A DNA stretch of 64,000 nucleotides from Gemmatimonadota bacterium (GTDB lineage: Bacteria > Gemmatimonadota > Gemmatimonadetes > Longimicrobiales > Gaopeijiaceae): contig JBBEBG010000025.1 in assembly GCA_040882465.1 (NCBI GenBank), positions 1 through 64,000 on the forward strand, written 5' to 3'. The position numbers and the translations under genes were made by a program. Shown piece by piece: positions 1 to 64,000 of this stretch. The notes under the pieces are model-generated. The model made no database searches. It was not told where the DNA came from and worked only from the letters and a program-made list of their open reading frames with translations. Numbering within the stretch: position 1 is the stretch's first letter; each line of letters begins with the position of its first letter.

Positions 1-1
1 C

Positions 2-1663
2 GTGACGTTGAAGGAGTCGATGGTCGGGGACATCCGCCCGACGCTCTGGCTCCTGCTGGGCACCGTGGGCTTCGTGCTGCTGATCGCGGTCGCGAATGTC
101 GCGAACCTGTTCCTGGTGCGAACCGAGGAAGGACACCGTGAGCGCGCGCTGCGGGCCGCACTGGGCGCGGACGCCGGCCGCCTTGCCCGTGGCTACCTCT
201 CGGAGACCTTGCTGATCGGCGGGTTGGCGGCCGGGCTCGGGATCGGCATCGCGGCGGTGGCGGTCCGCGTCCTCCGGCTGCGCGCGCCCGTGAATGTGCC
301 ACGCCTTTCGGAGGTGGGTCTCGACCCGGCGGTGGTCGGAGTCGCGTTGGCCGCGGCCCTCCTCGCCGCTGTGCTGCTGGCGCTGATCCCGATGCTGCGG
401 CGCCGGGGCGACCTGGGCCTCGATCTGAAGGAGCGGGCGGGTCGAACGACGGCGGGACGGGACCGCCTCCGGGGTCGCAACGTCCTGGTCGCGGCGCAGG
501 TGGCCCTCGCGCTGATCCTCCTGATCGCCTCCGGGCTCCTGTTCCGGACATTCCAGGAGCTGCGGGCGGTGGACCTCGGTTTCTCCGAGCGGGAGGGACT
601 CACGTTCGACATCGGGCTTCCGGGCTTGCGCTACGGAACCCGCGCGCACGCGGCGTCGTTCCACCGAGATCTGCTTGCGCGAATCGGCAGCCTGCCGGGC
701 GTCGAGGTGGCGGCCGCCATCGGCCAGTGCCTTCCCCTGACCGGCCACATGTGCTGGGGCGAGATCATGGAGGCCGAGGGATTCCCGACGCCGGAGGGCC
801 AGGTCCCGCCCGTGATCGGTGCCCGGGTCGCAACGACGGAATACTTCCGCGCCCTGGGCATCCCCGTACGGGGCCGGACCTTCACCTCCGCGGACGAGGC
901 GGAGGGCGGAGAGTGGGTCGCGATCCTGAGCGAGGCCGGCGCGAGCGCCTACTTCCCGGGGACGGACGCGCTGGGCCGGCGGATCCGGTTCGACGGCGAG
1001 GGCAGTCCGTGGTACAGGGTGGTCGGAATCGCGTCCGACGTGCGCGGTCGCGTGGCGACGGAGGAATTCACCCGCACGATCTATCTCCCCCTGCGACCTG
1101 ACGTGGAGGACGGCCCGCCGCCGCACACGGTGGCCTACGTCGTCTCGACCTCCATCCTCCCGGGCGGCATTGCCGGCGGCGTGCGCCGGGCCGTGGCCGA
1201 TCTCGATCCGACGATTCCGCTAGCGAACGTGAGGACGGTGGAAGAGTTGATCGCGGCCGCGACGGCGCCGACGGCCTTCGCCCTCGTCCTCATCGGCCTG
1301 GCCGCGGCCATCGCGCTGCTGCTCGGCGCCGTGGGGGTCTACGCCGTCGTGGCGTACGCGGTGAGCCGGCGTACCGTGGAGATCGGCGTCCGGATGGCCC
1401 TCGGCGCGGGGACGGGCGATGTCCGACGGATGGTGGTCCGGCAGGGGGGCGGCGTGGTGCTGGCGGGGGTCGCCGCCGGTCTCGCGGGAGCGCTCCTCCT
1501 GACCCGCCTCATGGAGGGCATGCTCTTTGGCGTGAGCGCGTTGGACCCGGCCAGCTACGCGCTCCTGACGGCCCTCATGCTCGGCGTGGCCGCGCCGGCG
1601 CTCTACCTGCCCGCCCGGCGGGCGTCACAGGTGAATCCGCTGGAAGCGCTGCGAAGCGAGTAG
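2..1663 (+). CDS. FtsX-like ABC transporter permease (ADOP type), 5' partial
   Basis: Carboxy-terminal part of a MacB/FtsX-type permease. The visible 553 residues begin with a membrane segment (about residues 15-37), followed by further hydrophobic segments near 105-130 and 160-182, a long periplasmic MacB-like domain (about 200-400) and three more membrane segments ending in the family signature PARRASQVNPLEALR. ADOP proteins are usually 800-900 residues with two FtsX modules, so the first module and true start lie left of the window; the GTG at position 2 is only the first in-frame start available. Such permeases export peptides or lipophilic compounds, or act in envelope stress; the substrate cannot be told. 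No ATPase gene adjoins it. Confidence 0.85.
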   Translation: MTLKESMVGDIRPTLWLLLGTVGFVLLIAVANVANLFLVRTEEGHRERALRAALGADAGRLARGYLSETLLIGGLAAGLGIGIAAVAVRVLRLRAPVNVPRLSEVGLDPAVVGVALAAALLAAVLLALIPMLRRRGDLGLDLKERAGRTTAGRDRLRGRNVLVAAQVALALILLIASGLLFRTFQELRAVDLGFSEREGLTFDIGLPGLRYGTRAHAASFHRDLLARIGSLPGVEVAAAIGQCLPLTGHMCWGEIMEAEGFPTPEGQVPPVIGARVATTEYFRALGIPVRGRTFTSADEAEGGEWVAILSEAGASAYFPGTDALGRRIRFDGEGSPWYRVVGIASDVRGRVATEEFTRTIYLPLRPDVEDGPPPHTVAYVVSTSILPGGIAGGVRRAVADLDPTIPLANVRTVEELIAAATAPTAFALVLIGLAAAIALLLGAVGVYAVVAYAVSRRTVEIGVRMALGAGTGDVRRMVVRQGGGVVLAGVAAGLAGALLLTRLMEGMLFGVSALDPASYALLTALMLGVAAPALYLPARRASQVNPLEALRSE

Positions 1664-1780
1664 GACCAGCCGAGCTTGGCGGAGCGTGGAGCGGAGCGCA
1701 CGGATGAAGATTCCAAGCATAGCGCTCGCCATTGCGGGACGCCTTGCTTCAACGCGACGCGGCAAGTCACGCCGCCGGGG

Positions 1781-2698
1781 TCAACGGCCGGTCCAGGCCT
1801 CCAGATTGGGATAATATTCCGGTTCGGGCACGTCCGCGCCCGGGGCGATCTCGAGTCGGGCCCGCTCATCGACGATCAGGCGACCGCCGACGCGAGCCTC
1901 GGAGTCGATGCGGATCACCGGCGTACTTCCATCCCCCCAGCGATTGAATGGCCAAAACCAGAGGTCGAGCCCACGATCCTCGGGCATGAGGAGAATGACG
2001 TCCCCTCGGACCTCCGTGCGTCCTGAGAGATAGATGTCCCCCCCTTGGACCTCCACGTTTCCGCCCACTCGCGCATCCTCGAGTCGAACCGGTCCGTTTC
2101 GGGCCTGAAGGCTCCCGTCCACGGCCGCCCCGGAGTGCAATCGGATCCCCCCATTCCGGGTCTCGATGCCGGCTCCCACGCTCCCGCCGGACTCAACCGT
2201 GACGGCTCCGTTCCGTGTCCGGATCGCGGACTCGACTCGGCCCATCCGTCCCACGACGACCCGGCCGTTCCTGGAGTCGACCGGTCCCCGTACCGCGACG
2301 TCCGCACCGAGCTCGATGGCTCCATTCCGTGAGTCGACGGGTCCGGACACCGTCACCCCGTCCGCGACGGTGATCGGACCGTTACGCGTCTCGATCGCAC
2401 CGTCCACCAAGCTCCGCGGACCCACTTCTATGCGGCCGTTGCGCGTACTCAAGTCCAGAACCCGGGCATCGCTCCCGACGGTAATTCGACCATTTTGCGC
2501 GCGGAGTGGTCCGGAAAACGTCGTCCCGCGCTCGACGCGGACCTCCCCGTTTCGGGTGTCCACAGTTCCCGTCGCTGAAATGACCTGGACGGACGCCGCA
2601 GGCGGCGTCCGTCCGTCTATGGGGGCCGCGAGCGCGGCAATGAGGGGGAGCGCCAGAAGGAGCGGGGTGGCCGGCTTGTCGAGTCTCATGATCTGCAT
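1781..2698 (-). CDS. Secreted protein with 18-residue RNG repeats (polymer-forming/bactofilin-like fold)
   Basis: 305-residue protein with an N-terminal signal peptide or anchor (ATPLLLALPLIAALAAP). Residues about 45-215 are a tandem repeat of period 18 in which an (R/Q)NG turn recurs nine times, each followed by a short beta strand (I/V-x-V/L) and a Gly-rich stretch. This pattern predicts a right-handed beta solenoid of the type seen in polymer-forming cytoskeletal proteins and DUF4097-like adhesin domains. The start at 2698 was chosen because GAGGA lies 8 nt upstream; an in-frame start at 2737 has no such signal. The C-terminal 90 residues are not repetitive and carry a Trp/Phe-rich patch (LWFWPFNRW). 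Role unknown; an envelope-associated scaffold is a guess. Confidence 0.7.
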   Translation of the reverse strand: MQIMRLDKPATPLLLALPLIAALAAPIDGRTPPAASVQVISATGTVDTRNGEVRVERGTTFSGPLRAQNGRITVGSDARVLDLSTRNGRIEVGPRSLVDGAIETRNGPITVADGVTVSGPVDSRNGAIELGADVAVRGPVDSRNGRVVVGRMGRVESAIRTRNGAVTVESGGSVGAGIETRNGGIRLHSGAAVDGSLQARNGPVRLEDARVGGNVEVQGGDIYLSGRTEVRGDVILLMPEDRGLDLWFWPFNRWGDGSTPVIRIDSEARVGGRLIVDERARLEIAPGADVPEPEYYPNLEAWTGR

Positions 2699-2927
2699 GG
2701 CAGCGTCCTCGGAGTCATCGGGGTCGCGGGGGCGCACCCGACGCAGAGGGAAAATTCGGGTGATGATCTCTCACGGATGACCTTACGCAGGGGCGACTCC
2801 CAGCGTTTCACGCGTCCCCCGCGGCGGTGGATGGGGCGGGTGCCGCCAGCGGTGCATCTTCGGCTCGAGCGGCGAGCGGCCGAGGAAGGCGCGGGGAGAA
2901 TGAAGCCTGCCGACGAGCCGGATGCTC

Positions 2928-3134
2928 TCAGCCGGGAGCGTCCTTGCAGGTGTTGATCCCGAGCAGCGTCGTGATGGGACAGAACCGGATGAGGCCGGTG
3001 ACGAGCAGGATTCCGCCCACCACGTATCCGATCGTCGCGCCCGTTCCCCCAAGCGTGAAATAGCTGAGCCCGAGAAGCGCGATCCCAATCAGGATGCGCG
3101 CGACGCGCTCCGCACCGCCTACGTTGCACTTCAT
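2928..3134 (-). CDS. Small DUF2892-type inner membrane protein
   Basis: 68-residue protein starting MKCNVGGAERVARILIGIAL, the typical opening of DUF2892 (YgaP C-terminal-like) proteins, with two membrane helices (about residues 14-32 and 36-54) and the conserved CPITTLLGINTC ending with two cysteines. The ATG at 3134 has a GGGAGG box 5 nt upstream, better than the GTG two codons earlier. In other bacteria such domains occur alone or fused to rhodanese. Monocistronic here. Confidence 0.85.
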   Translation of the reverse strand: MKCNVGGAERVARILIGIALLGLSYFTLGGTGATIGYVVGGILLVTGLIRFCPITTLLGINTCKDAPG

Positions 3135-3289
3135 GGCCACCTCCCTTGTTGGGAACCGAACCGTCGAGTCGACGGCTCCAGCGCCAACTTAGGTCCTTCC
3201 GAGGCTGGCGGGGAGTTCGACGCGCCTTAGCGCGGAAGATGGTCTGGACGGTGGGAGGACGGGGTGTTCGAACAACGATGGACCTTGTC

Positions 3290-3605
3290 CGACTGGCCGC
3301 CGTCCGCCCGAAGCGCGTGCGCCGGCTCCACGCCGAGTGCTCGGCGCGTCGGCACAACGCAGGCGAGCAGGCAGACGCCCGCCATGACGAGGGCGTAGAC
3401 CGCCACGAGGAGCACCCGTCCGAGAGTGATTCCACCGAAAATCCAGTTTGAGAGCACGCCCAGGAGATAGGCGCCCGCGAGAACGCCGAGTCCCACCTGC
3501 ACGAGCGGACGGCGGAAGATTGCGAGGAGGAGAGACCGAGGCTTCGCCCCCAGCGCGACGCGGATGCCGATTTCCCGAGTCCGCCGCGACACCGCGAACG
3601 ACAGC
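3290..3605 (-). pseudogene. Duplicated C-terminal remnant of an ADOP permease
   Basis: About 315 bp closely matching the last 105 codons of the intact permease at 5437-8172: the same run from SFAVSRRTREIGIRVALG to CVVPTRRALGVEP, with only scattered substitutions (for example GVLSNWIFGG against GMLSHWMFGG). By eye the nucleotide identity is around 90 percent, and the match stops abruptly near 3605, where the intact gene continues. No start codon or N-terminal part is present, and the surrounding reading frame is not protein-like. This is a partial duplication or the scar of a recombination between tandem permease genes. Confidence 0.85.
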
Positions 3606-3747
3606 CGATCAGGCGGAGGCTGAGTTCCAGCGCGTCCGGGCGACAGCCGACTTCGAGCCGCCCGAGTACGCACCGCCCTAGCGGTCCGGCGATCGCCGCC
3701 GCATCGTGCGTCGGTCCGAAGGGATACCCTTAAGCGCGGAGGTCCCA

Positions 3748-4167
3748 ATGAAAGGGAACCGAATCCTGGTCGCCACCCTCGCCGGTGCGATCGTAGCCTT
3801 CGTCCTCGGATACCTGATCTGGGGTCTGGCCCTGGCAGGATTCTTCGAATCGAACGCGGGCGCCGCGCTCAACCTTATGAAAGAGCCGTTCAATCTCGGG
3901 GCGATCGCCCTGGGTCAGCTCGCCGGAGCGCTCCTGCTCGCGCTCGTAATTCAGAGATGGGGGGAAGGGGGGTCCGCCGGCGGGGGAGCGAAGGTGGGTG
4001 CAATCGTCGGATTCCTGATGGCGCTCTCCTACGACCTGACGATGTTCGGGAGCTCGAACCTCATGAACCTGACGGCGACTCTCGTGGATCCCCTGATCAG
4101 CGGCGTGCACTTCGCGGTGGTGGGCGGGGTGACGGCGGTCGCCCTGGGGCGGCCCGCACCGGACTAG
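3748..4167 (+). CDS. Conserved integral membrane protein of unknown function
   Basis: 139 residues with four predicted membrane segments (about 5-30, 45-68, 80-98 and 115-133). The ATG at 3748 has GGAGG 6 nt upstream, so it is preferred to an earlier in-frame start at 3706. The organisation (four helices, an acidic FFESN loop after helix 1) resembles DUF1761-like proteins, but I cannot assign a family with certainty. It stands alone between the permease remnant and the toxin locus. Confidence 0.6.
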   Translation: MKGNRILVATLAGAIVAFVLGYLIWGLALAGFFESNAGAALNLMKEPFNLGAIALGQLAGALLLALVIQRWGEGGSAGGGAKVGAIVGFLMALSYDLTMFGSSNLMNLTATLVDPLISGVHFAVVGGVTAVALGRPAPD

Positions 4168-4326
4168 GCGCGGTTCGCTCCATGCCATGGCTGGATCGGC
4201 CAGCGCACCTCGCCCGGCTCAGCGAGTCGGAACGTTAGTGCCGATTCCGGTGCCACTTCGGGCCGAAAAGTCCACCAATCGATGGCGGCGACTGGCCCGA
4301 AGGATCATAAGCGGCTATTGTTTGTC

Positions 4327-4593
4327 ATGGACACGAAGATACGGGAGTACTTGCAGGAGATCGGACGGAAGGGTGGCAAGGCGAGCCGTCGCACCCTCGA
4401 CCCGGAAACGGCCCGCCGCATGGTGGCAGTCCGGGAGGCCCGCCGTGCCTACCGTCGGTTCCATGCCTCTTGTTTCTGGTCCAGCTCTCCGGAGCTGAAA
4501 ATCGGCATGGACGACGTGGAGTGGGTGGCCCGCCAGCTCATGAAGCACGGAAATCGGGAGGCCTGGCTCGCCGGGAGGGCCCTGTGCCCCTGA
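4327..4593 (+). CDS. Putative antitoxin partner of an AbiEii-type nucleotidyltransferase
   Basis: 88 residues, very basic at the N-terminus (EYLQEIGRKGGKASRRTL), then a helical middle and a WVARQLMKHGNREAW segment. Its stop codon overlaps the GTG start of the downstream nucleotidyltransferase gene by 10 nt, the arrangement expected of a co-transcribed antitoxin-toxin pair. The ATG at 4327 is preferred over an upstream start at 4282; no strong ribosome binding site is visible. The antitoxin role is inferred from position and size only. Confidence 0.5.
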   Translation: MDTKIREYLQEIGRKGGKASRRTLDPETARRMVAVREARRAYRRFHASCFWSSSPELKIGMDDVEWVARQLMKHGNREAWLAGRALCP

Positions 4594-5393
4594 CACCCTT
4601 CCAGGCGGAAATTCTCCGCCTCCTGGCGACGAATCGGCAACCGGACAGCTATCTCGCCGGCGGAGGAGCCCTCCAAGCGGCGCCCAACTCGACCCGGTTC
4701 AGCCAGGACCTGGACTTCTTCCACGACTCGGAGCGCCGGGTGGCCGAGGCCTTCGAGGCCGATCGCTCCCTTCTCGAGGGCCGGGGCTTCACGGTCGGCG
4801 TCGAGTAGGCCCTCCCGGGGAACGTGCGCGCCATGGTGTCCCGCGGCGACGAGCGCACCCGGATCGACTGGGCCCACGATTCGGCATGGCGCTTCATGCC
4901 GGCGGTGCGGAACGAGACGAGTGGCTTCCGGCTTCACGAGGTGGACCTCGCCATCAACAAGCTCTTGGCTTTGGCGGGCCGCGACGAGGCACGAGACTAC
5001 GTGGACCTGCTCGAGGCCCACGAACGCATTCTTCCCCTTGGGGCCCTGATCTGGGCCGCAGCCGGGAAGGACCCGGGGCTCTCTCCCCACGCGATTCTGG
5101 AGCTCCTGAAACGGAGGGGGCGTCCCCGGCAATCGGAGATGGACCGGCTCCACCTGGCCCGCCCGATTGACGCGGCGAAAGCCAAGGATCGGTGGCTTCG
5201 TGCGCTCGGAGATGCGGAGACGTTCGTATCGAGTCGCCCCGCCGACGAGCTCGGAGCCCTCTACTTTCACCGGGATACCGGGAGCTTCAGGGCCCCGGAC
5301 GCAGAGAGCCCGATCGAGGATCAGGGTCTGGTGCTGCACTTCGGTACCCCCGGGGGGGTGCTTCCACTGGTCGCGGGAGGCGACGCGGGATAG
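4584..5393 (+). pseudogene. AbiEii/AbiGii-like nucleotidyltransferase toxin, interrupted by an in-frame amber codon
   Basis: The reading frame starts with GTG at 4584 (GGGAGG just upstream) and encodes TPFQAEILRLLA followed by the MNT-type signature YLAGGGALQ and FSQDLDFF, the SGGTAL and DLDF metal-binding region of AbiEii/AbiGii toxins. A TAG at 4806-4808 ends the frame, yet the same frame continues without shift for another 195 codons with family-consistent sequence (DLAINKLLALAGRDEARDY, then YVDLLEAHERILPL). One substitution would restore a 269-residue protein. Either the toxin is inactivated, or two pieces are made from the GTG at 4824. AbiEii toxins nucleotidylate tRNA in characterised cases; the substrate here is unknown. 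Confidence 0.7.
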
Positions 5394-5436
5394 GCGGATC
5401 GGAGGACCGGTAGGGAAGAACGATGCCCTGGTCCGC

Positions 5437-8172
5437 CTAGCCCTCCGCCCGCAGCGCGGTCACCGGCTCGACGCCGAGCGCCCGTCGCGTCGGGACGACG
5501 CAGGCGAGCAGGCAGACGCCCGCCATCACGAGGGCGTAGACCGCCACAAGGAGCATCTGTCCGAGAGTGATCCCGCCGAACATCCAATGTGAGAGCATGC
5601 CCAGGAGATAGGCGCCCGCAAGAACACCGAGCCCCACCTGCACGAGCGGACGGCGGAAGATCGCGAGGAGGAGAGACCGCGGCTTCGCTCCCAGCGCGAC
5701 GCGGATGCCGATTTCCCGGGTCCGGCGCGACACCGCGAACGACATGACGGCGTAGATCCCGGCGAGGGAGAGCATGAGCGCGGTGAAGGTAAGGAGAACG
5801 ACCGCGGAAACGCCCCAGGCGTAAATCCCCTCCTCTCCGTTCGCGATGTCCTCGAGGGAAGTGAGGCTCTCCACTCTGAGGGTCGGGTCCACCTCCGCGC
5901 CGAGCGTCCTGAGTCGCGTGGAGAATCCCGTGGGATCCGAGCTCAGGTGAATGACGAGGCTCGCCGGGTAGTTCTCTCCCCGAGCGACCGGGTGATAGAC
6001 CCCTCCCCGTCCATATCCGTTCTCCATGCCGAGATCGCCCACCACCCCGACGATTTCGTACCAGGGGGCATCCGGCCCCGGGGGCGGGGCGCGCTCGATC
6101 GCGATGTATCGAAGTCGCAACCCGATCGGATTCCGGCCGCCCAGGACGCGGTCCACGAACGGCTCGTCCACGATGACCACCCGCGCGCCAGAGATCACGT
6201 CCTCCGAATCGAACCCGCGGCCAACCAGGATGGGAACGCCGAACGCCTCGAAGTAGTTGGGTTCGATCCGGGCCGTGGAGATCCGGTGTCCGCGCTCGTC
6301 GGGCGGGGCGATCGCGCCCTCATCGAGCTCGACCTGATGAGCCGGGTGGTAGGTGAGTGGGAGCCGGTCGACGAGCGTCACGGCCCGGACGGCAGGCTCG
6401 GCCAGGAGTCGGCGCTCCAACTCGTCGAGGTTGGAGGCGTAACGGGCCAGGAATGCGGAATCCGACTCGAGCCCGGAGCCTCCGAACGCGTTGTTCGGGT
6501 CGAACAGATCGGTCGGAGCGATGGACTCGAGGTCGCGATCGAGCTCGAGGCGGGCCGTCAGGAAGTTTTCCGTTGCGATGTCCACGTGGAGCCGGCTCAC
6601 GCCGGCCATCTCGTCGAGGGCGAAGTACGTGAAAGCCGGCAAGGGCATCGTGAGAGCCACCTGCGCTACGATGACGAGCGTCCACACGCCCCCGAATCGA
6701 AGCCCGCCGCCCCCCGCGGTGGATTCCCTCAAGCTGGCTGCGACGCCCCGGGTGACCTTGAGCGCGGGGAGAATTCCCGCGACCGCGGCGCCCACGACCG
6801 TCAGGCCGAGGGCATACAGGACCGTCGTCGGCGAGATTCTCGGCTCGAACCAGAAGGGGAGCGGTCCTTCGGCGCCCTCGATCGCGGTGAGGAACCACTC
6901 GTAGCCGTACTTCGCTCCCATGAGGCCGACGACCGTGGCCACGCCACCGAGGACGAGCGCTTCGGAGAAGAGCTGGAGGACGATGCGGCGACGTCCGGCT
7001 CCCAACGCACTTCGAACCACGAGCTCGCTTTCGCGCGTGGCCGCCCGGGCGAAGAGCAGGAGCGCGACGTTCGCGCAGAGGAGAACCACGAGCGCGAGGA
7101 TGAAGAGGTTGAGGAAGAGAAACTCGGGATTGAAGAGGCCCGGCGCCGGCATGTGAACGAGCTCCGGGAAGGGCACGACTCGCGGCGCGAGTCCGGCGTG
7201 AGTCTCCGGGTACGCAGCGGCGGCCTGGAATCCGAGGGTTTCGATCTCCGCCTGCGCCAGCTCCAACGAAGCGCCGGGGGCCAGCCGCCCGAACAGGTAG
7301 ATCGCCGGTCCCTCGCCGGGGGCGAATTCGAGCGGGTCGAACCGCAAGGACGTCCAAATGTTCTGCGAGTGTGGGAACTCGAAGCCCTCCGGCATCACGC
7401 CGACGACCGTGGCCTGCGTGCCGCCCAGCCTGATCGTCGTGCCGACCGCGTCCAATCGGCCCCCGAAGCGGTCCTGCCAGAGGTCATGCCCGATCACGAC
7501 GACCGGTGAGGCGTTCGCCCTCTCGTCATCCTCGAGGAGCGTGCGCCCGTGGAGCGGGGGCGCCCCGACCAGCCGGAAAGCTGACGCACTGACCTCCGTG
7601 ACGAGCACGGGCTCGCCCGGCCCGTCTCCGGTGACGAGGTTCCGGCCCGCGAGTCGAAAGGCGCCCAACTCTTCCACCGAGCGGAGGTCCTCCTTCCACC
7701 TTGCGAAGTCGTGCAGGATGCGAGGCTCTACGCCTCCAGTCTCCGTATCGCGGACCTCGATGCCGACGAGGCGGGCTCCGCCCGCGAAGGGCAGCTCCGG
7801 TCGAGACCACTGCATGACGAACTCGAAGAGTCCCGCCCCGAACGCGATCCCCATCGCCATCGCCACGCCGCCCATCAGGGTCAGCCCCGGATACCGCACG
7901 AGCATCCGGAATCCGAGCTTGAAGTCGAGCCAGGAGAAGCGGAGGTCGTCGAACCGCTTGAGGCCGCGGGAGGCGCGGGCCGTCTCCCGGTGGCCTTCCG
8001 CGTGTCCGAACTCGAGGTGGGCCCGGCGCTGTGCCTCCTCCGGCGACGACCCCTCGCGCACCAGATCCGCCGCCCGCAGCTCGATGTGATGCCGGAACTC
8101 TTCGCGCATTTCGGCTTCCACGGTGTCGCGTCGGAAGAGCCCGCGGAGAAGCGAGCGGAGGCGGGCGAGCAT
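5437..8172 (-). CDS. ADOP-family FtsX-like permease (second of pair)
   Basis: 911-residue ADOP permease. Residues 1-85 are the ADOP-specific prefix (FRHHIELRAADLVREG, RRAHLEFGHAEG) that precedes the first membrane segment near residue 95. Two MacB periplasmic domains with FtsX membrane modules follow; the second ends in SRRTREIGIRVALGAKPRS and CVVPTRRALGVEP. Its ATG overlaps the TAA of the upstream permease gene (TAATG), so the two are translationally coupled. Together with padR they form a three-gene operon. No ATP-binding subunit is encoded nearby, as is usual for ADOP loci. Substrate unknown. Confidence 0.88.
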   Translation of the reverse strand: MLARLRSLLRGLFRRDTVEAEMREEFRHHIELRAADLVREGSSPEEAQRRAHLEFGHAEGHRETARASRGLKRFDDLRFSWLDFKLGFRMLVRYPGLTLMGGVAMAMGIAFGAGLFEFVMQWSRPELPFAGGARLVGIEVRDTETGGVEPRILHDFARWKEDLRSVEELGAFRLAGRNLVTGDGPGEPVLVTEVSASAFRLVGAPPLHGRTLLEDDERANASPVVVIGHDLWQDRFGGRLDAVGTTIRLGGTQATVVGVMPEGFEFPHSQNIWTSLRFDPLEFAPGEGPAIYLFGRLAPGASLELAQAEIETLGFQAAAAYPETHAGLAPRVVPFPELVHMPAPGLFNPEFLFLNLFILALVVLLCANVALLLFARAATRESELVVRSALGAGRRRIVLQLFSEALVLGGVATVVGLMGAKYGYEWFLTAIEGAEGPLPFWFEPRISPTTVLYALGLTVVGAAVAGILPALKVTRGVAASLRESTAGGGGLRFGGVWTLVIVAQVALTMPLPAFTYFALDEMAGVSRLHVDIATENFLTARLELDRDLESIAPTDLFDPNNAFGGSGLESDSAFLARYASNLDELERRLLAEPAVRAVTLVDRLPLTYHPAHQVELDEGAIAPPDERGHRISTARIEPNYFEAFGVPILVGRGFDSEDVISGARVVIVDEPFVDRVLGGRNPIGLRLRYIAIERAPPPGPDAPWYEIVGVVGDLGMENGYGRGGVYHPVARGENYPASLVIHLSSDPTGFSTRLRTLGAEVDPTLRVESLTSLEDIANGEEGIYAWGVSAVVLLTFTALMLSLAGIYAVMSFAVSRRTREIGIRVALGAKPRSLLLAIFRRPLVQVGLGVLAGAYLLGMLSHWMFGGITLGQMLLVAVYALVMAGVCLLACVVPTRRALGVEPVTALRAEG

Positions 8173-10874
8173 TATTCGGCCCGGAGCGCTTCGGAGGGTT
8201 CGATCCGGAGGGCGCGCCGGGCGGGGACGACACAGGCCAGCAGGCAGATGGCGAGCGTGAGAGCGACGTATGCCAGCACTCCCACCGCGGAGCTCAGAGA
8301 GAACTCGCCGACGGTCCCGAGCCCGTAGGTCGCGATCCCTCCGAGCACGCCCCCCAAAACCACCTGAAAGAGCGGACGCGCGAAGACCGACGCGACCACG
8401 CTCTTGGCGTCGGCTCCCAGAGCCACGCGAATGCCGATCTCCCGCGTTCGGCGGGCGACCGTGAAGGAGAAAACGGAGTAAATTCCGGCGAGCGACAGGG
8501 AGAGCGCGAGCACGCTGACGGCGGTCGCGATTCGAATCCAGAAGGCGGAGAACCGCTCGTCGGATTCAGTGGTCCGGTCCAGGGTCATGACGCCCGTCAG
8601 GGTCAATGCTTGATCCACGTCGAGAGCAAGTTCCTGGAGGCGGGGCCCGAACGCCGGTGCGTCCCCGCGCACATGGGCCACGATGTACGTGGGGGACGCC
8701 GGTTCCGGCCCGGACGGGACGTAGATCCCCCCGAACCCGTATCCGGACCGGGTGCCGAGGCTCGGCGCGACCCCCACGATCTCGTACCAAGGCCGGTCGA
8801 AGCGAGGCTCCCGCGCGTCCTCGTTCGCGAGGATGCGGACGTGCCGTCCGATCGGACTTCCCCCTCCGAGCACGTTCTCCACGAACGGCTGGTTCACGAT
8901 GGCGACCTGTGCTCCGGATTCGGCCTCCGTCAGCGTGAACCCTCGACCGACCAGGAGGGGGACTCCCAGCACCTCGAAGTAGTCCGGTTCGATGGCGACC
9001 ACGCCGACCCTGTGGCCGCGCTCGTCGGGAGGCTCGATCGCGCCTCCGTCCACCTCGATCTGATTCCACGGGTGATACTGGAGCGGCAGCCGACGGGAAA
9101 ATGTGACGCCCGAAACCTCGGGATCGACGAGGAGCCTCCGCTCCAGCTCGGCCCGCGCGGCGCCGTATCTCGCCGCGAGCTCCGCGGCACCGGCGTCCGC
9201 CCTGACCTCGCCCGCCAGGAGCGGGTCGAAGTCGAGCGCGGCCCCGACGTATTCCTCCACCGGGAACGGCAGCGCGGGAGTCACGCGTTCCCCGCCGCGA
9301 ACCAGCGCCAACGTAACGGCCGGGACGACCACCGAGACGGCGACCTGCACGACAATCACCGCGGTCCATGCCCCCCCGAGCTTGACCCCGCCGCCCCCCG
9401 CGCTCGTTTCCTTCAGGCGGCCGCCGATGCCCCCGGTGACCTTGAGCGCGGGCACGACTCCGGCGACGACCGCCGCGAGGACCCCGAGCACGCCGGCATA
9501 GACGACGGTTGGGCCCGATAGACCCCCGTGAAACCAGAACGGAAGCGGGAAGTCTTCCAGGATCTCTCCCCACATGACGTCGAAGGTCCATCCGACGCCG
9601 ACGCCGGCCACCGCCAGCCCGAGGACTGCCGCGAGCGTTCCCAGGACCAGCGCCTCGGTGAAGAGCTGGGTGACGATGCGACGTCGCGTGGCTCCCAGCG
9701 CGGTGCGGACCACGATCTCTCCTTCGCGAGCCACCGTGCGAGCGAATACGAGCAGCGCCACGTTCGCGCAGATGAGCGCCAGGAGGGCGAGGGGGAGCAG
9801 GTTCGTAGAGAGGGCGAGGAGGACCGCCACGCCGCTTGAGGTTCCCGAAATTATGCTCGTGATCCCGAGCGCATAGCGGTCCACTCCCGCGTTCCGGAAG
9901 GAGCGCCCCGGGACCGCGGAAGCGGTCCGGAGCCCGACTGTCGCGAGCTCCGCCTGCGCCTCCTCGACCGTGGCGCCCGCCGCGAGCCGACCGAACACCT
10001 CGGCTCCGGGAGCTCGCGCCGGATCGGAGGCCAGCTCCGAAACCCGGAGCGGCATCCACGCCGCGTGCCAGATCGGGAACCCAAACCCGTCCGGCATGAC
10101 CCCCACGATCGTTCGCGTGCCGCCCAGCACGATATTCCGCCCTACCACGGTGGAATCGCCCGCGAAGCGAGATCGCCAGAGGTCGTACCCGATCACCGCG
10201 ACGGGCGGCGCCCCTGGCTCCTCGTCCGCGGGGATGAGCGGGCGGCCGAGGAGCGGGGGGACCCTCGCGATGGAGAAAGCCGAGGCGGTCGTCTCCGCCA
10301 CGAGAACGGGGTCCCCTGCGGTCTGGCCGCCCACGAGGGTTCGGTAGGACTCGATGTAGGCGCCGAGCTTGATCGACTGGACCTGGTCCCGCCACATCGC
10401 GAAATCCGCGAGCGTCTCCGGCTCGATCCGACCGTCCTGGCCGTATCGGACGCTCACTCGGACGACCCGGTCACCCTCGTCCAGGGGAAGCCTCGGGCTC
10501 ACGACCTGGGTGATGATCTCGAACGTCGACGCGCCGACCCCGATCGCGAACGCCAGGGCCAGCCCGGCCGTGACGGTCATCCCCGGGTACCTCCGCAGCA
10601 TTCGGAGTCCGAGCTTCACGTCGAGCCAGGAGAAGTGGAGGCCGTCGAACCACTTGAGTCCGCGGGACGCGCGCGCTTCGTCGCGCAACCCCTCCGCGTG
10701 CCCGAACTCCACATGCGCTCGGCGTCGCGCCTCATCCGGCGACATCCCGTCGCGCATCAAGTCCGCGGCCCGCAGCTCGATGTGCTGCCGGAACTCTTCC
10801 TGGACCTCGGATTCCACATCTGAGCGGCGCAAGAGCCCGCGGAGGAGCGAGCGGAAGCGGGCGAGGACCCCCAT
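8172..10874 (-). CDS. ADOP-family FtsX-like permease (first of pair)
   Basis: 900-residue permease with the same architecture as its downstream neighbour: ADOP prefix (FRQHIELRAADLMRDG, ARRRAHVEFGHAEGL), then two MacB/FtsX modules ending CVVPARRALRIEPSEALRAE. The ATG at 10874 overlaps the padR stop (TGATG) and lies just after GGAGGGG; a GTG one codon upstream is the alternative start. The two permeases are clearly paralogous and probably work as one complex or arose by tandem duplication. Control is expected from the PadR regulator encoded first in the operon. Confidence 0.88.
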   Translation of the reverse strand: MGVLARFRSLLRGLLRRSDVESEVQEEFRQHIELRAADLMRDGMSPDEARRRAHVEFGHAEGLRDEARASRGLKWFDGLHFSWLDVKLGLRMLRRYPGMTVTAGLALAFAIGVGASTFEIITQVVSPRLPLDEGDRVVRVSVRYGQDGRIEPETLADFAMWRDQVQSIKLGAYIESYRTLVGGQTAGDPVLVAETTASAFSIARVPPLLGRPLIPADEEPGAPPVAVIGYDLWRSRFAGDSTVVGRNIVLGGTRTIVGVMPDGFGFPIWHAAWMPLRVSELASDPARAPGAEVFGRLAAGATVEEAQAELATVGLRTASAVPGRSFRNAGVDRYALGITSIISGTSSGVAVLLALSTNLLPLALLALICANVALLVFARTVAREGEIVVRTALGATRRRIVTQLFTEALVLGTLAAVLGLAVAGVGVGWTFDVMWGEILEDFPLPFWFHGGLSGPTVVYAGVLGVLAAVVAGVVPALKVTGGIGGRLKETSAGGGGVKLGGAWTAVIVVQVAVSVVVPAVTLALVRGGERVTPALPFPVEEYVGAALDFDPLLAGEVRADAGAAELAARYGAARAELERRLLVDPEVSGVTFSRRLPLQYHPWNQIEVDGGAIEPPDERGHRVGVVAIEPDYFEVLGVPLLVGRGFTLTEAESGAQVAIVNQPFVENVLGGGSPIGRHVRILANEDAREPRFDRPWYEIVGVAPSLGTRSGYGFGGIYVPSGPEPASPTYIVAHVRGDAPAFGPRLQELALDVDQALTLTGVMTLDRTTESDERFSAFWIRIATAVSVLALSLSLAGIYSVFSFTVARRTREIGIRVALGADAKSVVASVFARPLFQVVLGGVLGGIATYGLGTVGEFSLSSAVGVLAYVALTLAICLLACVVPARRALRIEPSEALRAE

Positions 10875-11215
10875 CACCCCTCCTGCGGCCGCGCCGAGAG
10901 CGCCCGCGCGATCGCGTCCGCGAGCGAATTCCAGCTCGCGACCTCCTCACCCAGCTGCCGTCGTCCCGCCTTCGTGAGGCTGTAGTACTTCGCCCTCCGG
11001 TTGTTCTCCGAGGTGCCCCACTCGCTCTGGATCAGCCCCTTGTGCTCGAGTCGGTAGAGCGCCGGGTAAAGGGCGCCCTGCTGGATCTGAAGCGCGCCCC
11101 CGGAGATCTGCTCGATCCGGAGGAGCACTCCATAGCCGTGCAGCTTCCCGAGGGAAACGGCCTTTAGGATGAGAAGGTCGAGGGTGCCCGGAAGGATGTT
11201 GGCCTGGTCCGTCAT
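10874..11215 (-). CDS. PadR-family transcriptional regulator
   Basis: 113 residues with the PadR winged-helix signature: LPGTLDLLILKAVSLG, HGYGVLLRIEQ, QQGALYPALYRLEHKGLI and the wing residues YSLTKAGRRQL. The C-terminal helix used for dimerisation is short, as in subfamily 2 PadR proteins. It is the first gene of the operon with two ADOP permeases and overlaps the next gene. PadR proteins of this type usually repress their own operon and respond to small hydrophobic ligands or antibiotics. The inverted repeat at 11217-11243 directly before the ATG is the likely operator. Confidence 0.92.
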   Translation of the reverse strand: MTDQANILPGTLDLLILKAVSLGKLHGYGVLLRIEQISGGALQIQQGALYPALYRLEHKGLIQSEWGTSENNRRAKYYSLTKAGRRQLGEEVASWNSLADAIARALSARPQEG

Positions 11216-11216
11216 C

Positions 11217-11243
11217 GTCTCTCCTATGAAGGTTAGGAGAGAC
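11217..11243 (-). promoter_or_regulatory. Inverted repeat over the padR ribosome binding site
   Basis: A perfect 10-bp inverted repeat, GTCTCTCCTA, 7 nt, then TAGGAGAGAC, ends 1 nt before the padR ATG. The right arm contains the AGGAG ribosome binding site. It can act as a DNA operator for PadR, as an mRNA hairpin that hides the ribosome binding site, or both. A further half-site (CTTCTCCTAA) lies at about 11251-11260. Confidence 0.7.
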
Positions 11244-11312
11244 TACCGAGCTTCTCCTAAGCAGTCAAGGGCAGCATGAGACGGGCTCCCGAGAGGCTCG
11301 GCGCCCGCCGAA

Positions 11313-11543
11313 TCACTTGACCGGGCTCGCGGCTCCTTTCCTGCCGCGACGAAGCTTGTAGGCCACGGCGGCCACCGGAACCATCGCGACAGTCCCGAGC
11401 GCGAGGACCGTGCGCTTCGTGAATATCGCCTGGAGCCCTTTCGCGAAGACGAACGCCTTGGTCCCCTTCACGGGGTGTTTGACCATGAACGTGGTCTTCG
11501 GAGCCTTCGCGTATGCGAGGGCGGTTGCGATCTTGCCGATCAT
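11313..11543 (-). CDS. Small basic membrane protein, unknown function
   Basis: 76 residues: an N-terminal amphipathic stretch (MIGKIATALAYAKAPKTT), a single membrane segment (about residues 47-65, VLALGTVAMVPVAAVAYKL) and a basic tail (RRGRKG). The ATG at 11543 has an excellent AGAGGAGG box 5 nt upstream, so it is preferred over a start 6 codons earlier. It lies just downstream of the glycine-zipper stress protein on the same strand and may be co-transcribed with it. I do not recognise a family. Confidence 0.55.
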   Translation of the reverse strand: MIGKIATALAYAKAPKTTFMVKHPVKGTKAFVFAKGLQAIFTKRTVLALGTVAMVPVAAVAYKLRRGRKGAASPVK

Positions 11544-11597
11544 GAATCCTCCTCTGGACAAAGTCGGGTCACTTCGCGTTCGACGAACAGGTCGCGT

Positions 11598-12224
11598 CTA
11601 GTCGGCGTCCTGGTCCTGAAATACGAGATCCCCGCCGTGGCTCTCGAGAATCTCGACGACGTTGGTGCGTTCGGCGTCGGTCTCGGCGAGCACGCCGACG
11701 ATGATCTTTCCTTCCTTGATGAGCGCCTCGAAGCGCCGTGCGCGGTCCTCGCTCATTCCCGCACCCACAAATGCCCCGATGAGGCCCCCGGCGGCCGCAC
11801 CGGCTCCCCCGCCGGCGAGCATGGCGGCGATTGGTCCCGCCACCGCCAGACCGAGCGGGGGTACGACGAGCGTGGTGCTCGCCGCGGCGAGCGCGGCGCC
11901 CACGGCGCCGGTCGCTCCGCCGATCGTGCCACCGGCACCCGCTCCCTCCAGGGTCTTTCGATGTTTCTCGAGCTCGACTTTCTCGACGACGATCGCCTCC
12001 GACTCCAACTCACCGTATCGGGGATGCGAATCGATGAACCGTGAACGGCTCTCCGTCGTCATGAAGACGGAGACCTGCCGTCGCGCGTATCCCCGTTTCT
12101 CCAACTCTCTCGAGGCGTCGAGGGCCTCGTCGAGGTCGTGGTAAGCCGCGGATACGAATCTGGGCCGGCCGCTCGGCAACAAGTCCATCATTGCCGCCCG
12201 GTCCAGCCTTCTTGCCTGTGCCAT
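11598..12224 (-). CDS. General-stress-protein-17M-like protein with glycine-zipper membrane hairpin
   Basis: 208 residues. The N-terminal 65 residues (SAAYHDLDEALDASRELEKRGYARRQVSVFM) match the GSP17M/YflT-type domain of bacterial stress proteins. Residues about 95-160 form a Gly/Ala-rich glycine-zipper hairpin likely to insert in a membrane. The last 40 residues return to a ferredoxin-like alpha/beta pattern (IIVGVLAETDAERTNVVEILESHGG). Such proteins occur widely in soil bacteria under general stress control, with no known reaction. Confidence 0.7.
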   Translation of the reverse strand: MAQARRLDRAAMMDLLPSGRPRFVSAAYHDLDEALDASRELEKRGYARRQVSVFMTTESRSRFIDSHPRYGELESEAIVVEKVELEKHRKTLEGAGAGGTIGGATGAVGAALAAASTTLVVPPLGLAVAGPIAAMLAGGGAGAAAGGLIGAFVGAGMSEDRARRFEALIKEGKIIVGVLAETDAERTNVVEILESHGGDLVFQDQDAD

Positions 12225-12614
12225 GACCGTGCCTCTCGTAATCGTCGAAAGTTCGCACTTGAGGAGGTGCCGGACCTTGGCGCACGCGTCAGGGGAGCGC
12301 GGTCCGGACGGGCCTCCATCAGGGAAAGAGAAGCACGATCCATGCCCGTGGGCATCAGGCCAGGCGCAAGGCTCGATGCGGGCGCGGAACGCCCGCCGCG
12401 AGGTCGGGACGGGAAGAACTCACCCGGGGGGAGGGAATCATTCCCGCCCTGGGCCGGCTGGCCCCTTTCCCACGGGCTCGAGTGCCGCACTGCGAAAGGC
12501 GCGAAGAGGGGGGACAGCCGAGCCAGGACCCATGTATGTTTCAACAGTCAGCGCGGCGCCCAGTCTCCGAACGAGTGGTGAGCCCGCGTCCTGAATTGTC
12601 CAGGGAGGGATACC
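12225..12614. other. 390-bp intergenic region, no gene seen
   Basis: The region lies between two divergent genes and must hold both promoters. I see a short perfect hairpin (ATGCCC GT GGGCAT) near 12342-12355 and several G-runs, but no convincing open reading frame, tRNA or -35/-10 pair. The 20 bp before 12615 carry GGGAGGG as the ribosome binding site of the hydrolase gene. Confidence 0.5.
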
Positions 12615-13538
12615 ATGACGAAGCTCGTCCTCGGGTTTGTGCTGTCAGCCGCTCTTTCGTTTTCCGCGTGTTCATCGTCGGGCCCTGGTTCCGGTGGCAC
12701 CGTCGGCTCCGGCGCTACGTCGGGGCAAGGGGGCGCGGGCGGCAGTGCGGTGGACACGGGAGGCGGCGCAGACGGCAACGCCTGGCCGGCGGTCACTGAC
12801 TTCGCGGCGCGCGGACCGTTTCCCATCCAGCGCGAGGCCAACGTCGGTCCGAACGCCGCCTACGACATCGTCCGGCCCGCGATGTTGGGGGCGCAAGGGC
12901 GTAAACACCCCATTATCAGCTGGAACAACGGAACGCTTTACGAGATCAGTCGCTACCAAGACTTGCTGGACCATTGGGCGTCACACGGATTTGTCGTGAT
13001 GGGCGGCCACACCAACACCACCGCGGGCGGCGCGATTCACCAAGGGGCGATTGATTGGCTGGTCGCCGAAAACGCCCGCACCGGGAGCCCCTACTTTGGA
13101 ATGTTGGAAGTCACCAAGATCGGGGCGGCCGGGCATTCCCAGGGCGGGGGCGCCAGCATCACGGCGGGCGCCAACCTTCCCGGCCCGGCGGGAATCGTCA
13201 CCACCATGCCGCTGATGCCGATCATGTCTTATCAGCGTCCCCACATTGAGCAACACGCGGCGTCGATGTTGATCGTCAGCGCCACCGAAGACGCGCGGTC
13301 CAACGCGGTCGCCGACCAGGCATTCGCCGACATCACCACGGAGTTCGTCGACGCTCAATTCGTGGGCGTTCACGAGGACGCCATGAATCCTGGAATCCAC
13401 GGCGCGACCGTGGCCTGGTTCCGATATCAGCTGATGGGAGACGCAACCGCGAAGGCCCAATTCTATCCGCCGGCGATCTGTGGCCTGTGCAGCGAGAACG
13501 CATGGATGCGCGTCCGCCACAAAAACTCGCCGCCGTAA
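12615..13538 (+). CDS. Lipoprotein alpha/beta hydrolase (polyester-hydrolase/chlorophyllase-like)
   Basis: 307 residues. An N-terminal lipobox (LSFSAC, Cys about residue 20) is followed by a 35-residue Gly/Ser/Thr linker, a style common in myxobacterial lipoproteins. The catalytic domain has the nucleophile elbow GHSQGG (Ser175), an Asp in SATEDARSN (near 223) as probable acid and a His in NPGIHGATVAW (near 256). Order and spacing resemble cutinase/PET-hydrolase-like and chlorophyllase-like alpha/beta hydrolases. It would act as a surface- or periplasm-anchored esterase; the substrate is unknown. No operon partners. The linker composition and isolated position fit horizontal acquisition, but this is an inference. 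Confidence 0.75.
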   Translation: MTKLVLGFVLSAALSFSACSSSGPGSGGTVGSGATSGQGGAGGSAVDTGGGADGNAWPAVTDFAARGPFPIQREANVGPNAAYDIVRPAMLGAQGRKHPIISWNNGTLYEISRYQDLLDHWASHGFVVMGGHTNTTAGGAIHQGAIDWLVAENARTGSPYFGMLEVTKIGAAGHSQGGGASITAGANLPGPAGIVTTMPLMPIMSYQRPHIEQHAASMLIVSATEDARSNAVADQAFADITTEFVDAQFVGVHEDAMNPGIHGATVAWFRYQLMGDATAKAQFYPPAICGLCSENAWMRVRHKNSPP

Positions 13539-13942
13539 AGAACCCTCAACAAGAGCCCTCAACACGCGCGGTTGCTGCGTGGGTCATCGAGGAGAGCGGG
13601 TCGGCGGAGGCCCTGGACGCCGCTTCTTGCCGGGCTCGGTCTGGCCGAGGTCGTGCTCGAAATGATCCAGGAGTTGGAAGAGCTCGTCGCTGATCCACTC
13701 GCGATCGCGTCGGCGCCCCAAGCGGGTCGGGGCAACTACACCCACCGTCCGAGGACGATCTTGCGAGCGACCGAGGGCTACGTCACGACGGCCGCATCCT
13801 GGCCGAGTATCGAGTGGATCAGTGAGACCGTGTTCTCCAACCCACTTTCGACGGTAGCCATTAGCGGCCTTTTGGGGCCTCCTGGAAAAGCGCCCCTCGA
13901 CGAGGGCAAGTCGTCCTCGCCTCCCTGGTACCTCCCGACAAG
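13539..13942. other. 404-bp region without a supported gene
   Basis: Between the hydrolase stop and the end of the degraded FN3 gene. A minus-strand frame reads DREWISDELFQLLDHFEHDL near 13690, which looks protein-like for about 40 residues, but it has no start, no family I recognise and merges with the frameshifted gene upstream. I treat it as possible remnant DNA. Confidence 0.35.
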
Positions 13943-15731
13943 TCAGTTGTCCGCCACCTGACAGATCACCGGCTGGCCTCCGGGGAGCGACCCGTTTCCT
14001 CCCACGGTGTAGGCTCCCGTCACACCGACTGGCACCTCCATCGCGTCTCTGACGATCGTCCCCGTGAAGACGGCGCTTGTGCCGGGGTAGCCGGCTGCCG
14101 TCCCGACACCACTGGCAACGAAGTTGCCGTTCTGGTCGGTGTTCCCGGATACCATAAATCCAATTTCCGTTCCCCGTAACGATGATTGCCCCTTCGACGA
14201 GCGTGACCGTGAGCTGTGTGACCGTCGCTGCGATCAGAGTGAACAAGGCCGCTCCTCCGGCTCGGGGGCCATTCCCACCGCCCCCGTCTCCGTTGTCACC
14301 CCCGAAGGTGTCCGCTTGACCCAGCTTGCCGGCACCGGTCCCTAGGGTTCCGATCATCCCACCTGTGGCGATGGCGTCTCCGCCCTTGCCTCCCGCACCC
14401 CCCGCCATGGGCGGCGCACAGCAGTCGCCGCCGTTTCCGCCAAAACCACCGAGCGCCTCGGCGTCCCCGCCGTCCCCCCTCTAGCGCTTCCTTCTCCACC
14501 CTTTCCTCCATTCCCGTCCTCCTCGACGGGGGCACCCGTGATCGTCCCCGGCTGGAGGACGATGTAACCGGCGCCCCCTGTCGTCCCACCGAGTCCTCCG
14601 GTGGCGATCGCCGGGGCGCCATCCGCGCAGGGAACTATCGCGTGGGTGCCTTCCGCCCTCGCACGGCCACCCATGCCTCCATTCCCTCGGATGACTCTCA
14701 CACCGGCGCCGAAGGTCAATCCCGCCCCGCCCGGCGTCTCCCGTATTGGGGCACAGCGGCGATTCCACCTTGGCGGGAGCGTTCTTTCCATCCCCGGCCG
14801 TGATATTCGCGGCGACGACGATGTCTCCGTCATTGCTCGTCCGAGAGGATTCTCTGGGCCCCGCGACGATGGGCGCGTTCACCGTCGTGGTACCGCCGGC
14901 AGGGGCCTGCAACTCGGGCCCGGCACTCGCTCCAGGCGCGGGCGGGCTGGTCTCGACATCGAAGGTGGGCTCGAAGCTCACATTCTGGTAAGAGGTGTCC
15001 GTGAGTCGCACCGATCCATCCGACACGATGGCGGGCTGAGCCGAAGGGGCCGATCCAATGGTCGGATCGCCGGCCGCCACGACGGTGATGCCGGGTGCCG
15101 CGCCGGCCGGCGGAGGCGCGCAGGCGTTCGTCAGGAGTCCACCGAGGGCAAAGTCTCCCGTGACGCTGGTCTCAATCGACTGGGCAGTTGCCCGTGACAG
15201 TTCCGTTGAGGATGGCGTCGCCGCTGATATGGATCACGACCGGTCCCGTAAGGGTCACCGTGACGCCCGCGGGGACGTTCATCGACGTGACCGTGTGGCT
15301 GCCGCCCGCCAGCTGAATATTCGCCTGCGGATTGAGCGCAACCTCCGGCGCCGCGGAGACCCCGGCCGATTCACCGGACTCTCCCCCGGTATGGGAGGCC
15401 GTGACCACGAAGTAATGGGTCTCAGGCTCGGTGAGGCCGGTGATCTCACTCGGCGACGTGACGTTCTGCACCCGAGTCCCTTCCGGCAAGCCACTGTAAT
15501 TGCTCTTGGTAACCCCGGTCTGCGTGGCGAAGGAGATCGTGTAGGGCGTGGCGCCGGCTACCGCGCTCCAGGAGATCGTGACAGCCCATCGCCCATGCCG
15601 TCGACCTGAACGTTGGTCGGTGAGTTCGGGGGTGACCCGCGTGCCGTCGGCCCGCTGCCTCCTCCGCGGGATGCGAGGGACGCGAGGAGAAGAGTGGCCA
15701 AGACGCGACTGCGGACAGGGATGCGTGGCAT
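13943..15731 (-). pseudogene. Secreted FN3/glycine-rich repeat protein, multiply frameshifted
   Basis: Successive pieces in different frames together give one secreted protein. The ATG at 15731 starts a signal peptide (RVLATLLLASLAS). A fibronectin type III domain follows in another frame to about 15172 (TISWSAVAGATPYTISFAT, then ETHYFVVTASHTGGESG), then a beta-rich Gly/Thr region around 15080-14700, a GGxGGxGG-rich region around 14750-14290, and a C-terminal piece ending at 13943 (SGNTDQNGNFVASGVGTAAG). At least four frame changes are needed (near 15590, 15170, 14720 and 14350, and one more near 14160). Parts resemble a myxobacterial-type adhesin or matrix protein. Either a decayed gene or a stretch of poor sequence; neighbouring genes are intact, which favours decay. 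Confidence 0.65.
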
Positions 15732-15829
15732 GGTCCGTCTTCCGAGGTTTCCAGGTCCAGAAGTCGCGAAGGGTATCCGCGGGCGGGGAGCGCGGAACAA
15801 AGCTGGGGCGCGATCTTCGACAGGACCAG

Positions 15830-15862
15830 AAAAAAAATGTGGGCGGGCCGTCGAGGCCGCCC
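15830..15862 (-). terminator. Rho-independent terminator of the metal-uptake operon
   Basis: Read on the minus strand, GGGCGGCC, a GTCGA-type loop and GGCC(C)GCCC form a stem (one bulged base) directly after the permease TGA at 15867, followed by eight consecutive T (A-run at 15830-15837 on the plus strand). It is the clearest intrinsic terminator in the window. Confidence 0.85.
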
Positions 15863-15866
15863 GCGA

Positions 15867-16694
15867 TCAGCGGGGCCGGAGCGCCCGAAAAGTCGCGACG
15901 CTCACAAGAGCCAGCCCGCACGCGACAACGATGGCCGAGCCGGTCGGGAGATCCAGCGTGTAGGACGCGGCCAGCCCGAGGAGGCTCGCGGCGGCGGAGA
16001 CCGCCCAGCCTACGATGAGCGTCGCCCTCCACGACCTGGCCAGCATCAGGCCGCAGGCAGCCGGAACGATGAGATAGGCGAAGGTAAGGAGCACTCCCGC
16101 GAGTCGAACGAAGCTCACGACCACGAGCGCAAAGGCCGCGTAAAAGAGAAAGTCCCACATCCGCACGCGCACACCCCGCGCGAGGGCAACCTCGGCGTCG
16201 GTCGAGATGAGCGCGAAGCGCTCGTGGAATGCACCGTAGAATCCAGCGAGCAGGGCGAAGAGGATGGCGCGCTGTCCCACCTCTCCGGCGGTGACGTTCA
16301 GGATATCGCCGGTGAGAAGATGCTCGAGCTCCTCCCGTCCCCCGGCGACCCGGCTCAATAGGAGAATCACACCAGCCGCCGCCACCACGAAGGTGATCCC
16401 AATGATGGCCTCCTGCGGGACCCGGTGTTCGCGGCTTCCGCGAGTCCAGGCGAAAAGGGCCGCGCCGATGAAGGTCACCCCGAGGGAAATCCAGAAGACC
16501 GGTCGATCGTGGAAGTCATACCCGATGAGGAGGGCGAAGGAGCTGCCCAGCGTGGCGAGTTGAGCGAGCGCGAGGTCCACGAAGATGACTTCGCGCTTTA
16601 CGACGTGGAGCCCGAGGTACACGAGAAGGGGAGGGAGGATGAGGCATGCCGCGAGCGGCCACTTCATGACCTCCCAAACGATCTGAAGATCCAC
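15867..16694 (-). CDS. Metal (zinc/manganese) ABC transporter permease, ZnuB/MntB family
   Basis: 275 residues with about eight membrane helices and family landmarks VVKREVIFVDLALAQLATLG (the cytoplasmic ATPase-contact loop region), GVRVRMWDFLFYAAFALVVV and GVLLTFAYLIVPAACGLML. The GTG at 16694 follows the ZnuA stop after 2 nt; an ATG at 16667 with GGGAGG only 2 nt before it is the alternative. Third gene of a porin-ZnuA-ZnuB operon. No ABC ATPase of the ZnuC type is encoded in the operon or elsewhere in the window apart from the unrelated one at 55.8 kb. A terminator follows immediately. Confidence 0.88.
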   Translation of the reverse strand: MDLQIVWEVMKWPLAACLILPPLLVYLGLHVVKREVIFVDLALAQLATLGSSFALLIGYDFHDRPVFWISLGVTFIGAALFAWTRGSREHRVPQEAIIGITFVVAAAGVILLLSRVAGGREELEHLLTGDILNVTAGEVGQRAILFALLAGFYGAFHERFALISTDAEVALARGVRVRMWDFLFYAAFALVVVSFVRLAGVLLTFAYLIVPAACGLMLARSWRATLIVGWAVSAAASLLGLAASYTLDLPTGSAIVVACGLALVSVATFRALRPR

Positions 16695-16696
16695 CG

Positions 16697-17620
16697 TCAG
16701 TCTGCGGCTCCGAGGGCGCGCGCCAGCGTTTCGACGATGTAGTCCATCAGCCCGAAGTACGAATCCGTGTTCGGGGCCACGCCGGGCTGTTGAGGGAGAT
16801 CGAGCACCACGGCGTCCGTCTGCCGGGCGACTGTCTCCGCCGTCCTTCGATTCTGGAAGGGTTGTACGAGGATTGCACGCGCACCTTCGGCTCTCATCGT
16901 CGCGATCACCTCGGAGAGGTGCGCCGGGGAGGGCGCGATTCCGGGCCGCGGCTCCAGCGTGGCTACGACTTCGAGCCCGAAACGTGTCGCCAGATATCGG
17001 AAGTCGTTGTGAAAGGTTACAATCGCCGCTCCGCGGGACGGTGCGAGGCGGTTCTGCCACTCCGTCAGCTTGGTATCGAGGGTGGCCTCGAAGGATCTCA
17101 AGTTCGCCTGGACCTGTGCCGCCGACGCGGGATCCACCTGCGCGAGACGTTCCGCGATCAGCCGGGCGACCGTCCGGGCGTTCACCGGGTCGAGGAGGAA
17201 GTGGGGATTCCCGAGCGCGTGGACGTCACCCCGCGAACGATCGAGTGTCGCCGGCACGTCGAGGAGAGTGATCCCCTCGCTCGCGGAGATCCTTCCCGGA
17301 GCGCCAACCGCGATCTTCGTGTTCCGCGCGCTCTGGAGGAGCGGAGGAAGCCAGCCGAGCTCGAGCTCCGCGCCCCCTTCGAGGAGCACGTCCGCCCGGT
17401 TCAGTGTGACGATGAGGCTCGGGCGGGCGTCCACGAAGTGTGGATCCTCGGTCGGCTTTGCGAGCGCCGTGACTTCGACGGACTGGCCCCCGATCGCCTG
17501 GGCGAGCGCGGCCAGGTCAGGCGTCGTGGCGACCACCCTGAGTTGCCCCTGGAGAGGTGCGGCTCCGGCCCATGACAGGAGAATCACCGCCGCCGCGAAG
17601 TTCGCCACCGTTCTCTTCAT
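16697..17620 (-). CDS. Metal ABC transporter substrate-binding protein, ZnuA/AdcA family
   Basis: 307 residues with signal peptide (VANFAAAVILLSWAGAAPLQG). Cluster A-I features are VVATTPDLAALAQAIGG, EDPHFVDARPS (metal His), LGNPHFLLDPVNA (second His), TFHNDFRYLATRFGL (third His) and a C-terminal acidic ligand region (TDSYFGLMDYIVETLA). It lacks the His-rich loop of many ZnuA proteins; manganese or iron binding is also possible. The ATG at 17620 has GGAGGG upstream. The gene sits 17 nt after the porin-like gene and 2 nt before the permease gene. Confidence 0.9.
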   Translation of the reverse strand: MKRTVANFAAAVILLSWAGAAPLQGQLRVVATTPDLAALAQAIGGQSVEVTALAKPTEDPHFVDARPSLIVTLNRADVLLEGGAELELGWLPPLLQSARNTKIAVGAPGRISASEGITLLDVPATLDRSRGDVHALGNPHFLLDPVNARTVARLIAERLAQVDPASAAQVQANLRSFEATLDTKLTEWQNRLAPSRGAAIVTFHNDFRYLATRFGLEVVATLEPRPGIAPSPAHLSEVIATMRAEGARAILVQPFQNRRTAETVARQTDAVVLDLPQQPGVAPNTDSYFGLMDYIVETLARALGAAD

Positions 17621-17637
17621 CTGCCCTCCGCTTCCCT

Positions 17638-18855
17638 CTAGAACTGATGCGAGGCGTGCGCGCCGAGGATGAACTCCACCTGTAGCCACACGGAATGGTC
17701 GGATCCGACGTCCGGTCTGTGGTCGTAGTTGTACTGGAACCGGAGCTTGGAGAACTCGCTCGGATACCAGGTCAAGCTGGGCGACACGCGCGTGCGCTCA
17801 CCACGGAATTCCGCCTCGAATGCGGTCTCGTCCCCGTCCACGAAATCCGTGCGAAGTCCGGCCACCCACATCGGCTTGATACCCCAGAGGAGCTGCGCAT
17901 ACACCCCCCGATCCTCGAACGTCTCCGCGGGAAGCATCTCCGACGGTTCGCCGGCCGCGGCGCGTTCATCGGTTTCGTACCGGCGAAGGAGCGCTTCGGA
18001 CTGGAACGAGATGAAGGGGAAGCCCCGTAAAGCCGTGAGCGACTTCCATTTCCAATAGAGATCGGCGCCGTAGATATGGGTATTGGTGTCCGATCCCGCG
18101 TTGTTCGGGCCCACCGCCGCCGACGCCCCGAAGAGCACGGTCTGCGTTGGACTCAGGTCGAGGGAGGCGGCGAGTCGAGGTACAAAAAGGAAGTCGCCGA
18201 CTCCCTCTACCTCGCGCTCGGAAACCTCCCCTCCATGGATTTCCCCCGATTCCTCCGACCGAAAGCTGAACGTGGTCTCTCCGACGCTGTTCAGGACGCC
18301 GATCTGAGCGTCGGCGTAGAAGGGGGTGGGAAGAAGCCAGGAGAGCCGCACCCCCTGGCCGCGAAGCCCATCGGGACCAAAAAGCCGATTCAGAACGAGC
18401 GGTTGATCCACGAAAGCCCAGGAGTGCGGGTGCTGCGGATTTTGTCGGCCGAATTCCACGAAGAACTGCCCGGCCTTCACCTGGAGGTTCGCGGGAAGCG
18501 CGGTGGTGAGGAGGTACGCTTCTTCCAGCTCGACCCCTGTTTCACCCTCGGCGTCCAGCTTGTAGACGATCGCGCTGAACCCCTGGAAATACGGATCCAC
18601 CGCACCCCCGAGCGTCAGTTCTACGTTCGGAATCGTGAAGCCCCGCACGCCGGGATCGTGATGCCCGGCCTGGAGCGTCACGACGTCCGCCTCCGTGGAC
18701 CACCCGAAATCGAGCTGTCCGACGAATCCAACATTCATGTACGAGTTGTCTTGGGCGGCGAGCGATGTGGGAACGCCAATCGCCAACGGTAGTGTGGCCG
18801 CGAGGAGGAGGCGGCGGGTCACGACGGGGGCGGGTACGTCCATGTTCGGGTGCAT
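17638..18855 (-). CDS. Porin-like outer-membrane beta-barrel of the metal-uptake operon
   Basis: 405 residues: signal peptide (LLLAATLPLAIGVPTSLAAQ) followed by alternating beta strands typical of an outer-membrane barrel (FVGQLDFGWSTEADVV, GFTIPNVELTLGGAVDPYFQG, VKAGQFFVEFGRQNPQHPHSWAFVDQP) and a final strand ending in Phe (HASHQF). The motif region GQFFxxFGRxNxxHxHxWxFVDxP is shared with barrel proteins associated with zinc ABC transporters. The start was placed at 18855 because the longer frame runs through the promoter; 18843 is also possible. It probably lets zinc cross the outer membrane under starvation. Confidence 0.8.
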   Translation of the reverse strand: MHPNMDVPAPVVTRRLLLAATLPLAIGVPTSLAAQDNSYMNVGFVGQLDFGWSTEADVVTLQAGHHDPGVRGFTIPNVELTLGGAVDPYFQGFSAIVYKLDAEGETGVELEEAYLLTTALPANLQVKAGQFFVEFGRQNPQHPHSWAFVDQPLVLNRLFGPDGLRGQGVRLSWLLPTPFYADAQIGVLNSVGETTFSFRSEESGEIHGGEVSEREVEGVGDFLFVPRLAASLDLSPTQTVLFGASAAVGPNNAGSDTNTHIYGADLYWKWKSLTALRGFPFISFQSEALLRRYETDERAAAGEPSEMLPAETFEDRGVYAQLLWGIKPMWVAGLRTDFVDGDETAFEAEFRGERTRVSPSLTWYPSEFSKLRFQYNYDHRPDVGSDHSVWLQVEFILGAHASHQF

Positions 18856-18861
18856 GCGCTC

Positions 18862-18889
18862 ATGATAACCGATTATCACACTCTGGCAA
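18862..18889 (-). promoter_or_regulatory. Promoter with Fur/Zur-type operator in the spacer
   Basis: On the minus strand, TTGCCA (18889-18884) and TATCAT (18867-18862) are separated by 16 nt, a good -35/-10 pair. The spacer and -10 hold the palindrome TGATAATCGGTTATCA (18878-18863), which has the TGATAA/TTATCA arms of Fur-family (Zur/Fur) boxes. Transcription would begin at or near the ATG at 18855, giving a leaderless or nearly leaderless mRNA. Repressor binding here would block RNA polymerase. Confidence 0.75.
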
Positions 18890-19046
18890 GGGTTCTATGA
18901 AGGGCCTAAACGACCGCTTGAGATTGGCCTAAGCGGCGCGCCGCGAACTCGCCTCCACCTTGAGCCGAGAGAAAGGCGCGGACGGCCCTCCCACCGGGGA
19001 TAGAAGAAGGAAATTCAAAGTCCATCAGGCCGTGATGCCCCCGCGG

Positions 19047-20192
19047 TCACCCGGGCGGTCCCGAAACCTTCCCTGCGTCTTCCCCGCCTTCGAGGCCGGG
19101 TGTGCGGCGCATCCACACGTCCCGTTGTGGGAACGGAATCTCGATCCCTTCGCTGCGGAGCCTCTTGTGGATGTCCATGTACAGCTCGTGCGAGACCAGC
19201 CCGCGCTGAGAGGGGTGCTCCACCCAGCACAGCAACTCGAAATCCAGGCTGGAGTCGCCGAAGCCCCGCATCCGCGCCCGCGCTGCCGGATCCCGGCAGA
19301 CCGATTCGTGGACTTGGGCCACGTCCTCCAACACGGCGACCACGTGGTCGACATCGGATCCGTAGGCCACGCCCACCTTGATCCGGATGCGGACCTTGGT
19401 CGACCGGCCTCCGGACTCGTTGACGACCTTGAAGTTCGCCATCTGTGAGTTCGGGACAATGATCTCAATGTCATCGCGGGTGAGTATGCGGGTCGAACGG
19501 ATTCCCACCCTCGTGACTTCCCCCCGTTCGCCCGTGTCCAGCACGACGTAATCCCCCACCTTGTACGGTGTGTCGGCGATGATGAAAAAGCCGGCGAAGA
19601 GGTTTGCAAGGGTGTCCTTGGCCGCGAACCCCACGGCGATCCCGACCACGCCGGCGGAGGCCAGCCATGCGGTTGCGTCGATGTTCCAGATCTGGAGAAG
19701 TGCGTACGCCGCGATGGCGACGATCATCACCGTGGCGACCAAATCGAAGACCGGAATTGTGCGCTCCTCCACGATGGGGAAGCGGTGGCGGGCATAGCTC
19801 AGGATCGCGAGGCCGATGTGAGACGCCTGTAGCCCGACACGGATGAGCTGCAGCACCAGAAAGCTGACGACGACTTGCGTGAGAACGGTCGTCGCGCGTT
19901 CCCCGAACGGGAGGGTCTGCACGGCGGCCATCAAGCTCAGGTAGAGAATGAAGAGCGCCGCCACGAAGGCCCCGAGCCGCACCAACTTCTCGTCCAGGTC
20001 CGTTGCGGTCCGCCGCGCGACCTTGAGGCCCCAAAAGAGGACGAAGACTCGTGCGAGCACCGCGAAGCCCCCGCCCCCGAGCACGATCAGCGAGGCGAGC
20101 ACGAACGGGTGCTCCGCGAAGAGAGCCCAGACTCCGAGCATCCAATCGGGAAGCCAGGTTGGCGGCGGCGCGGTCGGCTGAGAGACGTTCAT
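19047..20192 (-). CDS. Mechanosensitive ion channel, MscS family
   Basis: 381 residues. Four or five membrane helices precede the pore-lining helix and beta domain: GVVGIAVGFAAKDTLANLFAG is the TM3/beta-domain signature, then YKVGDYVVLDTGERGEVTRVGIRSTRI and IIVPNSQMANFKVVN. The C-terminal alpha/beta domain is present (VRIRIKVGVAYGSDVDHV). The ATG at 20192 directly follows a G6 run; a TTG six codons upstream is less likely. It releases solutes on hypo-osmotic shock. Monocistronic. Confidence 0.92.
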   Translation of the reverse strand: MNVSQPTAPPPTWLPDWMLGVWALFAEHPFVLASLIVLGGGGFAVLARVFVLFWGLKVARRTATDLDEKLVRLGAFVAALFILYLSLMAAVQTLPFGERATTVLTQVVVSFLVLQLIRVGLQASHIGLAILSYARHRFPIVEERTIPVFDLVATVMIVAIAAYALLQIWNIDATAWLASAGVVGIAVGFAAKDTLANLFAGFFIIADTPYKVGDYVVLDTGERGEVTRVGIRSTRILTRDDIEIIVPNSQMANFKVVNESGGRSTKVRIRIKVGVAYGSDVDHVVAVLEDVAQVHESVCRDPAARARMRGFGDSSLDFELLCWVEHPSQRGLVSHELYMDIHKRLRSEGIEIPFPQRDVWMRRTPGLEGGEDAGKVSGPPG

Positions 20193-20277
20193 CCCCCCAT
20201 ATTTTCTCAATCGTGCCGTCGTGGCAACCCGCCGCGCTCGTCGTATCCCTGCCCTTGCCGGCGACTGGGTCCCACCC

Positions 20278-21216
20278 CTACGGAGTTTGGAGGCGGAGCT
20301 GTTCGAGCACGGCGGTGAGACTGCTCGCCACCGCGTATTCGTTGGCGGGATTCGGGTCCGCTTCTCCTTTCACATGGAGGCCCACGGCCTTCATCGTGCC
20401 CGGGTCGTACCAGATCGCTCCGGAGTCGCCTTTCCAGGTGAGCTCGAGGTTTCCGGTGTTGGGGGTTTCCGGGACCAGATAAAAGGCGTTTCCCACCCCG
20501 TCGAAAGTATTTCCCAACCCTTCGACCCTTCCGCGCGTGATGGCGGTCGTCCGCCCCGATTTCTCGAGGATGTCGCCCAGCGCGGGCTCCCGGACTCCCG
20601 CTATGGCCTGACTTCGACCGAAGGGCCGGTTGTCGAAGGTGACCCCATCCTCGACTCGCGCGACGGCCGATCCGGTGAATCGGTCCCACCGAAGCAGCTT
20701 GGCGATGACCCTCCCCGGGTCGTCCCGCTTGGCCGGCTGGTAGACGGGGTCGCCGTTGTCGGGAAAAGTGTCCGAGGCGATCACATGGTCGGACGAGAGG
20801 AGGCACGGATCCCCGGACTGCTGATCGGTCACGAAAAGTCCGGCGGTGCCCGCCTCGCGGTCATCCCCAATGCTGATTCCCGGACGCAAATGATTCCGCG
20901 GGAGCCACCGGCGAGGATCCTTTACATAGTGTCCGGCCACGGAGCCGTCGTGGTTCGCGAATCGCGACACCAGGACGTCCACCTCCACGCCGTTGATCCG
21001 GTCCGGGAACGCCTCCCTGGCCTCGAGGTGGATCAGATCCACCTTTTCCCTCACATGGATGCGGACGCCGATGTCGGATGTCGCCTTGCCGCCGCGCCGG
21101 ATGTATCCGACATCGATTGCGGTGACCTCCGGGCGGCCCAGGTACTTCGAGACGCATTCGTGATACGCCGCGACCGTCGCCTCGTCGATGCCGTTCACCG
21201 CAAAAAGCCGATTCAT
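20278..21216 (-). CDS. Trypsin-fold serine-protease-like protein
   Basis: 312 residues without a signal peptide. The C-terminal two thirds look like a chymotrypsin-fold protease: a His in LLSSDHVIAS, Asp-rich segments after it, and a GDSGA nucleophile motif (LTWKGDSGAIWYDP). The N-terminal 100 residues (DVGYIRRGGKATSDIGVRIHVREK) form a separate domain seen in NAL1-like bacterial proteases. The His motif is SSDH rather than the usual TAAH, so activity is plausible but not proven. GGGGAG lies 6 nt before the ATG. Convergent or divergent neighbours give no functional hint. Confidence 0.65.
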   Translation of the reverse strand: MNRLFAVNGIDEATVAAYHECVSKYLGRPEVTAIDVGYIRRGGKATSDIGVRIHVREKVDLIHLEAREAFPDRINGVEVDVLVSRFANHDGSVAGHYVKDPRRWLPRNHLRPGISIGDDREAGTAGLFVTDQQSGDPCLLSSDHVIASDTFPDNGDPVYQPAKRDDPGRVIAKLLRWDRFTGSAVARVEDGVTFDNRPFGRSQAIAGVREPALGDILEKSGRTTAITRGRVEGLGNTFDGVGNAFYLVPETPNTGNLELTWKGDSGAIWYDPGTMKAVGLHVKGEADPNPANEYAVASSLTAVLEQLRLQTP

Positions 21217-21243
21217 GGAAGGCTCCCCGATCGGTGAGAATGG

Positions 21244-22398
21244 TCAGCCGCCGAAGCGAACGGTCGCGAACGCGGAACCCCACCAATGGCTCCGCGGCTC
21301 ACCCGCATCCCGAAACTCCGGTGACCGCGCGGCGATCATCACCCAGGTGAGTCCCACTCGCCGGCCCTTCACCAACATGGATCCCGACACGCCGGCCTCA
21401 CCCTCCAGGATCCACGGCTCCGCTTCGACGGTCACCGTGCTCGTGCTGAACTGTCCCTCCAGAAGGGACTGGTGGCGCACCGCGCGTCCCCGCAACGCAC
21501 CGAAGGCGAAGAGCTCACGATCCTCCCCACGATCCTCCTCAGCATCTCCCACCGCCTCGTTCTGCGAATTCAGAGGGTTCGAGGCCCATTGCCAAAACCT
21601 CGATTGGTACCAACCCGCCCGGAGGGAGAGACCGCCTTCGGCCGCGACGTAGTAGCCGAGCTGTCCCAGGGTGTGCCAGGCCCACTCCATGCGAGCACCG
21701 TCGGACTGGAAGCGGTCGTTGAAGAGGCGGGGGAGTCGCTGGTATTTGAAGGTGTACATCGCCGTGGGCTCCCCCCCCTCCGAGATCTGGTGCCTCCATC
21801 CGCGAGGGACGTCCGCGCCGATTCTCTCGTGGATCCAGGTCTGAACCTCCTCGGCGATGTCCAGCCCGAGCATCCCCAGGGTGAGATCGGAGGAGATCGC
21901 CCACCGTTCGTTGCGGTCCACCCGGATGCGCCGGGACGAGAGGAAGAGCAGGGAGCCGTACGGACGATCGTCGAAGATGGGGTCCGGATTCGCGAGCTCG
22001 TCCGGTGTAAACGCGGTCGTGCCGAAGGTCCAGGAATATTCCGAGATTCCCGTCCGGTCGTCGAGCCAGTTGGATGTCCACGCGAGCCCGGGAATCGTGC
22101 GGTCCATCGCCTCGCGGAGGAGCGGCACCAGGGCCGTCACGCGCCAGGGATTGAACACCGCGTCCACGTCGTATCCAAGCTCTCCCGCGAAGCCGAATCC
22201 CACTCCCATCGTGTAGTTCCGGTCCTCGTTTCGCGCCGGGAGGAGAAAGTCCTGTTCCGTGATCAGCGTGAATCCGGAGAAGACCTTCTGCGGGTCCACG
22301 CCCGAAGCGCCCCCGACCACGGGTTGCGCAGCGACTTCCTGGGAGAAGGGCCCGGCCAGAAGGCCCATGAGCAGGACGCCTTGGAGGAGTCTTCGCAT
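21244..22398 (-). CDS. Lipid A deacylase LpxR-family outer-membrane protein (DUF2219)
   Basis: 384 residues with signal peptide (LQGVLLMGLLAGPFSQEVAAQ). LpxR features are EDRNYTMGVGFGFAGELGYD, the conserved DDRPYGSLLFLSS element and a C-terminal HWWGSAFATVRFGG strand. Family members remove the 3'-acyloxyacyl group of lipid A in the outer membrane, using Ca2+. The canonical opening ND(x)YTNG is altered to EDRNYTMG, so catalytic competence is uncertain. The ATG at 22398 is preceded by GGAAGGCGGAAG. It lies 27 nt upstream of the protease gene and may share its transcript. Confidence 0.75.
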   Translation of the reverse strand: MRRLLQGVLLMGLLAGPFSQEVAAQPVVGGASGVDPQKVFSGFTLITEQDFLLPARNEDRNYTMGVGFGFAGELGYDVDAVFNPWRVTALVPLLREAMDRTIPGLAWTSNWLDDRTGISEYSWTFGTTAFTPDELANPDPIFDDRPYGSLLFLSSRRIRVDRNERWAISSDLTLGMLGLDIAEEVQTWIHERIGADVPRGWRHQISEGGEPTAMYTFKYQRLPRLFNDRFQSDGARMEWAWHTLGQLGYYVAAEGGLSLRAGWYQSRFWQWASNPLNSQNEAVGDAEEDRGEDRELFAFGALRGRAVRHQSLLEGQFSTSTVTVEAEPWILEGEAGVSGSMLVKGRRVGLTWVMIAARSPEFRDAGEPRSHWWGSAFATVRFGG

Positions 22399-22494
22399 CT
22401 TCCGCCTTCCAATAACATCCGGTCGTCCCGAGAGCAACGATTCTTTCGAAGTCCGGGGCTTCCCGGTGCCCCGACCCCCGAGCGAGCTTCCGGG

Positions 22495-23244
22495 GTGACC
22501 CCCTTCAAGATCTACGAGGAGCTGGCGCCCTGGTGGCCCCTCCTCTCCGCTCCCGGCGACTACGCCGAAGAGGCCGAGTTCTACCGGAATACGCTGCAGG
22601 CCAAGGCCTCCCTCGAAGTCCGCGATGTCCTCGAGCTCGGGTGCGGCGGCGGAAACAACGCTTCACACATGAAGAGCCATTTCCAACTGACGCTCGTGGA
22701 CATCGCACCGGGAATGGTCGCCGTCAGCCGCGCCCTGAATCCGGAGTGCGAGCATATCGAGGGGGACATGAGGACGGTTCGGCTCGACCGGACCTTCGAT
22801 GCCGTCTTCGTGCACGACGCGGTCGTGTACATGGTCACGGAGGTGGATCTGCGCCGGGTGATGGAAACCGCCTACGTCCACACGAAGCCGGGCGGCGCCG
22901 TTCTCTTCGCGCCCGATCATGTGCGCGAGACCTTTCGCCCCGCGACCGACCACGGGGGCGAGGACGGGGAAGGGCGGAGTCTCCGCTTTCTCGAGTGGAG
23001 CTGGGATCCGGATCCGGCGGACACCGAGGTCCAGGTCGAATACGTGCTCGTGCTACGAGAAGGCGAGTCCCTCCGCGTGGTGCATGACCGGCACATTGAG
23101 GGACTCTTCCCACGGACACTCTGGCTCCAGGCGATGCGAGACGCGGGATTCGAGGCGGAATGTATTCCCTTCGATCACTCCGAGCTCGAGCCGGGTACCT
23201 ACGAGGTGTTCTTAGGGCGGCGGCCCCTTTCTGCGGGTGCATGA
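22495..23244 (+). CDS. Class I SAM-dependent methyltransferase
   Basis: 249 residues from a GTG at 22495. Motif I is VLELGCGGGNN, followed by LTLVDIAPGMVAVSRAL (acidic residue binding the SAM ribose), the EGDMRTVRL motif and the post-motif FDAVFVHDAVVYM. It resembles small-molecule methyltransferases of the Methyltransf_25 type; the C-terminal half with EWSWDPDPADTEVQVEYV is common to that group. Substrate unknown. The start overlaps no neighbour; the longer frame upstream lies opposite the LpxR gene and is not coding. Confidence 0.85.
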   Translation: MTPFKIYEELAPWWPLLSAPGDYAEEAEFYRNTLQAKASLEVRDVLELGCGGGNNASHMKSHFQLTLVDIAPGMVAVSRALNPECEHIEGDMRTVRLDRTFDAVFVHDAVVYMVTEVDLRRVMETAYVHTKPGGAVLFAPDHVRETFRPATDHGGEDGEGRSLRFLEWSWDPDPADTEVQVEYVLVLREGESLRVVHDRHIEGLFPRTLWLQAMRDAGFEAECIPFDHSELEPGTYEVFLGRRPLSAGA

Positions 23245-23246
23245 AA

Positions 23247-23304
23247 GCGTTTCAGCTGAAACGCGTGGGCGGGACGATGAGGGATTGGGCCAGGGTCCTG
23301 GCCC
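23247..23304. other. Two perfect palindromes after the methyltransferase gene
   Basis: GCGTTTCAGCTGAAACGC (23247-23264) is a perfect 18-bp palindrome without loop, starting 3 nt after the methyltransferase stop. GGGCCAGG GT CCTGGCCC (23287-23304) is a perfect 8-bp hairpin. Neither has a T-run. The first may be a protein-binding site, the second a GC-rich transcription pause or terminator separating the gene from the toxin-antitoxin module. Confidence 0.5.
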
Positions 23305-23334
23305 GCAGAGTCCGTTCCCGCAGCTTGGCTTCAA

Positions 23335-23359
23335 TGTCAGAATATCGGATATTCTGACA
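23335..23359 (+). promoter_or_regulatory. 25-nt palindromic operator of the AbrB/PIN module
   Basis: A perfect inverted repeat, TGTCAGAATATC, one G, GATATTCTGACA, ends 14 nt before the antitoxin ATG with GGAGG between. The AT-rich core stands out from the GC-rich surroundings. It is the expected place for autoregulation by the AbrB-type antitoxin, alone or with the toxin. Confidence 0.75.
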
Positions 23360-23373
23360 TACGGAGGTGGTCC

Positions 23374-23664
23374 ATGGGAATCTCGGAGTCCGGCAAAATC
23401 GGTAAGCGCGGCACCTTCGTCATTCCGGCCTCGCTCCGGAGGGAATTCGGGTTGGACGAGGGGTCCGAGGTAATCGCCGAAGACTCGCCCCAGGGAATCC
23501 TGATTCGTCCGGCCGTCACGCTCCTCGTTGAAGTCTACTCGCCTGAGCGCCGGGCAGAGTTCCTGCTCTCCAACGCGGTGGATGGGAAGGACTACCTCGC
23601 CGCGCGCGAAGTGGTGACGGAGATGGGCCTCGATCCGGACCGCGTCCCCCGCGACCGGCCGTAA
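23374..23664 (+). CDS. AbrB/MazE-type antitoxin
   Basis: 96 residues with a swapped-hairpin AbrB fold: SGKIGKRGTFVIPASLRREFGLDEGSEVIAEDSPQG is in two short parts the typical DNA-binding domain. The C-terminal 45 residues (YSPERRAEFLLSNAVDG) would wrap the toxin. Strong GGAGGTGG ribosome binding site. Its stop is adjacent to the toxin start with no gap, so the pair is translationally coupled. Expected to repress its own promoter through the palindrome at 23335-23359 and neutralise the PIN ribonuclease. Confidence 0.85.
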   Translation: MGISESGKIGKRGTFVIPASLRREFGLDEGSEVIAEDSPQGILIRPAVTLLVEVYSPERRAEFLLSNAVDGKDYLAAREVVTEMGLDPDRVPRDRP

Positions 23665-24027
23665 TTGCCGTTGGACGGTCTCTTCCTCGACGCCAACGTC
23701 CTCTTTTCGGCGGCATACAGGGCGGACGCCGGCGTGACCCGGCTCTGGAGAATCGAAGGGATCACGATTCTCTCGTCCACCTACGCGGTGGAAGAGGCAG
23801 GACGGAATCTCGAGGATGCCGAGCAACGAACGAGACTCGGCCGACTCCTTCAAGGGACGACGGTGGTCGCGCAGGCAGTCCTCCCCGAAGCGCTGATCGG
23901 AACCACGGGACTCCCCGCGGGCGACGAAGCCATCCTCGCGGGCGCCCTGGCCTCGAACGCAACACATCTCATCACTGGAGATCGGCGGCATTTCGGGCGC
24001 TTTTTCGGAAAGTCCCCCTCGGCGTGA
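23665..24027 (+). CDS. PIN-domain ribonuclease toxin
   Basis: 120 residues from a TTG at 23665, immediately after the antitoxin TAA; a second TTG two codons on is also possible. PIN acidic residues are visible in LFLDANVLFSAAY, in YAVEEAGRNL, in GDEAILAGAL and in THLITGDRRHFG, the four positions that bind Mg2+ in VapC-like toxins. It should cleave RNA when the antitoxin is degraded. A fragment of an unrelated VOC gene starts right after its stop. Confidence 0.85.
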   Translation: MPLDGLFLDANVLFSAAYRADAGVTRLWRIEGITILSSTYAVEEAGRNLEDAEQRTRLGRLLQGTTVVAQAVLPEALIGTTGLPAGDEAILAGALASNATHLITGDRRHFGRFFGKSPSA

Positions 24028-24029
24028 TC

Positions 24030-24183
24030 GTTCTTCCTCCCGGACTGGTTCTCGCCTCGCCCGGGGACCGGACCCAAGTCTTTCGAGGTCCCGGGAGTCG
24101 TCGTCCTGGGACTATTCACCGACCCCGCCGGGAATCGGATGGGGCTCGTCGAGATGGAGGGGGAGCGCGCCAGGATTCCCTGA
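24030..24183 (+). pseudogene. C-terminal fragment of a VOC (glyoxalase-like) protein
   Basis: About 45 codons ending at TGA 24181-24183 read SFEVPGVVVLGLFTDPAGNR and GLVEMEG, the last strand and metal-ligand Glu of a VOC-fold protein. No N-terminal part or start codon is present: upstream sequence is the PIN toxin gene. The toxin-antitoxin module probably replaced or inserted into this gene. Confidence 0.65.
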
Positions 24184-24258
24184 CCACTATCGGTCCCGCG
24201 ATCACGCACGTGATGGCGTGCTCCCCCCGGTTTCCCGGGCTCCTGCGTGGAACAGAAC

Positions 24259-25929
24259 CTACACCAGACCCTCCTCCTTAAGGATCGCGCGCGCCCGGAG
24301 GAGTGCTTGGTCGGGTTCCCCCTCGAGAGAAAGCTCGCGGGTGAACGAGGCCGTGGAAGGTGACGGTGCCTCCCAATCTCGCGCCATCTTCTCATGGATG
24401 CTCCAGTTCGCATCCGAAGTATCGGAAGACCGCTTTGCGAGCCGACTGCGAGCTTCCGCCGGCCCGGCCGAACAGTGCAGGAAGAGGACGGCGACACCGA
24501 GACTCCGCGCCGTTTCCAGAAACGAGACCCGGTGGCGCTCCCGCCGGAACGAGCCTTCCACGACGACCCGGCCCCCGCTCCAGAGAATCTCCCGCGCCCG
24601 GCGCTCGCACTCGAGGTAGGTTCTCTCGTTCCACTCCGCGGAGTAGATCCCGCCGCCGTACTCCTCTACGCCGGCGCCCTCGGCGCCGGCTGCCGCCGCC
24701 AGCTCCTTCCGGACCCGGTCCGTATCAATCCAGTGGAACCCCGATGCGCCGGCGAGAGCCTGCGACACGGTGCTCTTCCCCACACCCGGGAGGCCGTGCA
24801 CGATGACGAGGGCGGGCCGATCCGAAGGCCGGGACAATCGCAGGAGCGCGCGGAAGAAATGCCGGGTCGCGATTGCCGCGGCTTCGGCTCGCGCGCCGGC
24901 GCCAAGAAGCTCGTCCTCGGACTGGAGGCAACGGACCTTCCCCCTCACCACGTCCCGGTACGAGACGTAGTACGGGAGAAGCTCGGACCCTTCCGAATCG
25001 TTCGCCGCTGTGAAGTACGCCCGAGAGAACGCAGCGGCGAGATCGGTTCGGCCGATGAACTCCAGCTCCATCACCAGGAAGGCGATGTCCGACACGGGAT
25101 CGGCCCACCGGAACCGCTCGTTGAACTCGATGCAGTCGATGATCACGAACTCGGCCTCGCCGGAACGGGACGCATCCGCGCTCCCCCGTTCCGAGCGCCC
25201 AGGAACTCCCGGGGGAAGCAGATAGACGTGGTCTAAACGGAGGTCGCCGTGGATCTCCCGCGCCACCCCTTCCCGGGCGCGTCGCTCGATCAGGGCGCGC
25301 CGTCGCTCCAATTCCCCGGCCATGAGGGTCTTGAGCATCTCGAAGACCGGCACGGAGATCGTCCGACCGATGAACTTCTCGATCTGCTCGAAGTTCTCGC
25401 GGTCGTTCCTCCACACGTTCTCCCAACCCGCGCACTCCGAGATCCTGCTCCCGCGCTCGGCGGCGGCGTGGAAGCGCGCGAGCCGCCCGGCCAGGCGCTG
25501 GAGCTCGCCCGGTCCGACTCGGTCACTTTTAATCAGCGCGCCCAGCCTCCGGTCCCCGGGGAGGCGAACCATGCGAACTGCCCACTCCAGGACCTGGCCC
25601 CCCGGGTCCGCCGTCGGGGACTCGACGACTTCCACGGAGGCTCGCACGACGCCCTCGTCCAATACCACGGGCACGACGCCCTCGTACACCCCCGGAGCCA
25701 GGCGCCGGTTGAGCCGGACCTCCTCGTGGCAGAAGCGGCGCCGATCTTCCAGCGAGGTGAAGTCGAGAAAGCCCAGGTTCTTTGGCCTCTTGAGCTTGTA
25801 TGCCAGGCGGTCAACGAGGAAGACCACGGAGATGTGCGTCTGGACGCACTCGACCGTTGCCGCCGGGCCCGGGTAGGCGCCGGGATCGGACAGCGCTCGA
25901 ACGAGCTCCTCAAAGGAAAGGACGGCCAT
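24259..25929 (-). CDS. APH-fold protein fused to a P-loop kinase (AAA-type)
   Basis: 556 residues. Residues 1-340 are an aminoglycoside-phosphotransferase/kinase-like fold: YKLKRPKNLGFLDFTSLEDR (lysine and hinge), EIHGDLRLDHVYLL (catalytic HGDxxxxH) and FVIIDCIEFNERFRWADP (metal Asp). Residues about 375-556 are a P-loop kinase with Walker A HGLPGVGKST and a DTDRVRKEL second motif, as in zeta-toxin/chloramphenicol-kinase-like proteins. Such two-domain proteins recur in bacterial stress clusters; the substrate is unknown. A shorter paralogue lies at 30599-31612. The ATG at 25929 is face to face with the ATG of a divergent LOG-family remnant (CATG shared). Confidence 0.85.
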   Translation of the reverse strand: MAVLSFEELVRALSDPGAYPGPAATVECVQTHISVVFLVDRLAYKLKRPKNLGFLDFTSLEDRRRFCHEEVRLNRRLAPGVYEGVVPVVLDEGVVRASVEVVESPTADPGGQVLEWAVRMVRLPGDRRLGALIKSDRVGPGELQRLAGRLARFHAAAERGSRISECAGWENVWRNDRENFEQIEKFIGRTISVPVFEMLKTLMAGELERRRALIERRAREGVAREIHGDLRLDHVYLLPPGVPGRSERGSADASRSGEAEFVIIDCIEFNERFRWADPVSDIAFLVMELEFIGRTDLAAAFSRAYFTAANDSEGSELLPYYVSYRDVVRGKVRCLQSEDELLGAGARAEAAAIATRHFFRALLRLSRPSDRPALVIVHGLPGVGKSTVSQALAGASGFHWIDTDRVRKELAAAAGAEGAGVEEYGGGIYSAEWNERTYLECERRAREILWSGGRVVVEGSFRRERHRVSFLETARSLGVAVLFLHCSAGPAEARSRLAKRSSDTSDANWSIHEKMARDWEAPSPSTASFTRELSLEGEPDQALLRARAILKEEGLV

Positions 25930-26330
25930 GTCGGAGGAATATGGAGCGGAGGGGAGGGCGGACCAGTCCCCGGGCCCGAGGGATCGGGGCAAGACGCCCA
26001 CCGCCCCCGACGAGCAGATCTTCCTCGATGGACCCCGGAGCCGGACGGCCGAACCCCTCCGGGTCCTCCGGATCGGTGGGGAGTTCATCGCCGGCTTCCG
26101 CGCGCTCCACTTCCTGGGCCCCTGCGTCACCGTCTTCGGCTCCGCCCGAGCGGCGGAGGGCGATCCTGATGGGGGTCGAACATTGAACGCCCCTGTTCGA
26201 CTTCATGCACGGGCGCCTGGTCGCTCCCGGGGCCATCAACGGGCAGGTCCTGGACGTTTTCTTTTTCACCGACTCGCCGGAGGAGGCCGTACGTCACCTC
26301 CGCCTTACGGTCATGGCTTCGCTCCAGTCC
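25928..26330 (+). pseudogene. Internally deleted LOG-family (TIGR00730) gene
   Basis: The N-terminal part (from ATG 25928) contains QIFLDGPRSRTAEPLRVLRI and EFIAGFRALHFLGPCVTVFG, diagnostic of the long LOG-family proteins. It breaks off at about 26160. In another frame, about 26190-26330 encodes PLFDFMHGRLVAPG and DVFFFTDSPEEAVRHL, the C-terminal end of the same family. The central Rossmann core with the PGGxGT motif is missing, so roughly 170 codons were deleted and the frame shifted. Intact homologues are lysine-decarboxylase-like nucleotide phosphoribohydrolases. Confidence 0.75.
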
Positions 26331-26440
26331 CCCATGCGAGACAGCTCGCCGCGTCGCACTCCTTCTATGCCCTCCACGATATCGTGCGAGGGCGCTGCCT
26401 CGCGGCACGGTTCAGGTGGCGCGCATGCGGATCCCACGGA

Positions 26441-27094
26441 CTATGGCGTAACCGTAATCCGGTTCTCGATCTCCGACACGCCCGGCGCCGCCCAGGCCGC
26501 CTGTTGCGCTTCTTCCCGCTCCGCCCACGACCGAACGCTTCCGTGGAGGATCACCTTGCCGTCGCTCGCCTGCACGCGGACCCGGCGGGCGTCGATCTCG
26601 GCGCTGCGCCGAAAGGCCGCCTCGATCTTGTCCTTGACGTCCTTCGGTGTGACGCGCGCCATGATCGTGATGTTGTTGGACACGCCGTTGACGCCCATCA
26701 GAAAGCGGACCGCGTTCATGGCAGCCTCCTTGTGGAACTGCCACTTGACCTCGCCGTCGAGCGTGACCCATCCGTCGTCGACCAGGACCTTGATGCCTTT
26801 GTCCGGCACGGAGTAGTTGGCCTCGAGGGCGCTGACGCAGGCATGAGCGATGTCCTCGTCGGTCCGCCTGGCGCTGCCGGGCAGCTGGACGTCCAGCTCG
26901 TCGGCCACCGCCTTGACGCTGTAGACGCGCTTGGCCGCCTTCTCAGCCGCGTACTTCTCCGCGTAGGAAGGGACGTGGCCGCTGAGGGTCACGACGCCGT
27001 CCTTGACGCCAACGCCGATGTGGGCCTCGTTGACGCTCGGTTCCCACTTCAGCTCATTCTCCACATCGCGTTTAAGCTCGCTGTCGCTCTTCAT
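26441..27094 (-). CDS. Triple BON-domain protein
   Basis: 217 residues, no signal peptide. Three BON domains at about 3-70, 76-145 and 150-217, each with the V-x-D-GxVTLxGxV core: [38 protein letters not shown] and [23 protein letters not shown] proteins bind membranes or other envelope components and are often stress-induced. It is the second gene of an hsp20-BON operon (48 nt gap) behind a sigma-54-type promoter. Confidence 0.9.
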
Positions 27095-27142
27095 TGCTCT
27101 TCGTCCTGTGTGAGGGGTGATCGTCGGTGACCGCGACGCGCT

Positions 27143-27607
27143 TCAGGTGGCCTGCACCGGAATCTTCCGTCCTTTCGCCTCGGGACGCTTCTGGATCCGG
27201 ACCTTCAGGACTCCCTGGTGAAAGTCCGCCTTGATCTTCTCGGGGTCGGCGGGCGACGGCAGCGTGAAGCTGCGCTCGAACGCGCCGTACTGGCGCTCCG
27301 CGATTCGGACACGCTGATCGCCGCGCTCGGTCTCTACCTTCCTCTCGCCCCTGACCGAGAGGATGTTTCCGTCCATCTCGATGTCCACGTCCTTGGGCTC
27401 GATCCCGGGAAGCTCGGCGGTGAGGACGTACTCGCCGTTCTGCTCCGCAAAGTCGACGCGAGGAGCCCAGATTGAGCCCTCGCCAGCCGAGGCTGCCCAG
27501 GGGAGGTTCCGAGCCAGACGGTGCATCTGGTCCTCCAGGAGATCGAAGTCGGGCCAGGTGGGAAGAAAGCCGCTGTCGCGACGCCGAAGGGTGGGTAGGA
27601 GTTGCAT
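27143..27607 (-). CDS. Hsp20 family small heat-shock chaperone
   Basis: 154 residues with a central alpha-crystallin domain (about 45-140): FAEQNGEYVLTAELPGIEPKD, DGNILSVRGERK, then the C-terminal A-x-x-x-GVLxV strand (HQGVLKVRIQKRPE). The tail KGRKIPVQ supplies the I-x-V-type anchor for oligomerisation. GGAGGT is 6 nt upstream of the ATG. It holds unfolding proteins for refolding. First gene of the operon with the BON protein. Confidence 0.93.
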   Translation of the reverse strand: MQLLPTLRRRDSGFLPTWPDFDLLEDQMHRLARNLPWAASAGEGSIWAPRVDFAEQNGEYVLTAELPGIEPKDVDIEMDGNILSVRGERKVETERGDQRVRIAERQYGAFERSFTLPSPADPEKIKADFHQGVLKVRIQKRPEAKGRKIPVQAT

Positions 27608-27681
27608 TGGATACCTCCGCAGTAACTAGGTGAGTGTCCCGCGCCGCTGGGGCGACAGCCCGCGGTCGCGGTATGGATCAG

Positions 27682-27697
27682 TGCGAGAGACGTGCCA
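27682..27697 (-). promoter_or_regulatory. Sigma-54 (-24/-12) promoter-like element before hsp20
   Basis: Minus strand TGGCACGTCTCTCGCA: a full TGGCAC -24 box, GG-N10-GC spacing and a one-base-off -12 box (TCGC for TTGC). Predicted transcription start about 27671, giving a 64-nt leader to the hsp20 ATG. Confidence 0.6.
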
Positions 27698-28041
27698 GGC
27701 CACGGCGAGTGAGGGACGCCCATAGAGCTGCTGCAAGAGACCGCTTCGGTGGGGGCGGCGACGTGGGATCGCCATTCGTGGCAGGGACAATGCGTCCCGG
27801 GAGTGAGACGAGCCGACCCGTGCGCGAGCGTCGTCCGGTTCAGAGCCCGCTTGGAAGGGCGATCGCGAGCGCCGGAAGTTGTGTGAGCGCGAGGTCGTCC
27901 GGATACTCCACGTAACCGCTTATCGCTACGGCGGACACTTTGACCCCCAACCGGGGCCGCCTCACGGGCCATCTCGTCCCAGGCTCAAGGTCGGAAGCTC
28001 GCCGGATGTGGTGTCCGGGGCGACCGGGCGGGACGCCGCTC

Positions 28042-28057
28042 TGGCACTGTCGTTGCG
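28042..28057 (+). promoter_or_regulatory. Sigma-54 promoter-like element before the PRPP synthetase gene
   Basis: TGGCACTGTCGTTGCG matches both the -24 (TGGCAC) and -12 (TTGC) boxes with exact GG-N10-GC spacing. Predicted start about 28068, 50 nt before the ATG at 28118. Confidence 0.75.
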
Positions 28058-28117
28058 TTGAGGGCGACGCGCCCGTTGCCGCTTCAGCACGAACGAACCT
28101 CATTCCGGAATGGCCTC

Positions 28118-29101
28118 ATGCAAAGCGAGATCCGACTCTTCGCCCTCGGAGAGAGCGGGGCGTTCGGAGAACGGATGGGCCGTGCCCTGGGCATTCCCCT
28201 TAGCGAGCACGAAATGCGGGACTTCGAGGACGGCGAGCACAAGGGGCGTCCCCTCGAGAACGTCCGCGGTCGCGACGTGTTCGTCGTGTACTCGCTCTAC
28301 GGAGAGCCGGGCCGGAGCGTGAACGACAAGCTCTGCCGGCTCCTTTTCTTCCTAGGTGCGCTCCGCGACGCCGCGGCCGGCCGTGTGACGGCAGTCGTTC
28401 CCTACCTGTGCTACGCACGAAAGGACGCGAAGACGAAGCCCCGGGACCCGGTCACGACGCGGTACGTGGCCTCCCTGTTCGACGCCGTCGGAGCGGACCG
28501 CGTGATCACGATGGACGTGCATAACGTGGCGGCCTTTCAGAACGCCTTTCGCGTCAGGACCGAGCACCTGGAGGCCAGCGCGCTCATTCTCGGTCACCTC
28601 GAGGGGCACTTCCGTGGAAAGGACATCGCCGTCGTGTCGCCGGACGTGGGCGGGGTCAAGCGAGCGGAGCGCTTCGGCGAAGCTCTCGCTCGCCGTCTCG
28701 GGCAACCCGTGTCGCGTGCCTTCATGGACAAGCGGAGGAGTGAGGGCGTGGTCACCGGAGACGTGCTCGTGGGCCCCGTGGAGGGACGGACCACCCTTCT
28801 CGTGGACGATCTGATCGGGACCGGAACCACTATCGGGCGAGCGGCCCGCGCATGCCTGGCAGCCGGTGCCCGAGAGGTGTGGGTGGCGGCTACTCACGGC
28901 CTGTTCCTCGAAGGTGCGGCGGAGGTCGTGGCCGATCCGAGCATCGCCCGGTTGGTGATAGCAGACACCGTTCCGCCGTTTCGGCTCGATCCGGATCTCG
29001 TGCGCCGGAAGGTGGACATCCTCGACTCGGCAGCGATGTTCGCGGAAGCGATCCGGAGAATACACGAGGGGGGATCGATCGTGGAGCTTCTCGAGAGCTG
29101 A
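28118..29101 (+). CDS. Ribose-phosphate pyrophosphokinase (PRPP synthetase family)
   Basis: 327 residues. Family elements are FEDGEHKGRPLENVRGRDVF (flag loop region), VVPYLCYARKDAKTKPRDPV (ATP loop), ITMDVHNVAAFQNAF (metal His), VVSPDVGGVKRAERF and the PRPP loop VDDLIGTGTTIGRAA. It makes PRPP from ribose 5-phosphate and ATP. The sequence differs from housekeeping enzymes (DVHN for DLHA; LYGEPGRSVNDKLCRLL), like the stress-cluster paralogues. It leads an operon with a phosphoribosyltransferase, and a nucleoside phosphorylase lies 5 kb on, together suggesting ribose and base salvage under stress. Confidence 0.88.
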   Translation: MQSEIRLFALGESGAFGERMGRALGIPLSEHEMRDFEDGEHKGRPLENVRGRDVFVVYSLYGEPGRSVNDKLCRLLFFLGALRDAAAGRVTAVVPYLCYARKDAKTKPRDPVTTRYVASLFDAVGADRVITMDVHNVAAFQNAFRVRTEHLEASALILGHLEGHFRGKDIAVVSPDVGGVKRAERFGEALARRLGQPVSRAFMDKRRSEGVVTGDVLVGPVEGRTTLLVDDLIGTGTTIGRAARACLAAGAREVWVAATHGLFLEGAAEVVADPSIARLVIADTVPPFRLDPDLVRRKVDILDSAAMFAEAIRRIHEGGSIVELLES

Positions 29102-29114
29102 TGGAGAGTCAACC

Positions 29115-29819
29115 ATGAACCACCTGTTCTGGGATCGGCGGGAAGCGGGACGGAGGCTCGGACACCTCTTCGCCCGAAGAACGGACTTGCGGGAGCCCGT
29201 GGTCCTGGCGCTGCCGAGGGGAGGCGTCCCCGTCGGGCTCGAGATCGCACGGGCCCTTCGGGCTCCCCTGGACGTCCTCATCGTCCGCAAGCTCGGTCAC
29301 CCCAGACAGCCGGAGCTCGCCGTGGGAGCCATCGCTTCGGGCGGCGTGAGGGTAATGAACGCGGAGGTGGCGCTGGAGGCCCCGGTTTCCGAGGCCGATC
29401 TGGACGCCGTCGTCCGCCGGGAGACCCGTGAGCTCGAGCGGCGGGACCGGGCGTACCGCGGCGAGCGACCTCCGATCGACGTCAGAGGCCGAACGGTCAT
29501 TCTCGCGGATGACGGCGTTGCGACCGGTTCGTCCATGCTGGCGGCCATCCGTGCGTTACGGCTATCGGAGCCGGTATCCATCGTCGTGGCGGTACCCGTT
29601 GCTCCCCAGGACACGGTCACCCGTCTGGAGCGCGAGGCGGACGAAGTCGTGTGCCTCGCCTCTCCGGAGCCATTATACGCGATCAGCGTCTGGTACCAGT
29701 CGTTTCCACAGGTCGATGATGTCCAGGTACGCGACATCCTGGATCTCTGGGCGGCGGAGATCGCGGAAGCCGAAGCGACCGAGGCGCGGGAGGAAAGCTC
29801 TGGAGTCGAGCGTCCTTAG
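29115..29819 (+). CDS. Phosphoribosyltransferase
   Basis: 234 residues. Starts LFWDRREAGRRLGHLFARR, then LALPRGGVPVGLEIARAL and LIVRKLGHPRQPELAVGAIA, and the PRPP loop VILADDGVATGSSMLAAI (DDGxxTG). This is the stress-cluster type of PRTase often annotated as a predicted phosphoribosyltransferase; the base it uses is not known. It follows the PRPP synthetase by 13 nt with GGAGAG upstream, so substrate supply and use are encoded together. The stop codon overlaps the stop of the convergent hydrolase gene. Confidence 0.88.
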   Translation: MNHLFWDRREAGRRLGHLFARRTDLREPVVLALPRGGVPVGLEIARALRAPLDVLIVRKLGHPRQPELAVGAIASGGVRVMNAEVALEAPVSEADLDAVVRRETRELERRDRAYRGERPPIDVRGRTVILADDGVATGSSMLAAIRALRLSEPVSIVVAVPVAPQDTVTRLEREADEVVCLASPEPLYAISVWYQSFPQVDDVQVRDILDLWAAEIAEAEATEAREESSGVERP

Positions 29820-30544
29820 ACGGGGGGCCCCGTCCGTGCGACGAGGTGCTCCACGAACCACTCGCAGGCGAGACGCGCGACCTCATCGAGCGCCCCGGGT
29901 TCCTCGAACAGGTGGGTGGCTCCCGCCACGATGACGAGGCGCTTCTTGCCAGGGATCGGAGCGACGGCCTGGCGGTTCAACTCGATGACCTCGGTGTCCC
30001 TTCCGCCCACGATGAGAAGGGTCGCGGCCCGGACGTCACGGAGGACCAGCACCGCCAGGTCGGGCCGGCCGCCGCGCGACACGATCGCATGAACTTCATG
30101 GGGCCGTCGGGCCGCCGCCACCAGCGCCGCGGCGGCTCCCGTGCTGGCCCCGAACAGGCCGATCGGGAGCCCGGCCGTGTCATCGTCTCCCGCGAGCCAA
30201 TCGACGACTCGCACCATACGATCCGAGAGCAGGCCGATGTCGAAGCGGAGATGGCCCGTCCTGAGATCGACCGCCTCTTCTTCTTCGGTGAGGAGGTCGA
30301 TGAGGAGGGTTCCGAGGTCCCCCTCGCGAAGCTGCTCTGCGACGCGTCGGTTCCGGGGGCTCTTCCGGCTGCTCCCACTTCCGTGCGCGAAGGCGACCAC
30401 GCCTGTTGCCCCGACAGGAACATCGAGGTCTCCATGCATGACGCGTGGCCCGGCATCCAATGGGATCTGTATGTCCCTCCTCGTTTCCGGATGGGGACGA
30501 CCCAAAACCGTCCTCCCCATTCGCTTTCGCTCCCCTGTCGCCAT
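29816..30544 (-). CDS. Dienelactone-hydrolase-like alpha/beta hydrolase
   Basis: 242 residues. An alpha/beta hydrolase with GVVAFAHGSGSSRKSPRNR (oxyanion region), the nucleophile elbow GLFGASTGAAAAL (GASTG), an Asp in LLIVGGRDTEVIELN and a His in VIVAGATHLFEEPGAL. This short form is typical of stress clusters, often next to or fused with phosphoribosyltransferases. The ATG at 30544 has AGGAGG 7 nt upstream. Divergent from the APH-fold gene (54-bp gap). Substrate unknown. Confidence 0.85.
   Translation of the reverse strand: MATGERKRMGRTVLGRPHPETRRDIQIPLDAGPRVMHGDLDVPVGATGVVAFAHGSGSSRKSPRNRRVAEQLREGDLGTLLIDLLTEEEEAVDLRTGHLRFDIGLLSDRMVRVVDWLAGDDDTAGLPIGLFGASTGAAAALVAAARRPHEVHAIVSRGGRPDLAVLVLRDVRAATLLIVGGRDTEVIELNRQAVAPIPGKKRLVIVAGATHLFEEPGALDEVARLACEWFVEHLVARTGPPV
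29819..29834. terminator. GC-rich hairpin at overlapping convergent stops
   Basis: GACGGGG, GG, CCCCGTC forms a perfect 7-bp stem exactly where the phosphoribosyltransferase (TAG 29817-29819) and the hydrolase (TAA 29818-29816) converge with overlapping stop codons. There is no T-run, so it may slow or block the opposing transcripts rather than be a classical terminator. Confidence 0.45.
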
Positions 30545-30598
30545 TTCGAGTCCTCCTGCAACGTCCCTCTCCATACGACCTCGGAACACCCGGATCCC

Positions 30599-31612
30599 AT
30601 GGAAGAATCGAGCCAGGACCTCTCCGCCAAGGTCGCCTTCCTGCTTCGGCCGGACAGCTACCTTCCGCAACCTTCGACCGTGGCCTCGGTGGAAACGCAC
30701 ATGGCCTGGGTCTTCCTGGCCGGGGAGTTCGCCTACAAGCTGAAGAAGCCGGTCCGGTACGACTTCTTGGACTACGGCACGGTCGAGGCGCGCCGCTGGA
30801 GCTGTGAGGAAGAGCTTCGGCTGAACCGGCGGCTGGCCCCGACGGTCTACCTGGGGGTAGTGCCCCTGACCTTGGGTCAGGACGGGGGGCTGGTCCTGGG
30901 GGATAGGGGTCGCGTCGTGGACTGGCTCGTGCACATGCGCCGCCTCCCGGCGGAGCTCTCCCTCGATCGCGTGATCGCCGCGGGACCGGTCCCCGACCGA
31001 TGCATCGCCGCCGCCGCCTTGAAGATGGCCGGGTTCTACCGGGACGCCGCGCCGGTGCTCCTGTCTCCCGATCGGTATCGGGACCGCTTCCAAGCCGAGA
31101 TTGTGGAGAACCTGCGCGAGCTCGGGGATCCGTCCTTCGACATGCCGAAGTCCCTCCTCCAAGAGCTGGCGGGAGCGCAGGAGGGCTTCCTCCAAGACCG
31201 CGCGGCGATCCTGGACCGTCGGGTCGCCGACGGACGCATCGTCGAGGCCCACGGGGATCTTCGCCCGGAGCACATCTACCTGGAGGCGGACCCGTCGATC
31301 ATCGACTGCCTCGAGTTCGATCGCGAGCTCCGCTTCCTCGACCCGGCGGACGAGCTCTCGTTCCTCACCGTGGAGTGCGACCGGCTGGGACAGGCTTCCG
31401 TGGGCCGGCGATTCCTTCAGACCTACGCACGGGTCGCCGAAGACGATCCTCCCGCGGAGCTCCTACGGTTTTACGGGAGCTTCCGAGCCTTCCTCAGGGC
31501 GAGAATCGCGATCCGCCACCTGCGGGACGGCGACGTGCGGGATCCGTCTCGCTGGCCGGCCCGAGCGCTCGAGTACCTTCGGTTCGCCCGCAAGTACCTC
31601 CCGGACCAATGA
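30599..31612 (+). CDS. APH-fold kinase-like protein, single domain
   Basis: 337 residues, related to the N-terminal half of the protein at 24259-25929: YKLKKPVRYDFLDYGTVEAR, EEELRLNRRLAPTVYLGVVP, EAHGDLRPEHIYLEADPSII (catalytic HGDLRPEH) and DCLEFDRELRFLDPADELSF (metal Asp). It lacks the C-terminal P-loop kinase. Both carry the HGDLR catalytic loop intact, so they probably phosphorylate a small molecule. Divergent from the hydrolase gene and convergent with the CapA gene (15-bp gap). Confidence 0.85.
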   Translation: MEESSQDLSAKVAFLLRPDSYLPQPSTVASVETHMAWVFLAGEFAYKLKKPVRYDFLDYGTVEARRWSCEEELRLNRRLAPTVYLGVVPLTLGQDGGLVLGDRGRVVDWLVHMRRLPAELSLDRVIAAGPVPDRCIAAAALKMAGFYRDAAPVLLSPDRYRDRFQAEIVENLRELGDPSFDMPKSLLQELAGAQEGFLQDRAAILDRRVADGRIVEAHGDLRPEHIYLEADPSIIDCLEFDRELRFLDPADELSFLTVECDRLGQASVGRRFLQTYARVAEDDPPAELLRFYGSFRAFLRARIAIRHLRDGDVRDPSRWPARALEYLRFARKYLPDQ

Positions 31613-31627
31613 CGGATGCCGGCGAGC

Positions 31628-32737
31628 TCACCAGCCGAGCGCGAAGCGGTCGTCGCGCTCCACGACTTCGTGGCCGAACCGCCGGCACTCACGGCTCATC
31701 GTCTCTCGAATCCAGGCCCGATCCACGGCGGACGCGCGCTTCAATTGAAAGCGACGGATCTGGAGGGGGACCATCTCCACCCCGACGAGTGCTCCGGCGC
31801 TGGTGTCGAACGTCGGGAAGTACATGAGCACGAGGTCGCCGCGAAACTCGGCATGATCGCGGATTCCCTCGTAGTCGTTCACGAGCTCTCCACATCCGTA
31901 AAAGATGGGCCGGTCGTGATGGATCTCGATCGCCTTCGGATGGTGCGAGGAGTGTCCGTGGACCGCGTTGATCGAAGCATGATCGATCAGGTGGTGGGCG
32001 AAGCTTCGGTGATGAACGTCGATGTCGTAGCCCCAGTTGGACCCCCAATGAATGGTCGCGATGGCGAGGTCCCCTGGACGCTTCGAGGCCTCCACCCGGC
32101 GAGCGATCGCGTCAACGGTCCTTCGGGACAGCTCGGAAAGCAGATTCACGCCCGGTCTGCCGGCCCCGGCACTCCACTCCGGAGGGACGCCGCAGTCGTC
32201 CGTGCAGAACGAGAAGACGAGGATCCTCCTCTCGGGCTCGAGGTTCAGAACTGCGGGCGCTCGCGCGGATTCAAGGTCCCGTCCCGCCCCGCACGCGTGG
32301 ATCTTCGCCGCCTCCAGGGTATCCAGCGTCTCCACGAGCCCGGCCTCGCCCCAGTCGAGCACGTGGTTGTTGGCCATTGAGCAGCAGTCGACCCCCGCCG
32401 CACGGAGAACCGGCACGTTGTCCGGATGCATGCGGTAGTTGATCCCCTTGGGGAGCGGTTGCTCGCTCGTGGTGATGCTGGTCTCCAGGTTCACGATCCG
32501 CGCGGCCGGACCCATCTGCTCGAGGATCTCCAGCGCATCTCCCCAGACGTACGAGTGGTCGACCGGCGCGGAAACGGGTCCGTTCTTCCGTTCCGCCATC
32601 TGCACGTAGTCGAGGGCCGAAATCACGAACGGCTCGTGGAGTCGCGGGGCAGAGGGATGTGGGAGGATCTGGTCCACCCCCCGCCCGGTCATCACGTCGC
32701 CGCCAAAGAAGAGCTTGAGTCGGTGGGTATCGGTCAT
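31628..32737 (-). CDS. CapA/PgsA-family phosphoesterase-like protein
   Basis: 369 residues with calcineurin-like metallophosphoesterase motifs of the CapA family: LFFGGDVMTGRGVDQ (metal Asp), RIVNLETSITTSEQPLPKG, DCCSMANNHVLDWGEAGL (metal NNH) and IATIHWGSNWGYDIDVHHR (metal His). No signal peptide, unlike envelope CapA, so a cytoplasmic role is likely. Start ATG 32737 lies about 15 nt downstream of the sigma-54-like -12 box. Confidence 0.85.
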   Translation of the reverse strand: MTDTHRLKLFFGGDVMTGRGVDQILPHPSAPRLHEPFVISALDYVQMAERKNGPVSAPVDHSYVWGDALEILEQMGPAARIVNLETSITTSEQPLPKGINYRMHPDNVPVLRAAGVDCCSMANNHVLDWGEAGLVETLDTLEAAKIHACGAGRDLESARAPAVLNLEPERRILVFSFCTDDCGVPPEWSAGAGRPGVNLLSELSRRTVDAIARRVEASKRPGDLAIATIHWGSNWGYDIDVHHRSFAHHLIDHASINAVHGHSSHHPKAIEIHHDRPIFYGCGELVNDYEGIRDHAEFRGDLVLMYFPTFDTSAGALVGVEMVPLQIRRFQLKRASAVDRAWIRETMSRECRRFGHEVVERDDRFALGW

Positions 32738-32751
32738 GAGTGGCGCACGAG

Positions 32752-32767
32752 CGCAACCACTGTGCCA
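32752..32767 (-). promoter_or_regulatory. Sigma-54 promoter-like element before the CapA gene
   Basis: Minus strand TGGCACAGTGGTTGCG, full match to -24 and -12 boxes with GG-N10-GC. The predicted start (about 32742) is only about 5 nt before the ATG, so the mRNA would be almost leaderless or the true start codon lies further downstream. Confidence 0.65.
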
Positions 32768-32968
32768 GACGTGAACACCGCGGAACACGTTCGGCGCGTC
32801 GTGCGGGTCGCGTCTCGCGGGACTCCGTCGGGCACGGATCCGCTCCACTTCGAACGGACATATTGGCCCGCATTGGGACACCGAATTGGGTCGTCTCGTC
32901 CGGTCGCCCGCTTCGGGAGCCACTCCGAAGACCGCTCGGATCCCGGGCGCCGTCTCGAACAACGGGCG

Positions 32969-32984
32969 TGGCACGGTCGTTGCA
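32969..32984 (+). promoter_or_regulatory. Orphan sigma-54 promoter-like element
   Basis: TGGCACGGTCGTTGCA, the best match to the -24/-12 consensus in the window. The next plus-strand gene begins 530 nt downstream and has its own element, so the product of this promoter is unknown. Confidence 0.7.
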
Positions 32985-33443
32985 AATTCTTCAGGGCGAG
33001 CGGGGAGGACATTCGTTCTTCCTCGTCGAAGGCCCGAAGGGAGCAATTCCGGAGGGTCCGTGCGTCGGGAGTTCGGTGCTCGGCGCACCGGTCGTGAGGT
33101 CGCTGGACACGACCGAGTCCCACGGCCGAGGGGACACCTGGATCGCGGAAACGCGACGAGGGCAAGGAAGCAGACCCGGTCCGTCGCACGAGGCGGATGC
33201 CGAAACGAAATGGGTCCGCTTTTCGCCAGCGGGAGGGGGTCTCAGGAAGGCGCGTGTAACCTTCCCGAGGCCCCCTATCTTATTGAATGGAGCCGACCCG
33301 CATCGTTTTCAGGTCCTTTGGGCGAAGGTCGCCTGCCGCACCGGCCGGCGGGATTCGGGCCAGTCCTCGAGTACGGACGATCCACCCTGCCGTCTTCTCC
33401 CACTACCACGGCACGGCGAAGCCATCAGGATGAGACTAGGCTG

Positions 33444-33459
33444 TGGCATGTCGGTTGCA
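33444..33459 (+). promoter_or_regulatory. Sigma-54 promoter-like element before the small zinc-ribbon gene
   Basis: TGGCATGTCGGTTGCA, exact GG-N10-GC spacing with TTGCA at -12. Predicted start about 33470, 47 nt before the ATG at 33517. Confidence 0.7.
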
Positions 33460-33516
33460 AGGTCCAAGGGGTGCGAGCAGCAAGGCCCGAATTCGACAAT
33501 CACATGGGAGCAAGAG

Positions 33517-33768
33517 ATGGCCGTCTGTGAAACGTGCGGAAACGATTACCACCGCTCCTTCGAGGTGACCACTGTGCACGGGGTTCACGTATTCGACTCC
33601 TTTGAGTGCGCGATCCAGAAGCTGGCGCCGCTGTGCGCGCGCTGTGGGGTGCGAGTCGTGGGGCACGGCGTCGAGGCAGGGCCGGCCATCTACTGCTGCG
33701 CCCACTGCGCGCGCAAGTCCGGAACGACGGGAATCGTGGACCACCTGGGAATCCTGGACCATGCGTGA
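33517..33768 (+). CDS. Small zinc-ribbon protein
   Basis: 83 residues with eight cysteines in ribbon-like pairs: CETCGNDYHRSF, FDSFECAIQKLAPLCARCG and YCCAHCARKSG, probably binding one or two zinc ions. The ATG is preceded by GGGAGCAAGAG. Similar small proteins are found in stress clusters of other bacteria, function unknown; a role in binding RNA or protein is a guess. It has its own sigma-54-type promoter. Confidence 0.75.
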   Translation: MAVCETCGNDYHRSFEVTTVHGVHVFDSFECAIQKLAPLCARCGVRVVGHGVEAGPAIYCCAHCARKSGTTGIVDHLGILDHA

Positions 33769-33876
33769 GTCAGCAGACGACGGCTGAGAGGATCCTTGCG
33801 GTTTGCATGCGGGTCGCGGGACTCACGCCCGGGTGCCCTCGGCGGAGCCTTGATCGGGACAAGTATCCTGCGGTTG

Positions 33877-34752
33877 TCAGTGGTCGAACACCTGGCTGCG
33901 TATGAGACGCCGCATGGCAGCTACCGCGACGCGAATGACATTGCGCTCTCCGATGGCGAGATCGTCAGGCATTATGTGTTCCTCGTGGGCCCGCCTGGCC
34001 ACGACACCCGTTACACACCCCCCTCGCAACCCAAATGCTGCGCACATCGTCAGAATGGTGGCCGATTCCATCTCGTAGTTCAGTACGTTTAGCTTGGCAA
34101 GCTCGTCGGTCTGACCCCGGAAGCGCCTCAGCACGTGTCCCGCGTAGGAGTCATGCCGTTCCTGCCCGGGATAAAAAGTGTCACTGGATGCCGTAACGCC
34201 GACGTGATGCGGGATTCCTTCCGCTTGGGCCGCCTCCACCAGCGCTCCAACGACTTCGTGGTGAGCCACGGCGGGGTACTCGATCGGAGCGTAGTGCGTG
34301 GAGGCTCCATCCATCCGAACGGCACCGGTCGTGATGACGATGTCTCCGACGGCAACACCTTGCCGTATGGCCCCGGTTGTTCCGACCCGAAGGAACGTGT
34401 CGACTCCGAGCTGGGCGAGCTCGTCGACCGCGATGGAAGCGGAGGGGCCGCCGATGCCCGTCGAGGTAACCAGAACCTGCCGACCCTCCATCCTTCCGCG
34501 GAAGCTTCGATATTCCCGCTTCCAGGCCAACTCTCGAGCCCCGTCGTCGAAGGCTCTGGCGATCGTCGGGACACGTCCGGGGTCACCCGGCAGCAGGGCG
34601 TGACGGGCTTGCGCGATCGCATCATCGTCCAGATCGAGGTGATAGACGTGCTTCAACGATTTCCCCTGCTGCAGGAGGCGCACTGTTTCTCGTAGAGCTG
34701 CAGTGGCCACATTACCCCGCGGCCGCGAGGAATTCCACGTGGAAGTGTGCAA
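33877..34752 (-). CDS. Uridine phosphorylase-like nucleoside phosphorylase
   Basis: About 291 residues from a TTG at 34752, or 277 from a GTG at 34710; neither has a strong ribosome binding site. NP-I family features are PGDPGRVPTIARAFDDG (phosphate loop), LVTSTGIGGPSASIAVDEL, FLRVGTTGAIRQGVAVGDIV and NVLNYEMESATILTMCAAFG (ribose-binding MES). It cleaves uridine (or another pyrimidine nucleoside) with phosphate to give ribose 1-phosphate, which can feed PRPP synthesis by the gene at 28118. Confidence 0.88.
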   Translation of the reverse strand: MHTSTWNSSRPRGNVATAALRETVRLLQQGKSLKHVYHLDLDDDAIAQARHALLPGDPGRVPTIARAFDDGARELAWKREYRSFRGRMEGRQVLVTSTGIGGPSASIAVDELAQLGVDTFLRVGTTGAIRQGVAVGDIVITTGAVRMDGASTHYAPIEYPAVAHHEVVGALVEAAQAEGIPHHVGVTASSDTFYPGQERHDSYAGHVLRRFRGQTDELAKLNVLNYEMESATILTMCAAFGLRGGCVTGVVARRAHEEHIMPDDLAIGERNVIRVAVAAMRRLIRSQVFDH

Positions 34753-34891
34753 GCGCAGCGTCGCTCAGTCTCGCTCCCCATCGCTCAGGGAAGCCCCGCC
34801 GGAACCCGCGCGGACTGATCCTGCAATGTCTGCCCTGAACGAGCGGGACGGGCAACCCTCGGCCGAGTGAACCGGAGACCCCCCGTTGCAG

Positions 34892-35455
34892 ATGGACCCG
34901 TATCTCCCGCGAGTTCTCGAGGTCGTGCGTACACTCGCCCTGGAGTGTGGTGGACCCCGGGCCTTTCAGGCCGTGACGCCCGAGGCCTCCCTCGTTCGCG
35001 ACGTGGGCCTAGACAGCCTGGAGCAGGTGGAGCTCCGGGTCCGCCTCGAGGCGGCCTTCGGGGTCGAGCTCCCGGACGACACGCTCTCCCTGGACACCCC
35101 AGCGGGGCTGGCCCGGGCCGTAGGGGATGCCCACGCCGCCGCTCCGGTCGCCCCTCCGGATGTGGTGGCCCCTGTTCCGGGCCCCGGCATCCAGCGGGCC
35201 GAGGGGGCCGACACCCTTCACGGGGCCCTCGTGAAATGGGCTGACGCAGAAACGATGCGCCCCCATGCCTATCTCCGGCAGGACGACGGCTCGTTCACGA
35301 TCCTCACCTATGGAGAGCTCGGGCAGGGTGCTGCCGCCCTGGCCTCGGGAATCCGGAGCCGAGGGATCCAGCGGGGGGAGGCCGTGGCCCTGATGCTTCC
35401 CACCGGCGGCGACTTCCTGCGTGCGTTCATGGGCATCCTCCTGGCGGGCGCGGAT
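34892..35455 (+). pseudogene. Truncated acyl carrier protein - AMP ligase fusion
   Basis: Residues 1-80 are an acyl carrier domain with the phosphopantetheine site DVGLDSLEQVELRVRLE. After a Pro/Ala linker, about residues 110-188 start an AMP-binding (acyl-CoA/ACP synthetase) domain: RPHAYLRQDDGSFTILTYGE, RGIQRGEAVALMLPTGGDFL and FMGILLAGA. The homology stops at about 35455, right after GILLAGA, where several hundred more residues are expected. From there the DNA belongs to an oppositely oriented PAS gene. Intact relatives also carry acyltransferase domains and act on acyl-ACP. Confidence 0.75.
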
Positions 35456-35986
35456 CTGGATAAGAACATCGCATGTGTGCCGGACGCCGCTGGAGAAGAC
35501 GTCCTCGAGGTGACGGCGGACGACGTCCGCGTCACCCATCCGAAGGAAGGAAGCGATGGGCTTCCCCACGAGCCGCCGCCGCTTGATTGCGAAGAGAGCG
35601 GCGGCGGCGCCGTTGGCCTCTCGGATCCTGCCCGAACGATCCAGCTTGAGATAGCCAACGGCCGCGACGGCGTAGAGCTCGGAGTACCGGCTGTCGCTCT
35701 GCTCGACGTGGAGCTGCGCAGCCCGAAGCTCCCCACGCAGCTTCTCGATCTCGTGCCGGAGCCGCTCCACATCGCCCGCACGAGGGTTCCCGCGTTCCGT
35801 GGACGTGGGCCGAACGAACCGCACTCTCGGATTCGATCCGTACAGCGTGCTCGGGCGGCCACCTTCGGTCCGTTCTTTCGTCCGGTCGGTTGGTTCCGGG
35901 CGCTCGTCGGCGCGGCCCGGCAGCTCCTCGGTCCGGGCGTCGCCCTGCGTTCGAGCCGATCTGGTGAGGTCGTTTGTCGCTGTCAC
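35456..35986 (-). pseudogene. Truncated PAS-domain protein
   Basis: Starts with GTG at 35986. A charged N-terminal region is followed by a coiled coil (VERLRHEIEKLRGELRAAQL) and a PAS domain (ELYAVAAVGYLKLDRSGRIR, GAAAALFAIKRRRLVGKPI). The coding pattern ends at about 35456 (HTCDVLIQ), where it collides with the truncated AMP-ligase gene; the frame that continues is its shadow. Relatives continue into a histidine kinase or further PAS domains. Confidence 0.7.
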
Positions 35987-36499
35987 GGCGGCCCGCCTTT
36001 CCCCTCGAGATCGGGCTGATTCGTGTCAGAAGAGGACTGCAATTTACCTCTGCCGGGAACCCGGTAACAAACCCGTTCTTCCGCGTCCGGACACCGCCCC
36101 CGCAAGTGGCGCGGACACAGGATTAGCAGAATGAGATGGAAATTAGCTTGTTGGGCGCGACGCCGCGCCAGGGAGACAGGGAGTCCGCTCGCGGCACAGA
36201 ATGGCCCTCGTCAGAGGCACGTCACAGCCCGTCCCTTCGCCGTCGCAGGCGGTGTAGGCGCGGCCCTGCTCGTCCCCTCGACAGTTTCCCACCGGCCCCG
36301 AGAGGCGAGCGGCAGGGCCGAAAGTGATGGCATCAGGCGGACAGTGTGGCCCATCTTGGGACGACCGATCGGGACATGTCGTCTCGGCCGGGCCTGGTCC
36401 TTTACGGACGCGGCCCCGACCCCCGAGGGGCGGCGTTAGCCTCCCACCTTGCGCCCCAAGTCACGCTCGACGGCTTCGACTGCCGCATCCAGCGCGCTG
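35987..36499. other. About 510 bp without a recognisable gene
   Basis: Between the start of the truncated PAS gene and the Usp remnant. The frames present are Arg-rich and not protein-like. It must hold the promoter of the PAS gene; I found no convincing -35/-10 or -24/-12 pair. Confidence 0.4.
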
Positions 36500-36831
36500 A
36501 CCGACGGTGCAGAGGTCGTGCCACTCGCCACCGACGGCTCGCCGTGCGCGCTCGACGCGGTGCGTTTCCTTGCGCCCCGTCCTCCCTCCGGGGAGCCGGT
36601 CCACGTCGACCTCACGACGGTGCTTCCACCCGAGCGCTTGTGCATCCGTACTCGCGCCTCCGCGGACCGCGCGCCCCGGGACGTGGCACCGTGGTGGCGC
36701 ACGAGTCTGGCTTGGACCGCGGCCGAGGAAGAAGTCCTGGACGCCGCGGAAGTCGAGTCGAGACGGCGGTTCGCGGGCGGCTCTCCCTCGAGAGCGTGGC
36801 CGAGTTTCTCCAGCGCCCGGAGGAGTTGTGA
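36500..36831 (+). pseudogene. Universal stress protein (Usp) remnant with frameshift
   Basis: One frame reads [20 protein letters not shown], the canonical Usp start (TDGS), then [12 protein letters not shown] and [15 protein letters not shown]. Near 36760 the homology moves to another frame, [19 protein letters not shown], ending with TGA 36829-36831, which overlaps the GTG of the following ACP gene. No ATG is found upstream, and the GxxG-GS nucleotide motif is missing. A decayed gene. Confidence 0.55.
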
Positions 36832-37028
36832 GCGGTTCGACCGAGTCGCGTGTGTGGGTCGCCGTGAAGGCCGCCTTCCACCAGATCGCGCCAGTCGTGG
36901 ACTTCGATCGGCTCGACTCCGGCGCCGACCTCCGGGACGAGGCCGACCTCGACTCCGTGGACATCGTGAACCTCGTCGTCCTGCCTTCCTGCTTCGGCTT
37001 CGATCCGGCGCTCACACATCGAAGATGA
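36828..37028 (+). pseudogene. Short, C-terminally truncated acyl carrier protein gene
   Basis: 66 codons from a GTG at 36828 with GGAGGAG upstream. [20 protein letters not shown] and [15 protein letters not shown] match helices I-II of an acyl carrier protein, with the serine for phosphopantetheine in LDSVD. The last helix is missing and the frame runs into the 3' end of the archease gene on the other strand. It may be a truncated gene or still be translated. Confidence 0.55.
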
Positions 37029-37446
37029 CTCGGGCGTACCAGACGCCCGCGTCCCGGAGCTCGGCCACGAGTCCGTGGAGCGTCACCCCTTTGATCTCCG
37101 TGTCCGGAGGGCCGCTCGGCGTCCCGCCCCGGGCCCGGCACCGGGCCCGCAGATCCGGCCTCTGGCCCAGGAGCACCACGTGGCAGCGCGCCAGCGCGAA
37201 GCCCTCGGCAGCATGGAGGAAGAGCAACTCCCTCAGGACGTTTCTGAGGAGGAGAGACGGCTCCGCGCCCGCGACCTCAAACGTGCGCAGCTCGTGCGCC
37301 GGGGGACGAACGTCGCCCAGCATGAGGCGGGTCATCGCCACGGCTGCTCCCGCGATGACCGACTCCAAGGAAGGGCCTTCTATCTCGAGGCCGATGTCGG
37401 CCGTGTGGTCGAGGGCCCGGACCCTTGCTTCGGAATCGTCGGTCAT
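37012..37446 (-). CDS. Archease, RtcB activation factor
   Basis: 144 residues: [20 protein letters not shown] (the conserved DHTADIG metal motif), [20 protein letters not shown], and the C-terminal [20 protein letters not shown] with WYARVIFDV. Archease stimulates guanylylation of RtcB and lets it turn over. It lies 25 nt downstream of the RtcB gene in the same operon, the usual genetic pairing. Its 3' end overlaps an ACP remnant on the other strand. Confidence 0.93.
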
Positions 37447-37471
37447 GGTGCCAGGCAGGGAGGACGGCCCT

Positions 37472-38968
37472 CTATCCCTTGAGAACCCCCATGGGATGAA
37501 GGCGGACCACTTTGCGACCGATGCCGGCTCCGGCCACCACGTCCACGACCTCGGCCACGTCCTTGTACGCCTCCGGCACCTCTTCGGCGATCGTGGCGAA
37601 AGAGGAGGCCCGAACCTCGATTCCCATCTCACGGAACTCCTTCCGAAGGCTTCGCCCGGCCACCATCTTCTTCGCCGCCGTACGGCTCATCCGCCTTCCC
37701 GCTCCGTGGCACGTCGAGCCGAACGTCTCCTGGTAGGCGGCCTGGGTTCCCAGGAGCACGTAAGAATAGCGTCCCATGTCTCCCGGGATGAGGACGGGCT
37801 GACCGAGCTCGCGGTAGAGGGGAATGAGCTCCGGGTGACCCGGAGGGAAGGCTCGCGTGGCGCCCTTCCGATGCACGCAGAGCCTGCGCAGGGCCCCACC
37901 CACCTCGTGCGTCTCCCACTTGGCGTTGTTGTGTCCCACGTCATAGATCTGGGTCATCCCCATCTGCTCCCAGGGGCGTCCCAGAACCCGCTCGAATGCC
38001 TCCCGAACCCGGAACGCCATCATTTGGCGGTTCGCGAACGCGTAGTTCGCTGCGGCGTTCATCGCCCCCATGTAACGCTTGGCTTCGGGCGAGTCGAGCG
38101 GAGCGCACGCGAGCTGACGATCCGGAAGGTCGATTCCGTAGCGGGCAGCCGCCTCGAGCATCACATCCAGGTAATCGTCGCAGACCTGGTATCCGAGCCC
38201 CCGCGAACCGGAGTGGATGAAGACGCACACGGTGCGGTGCTCGAGTCCCAACCGCCGGGCGGCGTCGGCGTCGTGGACCTCGTCCACGTAGCCCACCTCG
38301 ATGAAGTGGTTTCCCGACCCGACGGTTCCGAGTTGAGCCATGCCCCGCTCGATGGCACGGGGGCTCACCTGGCTCGGGTCCGCCCCGGGCAGGATTCCCC
38401 CGGCTTCCGTGCGCTCCAGATCCTCCTCCAATCCGTATCCGTGGCGCACGGCCCAGGCCGCGCCTTCCACGAGGACCTCTTGGACCTCGGCCACCGTCAG
38501 GCTGAAGCGTTTATAGTGAGAGCCGACTCCCGCAGGCACATCCCTCATGATCTGGTTCATGAGGTCCGCGAGATGGGGCCGGACCTCCTCCTCCTTCAGG
38601 TCGGTCCGAAGGAGCCGGACCCCGCAGTTGATGTCGTAACCGACTCCACCGGGCGAGATGATCCCACCCGCGTCTGGATCGAAGGCCGCCACCCCGCCAA
38701 TCGCGAACCCGTATCCCCAGTGGATGTCGGGCATGCCGATCGAGCGACCTACGATACCGGGGAGACAGGCCACGTCCGCGACCTGTCGGACGGCCTCCGC
38801 CCCCCCTTCGCCCGGGGCCGCCAGGGCCGCCATGAGGGCGTCGTCGGCGAAGATGAGTCCCTCGACCCGCATCTTCCCCTGGCGAGGGATCACCCAGCGC
38901 CAGGGATCGACTTGGCGCAGCTCGATCTCGCCGAGAACGATCGAGCGAGGCTCGGCCTTCGGCGTCAC
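37472..38968 (-). CDS. rtcB: RtcB family RNA ligase
   Basis: 498 residues. Features are [20 protein letters not shown], the Mn-binding Cys in [42 protein letters not shown] (metal residues), [12 protein letters not shown], and the guanylylated-His region [17 protein letters not shown], followed by SYVLLGT and [12 protein letters not shown]. It joins 2',3'-cyclic phosphate or 3'-phosphate RNA ends to 5'-OH ends. The GTG at 38968 has GAGGAAAG 6 nt upstream; another GTG lies two codons before. Operon with archease, behind a -24/-12 element, which parallels the sigma-54/RtcR-controlled rtcBA operon of E. coli. Confidence 0.93.
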
Positions 38969-39132
38969 GACCACCTTTCCTCGATGGCGCTCCGGAGGGA
39001 CAAGTCGGGGTGGAGAGTGACGACTTTCGGGGTCATTGGTTCGCGTAGCGTGAGCATGGAGTTTCCTCGAGTTCCGGCCGGTCCTGGCCAAGAGTCCATG
39101 ACTCTTCACCATTCGGGCACTCGATCGGAAAG

Positions 39133-39148
39133 CGCAACATCCGTGCCC
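39133..39148 (-). promoter_or_regulatory. Sigma-54 promoter-like element before rtcB-archease
   Basis: Minus strand GGGCACGGATGTTGCG, with GGCAC at -24 and TTGCG at -12 and exact spacing. Predicted start about 39122, giving a leader of about 150 nt to the rtcB GTG. Sigma-54 control of rtcB is established in E. coli. Confidence 0.65.
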
Positions 39149-39315
39149 CAGTCCCAGGAGCGCCGAATGGACGCGCCGGCCGGAGCCTTGAGCCGAACTG
39201 TCCCGCGCCCGCTCGTGCATCGGGACGTAGCGTCCCACCGGCCGATCCGAACCCGCCTACCCGACGGGCCCTCCCAGGGCGCGCCCCGGGCCGATCCCCG
39301 ACCATGCGGGCCGAC

Positions 39316-39331
39316 AGGCACGCCGCGTGCA
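39316..39331 (+). promoter_or_regulatory. Sigma-54 promoter-like element before the dodecin-GroEL operon
   Basis: AGGCACGCCGCGTGCA: GGCAC at -24, GTGC at -12 (one base off), exact GG-N10-GC. Predicted start about 39342, 60 nt before the dodecin ATG. Confidence 0.5.
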
Positions 39332-39401
39332 TTCCTATCCCGGTCAGGCTCCCCGGAAAGACCGGGCGCACGAGTAAGACCGACAGAGAACAGGGGGGAT
39401 C

Positions 39402-39605
39402 ATGTCTGTCGCCAAAGTCACCGAGATCACCGCGAACTCCCCGAAGAGCTTCGAGGATGCGATTCACCAGGGGCTCTCCCGGGCGAGCAAGTCGCTCAAG
39501 GGGATCCAGGGGGCGTGGGTGAAGGAGCAGAAGGTGGCGTGGAATGGCTCCGGAATCAGCGAATACCGCGTGACGATGAAGGTGACCTTCATCCTCGAGG
39601 ACTGA
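39402..39605 (+). CDS. Dodecin family protein
   Basis: 67 residues: [40 protein letters not shown] and [20 protein letters not shown], a full-length dodecin. Dodecins form dodecamers that store flavins (or coenzyme A in some bacteria); the Trp in GAWVKEQ occupies the flavin-stacking position. Strong G-rich ribosome binding site. First gene of a run that continues into GroEL 6 nt downstream. Confidence 0.92.
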
Positions 39606-39610
39606 CCCGC

Positions 39611-41230
39611 ATGCCGCACAAGGAGATGCTCTTCCGCTCGGAAGCGCGTGAGAAGGTGCTCAAGGGAACCGCGACGCTGGCGGACGCCGTGCGCGGGACG
39701 CTCGGACCCAGGGCTCGCTCCGTCCTGATCGAGCGGAAGTGGGGAAGGCCTCTTGTCTGCGACGACGGGGTCACGATCGTGAAGGAGTTGGACCTCGAAG
39801 ATCCGGTCGAGAACCTGGGGGCTCAGCTCCTGAAGGAGGCTGCCGAGCGCACGGGCGATGTCGTGGGAGACGGTACGACCACGTCCACCCTCATCGCGCA
39901 CGCGATCTTCGCAGAGGGAGTGCGGAACGTCACCGCTGGAGCGGCAGCCGTCGACGTTAGGCGGGGCCTGGAGAGGGGGCTCCGGCGTGCCGTCGAGGCC
40001 CTCGCACACCTTTCGCGCCCCGTTGCCGGTCGGGACGAGAAGGCCCAGGTGGCGTCGATCTCGGCCCACGGGGACACCTTCGTGGGCGGGATGGTCGCGG
40101 ACGCCGTGGAGAAGGTTGGCGCGGAGGGCGTCATCACGGTCGAAGAGGCGAAGGGGACGGAGACCGTCCTGGACCTGGTGGACGGGATGCAGTTCGACCG
40201 GGGTTATCTCTCCCCGTACTTCGTCACGGATCCCGAGAAGATGGAGGCGGTCCTCGAGGAGCCTCTGATCCTCCTCTGCGAGAAAAAGATCGCCGTGATG
40301 AAGGATCTCATGCCGCTCCTCGAGCAGGTGGCCCGGGAGGCACGTCCGCTCCTCATCGTCGCGGAGGACGTGGAAGGAGAAGCGCTCGCCACACTCGTCC
40401 TGAACAAGATCCGCGGAGTCCTTCCCTCACTCGCGGTGAAGGCCCCGGGGTTCGGGGATCGCAGGAAGGAGATGCTCCAGGACATCGCGGTCCTCACAGG
40501 CGGACGCCTCGTGAGCGAGGACATCGGGCTCAAGATCGAAAACCTGAGTATTGGGGATCTCGGCTCCGCGGCGCGGATTGTCGTGGACCGGGACACCACG
40601 ACGATCATCGGCGGCGGCGGTGTAGCGGGCGAGATCGAGGGTCGCGTGAAGGAGCTCCGGCGCCGGATCGAGGACACGACGTCGGACTACGACAGGGAGA
40701 AGCTCCAGGAACGGCTCGCGAAGCTTTCTGGAGGCGTCGCGGTCATCCGGGTCGGGGCCCCTTCCGAATCCGAGATGAAGAGCCGAAAGGAAGCGTTCGA
40801 GGACGCGATCAACTCCACAAAGGCGGCCGTCGAGGAGGGGATCGTTCCCGGCGGCGGCCTGGCGCTCCTCAGGGCGATCCCCTCAGTGGAGGCGGAGGCG
40901 GCGGCGGCGGAAGGAGACGAGCGAACTGGCATCCTCATCCTCAGGCGGGCACTCGAGGTGCCGGTCCGCCAGATCGCCGAGAACTCGGCGGTGGACGGGG
41001 GAGTCGTCGCGGACCGGATGCGGAATGGAGCGGGCAACTGGGGCTTCGATGCCGCCCGGGGCGAATACGTCGACCTGATGGAGGCCGGGATCATCGATCC
41101 CACGAAGGTCGTCCGAGTCGCCCTCGAGAACGCCGTGTCGGTGGCCGGCGTGCTGCTATTGGCCGAGGCCACGATGACCGAGGTGCGTGAGCCGGAGCCG
41201 GCGCGGTCGCCGGCGGCCGAGACCTACTGA
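39611..41230 (+). CDS. groEL: GroEL-type chaperonin, solitary paralogue
   Basis: 539 residues starting [18 protein letters not shown]. All ATPase elements are present: [19 protein letters not shown], the [17 protein letters not shown] loop and [13 protein letters not shown]. The C-terminus ends with [10 protein letters not shown] and lacks the usual GGM tail. No groES is adjacent, and instead the gene is in a stress operon with dodecin and CBS proteins, so this is probably a second, stress-specific chaperonin rather than the housekeeping copy. A frame open far upstream of 39611 is not coding. Confidence 0.93.
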
Positions 41231-41538
41231 TGACGGCCCCGGTGAGAGCTCGGAGTCGGGCTACCACAGCGGGGGTGCAGGTCACTTCTCGATGCGAGCG
41301 AGCGCTCACGGGCCTCGCTCTGTGGGCGTTCTTGTCTCTTGTGCTCGGGGCCTGTGGGCTCGCCGTATCGGGCGCCATCCCCACGCTCGGCAATCCGGAC
41401 GCGTACCAACGTTTCGTGGCCGAGCAACCGGTTCAGTTCACGGGCTTCAAGCTGTTCTACGAGCAGGACGTTCCTCTCATGAGCCCGATCGAGGTGCTCG
41501 GCCTCCGCCCGGCCCCCCTGCTCGTCATCTATCAATGA
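41230..41538 (+). CDS. Small membrane protein, unknown function
   Basis: 102 residues. The start ATG overlaps the GroEL stop (TGATG) and the stop overlaps an ATG leading into the next frame, so it is embedded in the operon. A basic N-terminus (RARSRATTAG) precedes one membrane segment (about 26-48) and a 50-residue tail (VQFTGFKLFYEQDVPLMSPI). The hydrophobic segment includes a Cys (GACGL) that could be a weak lipobox. No family recognised. Confidence 0.5.
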   Translation: MTAPVRARSRATTAGVQVTSRCERALTGLALWAFLSLVLGACGLAVSGAIPTLGNPDAYQRFVAEQPVQFTGFKLFYEQDVPLMSPIEVLGLRPAPLLVIYQ

Positions 41539-41570
41539 TCGCCAAACTCGACTCGATATCGGAGGTTCAC

Positions 41571-42125
41571 ATGACCGTTGCACAGGACACCACCGTACGG
41601 GACATCCTGCAGAAGGACGTGATCACGATCCCGCCGAACGCCCCGGTTTCCGATCTCATTCGGAGGCTCGAATCCTCGGGGATCACAGGCGTGCCCGTCG
41701 TGGATGAGCAAGAAGTGCTCGTGGGGGTCGTCACCTCCCGGGACGTCGTCCGTCTGGCGCGGGACCTCGGAACGATCCCGGAGGCGGCGCGTTGGGGACT
41801 CGGCGTCGGCGGTCCGCATCCCGAGGTCGCCTTCTTGGATTCGCCCCTCGAGGGGGAGTTCTTCGCCTACTACGTGACCCCCGGTGGAGGGTTCGTGGAC
41901 ATGCGGGATCGGATCCGGGAGATCCCGGGCGACGCATTCGACGGATACTCGGTCGAGGACATCATGACACGCGACCCGGTCATGATCGGCCCGGACGCCA
42001 CCCTCGCCGCAGCGGCCCGCCTCCTTCGGGACAAGAACGTCCGCCGAGCTCTCGTCGTTCGCACCGGGAAGCTCGTGGGGATCGTCACCGCCACCGACAT
42101 CCTGGATGCCGTTGCCGAGAGCTGA
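41571..42125 (+). CDS. CBS-domain protein
   Basis: 184 residues with two CBS motifs separated by a 55-residue insert: TVRDILQKDVITIPPNAPVS and VGVVTSRDVVRLARD, then VEDIMTRDPVMIGPDATLAA and VGIVTATDILDAVAES. GGAGG lies 7 nt before the ATG at 41571; an earlier ATG at 41535 overlaps the previous stop. CBS pairs bind adenosine nucleotides and would sense energy charge. The insert (EFFAYYVTPGGGFVDMRDR) is unusual. Confidence 0.85.
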   Translation: MTVAQDTTVRDILQKDVITIPPNAPVSDLIRRLESSGITGVPVVDEQEVLVGVVTSRDVVRLARDLGTIPEAARWGLGVGGPHPEVAFLDSPLEGEFFAYYVTPGGGFVDMRDRIREIPGDAFDGYSVEDIMTRDPVMIGPDATLAAAARLLRDKNVRRALVVRTGKLVGIVTATDILDAVAES

Positions 42126-42175
42126 GCCTAACCGGGGTCGGTGCGAAAGAGCCGCCTCCGGCCTCCTCAGAGGTC

Positions 42176-43921
42176 ATGATGATCCGAAGGCGAGCCAACA
42201 ACGAGGACGTCGAGCGGGCCCTGCGTGAGATGGCCCTCTTCCTCGAGATGGAGGAGGTGCCCTTCAAGCCGGCCGCCTACCGGAGGGCCGCATACGCCGT
42301 GGCGGCCCTGGACCGTCCGCTTTGGGATCTCTACGAGGAGGGCGGCGCCAGGGCTCTGCGCGCCTTGCCCGGCATCGGAAAGGGCATCGCCGATCGCGTG
42401 GCCGGGATGCTCGAGAAGGGGCGGATGGCCGACCTCGACGCGCTCCGCAAGAGGACGCCGGTCGATATCCTCGCCCTCACGGCCATCGAAGGCGTGGGCC
42501 CGAAGAGGGCGCGAGCGTTCTGGAAGGCTCTGAACGTTCGCACCGTCGAGGATCTCCAGCACGCCGCTAGCGAAGGGCGCATCCGCACGTTGCCCCACTT
42601 CGGCGAGCGCAGCGAGCAGAGAATCGCCGAGGCCATCCAGTTCTACCAGGAAGCCGCCGGCCGCCGGCCACTGGGCGAGGCGCTGGGTGTCGCGCGCCGC
42701 ATCGAGGGAGCCCTGAGGGGTGTGACGGGCGTCGTCGAGGTCGCGGTCGCGGGCTCGATCCGCCGACACCGCGAGACCGTTGGAGACCTGGACGTGGTCG
42801 TGGCCGCCGAGGCGGGGGAAGGAGCATCCGCCGCCTTCCGGTCCCTGCCCGAGGTGCAGTCCGTCCTCGCCCACGGGCCGGCCAAGACGCTGGTGCGTCT
42901 GTCGAACGGAGTGGACGCCGACCTGCGCGTCGTGGATCCCGAGAGCTTCGGGGCCGCACTTATGTACTTCACGGGAAGCAAGGCCCACAACGTCGCCCTC
43001 CGGAGGATCGCCCGGAGCCAGGGGCTAAAGCTCAACGAATACGGGCTGTTCCGGGGCGCCCGCCGCATCGCCGGCAGGACCGAAGAGGAAATCTACGTCG
43101 GGCTGGGGCTCACGTGGGTTCCTCCCGAGATGCGCGAGGACACCGGCGAGGTGGAGCTGGCCAGTAAGAACGCGTTGCCGGCCATCCTGCGAGCAGACGA
43201 CATACGAGGCGATCTCCAAGTCCACACGGATTGGACCGACGGCTCGGCTTCCATTGGCCGCATGGCCCGCGCGGCTCGGGAGCTCGGACGTGAATACATC
43301 GCGATCACGGATCACACCCGTGACCTCACCATGACCGGCGGGCTCGACGAAGACGGCCTCCGAGCACAGGCGAAAGAGATTCGGAAGGTGGACCGCGAGC
43401 TGGAGGGGATCCGGGTGCTCGCGGGGGCGGAAGTGAACATTCGTGCCGATGGAACCCTCGATGTGGACGACGACGTCCTCGCCGAGCTGGACTTCGTCGG
43501 AGCGGCCATCCACTCGCATTTCGACCAGCCCCGCTCGGTGGTGACACGGCGGATCGTCCGGGCCATCGCAAACCCCCACGTGGACATCCTATTCCACCCC
43601 ATGGCGCGATCCCTCGGGAGGCGGCGCGCGGTTGCCGCGGACTTCGAGGCGGTGATCGAAGCCTGCATCCGCACGGGTACCGTGCTCGAGATCGACGCGC
43701 AGCCCGAACGTCTGGACCTGTCCGATTCCCTGGCCCGCCGCGCGGTCGAGGCGGGTGCCCGGATCGCGATCGACTCGGATGCCCATACGACGGACGAGCT
43801 GCGTCATATCGAGTCGTACGGTGTCGGAGTGGCCCGCCGAGGGTGGGTCCAGCCCGAGCACGTGATCAACACGCTCCCGGTAGACGACATGCTGGCGGCG
43901 CTCAAGCAGGGACCACCTTGA
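42176..43921 (+). CDS. polX: DNA polymerase/3'-5' exonuclease PolX
   Basis: 581 residues. Residues 1-315 hold the helix-hairpin-helix motifs (LPGIGKGIADRVAGML, IEGVGPKRARAFWKAL) and the polymerase-X palm with the catalytic Asp pair in ETVGDLDVVVAA and a third in GVDADLRVVDPE. Residues 335-581 are a PHP domain: DLQVHTDWTDGSAS, YIAITDHTRDL, VGAAIHSHFDQPR and IDSDAHTT. It fills short gaps and trims 3' ends in base-excision repair. Two ATGs in tandem (42176 and 42179). Its place in a stress operon fits DNA repair during dormancy. Confidence 0.93.
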   Translation: MMIRRRANNEDVERALREMALFLEMEEVPFKPAAYRRAAYAVAALDRPLWDLYEEGGARALRALPGIGKGIADRVAGMLEKGRMADLDALRKRTPVDILALTAIEGVGPKRARAFWKALNVRTVEDLQHAASEGRIRTLPHFGERSEQRIAEAIQFYQEAAGRRPLGEALGVARRIEGALRGVTGVVEVAVAGSIRRHRETVGDLDVVVAAEAGEGASAAFRSLPEVQSVLAHGPAKTLVRLSNGVDADLRVVDPESFGAALMYFTGSKAHNVALRRIARSQGLKLNEYGLFRGARRIAGRTEEEIYVGLGLTWVPPEMREDTGEVELASKNALPAILRADDIRGDLQVHTDWTDGSASIGRMARAARELGREYIAITDHTRDLTMTGGLDEDGLRAQAKEIRKVDRELEGIRVLAGAEVNIRADGTLDVDDDVLAELDFVGAAIHSHFDQPRSVVTRRIVRAIANPHVDILFHPMARSLGRRRAVAADFEAVIEACIRTGTVLEIDAQPERLDLSDSLARRAVEAGARIAIDSDAHTTDELRHIESYGVGVARRGWVQPEHVINTLPVDDMLAALKQGPP

Positions 43922-43934
43922 ACTGGAGCTCGAA

Positions 43935-44477
43935 ATGCAAGTGACACCGGAAATCGCGCTCAGGGACGTACCTCGGACCCCCGAGATCGAGGCCGCCATC
44001 GTGGACGGGATCGCGATGCTCGAAGAAACGGGTCGAAGGATCACGAGCTGCCGAGTCATGGTCGAGCTTCCCCACCGCCGGCATCGCAGCGGGAACACCT
44101 ACCACGTGAGGATCGACCTGAGGCTTCCCGGGACGGAGATCCTGGTGAACCGGCCACCCCCGCTCTCCGGTCCCGAGGAGCCCATGGTCGCGATCGCCGA
44201 CGCTTTCGCGACCGCGCGCGCGCGACTCCTGCATGGCGCCGAGAAGCGTAGGGACAGTCGGAAGCCGCGTGAGGAAGCGCATCCGATGGGAAGGGTGGCT
44301 CGGCTGTTTCCATCCGACGGGTACGGCTTCCTCGAGACGCCGGACGGGCGCGAGGTATACTTCCACGAGAACGCGGTCACGGGACGGGGCTTCGGTGAGC
44401 TCCAGGTGGGGCAGGAGGTTCAGTTCTCGGAGGGGTCGGGCGACGAGGGCCCGCAGGCGTCGGCCGTGATTCCATAG
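43935..44477 (+). CDS. Ribosome hibernation factor (HPF/RaiA-like) fused to a cold-shock domain
   Basis: 180 residues. The N-terminal 105 follow the HPF/RaiA fold (EIALRDVPRTPEIEAAIVDG, SCRVMVELPHRR, YHVRIDLRLPGTEILVNRP). Residues 115-180 are a cold-shock domain with RNP1 DGYGFLET and RNP2 VYFHENAV. HPF inactivates ribosomes as hibernating dimers; the nucleic-acid-binding CSD could direct it to RNA. The start is 14 nt after the PolX stop with GGAGC upstream. Confidence 0.85.
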   Translation: MQVTPEIALRDVPRTPEIEAAIVDGIAMLEETGRRITSCRVMVELPHRRHRSGNTYHVRIDLRLPGTEILVNRPPPLSGPEEPMVAIADAFATARARLLHGAEKRRDSRKPREEAHPMGRVARLFPSDGYGFLETPDGREVYFHENAVTGRGFGELQVGQEVQFSEGSGDEGPQASAVIP

Positions 44478-44528
44478 GGATTCGCGTCCGCGAGCCCCAG
44501 AGCGACACCGCAGAGCAAAGGAGGAGAA

Positions 44529-44966
44529 ATGTCCGTTGGAAGAATTTGCACCCGCGTGGTGGCCACGGCGGGTGGCGAGGAGAAGGTGGCGGAGGCCGCG
44601 CGCAGGATGGTCGAGCACAACGTAGGGACTCTCGTGGTCGTGGATGCGGATTCGAAGCCCCGCGGGATCCTCACGGACCGGGACATCGTGATTCGCTGCG
44701 TGGCCCGGAACCTCTCGCCGGAGGACGCAAGCGTGGGCGAGATCATGACGGCTCCCGTGCGATCCGTGGACGAATCCACGCCAATCGAGCAGGTGCTCGG
44801 GACCATGGAGGGGGCGGGAACGCGACGCATGGTGGTGACCGGAAAGGGGGGAACGCTCGCCGGCCTCGTGTCGGTGGACGATATCCTCGAGCTTCTGGGC
44901 GACGAGGTCTCGCGTATCGCGGGCATCCTGGCTCGAGAGGCGCCCGTTCTCACGCCCCGAACCTGA
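44529..44966 (+). CDS. CBS-pair protein
   Basis: 145 residues with two CBS domains: GEEKVAEAARRMVEHNVGTL with GILTDRDIVIRCVA, and VGEIMTAPVRSVDESTPIEQ with LAGLVSVDDILELLGDE. A near-perfect ribosome binding site (GGAGGAG). The RDIVxRxxA and SVDDILELLxDE signatures are those of stand-alone stress-associated CBS proteins. Last gene of the run that starts with dodecin. Confidence 0.9.
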   Translation: MSVGRICTRVVATAGGEEKVAEAARRMVEHNVGTLVVVDADSKPRGILTDRDIVIRCVARNLSPEDASVGEIMTAPVRSVDESTPIEQVLGTMEGAGTRRMVVTGKGGTLAGLVSVDDILELLGDEVSRIAGILAREAPVLTPRT

Positions 44967-45324
44967 GAGCCGGACCTCGTCCGGATCGAATGCCACGGCC
45001 GCACCAACCTCCGCGTGGAGGGTGTCGAGAAGGGCGCCCACCCGTGCCTCTTCCCCCTGGGAGAGGCCGAGGGGCACCGAGCACCTCATCCTCGAGGCGT
45101 TCGCCCGGATTCCGGATGACGAGGACCACCTGGAGTTGGTGCCCGGCCGAGGCTCGCTTCCTCTCCGGCGGGGATGGGCTGGAGGGCGAAACGCTCCTCC
45201 CCGGTTTCCGCTGCCCGGGCGCGCGAATCTTCGAGGGGTAGGCCGGATCGCCCCGGGCGGACCCGGGCCCGAACGAGCAGGGTAACATCACACCACTCTT
45301 TCCCGCCCCTCCCATCGGCAACGC
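44967..45324. other. 358-bp region without a supported gene
   Basis: One plus-strand frame reads TEHLILEAFARIPDDEDHLE around 45077-45140, which slightly resembles a glycosyltransferase fragment, but it has no start and the pattern does not continue. I call no gene. Confidence 0.35.
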
Positions 45325-46020
45325 ATGAACCTGCTTGTCCCGCTTGCCATCGGGCTCACCTTTCTCGGGTCGGCCATCATCGCCCTCCCCGCCCTCGCGG
45401 TGGAGTGGGCCCGGCGGAGCACACCCGAGGTGGTCTTCTCCGTGGACACGGCGGAGAAGATCGTGGCGCTCACGATCGACGACGGACCCTCCGCCGCCAC
45501 CCCTGAGATCTTGGAGGTCCTCGAGAGGTACGGGGCCCGGGCGACCTTCTTCCTCATTGGCGAGGAGGTGGAGCGGCGCACGGGCCTGGTCCGGACGGTT
45601 GTCGAACAAGGGCACGAGCTCGGACATCACATGATGCTGGACGCGCCGTCGCGGGAGCTTCCGGACGACGTCTTCGCATTGGACTTCGACGAGATGGACC
45701 GCCGGCTCGACAAGCTTGGGGGGAGCAGCCTCTTCCGGCCCGGTTCGGGGTGGTACGACGACCGGATGGTCCGCGCCGCCGCGGAGCGCGGGTACCGCAC
45801 CGTCCTTGGATCCGTGTACCCTTTCGATGCCCAGATTCCGTGGCCCGGATTCCTCTCCTGGTACGTTCTCCAGAACGCGGGTCCCGGGTCGATTCTCGTC
45901 CTCCACGACGGGGCCGAGCGCGGCCCGAGAACCGCCGAGGTGCTGCGCTCCGTCCTTCCGGAGCTGGCCCGACGGGGCTACAGGGTCGTCACAGTCTCGG
46001 ACCTGCTCGCGCTCGAGTAG
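45325..46020 (+). CDS. NodB-like polysaccharide deacetylase family protein
   Basis: 231 residues. One N-terminal membrane anchor (about 4-26), then a NodB fold: VALTIDDGPSAATPEI (motif 1, the DD metal and base residues), ATFFLIGEEVE, GHELGHHMMLDAP (motif 2), FRPGSGWYDDRMV (motif 3) and SILVLHDGAERGPRTA (motif 5). In motif 2 the second metal His of the usual HxxxH is an Asp (HMMLD), so metal binding may be changed. It would act on an envelope polysaccharide or peptidoglycan. Confidence 0.82.
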   Translation: MNLLVPLAIGLTFLGSAIIALPALAVEWARRSTPEVVFSVDTAEKIVALTIDDGPSAATPEILEVLERYGARATFFLIGEEVERRTGLVRTVVEQGHELGHHMMLDAPSRELPDDVFALDFDEMDRRLDKLGGSSLFRPGSGWYDDRMVRAAAERGYRTVLGSVYPFDAQIPWPGFLSWYVLQNAGPGSILVLHDGAERGPRTAEVLRSVLPELARRGYRVVTVSDLLALE

Positions 46021-46065
46021 CCGTACGCCCCTTCGCGCACCTCCTCGCACCCCCCCCGGGACCGG

Positions 46066-47265
46066 CTACCGCTCGGCCAACCGGACGGGGCTCGCCCCGG
46101 GAAGGGTCTCGCGTAGGCCGAATAGGCCCCGCACGCGCGGGATCCGCCCGACCGCCTCCAGCACCAGGACCGTCCCGGCGAAGGAGAGTCCCAGGATCAC
46201 GAGGAACTTGCCCGCGATCGGCAGTGGCCACTGCACGACGTAGAAGGCCACGATCACGATCGCGGTCTGGTGGAAAACGTAGAACGGGTAGACGCGATCC
46301 CCCCAGTAGCGCAGGGAGGGAGAGGAGAACGCCAGATACTCGCGCGCGGCCCCGGTGAGGAAGACGAGCCACGACCAGGTGGAAAGCGTGAACCCGGTCC
46401 AGAACGTGATGTGCCAGAGCGACGGATCCGCGGGGATCCGCTCGTACACGTTTCCCGGCTGCGCGAAGAGGAAAAGGCCGAGCGAGGTGAGCACGGCGGG
46501 AAAGAGCGCGCTTCGCCAGTCCCGGCCGATTGCTTGCCCGAGGCGGGGCTCCAGCATGACCGCGAAGCCGAGCACGTAGACGGGAAAGAACCAGGCGTGC
46601 GTAGCCCAGTCCCCGACGACCGCGCCCGTGGTCCGCGTAAAGTAGGGACGGAGCAGGATCTGTCCCAGGGCGAGGGGAAGGAAGAGCCAGAGGATGCCGC
46701 CGGGCCAGTCGCAAGCGCGCGAAAGCGTCCCGAGCCAACGGCGTCCGCGCGGGCTCTGGAGAAAGCGGAACGCGGGCAGGCCCACCACCGTGTACGCGAA
46801 CAGGTAGGCCAGAAACCAGAGGTGGCCCCACGAGAGGTTGCCTTCAGGAAAGACGCCGTCGAAGAAATGGGGGTAAAATGCGAAGTAGCTGCCCTCGAAC
46901 TCCCCGCGCGACACCCGCCGCAGGTACACCTGGGGAGGCACCACCACCAGGATGCCGGCCACCAGCGGCACGAAGAGCTTGAAGAGACGCTCCCGGAGGA
47001 AGTGGCCGCTGTCCCGGCTCCGGAGGGCGAACCAGGCGCTCTGCCCCGCGAGCATCATGAAGAGGGGCATGAGCCACGGCCCCATGAACACGGTGAACTG
47101 GCCCAGCGCCCGGCTGGGCTCCGCGTTCTCGATGTGCCAGTCGTCGATCGGGCTGAACACCTGGGCCGCGTGGGTCACGAAGACCAGGAGGATGGCGAGC
47201 AGCCGCAACCAGTCGATGTCGTCGCGGCGTGCCACTCTGAAATCCGGCGCCGTAAGGGCTTTCAC
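46066..47265 (-). CDS. Acyltransferase 3 family membrane protein
   Basis: 399 residues with about ten membrane helices. The family opening DIDWLRLLAILLVFVTHAAQ (catalytic His), PLFMMLAGQSAWFALR, HLWFLAYLF and DRVYPFYVFHQTAIVI are typical. It transfers acyl groups to envelope glycans or lipids. Its start overlaps the stop of the cytochrome c gene (ATGA), so it is the last gene of a three-gene operon. Confidence 0.88.
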   Translation of the reverse strand: MKALTAPDFRVARRDDIDWLRLLAILLVFVTHAAQVFSPIDDWHIENAEPSRALGQFTVFMGPWLMPLFMMLAGQSAWFALRSRDSGHFLRERLFKLFVPLVAGILVVVPPQVYLRRVSRGEFEGSYFAFYPHFFDGVFPEGNLSWGHLWFLAYLFAYTVVGLPAFRFLQSPRGRRWLGTLSRACDWPGGILWLFLPLALGQILLRPYFTRTTGAVVGDWATHAWFFPVYVLGFAVMLEPRLGQAIGRDWRSALFPAVLTSLGLFLFAQPGNVYERIPADPSLWHITFWTGFTLSTWSWLVFLTGAAREYLAFSSPSLRYWGDRVYPFYVFHQTAIVIVAFYVVQWPLPIAGKFLVILGLSFAGTVLVLEAVGRIPRVRGLFGLRETLPGASPVRLAER

Positions 47266-47699
47266 GGCTCCGGAGGCCGGAGGGTCTCCAGGTAGGCGAC
47301 GAGCGCGACGATTTGCGCCTCCGGGAGGTCGTCAAAGGCGGGTTTCCTGACTCCGGGCCGCGCCGCCTGGGGATCTACGATCCAGAGGCGGATCTCCGCG
47401 CCGCTCAGCCGGCCGCCGACTCCGTCCAGGGGGCTCCTCGGGCTCCCCACCCCGGCGATCGAGTGACAGGCCGAGCAACGCTGCTCCTGGTAAACCCGCC
47501 TTCCCTCGGCAAGGACAGAGTCGTGGGTCTGGACGGGTTCCTGGATCGGGGGAACCGCCTCGATGCCCGTGGACGGGGTCGCCGCGGCGACAGGTGGGAC
47601 GCCCGACGCGCGCTCCTGAAGGCCTCCGAACAGGAGCGCGCCGGCGATGACCAGAATCCCGGTCCCCAGCGCGGCTCCTCTCGCCGTTTCTTCTCTCAT
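47262..47699 (-). CDS. Membrane-anchored cytochrome c
   Basis: 145 residues. An N-terminal anchor (GTGILVIAGALLFGGL) leads a Pro/Ala linker and a class I cytochrome c domain with CSACHSIAGVG as heme motif and a Met ligand not obvious (the expected region KPAFDDLPEAQI carries Phe instead of Met). It ends YLETLRPPE. The ATG at 47699 is preceded by GGAGCGGAACC. It lies between the ferric-reductase-like gene and the acyltransferase gene, suggesting an electron-transfer function with the former. Confidence 0.85.
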   Translation of the reverse strand: MREETARGAALGTGILVIAGALLFGGLQERASGVPPVAAATPSTGIEAVPPIQEPVQTHDSVLAEGRRVYQEQRCSACHSIAGVGSPRSPLDGVGGRLSGAEIRLWIVDPQAARPGVRKPAFDDLPEAQIVALVAYLETLRPPEP

Positions 47700-47715
47700 G
47701 GTTCCGCTCCCTCGA

Positions 47716-49035
47716 TCAGACCAGATCGAAAAGCTCTGTATGGATCCGCGACGTGGGAATCCCCAACTCGCGGAGGTATCGGCCAACGGCCCGGTTCATG
47801 GGAACCGGACCACAGACGAAGTACTCGAGGTCGCGCCGCTCCGTGGGGAGGTGCCGGTCCAGCATCTCCCGGGTGATCCACCCCCGCTCCCCGGCCCATC
47901 CCTCCGGCGGGTCCTCCAGCACGTGGACGACCCGAAGGTCCATGCACTTCTCGAGCTCGGCCACGGCCTCCCCCAGAGGCACCCGGTCCAGCCGGCTGTG
48001 CGCCTGGAAGAGTCGGTGCGGGCGCGTGTCTCCCCGGTCCGCGAGGGCCCGGAGCATGCTCACGATCGGCGCGACTCCGATCCCTCCCGCGATGAAGACG
48101 TACCCGGCGGCCTCCGGGCAGCGGTCGATGGAGAAGGCCCCGTAGGGGCCGTCCACGTAAGCGGCCTCCCCGGGTCGGATCCGGCCCACCGTACGGGTGA
48201 AGTCTCCGAGCTCCTTGATCGTGAACTCGAGGCGCCCTCCGGGGGAGGGGCTGGAGGCGATGGAGAACGGGTGCTCCTTCATGGCGAAGGGGGAGTGGCC
48301 CAGGGAGACCCACGCGAACTGGCCCGGGTCGAACGAAAACCCCTCGTGTCCCTCGGGCTCCAGGGCCAGCGTCCACGAGTCCCCGGGCTCCGGTCGCACG
48401 TCGGTGACCCGAAAGGGGGAGCGAAGCAGGCGCCAGGGCCCGAGCACCCTCACCCAGACGACGATCCCGACAAGGGAGAAGCCGATCCCGACCCATAGAA
48501 CGCGAACCGCGGGCGTCCCCGCGTAATACCCGATTCCCCCCATATGCGCGAGGGCGAGGCCCACGGCCCCCGAGGCGAGGAGGAGATGCGCGACCCGCCA
48601 GGCCTCGTATGGAATCCGGAGCCGCTTTCGCCAGGCGGAGCTCGCCACGAGGACGAGAAGGAGGAAGAGGGAGGTGGTTCCGGCCGCCATCTCCCACGGC
48701 GCGGCGAACGGGTTCATGTAGGAGAGGAGCGCGGGATTGATCGCGATCAGTACTACCGGGTGCGCGAGCAGGACCGCGACCGCCACGTACGCGAGGTAGC
48801 GGTGAAAGTAGTAAATCGCGTCGATCCCGAAGGGGGCCGTGGCCCGGCGAAAGCGGGCGGTGAGGAGGAACTGCACGCCCATCATGACGAGTCCCGCGAA
48901 GCCGAAGCCGATCGCCACGTCCCACCAGAACCCTCCCCCCGCCGGGGTCGGAGCCAGGAGCAGGACGACGAGCGGCGTGAGCACGACAGCCAGATAGACG
49001 GCGAGCCAGAACGCCCCGTGAAGCACGGTTCTCAT
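47716..49035 (-). CDS. Ferric-reductase-like membrane flavoprotein
   Basis: 439 residues. Six membrane helices (about 1-200) with heme-ligand His candidates in FHRYLAYVAVAVLLAHP and WRVAHLLLASGAVGLALAHM form the ferric reductase transmembrane domain. An FAD-binding barrel follows (EHPFSIASSPSPGGRLEFTI) and an NAD-binding domain with AGGIGVAPIVSMLRAL and FVCGPVPMNRAV. It would move electrons from NAD(P)H to a periplasmic acceptor, plausibly the neighbouring cytochrome c. First gene of the operon. Confidence 0.88.
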   Translation of the reverse strand: MRTVLHGAFWLAVYLAVVLTPLVVLLLAPTPAGGGFWWDVAIGFGFAGLVMMGVQFLLTARFRRATAPFGIDAIYYFHRYLAYVAVAVLLAHPVVLIAINPALLSYMNPFAAPWEMAAGTTSLFLLLVLVASSAWRKRLRIPYEAWRVAHLLLASGAVGLALAHMGGIGYYAGTPAVRVLWVGIGFSLVGIVVWVRVLGPWRLLRSPFRVTDVRPEPGDSWTLALEPEGHEGFSFDPGQFAWVSLGHSPFAMKEHPFSIASSPSPGGRLEFTIKELGDFTRTVGRIRPGEAAYVDGPYGAFSIDRCPEAAGYVFIAGGIGVAPIVSMLRALADRGDTRPHRLFQAHSRLDRVPLGEAVAELEKCMDLRVVHVLEDPPEGWAGERGWITREMLDRHLPTERRDLEYFVCGPVPMNRAVGRYLRELGIPTSRIHTELFDLV

Positions 49036-49076
49036 TCCGTCACCCCGGTCCCGACATCAGAGTCCAGTCCCGACAA

Positions 49077-49817
49077 TCAGAAGAAGGTGAGCGGGGTGGT
49101 GAAGTCGAAGCCCCACATCGTGCGGCTCCCCATCGAGCTTCCCTGGAGCGTGGTCGTGGCGGCGTTCGTGGCGTGGAAGGAGACCGAATGCGGGCTCCTC
49201 GGGATCCAGAGCTGGAGGCCGGCGCTCCAGGCGATCTTCTCCCCCGCCTCCCGGTCCACCACGGACACGACGTCGGCGGCGAGCGCGACCGAAGGGCGGA
49301 GCCGGGCCAGGATGCCCGCCCCCAGGGCGACCCGCGAGTCCCCCGAGCGGTAGGCATCCGAGAAGGCCCGGACGGAGCCGAAGAGCTGAAGCTCGGACAC
49401 CGGGAGCCGGACGGACACCTCGCCGTCGAAGCTCTCGGCCGCCGTGTTGTAGGCCGCCGCCACGGCCAGGCCGACCGGCGCCCCCTCCACCGGCCTCAAG
49501 GGCGCCCACCGGGCGAAGAGCTCCAACTCGTTCGACCTCCCTACCGTGGATCGGCTGGCATACTGGGCCGCGAGCAGCACATCGGTCCGGACCGGATACC
49601 CGACCATGGAACTCGTGGACGCGGTCGCGCGGTTCTCACCGCCCCGCCGCACGCGCCACATCCGATGGACGAAGGTGAGGTGAAGCTCATCGCCGATCCA
49701 GTCGCCCTGGAGGTTCGGCGTGCGCTCCAGCACGGACTGGGCGCGAGCGCCCTGGGGCGGCGCGAGGAGGATGGAGAGAACGAGGAGGGCCGAAAGGCCG
49801 ATCACTCGAGCCGTCAT
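49077..49817 (-). CDS. DUF5777-like outer-membrane beta-barrel protein
   Basis: 246 residues with a signal peptide (GLSALLVLSILLAPPQGARAQ) and barrel-like strands; the end STLQG-type segment TTLQGSSMGSRTMWGFDFTTP and final LTFF are characteristic of DUF5777. GAGGAG precedes the ATG at 49817. Such proteins are commonly encoded beside cytochromes and YceI proteins, and here it is next to the cytochrome/flavoprotein operon, 42 nt before the 5' end of that operon. Confidence 0.75.
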   Translation of the reverse strand: MTARVIGLSALLVLSILLAPPQGARAQSVLERTPNLQGDWIGDELHLTFVHRMWRVRRGGENRATASTSSMVGYPVRTDVLLAAQYASRSTVGRSNELELFARWAPLRPVEGAPVGLAVAAAYNTAAESFDGEVSVRLPVSELQLFGSVRAFSDAYRSGDSRVALGAGILARLRPSVALAADVVSVVDREAGEKIAWSAGLQLWIPRSPHSVSFHATNAATTTLQGSSMGSRTMWGFDFTTPLTFF

Positions 49818-50194
49818 GGTGGGCTCCTCAGGTTGGTCGTATTGGGCATGAAAAGGACCGGAGGTTCCGGTCTCGCGAGAGCTCACGTTCAGGCGGAGGT
49901 CCGCCGGAGCTCTCGGGATGAGGGGAATGCAGTAACTGTGCCGACCACCGGATCCTGGCGCCGCGGCGGTACTCCGGGGACGGAGAGGGCGACCCGTCCC
50001 CCGCCGGGTCCCGATATGAGACAAAACGACCCGTGCATAAAGGGCCGGCGGCGGGGCCCGTGCCTCTGTTTGCGCGCTCCGACGCCACGTGCCGACCTGG
50101 CACGGGATCTGCGCTTCCCGCCGTCGTCGGCCCCGAACCAAGTCGGTGCGGCTGGCCGCGACGATCGTCCCAACCTATTCCGGGCGTAGCTTCC
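49818..50194. other. 377-bp divergent promoter region before ftsH
   Basis: No gene. It holds the -24/-12 element at 50098-50113 for ftsH and the promoter of the barrel gene, for which I see no clear box. Confidence 0.5.
50098..50113 (+). promoter_or_regulatory. Sigma-54 promoter-like element before ftsH
   Basis: TGGCACGGGATCTGCG: full -24 box, exact GG-N10-GC, -12 box CTGC (one base off TTGC). Predicted start about 50124, 70 nt before the ATG. Confidence 0.55.
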
Positions 50195-52054
50195 ATGACC
50201 GACTCCGTCCGGGACATTCTCCGCACCGCGGTCCGCGTCGCCCTGATGCTCGGGGTCGCCTGGGCCGTCGTCTTCCTCAGCCGCGGGGGCCTCGAGGGCG
50301 TCCGGCCCGAGGCGGTAGCCTACTCGCGCTTCCTGGAAGCACTCGACCGGGAGGAAGTGGCGGAGGTGTCGATCTCGCCCGAGGCCGTCGTCTGGCGCGA
50401 GCGGGCTGCTCCCGAAGGCGTCGTCTTCCGCGCTGTGCGGGTTCCCGGGGTCGATGACGCGGAGATCGTGGCCCGCCTCCACGAGACCGGCGCCCTGATC
50501 GTGGGGGAGTTCCCTGGAGAGGGGTGGGGCCCGGTGCTCGTGTGGCTCCTCCCCATGGGCGTCCTGCTCCTCTTCTGGGCCTGGTTCCTCCGTGGAATGG
50601 CGGGGAGAGGACGCCCGGAGGCGCTAAGCTTCGGCTCCAGCCGGCCGAAGATCTGGGACCAGACCACCGCCCGCGCGACGTTCGATGACGTGGCCGGGGT
50701 GGACGAAGCGGTGACGGAGCTCCGCGAAGTCGTGGACTTCCTCCGTAACAAGGAGCGCTATACCCGGATCGGGGCGCGCATCCCCAAGGGAGTCCTCCTC
50801 GTGGGTCCCACGGGCACGGGCAAGACTCTTCTCGCCCGTGCCACTGCCGGTGAGGCGGGGGTGCCGTTCTTCACCACCTCCGGCGCCGAGTTCGTCGAGA
50901 TGTTCGTCGGCGTAGGCGCGGCGCGAGTCCGGGATCTCTTTCGTCAAGCCAGGGAGAGGGCTCCGTGCATCGTGTTCATCGACGAGATCGACGGGCTCGG
51001 GAAGACCCGGGCGGGACCGGGCTCACCCGTGAGCAACGACGAACGGGAGCAGACGCTGAACCAGCTCCTGATCGAGTTGGACGGGTTCGACGCCTCGGGC
51101 GGAGTCATCATGATGGCCGCCACCAACCGTCCGGACCTCCTCGACCCGGCGCTTCAGCGGCCGGGGCGCTTCGATCGTCAGATCTTCGTGGACCGCCCGG
51201 ACCTGCGGGGCCGGGAGGCGATCCTGGCCATCCACGCGCGCCGAATTCAGCTCGAACCCAACGTGGACCTGAGGGTCGTGGCGGCCCGTACACCCGGGTT
51301 CGCCGGGGCTCAGCTCGCGAACGTCGTGAACGAGGCGGCTCTGCTTGCGGTGCGTGGCTATCGAGAGCGCGTCACGATGAAGGACCTGGACGAAGCCATC
51401 GACCGGGTCATGGCCGGGCTGGAGCGGACCAGCCGTGCACTCATCGCACGAGAGCACGAGATCGTGGCCCACCACGAAATGGGGCATGCGCTCGTCGGGA
51501 TGCTCCTTCCCAACGCCGATCCCGTCCACAAGGTCAGCATCGTTCCGCGTGGAGCCACAGCGCTCGGCGTTACCATCCAAACCCCTCTGCACGACCGCTA
51601 TCTCCTGAGCGAATCGGAACTGCGGGACCGCCTGACCGTGGAGCTCGCCGGGCGCGCCGCCGAGGAGATCGTCTTCGGGGAGGGGAGCACGGGATCCGCC
51701 GACGACCTTCAGGGGGCAACGGAGCTCGCCCGCCGGATGGCCACCCAGTTCGGGATGACGGAAGGAGTGGGGCCCGTCTCCCTGGAGGACGGACCGGGCG
51801 CTTCCTTCAGCGAGCTTTCCCTGCTTCCTCAACGGTATTCGGAGGCGACCGCGCGTGCGGTCGATCGCGAGGTGCGCCGGCTCGTAGAGGAGGCCTATTC
51901 CCGCGCCCTGCTTCTTCTCCGCGAGAAAGAGGACGTCCTTCGTACCCTGGCCAAGGAACTCAAGGAAAGGGAAGTCCTCGAGGGGGAGGAGCTGGCGAGC
52001 CGGATGCAGGAGTTGGGATGCTTCGCGCCGGAGGTCTCGGGGTCGCCTCGATAA
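50195..52054 (+). CDS. ftsH: FtsH-like ATP-dependent zinc metalloprotease
   Basis: 619 residues. Two membrane helices (about 14-30 and 107-128) flank a short periplasmic domain. AAA core: Walker A GPTGTGKT (204-211), Walker [12 protein letters not shown], second region of homology [20 protein letters not shown]. Protease: HEMGH (427-431) in place of the common HEAGH, and the third ligand Asp region [16 protein letters not shown]. It degrades membrane and regulatory proteins. It is shorter at the C-terminus than housekeeping FtsH and sits in the stress island, so a second copy is likely. Confidence 0.93.
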
Positions 52055-52084
52055 CGGAGGAGATAGATGGGCGCAGGACGATAT

Positions 52085-52182
52085 CGCCGACCCTAGCCTC
52101 CGCCGCGATGTTCGCCGGCATCCTCGAGATCTCGGTGGACGCGTCCATCTCCATCGACGACGAGCAGCGGATCATCCTCTAA
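52085..52182 (+). pseudogene. Fragment of a PAS sensor protein
   Basis: About 32 codons read [20 protein letters not shown], the beginning of a PAS domain (the next residues would be LFNxGAExIFGY). The frame is cut after ILE-Leu at 52182, where a dCTP deaminase fragment begins. Confidence 0.55.
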
Positions 52183-52330
52183 CACGACGCCGCTCCCCGC
52201 GAAGATCTATGCGAACGAGGGGATCGCGCAGCTCATCTTCTTCCAGAGCGACGAGGAACCGGAGACGGCGTACGAGGACCGGAAGGGGAAGTACCGGGAC
52301 CACCAGGGCGTGACCCTGCCCAAGCTCTGA
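52183..52330 (+). pseudogene. C-terminal fragment of dCTP deaminase
   Basis: About 49 codons read [20 protein letters not shown] and ending [13 protein letters not shown] before TGA 52328-52330. This is the C-terminal strand and lid of Dcd. The catalytic part is missing; the fragment is joined directly to the PAS fragment, marking a recombination or deletion junction. Confidence 0.7.
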
Positions 52331-52590
52331 GCGCCTCCGCGTCCCTGAAACGAAAGCCGCGTTTGGGCCGAAGGCCCGCTGTGAGTGAAGCGAGCCCCCC
52401 TGTCCCAATTCGTCGTAGCCACCGGGCCGATTTGTCCCCATCGGACGCATTCGCTGTCGGCGCCGGGACGGCCAACTATCTGACCCACAACTCCTTCGCC
52501 TCTCCGGTGCCGCAGTTCCTCCGTGGCCCGCCGAATGCACCCTGCGCTCGGTCGTAGTTCACCCATACTGTCGAACCGCAGGAGGATGGC

Positions 52591-53043
52591 ATGGCTTTGA
52601 GGATTCGCGAGACTCTGATCTTTGTCGGCGGGCTCGTCGCCCTCGCCGGATGCGGAGACGGTGGGACGGGCCCCAGTGAGGTGGAGCTCAGCGGGACGTG
52701 GGCCGCGACGGAGATCGAATTCGCGAGCATCGCGAACCCGAGCCTGAAAGTCGAGATCGTCGCCTTGGGCGCCGCGGCGACGCTGACGCTCCTCGAAAAT
52801 GGGAACTGGACGCTGATCCTCACCGAGCCGGGCGAATCTCCCCGGAGTTTCGGCGGCACATGGACCGCCACCAGTGAAGTCCTCGACCTCACTCTCACCT
52901 TCGGTTTCATCGGGGAGTGGCAATTCGAGATGGCCCTCGCCGGGGATACCTTGACGCTCTCCGGAGCTCACATGGAGTTCGATGTGGACGGGGACGAGCA
53001 GGACGAGGCCGCAACGCTGAGGATGGTGTTGGCGAGGGAGTGA
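52591..53043 (+). CDS. Lipocalin-like lipoprotein
   Basis: 150 residues with lipobox LVALAGCG (Cys about residue 21) and an eight-strand lipocalin-like barrel pattern (LSGTWAATEIEF, TLTLLENGNWTLIL, FGGTWTATSEVLDLTLTFGF). AGGAGG precedes the ATG. Exact family uncertain; small lipocalin lipoproteins with the GTW start are common in this type of genome. Confidence 0.7.
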   Translation: MALRIRETLIFVGGLVALAGCGDGGTGPSEVELSGTWAATEIEFASIANPSLKVEIVALGAAATLTLLENGNWTLILTEPGESPRSFGGTWTATSEVLDLTLTFGFIGEWQFEMALAGDTLTLSGAHMEFDVDGDEQDEAATLRMVLARE

Positions 53044-53299
53044 AAGCCTGAGTTTGGTCCGGCCGTTCGGGTCCGGCGCCGGGAGGCGGTAGACCAGCCG
53101 AGCGTCCGGTGAGGCAAGGGAGGCGGATCCCTCGGGAGCGTGAAGGCGCTCGAGGGCGAGGGGCCTCTGCGCGCAGTAGCGGACGAGCGAGTCAATCCCA
53201 AAGTTAGGGCGTGTTCACACTAACGCAGAGCCTCTGCGATGAGTGCGAAGTGGATGAAGGCGGTGGAAATCAGGCCCCGCATCGTCATGGAACTCGGTC

Positions 53300-53719
53300 T
53301 TAGTCCGATGCACGGAGGAGGGCCAGGAGTTCGGAAGGGGAAGCGACGGGGCCCGATGCATTTCGGAAGTCGTCGGAAATCCGAGTGACCAGGTAGTCCA
53401 CGGCTCCTTCGGCAGCGCTGAGGGCCAGAAGGGCGTCTTCGAAGTCAGTCCAGTGTAGGGCGAGCGCCTTGAGAATGGCATCCTGGTCGATGGGAGCCAC
53501 TGTGACGAGGTCCAGCAGGTCGACGATTGCGGTCGTGGCACGCTCGGCTCCAAGGTGTTTGGAACAGAGGTAGCAGAGCGTCGTGGCGGAATGGGCAGCA
53601 ACGATCCCGTGAACGTCGTCGGACTCAAGTAAGGACATGACGCTTGCGGAGTGCGCGAACCACGGCTCTCGCTTGGCCAGGACGTCGAACACGATGTTGG
53701 CATCGAGGAATAGCCTCAA
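53300..53719 (-). CDS. PIN-domain toxin
   Basis: 139 residues from a TTG at 53719 that overlaps the antitoxin stop (TTGA). PIN residues: LFLDANIVFDVLAKREPW, ATTLCYLC, TDFEDALLALSAAEGAVDYL and VTRISDDFRNA (acidic residues). This is the PIN_3-like group (DANIVFDVL, FEDALLAL, DYLVTRN). It should be an endoribonuclease. Overlapping genes mark a toxin-antitoxin pair, but the antitoxin is truncated. Confidence 0.8.
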   Translation of the reverse strand: MRLFLDANIVFDVLAKREPWFAHSASVMSLLESDDVHGIVAAHSATTLCYLCSKHLGAERATTAIVDLLDLVTVAPIDQDAILKALALHWTDFEDALLALSAAEGAVDYLVTRISDDFRNASGPVASPSELLALLRASD

Positions 53720-53826
53720 TTCGTGTACTTGTCCTCGAGATGGGAGAGATACTCGTCGAGTGAGGCCGCGCTGGGGAGAATGCCTGCCAGTCTTCGGACC
53801 GCGGGAGAAATCGGCGTGGCGCGTCC
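53716..53826 (-). pseudogene. N-terminally truncated antitoxin (DUF6364-like)
   Basis: About 36 codons encode PISPAVRRLAGILPSAASLD and the tail EYLSHLEDKYTN, the C-terminal half of DUF6364-type antitoxins that normally have an N-terminal ribbon-helix-helix. No start codon or DNA-binding part can be found upstream; the DHFR-like gene begins there in the opposite direction. If the fragment is made it may still bind the toxin. Confidence 0.6.
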
Positions 53827-53929
53827 CGATATCCGTGAAGGACTTCGTAGCTTCCCCGTCCCACCCCACGTACTCTTCTGCCCTGACCGGCGGGGACGGG
53901 CTCTCGTGCTGAAACGTGGGGGCGGAACG

Positions 53930-54496
53930 ATGGCGGACGCTGATTCTTGCGTGACGATCCACATGGTAGCGAGCCTCGACGGCTTCATCGCTCGAAAGGA
54001 CGGGAGCGTAGACTGGCTAGAAACCTCGGACGAGTTCGAAGACGGGGAGACGCTGGACCCGGAAACTGTCGAGGAGTTTCTCACGGCGATCGACTGCTAC
54101 GTCATGGGGTCTCGAACCTATGAGACCGCCTTGGATCTTGAGGCGAAGGGGTTCGGTTGGTCCTACGGCGACAAGCCCATCTTCGTCCTCACGAGCCGAG
54201 AGTTTTCGAAGACCCGGGATGCGGTCGAGTTCTATTCTGGCGATCTCCGGGCACTGGTGAATGAGCGGCTGAGACCAACCTTCCGTAACATCTGGGTTGT
54301 GGGAGGTGGCGCAGTTTCGGGTGCATGTCTTCGCCTCGGCTTGGCCGACGAAGTTCGCTACTCGATCATGCCCATCTTGATCGGTGACGGCATCTCCTTC
54401 TTCGAGGGGCTCGACAGAGACGTGGAGCTTCACCTGTTGGAGGTGAAGGCGTACAAGAGTGGCATGCTTGCGCTTCGCCACGAGGTTCGGAAGTAG
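53930..54496 (+). CDS. Dihydrofolate-reductase/RibD-C family protein
   Basis: 188 residues: TIHMVASLDGFIARKDGSVD, CYVMGSRTYETAL, DKPIFVLTSREF, FRNIWVVGGGAVSGACLRLG and YSIMPILIGDGISFFEG, the full set for the stand-alone RibD C-terminal (YwjB-like) family, a probable NADPH-dependent reductase. It lies next to toxin remnants; substrate unknown. Confidence 0.9.
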   Translation: MADADSCVTIHMVASLDGFIARKDGSVDWLETSDEFEDGETLDPETVEEFLTAIDCYVMGSRTYETALDLEAKGFGWSYGDKPIFVLTSREFSKTRDAVEFYSGDLRALVNERLRPTFRNIWVVGGGAVSGACLRLGLADEVRYSIMPILIGDGISFFEGLDRDVELHLLEVKAYKSGMLALRHEVRK

Positions 54497-54591
54497 GGGT
54501 AAAGGACTCAGCCGATCCTGGCGACGGACCAAGCGCCCTGTGTGTGCGATGACGGAATTTCACGGTCCTAGTTTCAGCGGTCGGCGGCAGT

Positions 54592-54861
54592 ATGCTCTGG
54601 GCCCTGACGTGGGAGCCGTGCCGAGAGACGGGGCTCTTCGGTTGCCTCCTAGAATTGTCCTCGAGGGGGGATGCCGCAGGCTATGGGATCATCGCAGGTA
54701 CCCTGATCGGCATCCCGGTCCGCCTGATCGTCGGGCTCGCCGCGGAAAGCGAGCGGTGGGAGCAGCTGACGGTCGGCGACGGTCAGGGCGCTCTGACCAT
54801 GCGACCCATCGTTGGACGGGAGTTCGGGCTCGCAGCCTCCGTGGCCCTCGCGTGGCGCTGA
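54592..54861 (+). CDS. Hypothetical protein, possibly a C-terminal remnant
   Basis: 89 residues: a hydrophobic stretch GYGIIAGTLIGIPVRLIVGL precedes ESERWEQLTVGDGQGALTMR and ends GREFGLAASVALAWR. This reads like the C-terminal end of a glycine-zipper membrane protein, with the N-terminal 25 residues less convincing. No clear ribosome binding site. It may be a truncated gene. Confidence 0.4.
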   Translation: MLWALTWEPCRETGLFGCLLELSSRGDAAGYGIIAGTLIGIPVRLIVGLAAESERWEQLTVGDGQGALTMRPIVGREFGLAASVALAWR

Positions 54862-54910
54862 ACATCGGCGCGCGCGCAGGCGCCGGAGGACAATTCTGGG
54901 GGTCTGGACC

Positions 54911-55249
54911 TCAGCTACCTAGGATTTCGTTGAGGCCCTCGATGACCCGAGCGACCTCCTCCTCCGATGCACGAGCGATACGTCGCCCGATTCGTTCCGC
55001 CGTCAAGGTCCGGATTTGGCTGATCTTTATCCAGGACGCTTTAGGAAGACCGTCCGCCTTGGACTCCAGAGTGAGTGGGAATCCCGCCCGGGGCTCCTGG
55101 CTCGTGAGCGCGACCGCGATCACGGTCCCTGATCGCTCGTTGAACACATCGTGGCTTAGGATAAGGACCGGACGATGGCCCGCTTGTTCATGACCGCGAG
55201 GGGGGTTTAGGTCGGCCCAACGAATTTCCCCCCTCAGTATTCGGGCCAC
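54911..55249 (-). CDS. MazF-family endoribonuclease toxin
   Basis: 112 residues: RGEIRWADLNPPRGHEQAGH, RPVLILSHDVFNERSGTVIA and LPKASWIKISQIRTLTAERI, the PemK/MazF fold. It cleaves mRNA at short sequences. Its start overlaps the antitoxin stop by 16 nt, with the antitoxin first in the operon. Confidence 0.93.
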   Translation of the reverse strand: MARILRGEIRWADLNPPRGHEQAGHRPVLILSHDVFNERSGTVIAVALTSQEPRAGFPLTLESKADGLPKASWIKISQIRTLTAERIGRRIARASEEEVARVIEGLNEILGS

Positions 55250-55476
55250 GAGTCGAGCTCCGAATCCATGCCTTCCTCGGCGAGTGCCTTCTCCTCCGTG
55301 CGATCGAGCTTCGCAGCCTCCCGGGCCAGTCGGGTGCGTGCAAGTCGCTCCAGCTTCTCGGCGACGGCAGCCTCGATCGCTTGGCTCCGATTAGGGAACT
55401 GGCGCCGGGCGATCAACTCATCCAGCTCCCCGAGGATTTCGGAGTCGAGCGTCACCGCAACTTTTGTCTTGGGCAT
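55234..55476 (-). CDS. Ribbon-helix-helix antitoxin for the MazF toxin
   Basis: 80 residues. Residues 1-45 form a ribbon-helix-helix (KVAVTLDSEILGELDELIAR, PNRSQAIEAAVAEKLERL); the charged C-terminal tail (EEGMDSELDSWPEY) fits toxin neutralisation. GGGAGG is located 9 nt before the ATG. Preceded by an inverted repeat at 55494-55512, the likely site of self-repression. Confidence 0.9.
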   Translation of the reverse strand: MPKTKVAVTLDSEILGELDELIARRQFPNRSQAIEAAVAEKLERLARTRLAREAAKLDRTEEKALAEEGMDSELDSWPEY

Positions 55477-55493
55477 GAGACGCCTCCCGAGTA

Positions 55494-55512
55494 GTATGAC
55501 ATAATATCATAC
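55494..55512 (-). promoter_or_regulatory. Inverted repeat operator of the MazF module
   Basis: GTATGACATAATATCATAC: arms GTATGA/TCATAC around a 7-nt AT-rich centre, 18 nt upstream of the antitoxin ATG on the minus strand. The minus strand also has TATTAT as a possible -10. Expected binding site for the ribbon-helix-helix antitoxin. Confidence 0.65.
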
Positions 55513-55711
55513 CACCCGTCTCCGGGAAAGATCCAAGTCCGCTGGACGCCCGCCTACCGGGCGCGTGAAGCTGGCGCGGGGGAACGGGCGGGTAAATAGT
55601 TCGGCGGGCCAGCCCCGCAGCTTGCGCATGAAGCGGAGCGTTGAACGTTGAATGAGGGCGAAGGCGTGGTCCCGCACCAGTGAATCCCTTGACCCCCCTG
55701 CCTCGTCTCCA

Positions 55712-55730
55712 TACTTTGCTTCACAAAGTA
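55712..55730 (+). promoter_or_regulatory. Inverted repeat before the ABC/M1 peptidase operon
   Basis: TACTTTG, CTTCA, CAAAGTA: 7-bp arms around 5 nt, 51 nt before the ABC ATPase start. The AT-rich, symmetric site in a GC-rich region is a good candidate for a regulator's operator. No regulator gene is adjacent. Confidence 0.6.
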
Positions 55731-55781
55731 CTTGGCAAGCGGACGAATGCCCGCGCGCGGTGGGCCCAATAGGAGAAGGCA

Positions 55782-56693
55782 GTGGAGCTCCGAATCCGAG
55801 GCGTCTCGAAGACCTACCCGAACGGGGTGCAGGCGCTCAAGGACATCACCCTCACGATCCCAGTGGGGATGTACGGGCTCCTTGGTCCGAACGGCGCGGG
55901 GAAGTCCACGCTGATGCGAATGATCGCGACGCTTCAGGAGCCGGACGAGGGGAGTATCCACTTCGGCGACCTGGACGTGCTTGAGGAAAAGGACGCGGTG
56001 CGCGAGACGCTCGGCTACCTCCCGCAGGAGTTCGGCGTCTATCCGAACGTGAGCGCGGAGAAGTTGCTCGACCACTTCGCGGTACTCGAGGGCATCGGCG
56101 AGCGTGGGGCGCGCAGGGAGGTCGTGGATGCCCTTCTTCGCCAGGTAAACCTGTGGGAGGTGCGGAAGCAGAAACTCGGCGGCTATTCGGGCGGGATGAA
56201 GCAGCGCTTCGGCGTCGCGGTGGCGCTTCTCGGCAACCCCAAGCTGATGATCGTGGACGAACCGACGGCGGGCCTCGATCCTGCCGAGCGCGTGCGATTC
56301 CTGAATCTCCTTTCCGAGCTGGGCGAAAAGAGCGTCGTCCTCCTCTCGACGCACATCGTCGAGGACGCGAGCGAGCTCTGCACCCGGATGGCGGTCATCG
56401 ACGAAGGCGAGATCCTGCTCGAAACTGAGCCGCTCCGGGCCATCAATGACCTCCGGGGCCGCATCTGGCGCCGCGTGGTCTCGAAGGAGGAGCTCCCCGA
56501 ACTGCAGCGAGAACACTCCGTCCTCTCGACGAAGCTCCTCGCCGGGCGCCCCGTCGTGCGCGCCTTCGGTGACACGGCCCCCGGCCCCGGCTTCGAACCC
56601 GCTGAGCCGATCCTCGAAGATGTCTACTTCAGCGCGATGGCCGGCCAGATCGGGGGGCGCCGCGGGCGGTCGGAGGTGACTGCGGAGCCATGA
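55782..56693 (+). CDS. ABC transporter ATP-binding protein
   Basis: 303 residues from a GTG with AGGAGAAGG upstream. Walker A LLGPNGAGKSTLMRM, Q-loop LPQEFGVYPN, signature YSGGMKQRFGVAVAL, Walker B LMIVDEPTAGLDPAERVRF and the H-switch LLSTHIVED. The C-terminal 80 residues include a regulatory region. Its stop overlaps the next gene's start (ATGA), so it energises the membrane protein encoded there. Confidence 0.93.
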   Translation: MELRIRGVSKTYPNGVQALKDITLTIPVGMYGLLGPNGAGKSTLMRMIATLQEPDEGSIHFGDLDVLEEKDAVRETLGYLPQEFGVYPNVSAEKLLDHFAVLEGIGERGARREVVDALLRQVNLWEVRKQKLGGYSGGMKQRFGVAVALLGNPKLMIVDEPTAGLDPAERVRFLNLLSELGEKSVVLLSTHIVEDASELCTRMAVIDEGEILLETEPLRAINDLRGRIWRRVVSKEELPELQREHSVLSTKLLAGRPVVRAFGDTAPGPGFEPAEPILEDVYFSAMAGQIGGRRGRSEVTAEP

Positions 56694-59600
56694 AGCTCTG
56701 GAGCACCTTCCGCTTCGAGCTGGCCTATCAGCTTCGGCGTGGTTCGACCTGGCTCTACCTCCCGGCTCTCGCCCTCATCGCCTTCGCGCAGGTCGTAGGA
56801 GGCTACCTCCCGGACGCGCGCTACGGGGGATTCCTCCTCACGGCTCCTTACGTCGTCGCGTATGTCACGGCCGTCTGCAGCTTGATCTGGCTTCTGGTCG
56901 CCGCCTACGTCGCGGGGGATGCGGCCGCGCGGGATGTGGAGACCGGGATGTTTCCCCTGAACTACGCTTCCCCGGTCCGAAAGGCGGAGTATCTCGGGGG
57001 ACGGTTCCTCGCCGCCTTCGTCCTGAACGCCCTGATCCTGCTCGCCGTGCCCGCGGGCATCTGGCTCGGCATGCATGCGCCCGAGGTGGAGGCCGAGATC
57101 CGCGGTCCGTTCTGGCCCGAGGCCTACCTTTCCGCCTACGCCTTCCTCGCGCTGCCGAGCGCTTTCGTTGGGACGGCGATCCAGTTCGCGTTCGCGGCGC
57201 TCGGCCGTCGGGCCATTGCCAGTTACGTGGGCGGCGTGCTCCTCCTCGTCGTCACGTTCGCGGGGGCCGTCGGGTTGCCCCTTCTCCTGGACTGGGACGT
57301 AGCGCGTTGGTTCGACCCGATCGGTGTGATGGGCCTGCTCCCCGACTCCCCGACGAGCGGCTGGACCACGCTCGAGCTCAATTCACGCCTGACTTGGCTC
57401 GACGGATCGCTGCTCCTGAATCGCCTGCTCTGGATTGGCATCGGGCTGGCCACGCTGGTGGTCACCCACACCCGGTTTCGGTTCGAACATCCGACGCCGA
57501 ACCGATGGTGGAGTCGCCTTTCGAGGCCGGGCCAAACGGTCGCCCCGACGCCGGTGGGGTCCGGAAGCCTCGGGAGCGCGGCGATCTCCGTGCCGGAGGT
57601 CGGGCGCACCTTCGACTTCCGAACGCGGGCTCGCCAAACGCTCGCCGTGGCGGTGGAAGCGTTCGGAAAGACGGTGACGACCTGGATCAGCCTCCTTCTG
57701 CTTGGCGTCGTGGCCCTCTTCGCCCTCGCTTCGGTGGACAATCAGGGAGATATGGGCATTCCCATGGTTCGCAGCACCGATTTGGTCCTTTTCAGCCTTC
57801 AGAATCCCGGGGCTCCTCCCGCCTATCTGATCATCCCCGTGCTCATCGTCTACTGGGCTGGAGAGCTCGTGTGGCGCGAGCGGGACGCGGGCGTGAGCGA
57901 GATCGTGGACGCCGCGCCGGTGCCCGACTGGGTGCTCTTCCTCGGCAAGTTCATGAGCCTCGGACTCCTCATCGGCGTTTGCATGGCGATCCAGATTACG
58001 GCCGGGGTCCTCGTACAGGTGACCACGGGTGAATTTGACATCCAGATCGGCCGGTACCTCCAGGTCCTCTTCGGGCTTCAGCTCACCCACTACCTCCTCT
58101 CCGGCCTCCTCGTTCTCGTCATACAGGAAGTTGTGAACCAGAAACAGGTTGGCCACCTCCTGACCGTCGTCGCCTCCGTGCTCATGCTCGGCGGTCCCGA
58201 GTTCGGCCTTCCCGAGTTCCTCGCCTACGGATTCGATCCGGGGTGGTCCTATACGGAGATGAGCGACTTCGGTGCGTCCCTGGGGCCGTGGATGCGGTAT
58301 CAGCTCTACTGGACGGCGTGGGCGCTGCTCTTCGCGGTGGTGGCGAGGCTGCTCTGGGTGCGGGGGAAGGAAGAGGGGATCGGGGCGCGGGTTCGCGCCG
58401 CACGTCGCCGCTTCACGGGGCCGACGGCCTGGACGGGAGCGTCGGCGGTTTTCCTCACGCTCACCCTCGGTGGGTTCGTCTTCTACCACACGAGGGTGCT
58501 GAACGCGTCCCTGACTCCTGTGGAGGCAATGGAGCGGCTGGCCGAGTACGAGCGGCGCTTCGGGCAGTTCGCGGAAGTGCCGCAACCTCGACTGACGGGG
58601 ACGAGCCTCGAGGTCGAGCTCTATCCGGAGCGGCGCGAGGTGGAGATTCGCGGCACCCATCGGCTCGTAAACGACGACCTGGTGCCGATCGATTCGGTTC
58701 ACCTAGAACCGCGGTCGGACGTCGAGACTTTCGGAATCGAGTTCGATCGGTCGGCCCGACTCGTGCTCGACGACGAGGAGCTCGACCACCGGATCTATGC
58801 GCTGGAAGAGCCGCTCCAGCCCGGAGACTCTCTGGATCTCCGCTTCGAAGTTCGCTTCCGGCCCCGTGTTTTCCCGACTGGTTCCGTCGATGCGTCCGTC
58901 GTCGCGAACGGCACCGTCCTGAACAGTCAAGAGTGGCTCCCCGCCATCGGGTATCAGCGGGGCCGTGAGCTCGGGAATGTGGCGCAGCGGCAGGCGCACG
59001 GGCTCCCTCCGCGCCCGGCTATTCCCTCCCTGTACGACTTGGATGCGCGCGAGGTCCGAAGCTGGGCCGGGGAGCGAATCGCCATCGACGTCGTCGTGGG
59101 CACGGCGGAAGACCAGACGGCGATCGCGCCGGGCCTGCTTCGCGAGGCCTGGACGGAAGAGGGCCGACGCTACTTCCGCTATTCGACCGATGCCCCCATC
59201 GGGAACGAATACATCATCGCGTCCGCGGACTATGCCCTTCATGAAGGAGAGTGGAACGCGGTCGCGATCCAGATCTTCCACGATCCGAGACACGTCGAGC
59301 ACCTGGATCGCATCGTCCAGAGCGTACGAGCCTCACTGGATCATTACACGGAGCAGTTCGGGCCCTACCCCTACAGCTACATCCGGTTCGTCGAGCAGCG
59401 CGGTCCCGGGTTCGGACTCCACGCCGAGGCGAGCACGATCACGTACCGCGAGTGGTTCAATCTCATGAACCCCGAGACGGATCCGGAACTCCCCGATGTC
59501 CCGTTCGCGGTCGTGGCGCACGAGGTCGGACACCAGTGGTGGGGGGCCCAGCTCGGGTACGCGTTCGTCGAGGGGGCCGGGGTGCTCTCGGAAAGCCTCG

Positions 59601-60307
59601 CCTGGTACTCCGCGATCGGGGTCGTGGAGGAAGCGCTCGGCCGCGAAGAGATGCGCCGACTCCTCCGCTGGATGAGGGAGCCGTATCCGGTCGAGCCACA
59701 AAACGTCCCGCTCCTTCAGGCCGCGAACGACTACCTCCTATATCGGAAAGGGCCCTTCGCGATGTTCGCTCTGAGGGAGTACGTCGGGGCGGACGCGGTG
59801 AACGGCGCCCTTCGGCGGTTGCTCGAGGTGCACGCGCAGGAAGGGGCGCCCCTACCGACGACGCTCGACCTTTATCGCGAGCTTCAGGCGGTCACGCCGG
59901 ACTCGCTCAAATCCCTCCTCCACGATCTCTTCGAGGCCAACACCACCTGGGAGTTCGAGGCGGAGCGCGCCACGGCGGAGCCCACCGACGAACGTACCTG
60001 GCGAGTGACCCTCGACGTGCGGGCCCGGAAGGTGGTGATGGACAACGCAGGGGCCGCAGCCGAGATGCCGATGGACGACTGGGTGCAGGTCGGTGTCTTC
60101 GCGGCTCCAGAGGAAAGCGGGGATCCGGGTCAGAAAGACGAGGAGCTCGGCGAGCCGCTCTATCTCGAGTTGCATCGCATCTCGTCCACCGAGCCGACGA
60201 TCACGGTTACGGTGCGGAGCGAGCCCGGATGGGCCGGTATCGATCCGTATCACCTGCTCGACTGGGAGGAAGACGAAAATGTCGCGGAGGTGGCGACCGA
60301 GAGCTGA
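56690..60307 (+). CDS. ABC-2-type permease fused to an M1-family peptidase
   Basis: 1205 residues. Residues 1-620 contain two ABC-2-like membrane modules (about six helices each, the second beginning near 330), and residues about 640-1205 an M1 aminopeptidase-like domain. The zinc site is HEVGH (944-948) with Glu968 20 residues later in VLSESLAWYS, and GFGLHAEASTITY stands at the substrate-anchoring position. Such ABC-M1 fusions are known from Bacteroidetes, Gemmatimonadota and Acidobacteria but their substrate is not. Coupled to the ATPase by overlapping codons. Confidence 0.9.
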   Translation: MKLWSTFRFELAYQLRRGSTWLYLPALALIAFAQVVGGYLPDARYGGFLLTAPYVVAYVTAVCSLIWLLVAAYVAGDAAARDVETGMFPLNYASPVRKAEYLGGRFLAAFVLNALILLAVPAGIWLGMHAPEVEAEIRGPFWPEAYLSAYAFLALPSAFVGTAIQFAFAALGRRAIASYVGGVLLLVVTFAGAVGLPLLLDWDVARWFDPIGVMGLLPDSPTSGWTTLELNSRLTWLDGSLLLNRLLWIGIGLATLVVTHTRFRFEHPTPNRWWSRLSRPGQTVAPTPVGSGSLGSAAISVPEVGRTFDFRTRARQTLAVAVEAFGKTVTTWISLLLLGVVALFALASVDNQGDMGIPMVRSTDLVLFSLQNPGAPPAYLIIPVLIVYWAGELVWRERDAGVSEIVDAAPVPDWVLFLGKFMSLGLLIGVCMAIQITAGVLVQVTTGEFDIQIGRYLQVLFGLQLTHYLLSGLLVLVIQEVVNQKQVGHLLTVVASVLMLGGPEFGLPEFLAYGFDPGWSYTEMSDFGASLGPWMRYQLYWTAWALLFAVVARLLWVRGKEEGIGARVRAARRRFTGPTAWTGASAVFLTLTLGGFVFYHTRVLNASLTPVEAMERLAEYERRFGQFAEVPQPRLTGTSLEVELYPERREVEIRGTHRLVNDDLVPIDSVHLEPRSDVETFGIEFDRSARLVLDDEELDHRIYALEEPLQPGDSLDLRFEVRFRPRVFPTGSVDASVVANGTVLNSQEWLPAIGYQRGRELGNVAQRQAHGLPPRPAIPSLYDLDAREVRSWAGERIAIDVVVGTAEDQTAIAPGLLREAWTEEGRRYFRYSTDAPIGNEYIIASADYALHEGEWNAVAIQIFHDPRHVEHLDRIVQSVRASLDHYTEQFGPYPYSYIRFVEQRGPGFGLHAEASTITYREWFNLMNPETDPELPDVPFAVVAHEVGHQWWGAQLGYAFVEGAGVLSESLAWYSAIGVVEEALGREEMRRLLRWMREPYPVEPQNVPLLQAANDYLLYRKGPFAMFALREYVGADAVNGALRRLLEVHAQEGAPLPTTLDLYRELQAVTPDSLKSLLHDLFEANTTWEFEAERATAEPTDERTWRVTLDVRARKVVMDNAGAAAEMPMDDWVQVGVFAAPEESGDPGQKDEELGEPLYLELHRISSTEPTITVTVRSEPGWAGIDPYHLLDWEEDENVAEVATES

Positions 60308-60417
60308 GGGTGGGAAGGTTGGATCACGGTGCGCTACGACACTCCCTCACGGGCAACGCTGGAACCTTCAATCCTTAGCACGGGCAAGCGTCACGGCTAG
60401 GTCCTCGCCCGGTCGTT

Positions 60418-61869
60418 TCATCGCCTCCACAAGTCCGGATAAAACAGGAGCAATACCGTGAAGATCTCGAGGCGGCCGATGAGCATGAGCGCGATCAGGA
60501 CGAGCTGGGACGCGGGATCCATCCAGCCGTAGTTCTCGACCGCGCCGACCTCGCCGAGCCCCGGTCCGATATTGGCGATCGTGGCCACGCTCGCTCCGAT
60601 GGCGGTTTCCAGGTCATGACCCAACCCCGCGAGGACGAGGATTCCCGCGAAGAAGATCCCCAAGAAGAGAAGGACGAACCCGAGGATGTTGAGAACCTCC
60701 GAGTCCTGAAGCGCCTTCGAGCCCATCGGCGTCACGACGACCGCGCGTGGATGGAGGTTTCGGCGCAGCTGCGATATCCCCGCCTTCAGGAGCACGAACA
60801 TCCGCATGGACTTGATTCCGCCGCCCGTGGAGCCGGCCATCCCTCCCATCAGCATCAGCGCGACGAGGACGAGCTGCGGCGCGAGCGGCCACCCTCCGTA
60901 ATCCGAAGTGACGAAACCGGTCGTCGTTCCCACCGACACGACCTGGAAGAGGGTATCCCGGAACACCCGCTCCACGCCGAGTCCCGCGCCCGCGTCCGAG
61001 AGGAAGAGGAAGGGGAAGATCCCCAGCGTGGCGATGAGAAAGGCTCCCGTGTAAAAGCGCCACTCCAAGCTCGCCCAGTAGCCGCGGAATTTCCCCGAAA
61101 GGGCCCGGAAGTGGAGGACGAAGTTCACGCCGGCCAGGTACATGAAGAGGATGAGGACGTACTGGACGAAGCGAGACTCGTATGCGGCCGCTGAGGCGTT
61201 TCGCGTGGAAAACCCGCCGGTCGGCATCGCTGTGAAGGCGTGGTTCAACGCGTCGAAGGGGGAGAGGCCGCCCGCCATGAGGAGGAGGAACAGAATCAGG
61301 GTGAGTCCGGCATACACGACCCAGAGGAGCTTCGCCGTTTGTGTGATCCTCGGGGAAAGGCGTTCTGAGACGGGACCCGGCACCTCGGCCCGGAAGAGGT
61401 GCATCCCTCCGACCCCCAGGAAGGGGAGGATCGCGACGCCGAGAAGGATGATTCCCATCCCCCCGAGCCACTGTGTCAGCGACCGCCAGAAGAGGATTCC
61501 CTGTGGGAGCGCCTCCACGTCGGGGAAGACGGTGGCGCCTGTCGTCGTAAGTCCCGAGACCGCCTCGAAAAACGCCGCAACGGGACTCTCCACGACACCT
61601 GACAGGAGGAAGGGAAGGGCGCCGACGATCCCGACCACGATCCAGGTGAGCGAAACCACGGCGTACCCTTCGCGGATCGTCAGGCTACCCTTGAGCTTCG
61701 TCGTGCTCATCCCCACGAGTCCGAGCGTCGCGGAAATGACGGTGCTGATGAGGAAGGCCGGCAGATCGGGGCCGCCGTATCCCCATGCCACGATCGTGCT
61801 GGCGAGTAGTGCTGCGCTGAATACAACGAGGACGACGCTGATCGTGAAGATCAGGTGTCGGAAGCTCAC
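60418..61869 (-). CDS. trkH: Trk-type potassium uptake protein TrkH
   Basis: 483 residues with about ten membrane segments. P-loop selectivity filters: SGLTTTGATVFPDVE, NHAFTAMPTGGFSTRN, VVSVGTTTGFVTSDYG and SVATIANIGPGLGEVG, the four TrkH loop repeats. It imports K+ under control of TrkA. The GTG at 61869 overlaps the TrkA stop (GTGA), so both form an operon. Confidence 0.95.
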   Translation of the reverse strand: MSFRHLIFTISVVLVVFSAALLASTIVAWGYGGPDLPAFLISTVISATLGLVGMSTTKLKGSLTIREGYAVVSLTWIVVGIVGALPFLLSGVVESPVAAFFEAVSGLTTTGATVFPDVEALPQGILFWRSLTQWLGGMGIILLGVAILPFLGVGGMHLFRAEVPGPVSERLSPRITQTAKLLWVVYAGLTLILFLLLMAGGLSPFDALNHAFTAMPTGGFSTRNASAAAYESRFVQYVLILFMYLAGVNFVLHFRALSGKFRGYWASLEWRFYTGAFLIATLGIFPFLFLSDAGAGLGVERVFRDTLFQVVSVGTTTGFVTSDYGGWPLAPQLVLVALMLMGGMAGSTGGGIKSMRMFVLLKAGISQLRRNLHPRAVVVTPMGSKALQDSEVLNILGFVLLFLGIFFAGILVLAGLGHDLETAIGASVATIANIGPGLGEVGAVENYGWMDPASQLVLIALMLIGRLEIFTVLLLFYPDLWRR

Positions 61870-63209
61870 GCGAGAAGCTCCTCGACCGCGGTGATCGCTT
61901 CGGGAAGCACGAAGAAGATCGCGTGATCACCGGCCTGAAGGGCGTCCGATCCCCGGGGCATGATGACCTTCTCGTTCCGGACGATTCCGCCCAGGAGCGC
62001 GCCGTGCGGGAAGCGGATGTCGCGGAGCTTGTGGCCGGCGAGGGAGGCGGAGGCGCCGATCACCGTTTCCATCGCCTCGGCATCGGTCCCCGTGAGTGTG
62101 GCGACGGACGCGATCTGGCCGCGACGCACGTAGCGCAAGATGGCATTCGCCGCCGAGATGCGGGGAGACACGGCCGCGTCGAGCCCGACCCGTTCGATGA
62201 GCGCCATGTACTCCATCTTGTGAATCAAAGGAATGGCTCTCCGGGCCCCGCACGTCTTCGCGAGGAGGGCCGCGAGCATGTTTACCTCGTCCCGGTTCGT
62301 GAGCGCGACGAAGCCATCGATCCCCTCGACGCCCTCCATCTCGAGCAGATCCAGGTCGGTGGTGTCGCCGTGGAGGATGAGCGCGCCCGTGAGCATCTCG
62401 GCGAGCTCGCGGCACCGGTCCTTATCGGACTCGAGAATGGTGCAGGCGATGTCGTGGTGGAGGAGGTGGCGGGCGAGGTAGACCGCCTCGTCGCTTCCGC
62501 CCCCGATCATGACCCTGCGAAGCTTGAAGGGATCGTGCCCCGCGAGGGTCGGAAGGGCACGGATTCCCGATGCGGGACCCATGACGAAGATCTTGTCCCC
62601 CGCCTCGATCATGGTCGAGCCGGTGGGGATTTCCGTCGCGCCACCGCGTACCACCGCGGCGACCACGAAGTCGAGGCCGCCGGATCGCTTGTCGATCTCC
62701 GTCATCGTCCTGCCGGCAACGGGGGCGCCCGGCAGGACCTTCATCCCCACGAGCTCGATCCGTCCCCCCGCGAAGCGCGCGAGGTCGGTCGCCGCGGAGG
62801 TGTTGAGGAGTCCGAAAGCTTCCCACGCGCACTCCTGTTCCGGACCGATCATCAGGTCCACGCCCAGGTCTTCGCCGGAGAGGGTCCCCTGGACCGAGTA
62901 GTACTCCGGGTGGCTGATCCGCGCGACCTTCACCTTGACCCCGCGGTGCAAGGCGAACATGCAGGCGACGAGGTTCACCTCGTCCGAGCCGGACACCGCC
63001 ATGAGGATGTCGGCCTTCCCCAAACCGGCCCCCTCCAGGACCGGAAGTGCGGCACCGTTCCCCTCGATCGCGAGGGCGTCGAGGTTGTCCGCGGCGCGCC
63101 GGACCTTCTCCGGGTCGCTATCCACGATGGTGACGTCGTGCGCCTCCTCCGCGAGTCGCCGCGCCAGGTAAAAACCCACGGCTCCCGCGCCTACGATCAG
63201 GACTCGCAA
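61866..63209 (-). CDS. trkA: Trk potassium transport regulator TrkA
   Basis: 447 residues with two RCK-N/RCK-C pairs. The first Rossmann motif is RVLIVGAGAVGFYLARRLAE and the second RRVMIGGGSDEAVYLARHLL, each followed by a C-domain (VGMKVLPGAPVAGRTMTEID and VIGASASLAGHKLRDIRFP). It binds NAD/ATP and controls TrkH. The TTG at 63209 begins the Rossmann strand and is the only reasonable start, though no ribosome binding site is visible. First gene of the trkA-trkH operon. Confidence 0.93.
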   Translation of the reverse strand: MRVLIVGAGAVGFYLARRLAEEAHDVTIVDSDPEKVRRAADNLDALAIEGNGAALPVLEGAGLGKADILMAVSGSDEVNLVACMFALHRGVKVKVARISHPEYYSVQGTLSGEDLGVDLMIGPEQECAWEAFGLLNTSAATDLARFAGGRIELVGMKVLPGAPVAGRTMTEIDKRSGGLDFVVAAVVRGGATEIPTGSTMIEAGDKIFVMGPASGIRALPTLAGHDPFKLRRVMIGGGSDEAVYLARHLLHHDIACTILESDKDRCRELAEMLTGALILHGDTTDLDLLEMEGVEGIDGFVALTNRDEVNMLAALLAKTCGARRAIPLIHKMEYMALIERVGLDAAVSPRISAANAILRYVRRGQIASVATLTGTDAEAMETVIGASASLAGHKLRDIRFPHGALLGGIVRNEKVIMPRGSDALQAGDHAIFFVLPEAITAVEELLA

Positions 63210-63427
63210 GGGGAGGGTCTTGGATGTGGGGAAGTGGGTGGCAGGACCGGGGGAAGCTTGCCCACGCTCGAATCTGGGTGGGGAAGGTATACGGGGGTGG
63301 CTGGTAGGTAAAGCGGAGGGGCGCGGACGCCTTGCAGCGGCCGTTCCGAAGCGGCGTGGCAACCGCTACGTGACCCTCGCCACGCGGAACCCACTGGGCG
63401 CGCCAGAGGGCGCGCGAGGAGACTCAG

Positions 63428-63631
63428 ATGACGCGGAACGTCGGGGATCGATATTCCTGCGAAAGCTGCGGCGCCCAGCTCGTCTACGAGAAGGGGTGCC
63501 CCTGTCCCCCCTCCATGCCCCACTCCGAAGCCTGCTGCGGAAAACAGATGAAGCTGCCGAGCCGGGAAGGGGCGGGGGGCGGGGGACGCACCGCTAGGGG
63601 CTCTCTGGGCCTGCGCGGAGGGGATGCGTAG
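63428..63631 (+). CDS. Small cysteine-rich (zinc-ribbon) protein
   Basis: 67 residues starting TRNVGDRYSCESCGAQLVYE with eight cysteines in CxxC and paired positions (CESCG, GCPCPP, ACCGKQM). GAGGAGA lies 6 nt before the ATG. Resembles small desulforedoxin/rubredoxin-like metal proteins; function unknown. The Gly/Arg-rich end after residue 48 is less certain. Confidence 0.7.
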   Translation: MTRNVGDRYSCESCGAQLVYEKGCPCPPSMPHSEACCGKQMKLPSREGAGGGGRTARGSLGLRGGDA

Positions 63632-63655
63632 GGGGGGCGGACGCGCCCCCGGCGC

Positions 63656-64000
63656 TCAACGCCTGAGGCCGGGCCGGTCGCGCGATCGGGCGAGAGGTGT
63701 ACGGGAAGGAAACCGGCGAATCCAACTCTCCCATCCCTTCCGCATTCGTTCGCGGACCCGCTTCGGCTTCTCGGCGAAGAGGCGGCGGCCTTCGGGGAGC
63801 GCCCAATCCTGAAGCTCCCCCCGGCGACTCCCCATCACCTCCTCCAGAATCGCGACGGCTTCGGAATCGAAGCGGCCGGGCTCACGGTGGAGCGCCTCCC
63901 CAAGCACTGCGAGGTCGTGTTCCTCGCCCAGGCGGGTCGCGAGCTGCTTGACCCTTTTGTGCCTCGCGCCCAGGACGGCCGGCCAGACCGGCCGGAGGAT
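63656..64000 (-). CDS. CHAD-domain protein, partial (continues beyond the window)
   Basis: The last about 115 codons of a minus-strand gene that enters at the right edge. WPAVLGARHKRVKQLATRLG and EEHDLAVLGEAL match the helical, His-rich LGEEHDLAVL signature of CHAD domains, which bind polyphosphate. The C-terminus ends RRFPSRTPLARSRDRPGLRR. The N-terminal part, perhaps with a CYTH domain, lies outside. Confidence 0.8.
   Translation of the reverse strand: MLRPVWPAVLGARHKRVKQLATRLGEEHDLAVLGEALHREPGRFDSEAVAILEEVMGSRRGELQDWALPEGRRLFAEKPKRVRERMRKGWESWIRRFPSRTPLARSRDRPGLRR

Follow-up and report, generated by a model that had tools for sequence, protein, structure and literature searches.

A predicted structured RNA conserved across Gemmatimonadetes follows a sigma-54 promoter element

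We consider it highly likely, in the absence of transcript data, that a sigma-54 element and the sequence behind it in a Gemmatimonadota genome constitute a sigma-54-transcribed structured RNA of a new Gemmatimonadetes family. The element lies in a contig stretch of 64,000 nucleotides that was analysed as a whole (hereafter, the window), and it very probably serves as the stress-type promoter for a gene encoding a folded RNA of approximately 290 nt. The computational support consists of homology, a covarying structure, promoter placement, a terminator, and the lack of a conserved downstream gene. Transcription, the inducing signal, action in trans, and the partner are all inferred. The original prediction had described an orphan promoter that might transcribe a small RNA or a long leader or mark a deleted gene. 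The first of these options is supported by the homologues in more than 100 genomes, the covariation, and the promoter placement, with transcription remaining an inference. The features are as follows.

32969 to 32984, + strand: sigma-54 -24/-12 promoter element TGGCACGGTCGTTGCA, the sole perfect consensus genome-wide, in the position of the promoters of the homologues
32995 to 33284, + strand: predicted structured noncoding RNA, approximately 290 nt (covariance model match; fold z = -3.25)
33002 to 33024, + strand: P1, the 5′ hairpin (fold of the window)
33031 to 33058, + strand: P2 hairpin (fold)
33060 to 33088, + strand: P3 hairpin, GTTCGG loop (covarying helix 1)
33090 to 33114, + strand: P4 hairpin (helix 2), with the near-invariant loop segment GGTCGCTGG at 33098-33106
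33117 to 33135, + strand: P5 hairpin (helix 3)
33137 to 33162, + strand: P6 hairpin, CCTGG...GAGGG (helices 4 and 5)
33180 to 33197, + strand: P7 hairpin (helix 7), whose loop at 33186-33190 (GCACG) complements that of the terminator
33224 to 33232, + strand: conserved segment CGCCAGCGG ahead of the terminator (alignments)
33235 to 33284, + strand: terminator-like hairpin, loop CGTGT (33253-33257), T-rich tail (score 46.8)
33444 to 33459, + strand: second sigma-54 element TGGCATGTCGGTTGCA, serving the zinc-ribbon gene
33517 to 33768, + strand: zinc-ribbon-like ORF of 83 aa, its own transcription unit, in no Pfam or NCBIfam family

The claim that TGGCACGGTCGTTGCA is the best -24/-12 match in the window was borne out, and the element is also the only zero-mismatch match to the 12-base consensus TGGCACG-N4-TTGCW in the 3.53-Mb genome, where 31 further sites match with one mismatch. 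The consensus alone is weak evidence, because the pattern with at most one mismatch occurs at 32 sites compared with 31 for the backward control and is thus not enriched genome-wide; the case is built on the evidence presented below. Four of the 32 matches fall in the 64-kb window. The genome carries rpoN and about 11 strong sigma-54 activator genes, and no sigma-54 activator gene was found within the window.

The approximately 530 nt behind the element had been said to lack a recognisable reading frame, and we reach the same conclusion. Coding periodicity is absent from the stretch up to 33444, and GC content at codon positions gives no signal in 32900-33500. An open frame of 342 aa (32740-33768) crosses the stretch in phase with the zinc-ribbon ORF, as would be expected if a decayed or unrecognised protein gene were accompanied by a stray sigma-54 site. 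However, in homologues of the region each of the three forward frames is interrupted by stop codons, and the long frame is therefore a high-GC artefact; on these grounds and for want of a codon-position GC signal, we rejected it as a protein gene. Moreover, some homologues have a sigma-54 site at the corresponding position, and we give the protein-gene explanation practically no credence. A deleted gene is likewise disfavoured because conservation follows the RNA base pairs and not a reading frame. The comparison with related genomes that had been proposed as a check thus revealed a conserved, covarying RNA structure and no conserved reading frame. The statement that no gene lies behind the promoter stands as far as proteins are concerned, since no protein-coding signal was found, but it misses a conserved structured RNA that, together with a terminator-like hairpin, occupies approximately 32995-33284.

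A plain DNA search (blastn) of 39 relatives identified two genomes that match inside the stretch. Both share the layout of a promoter, approximately 100 nt to the GGTCGCTGG core, and a strong hairpin with a T-run, and both have a sigma-70-like promoter where the window has its sigma-54 element. Extending the search with one homologue yielded 44 of the 154 genomes of the order. A covariance model built from 18 cores, including the window copy (R1), matched 89 of these 154 genomes and 111 of the 395 genomes of the phylum, and a second model built from 77 homologues (R2) matched 115 of the 395, all belonging to one class (Longimicrobiales, Gemmatimonadaceae, and others). Most genomes in the phylum search gave no match, although the first-look filter of that search passes no more than a few candidates from each genome on to scoring. 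All named matches above 35 bits are from Gemmatimonadota. Outside this phylum, the contig pattern search returned only matches of 31 bits or less, which we took as chance, and no match to the RNA was found in viral contigs. The window copy matches at 33057-33232, with 136.4 bits under R1 and 133 bits under R2. The R1 score alone is not independent because the window copy was among the 18 training sequences; the blastn matches in two genomes located the region independently. By its match to the covariance model of P3 to P7, the window copy qualifies as a member of the new RNA class.

The start of the RNA, 32995, is inferred from its distance of 12 nt past the GC of the -12 element, and the predicted fold comprises seven hairpins and the terminator-like hairpin. 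The covariation test covers P3 to P7, and P1 and P2 rest on folding. Across 75 distinct sequences, 88.9% of cells are paired, and changes on both sides occur in all 30 modelled pairs; for P4, 98% of cells are paired, with both-side changes in all six pairs. Double-change cells number 455 compared with 132.7 in shuffles, and this signal is lost when the partners are slid. Because the 75-sequence alignment was fitted to the structure, an alignment made with MAFFT, which is not structure-fitted, is the fairer test; it retains covariation in 23 of 30 pairs (69 cells vs. 24), with the caveat that the helices were picked by eye on the same alignment. RNAalifold recovered only two helices from the first alignment because variable loops were misaligned, and the helices set by hand later held up.

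Two loop-loop contacts, first recognised on visual inspection, were put to a test with permuted partners. The contact between the P7 loop and the terminator loop has a mean score of 12.5 compared with 9.8 ± 0.29 when permuted (0 of 5000), 11 unresolved copies having been excluded before scoring. Its covarying pairs include GCACGT/ACGTGC, GCATCT/AGATGC, CACGGG/CCCGTG, TTACGG/CCGTAA, and GCATCGC/GCGATGC, and the window copy carries GCACG/CGTGT. The contact between the P1 and P6 loops scores 14.8 compared with 13.5 ± 0.28 (0 of 3000), and no clear instance of it was seen in the window copy. These permutations were not corrected for relatedness, yet the pair sequences vary among lineages. Through this pairing between the terminator and P7 loops, the RNA includes its own 3′ end in the fold.

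The terminator-like hairpin of the window copy, with a score of 46.8, exceeds the value of 45 that only 0.07% of random segments reach, although its tail is only moderately T-rich. The hairpin was missed by a simple terminator scan that allows loops of at most 8, its own loop being 9. A hairpin and T-rich tail scoring at least 35 follow 73 of 123 copies, compared with 0.6% of random segments. This 3′ end bears on whether the RNA could instead be a riboswitch-like leader that controls the zinc-ribbon gene, its terminator hairpin acting as the switch. The RNA and that gene lie on the same strand, the structured RNA ends in a terminator-like hairpin, and the P7-terminator contact could modulate termination. 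The stretch is, however, bounded as originally described by a second sigma-54 element (TGGCATGTCGGTTGCA, 33444-33459) ahead of the zinc-ribbon ORF (33517-33768), so that this gene has its own promoter past the hairpin, which itself ends approximately 160 nt before that promoter. In addition, the copies adjoin unrelated genes, including lipB/rnhA, a gene for a TPP enzyme, a tRNA gene, and a Usp gene, among others. A conserved class of same-strand downstream genes, which would be expected of a cis-regulatory leader or riboswitch, was not found; the downstream genes differ, and rnhA is convergent. The arrangement of lipB, the RNA, and convergent rnhA is kept in several genomes of one family (f1; L082, L086-L088, L090). 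Because the flanking genes differ among genomes, we interpret the RNA as free-standing, and we regard a leader, including the long leader first suggested, as very unlikely.

Of 72 copies, six score 11 or more out of 13 for a sigma-54 element in the 40-position promoter zone, compared with 0.076 expected. Three further copies not used in this first count (G077, G090, and G086) score 12, and in the enlarged set nine of 124 copies have a strong sigma-54 element compared with 0.13 expected. The copies in these counts are not fully independent. A strong sigma-70-like promoter precedes 47 of the 124 copies, against a background of 1.5% in random segments, and is absent from all nine sigma-54 copies; the copies of one genus (g37) have a longer 5′ end and a probable sigma-70-type promoter farther upstream. 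In the window copy, the -24/-12 element is correctly placed before the RNA, as is required of a sigma-54-dependent small RNA. The genome analysed here contains one copy of each type, the second (contig C17, locus L072, 4466-4820) having a TTGACA-17-GATACT promoter and a strong terminator and being flanked by citrate-transporter-like and acetolactate-synthase-like genes. The sigma-54 copies lie outside the lipB/rnhA neighbourhood. Another genome (G087) also has one copy of each type, its sigma-70 copy at lipB/rnhA and its sigma-54 copy near a universal stress protein gene. In a further genome (G301; L178, 2786-4557), the sigma-54 copy is directly upstream of a gene for an NtrC-type sigma-54 response regulator. 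The tree of RNA copies is poorly supported, and neither a single nor a repeated origin of the sigma-54 copies has been shown.

The wide conservation within the class and the sigma-70-type promoters of many copies would also suit a strongly diverged housekeeping RNA, such as 6S RNA, RNase P RNA, tmRNA, or SRP RNA. The 6S position even appears vacant: the 6S model (RF00013) has no match in this genome at E values up to 10, is silent in 99 of the 101 class genomes, and matches only two (L211 and L212, families f8 and f10), and these two families have no copy of the new RNA among the R2 matches listed. This distribution is only suggestive, given the low sensitivity of the 6S model and the different architecture. 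Against a diverged known RNA, Rfam 15 gave no match at the gathering threshold in the window or in ten homologous loci, and relaxed scans produced no match to the strand of the RNA at its position. The identification as 6S RNA was rejected for lack of an RF00013 match and because a chain of seven separate hairpins, five of them covarying, is unlike the single long bulged hairpin of 6S. RNase P RNA (RF00010) was rejected because the genome encodes it elsewhere (C16:108216-108581), and ARAGORN found no tmRNA in the window. An SRP-like RNA was rejected because the GGAAG motif is not conserved among the homologues. We therefore see only a slim chance, slightly smaller than that of a leader, that a known housekeeping RNA is hidden here. 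A CsrB-like RNA with GGA loops was also rejected, the A of the GGA in the P4 loop being unconserved. Literature searches, in which supplements could not be searched, found no description of such an RNA.

Under the preferred reading, a free-standing structured RNA, the sigma-54 element would drive a transcript of approximately 290 nt that is ended by its own terminator-like hairpin. Many copies in the family would be driven by sigma-70, and a minority, including the window copy, by sigma-54. In the likeliest functional reading, the sigma-54 copy would be a paralogue, inducible by stress or nutrients, that adds to the dose of the same activity, and the RNA would act in trans, with a protein partner or target making contact at the near-invariant P4 loop GGUCGCUGG. 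That the window RNA is a stress-inducible, sigma-54-controlled, trans-acting paralogue of a housekeeping structured RNA is a tentative proposal that we hold at somewhat less than even chances, its function being inferred. A broader proposal appears unlikely at present, namely that a Gemmatimonadetes-wide RNA class, with a terminator hairpin that works in the tertiary fold, gave rise by duplication to housekeeping copies under sigma-70 and stress copies under sigma-54 and may have a global, possibly 6S-like, regulatory role. The 6S-like role is possible because the only recognisable 6S RNA in the class was seen in two other families.

Further sigma-54-like sites occur in the window at 27682-27697 (- strand) and at 28042, 39316, and 50098 (+ strand), and they precede genes for HSP20, PRPP synthetase/phosphoribosyltransferase, dodecin-GroEL, and FtsH (27143-29819, 39402-41230, and 50195-52054). 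The sites around the window copy suggest a stress regulon or island, although individual sites could be chance. The minus strand carries a gene for the RNA ligase RtcB at 37472-38974, preceded by a sigma-54-like site (39133-39148), an arrangement that recalls RtcR-regulated rtcB. An ORF at 34892-36019, which overlaps a PAS-like ORF on the opposite strand, contains a phosphopantetheine site and only a fragment of an AMP-binding domain and looks like a truncated gene.

With these results, a phylum for which the literature searches gave no such RNA gains a large RNA class with strong covariation. They join two promoter systems to one RNA class and tie the loop of a terminator hairpin into the fold. 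What was an "orphan promoter" becomes a gene that can be tested, its start, end, and structure being defined.

Sigma-54-dependent small RNAs include Qrr1-4 of Vibrio and CrcZ and NrsZ of Pseudomonas, which are base-pairing or protein-titrating RNAs of Proteobacteria with a simpler fold. The new RNA resembles them as a free-standing RNA behind a -24/-12 promoter, with a terminator and an expected enhancer-binding activator. Its many covarying helices, its two loop-loop contacts, and its near-invariant loops set it apart from them, as do the many family copies that look sigma-70-driven. Unlike YrlA, the Y RNA-like RNA of the Salmonella RNA-repair operon under RtcR and sigma-54, it lies outside any rtc operon, the homologues examined are not beside rtcB, and it shows no tRNA-like module (no ARAGORN match); the two share the sigma-54 link, and rtcB with its possible sigma-54 site is approximately 4 kb from the window RNA. 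Compared with the large structured noncoding RNAs OLE, the raiA motif, ROOL, and GOLLD, whose function was initially unknown, the phylum and architecture are different, and there is no sequence or covariance match to Rfam. The new RNA nevertheless shares with them an elaborate conserved fold, lineage restriction, an intergenic location, and a noncoding nature. The RNA class itself is new, matching no described family, and sigma-54-driven RNA as a general kind is already known.
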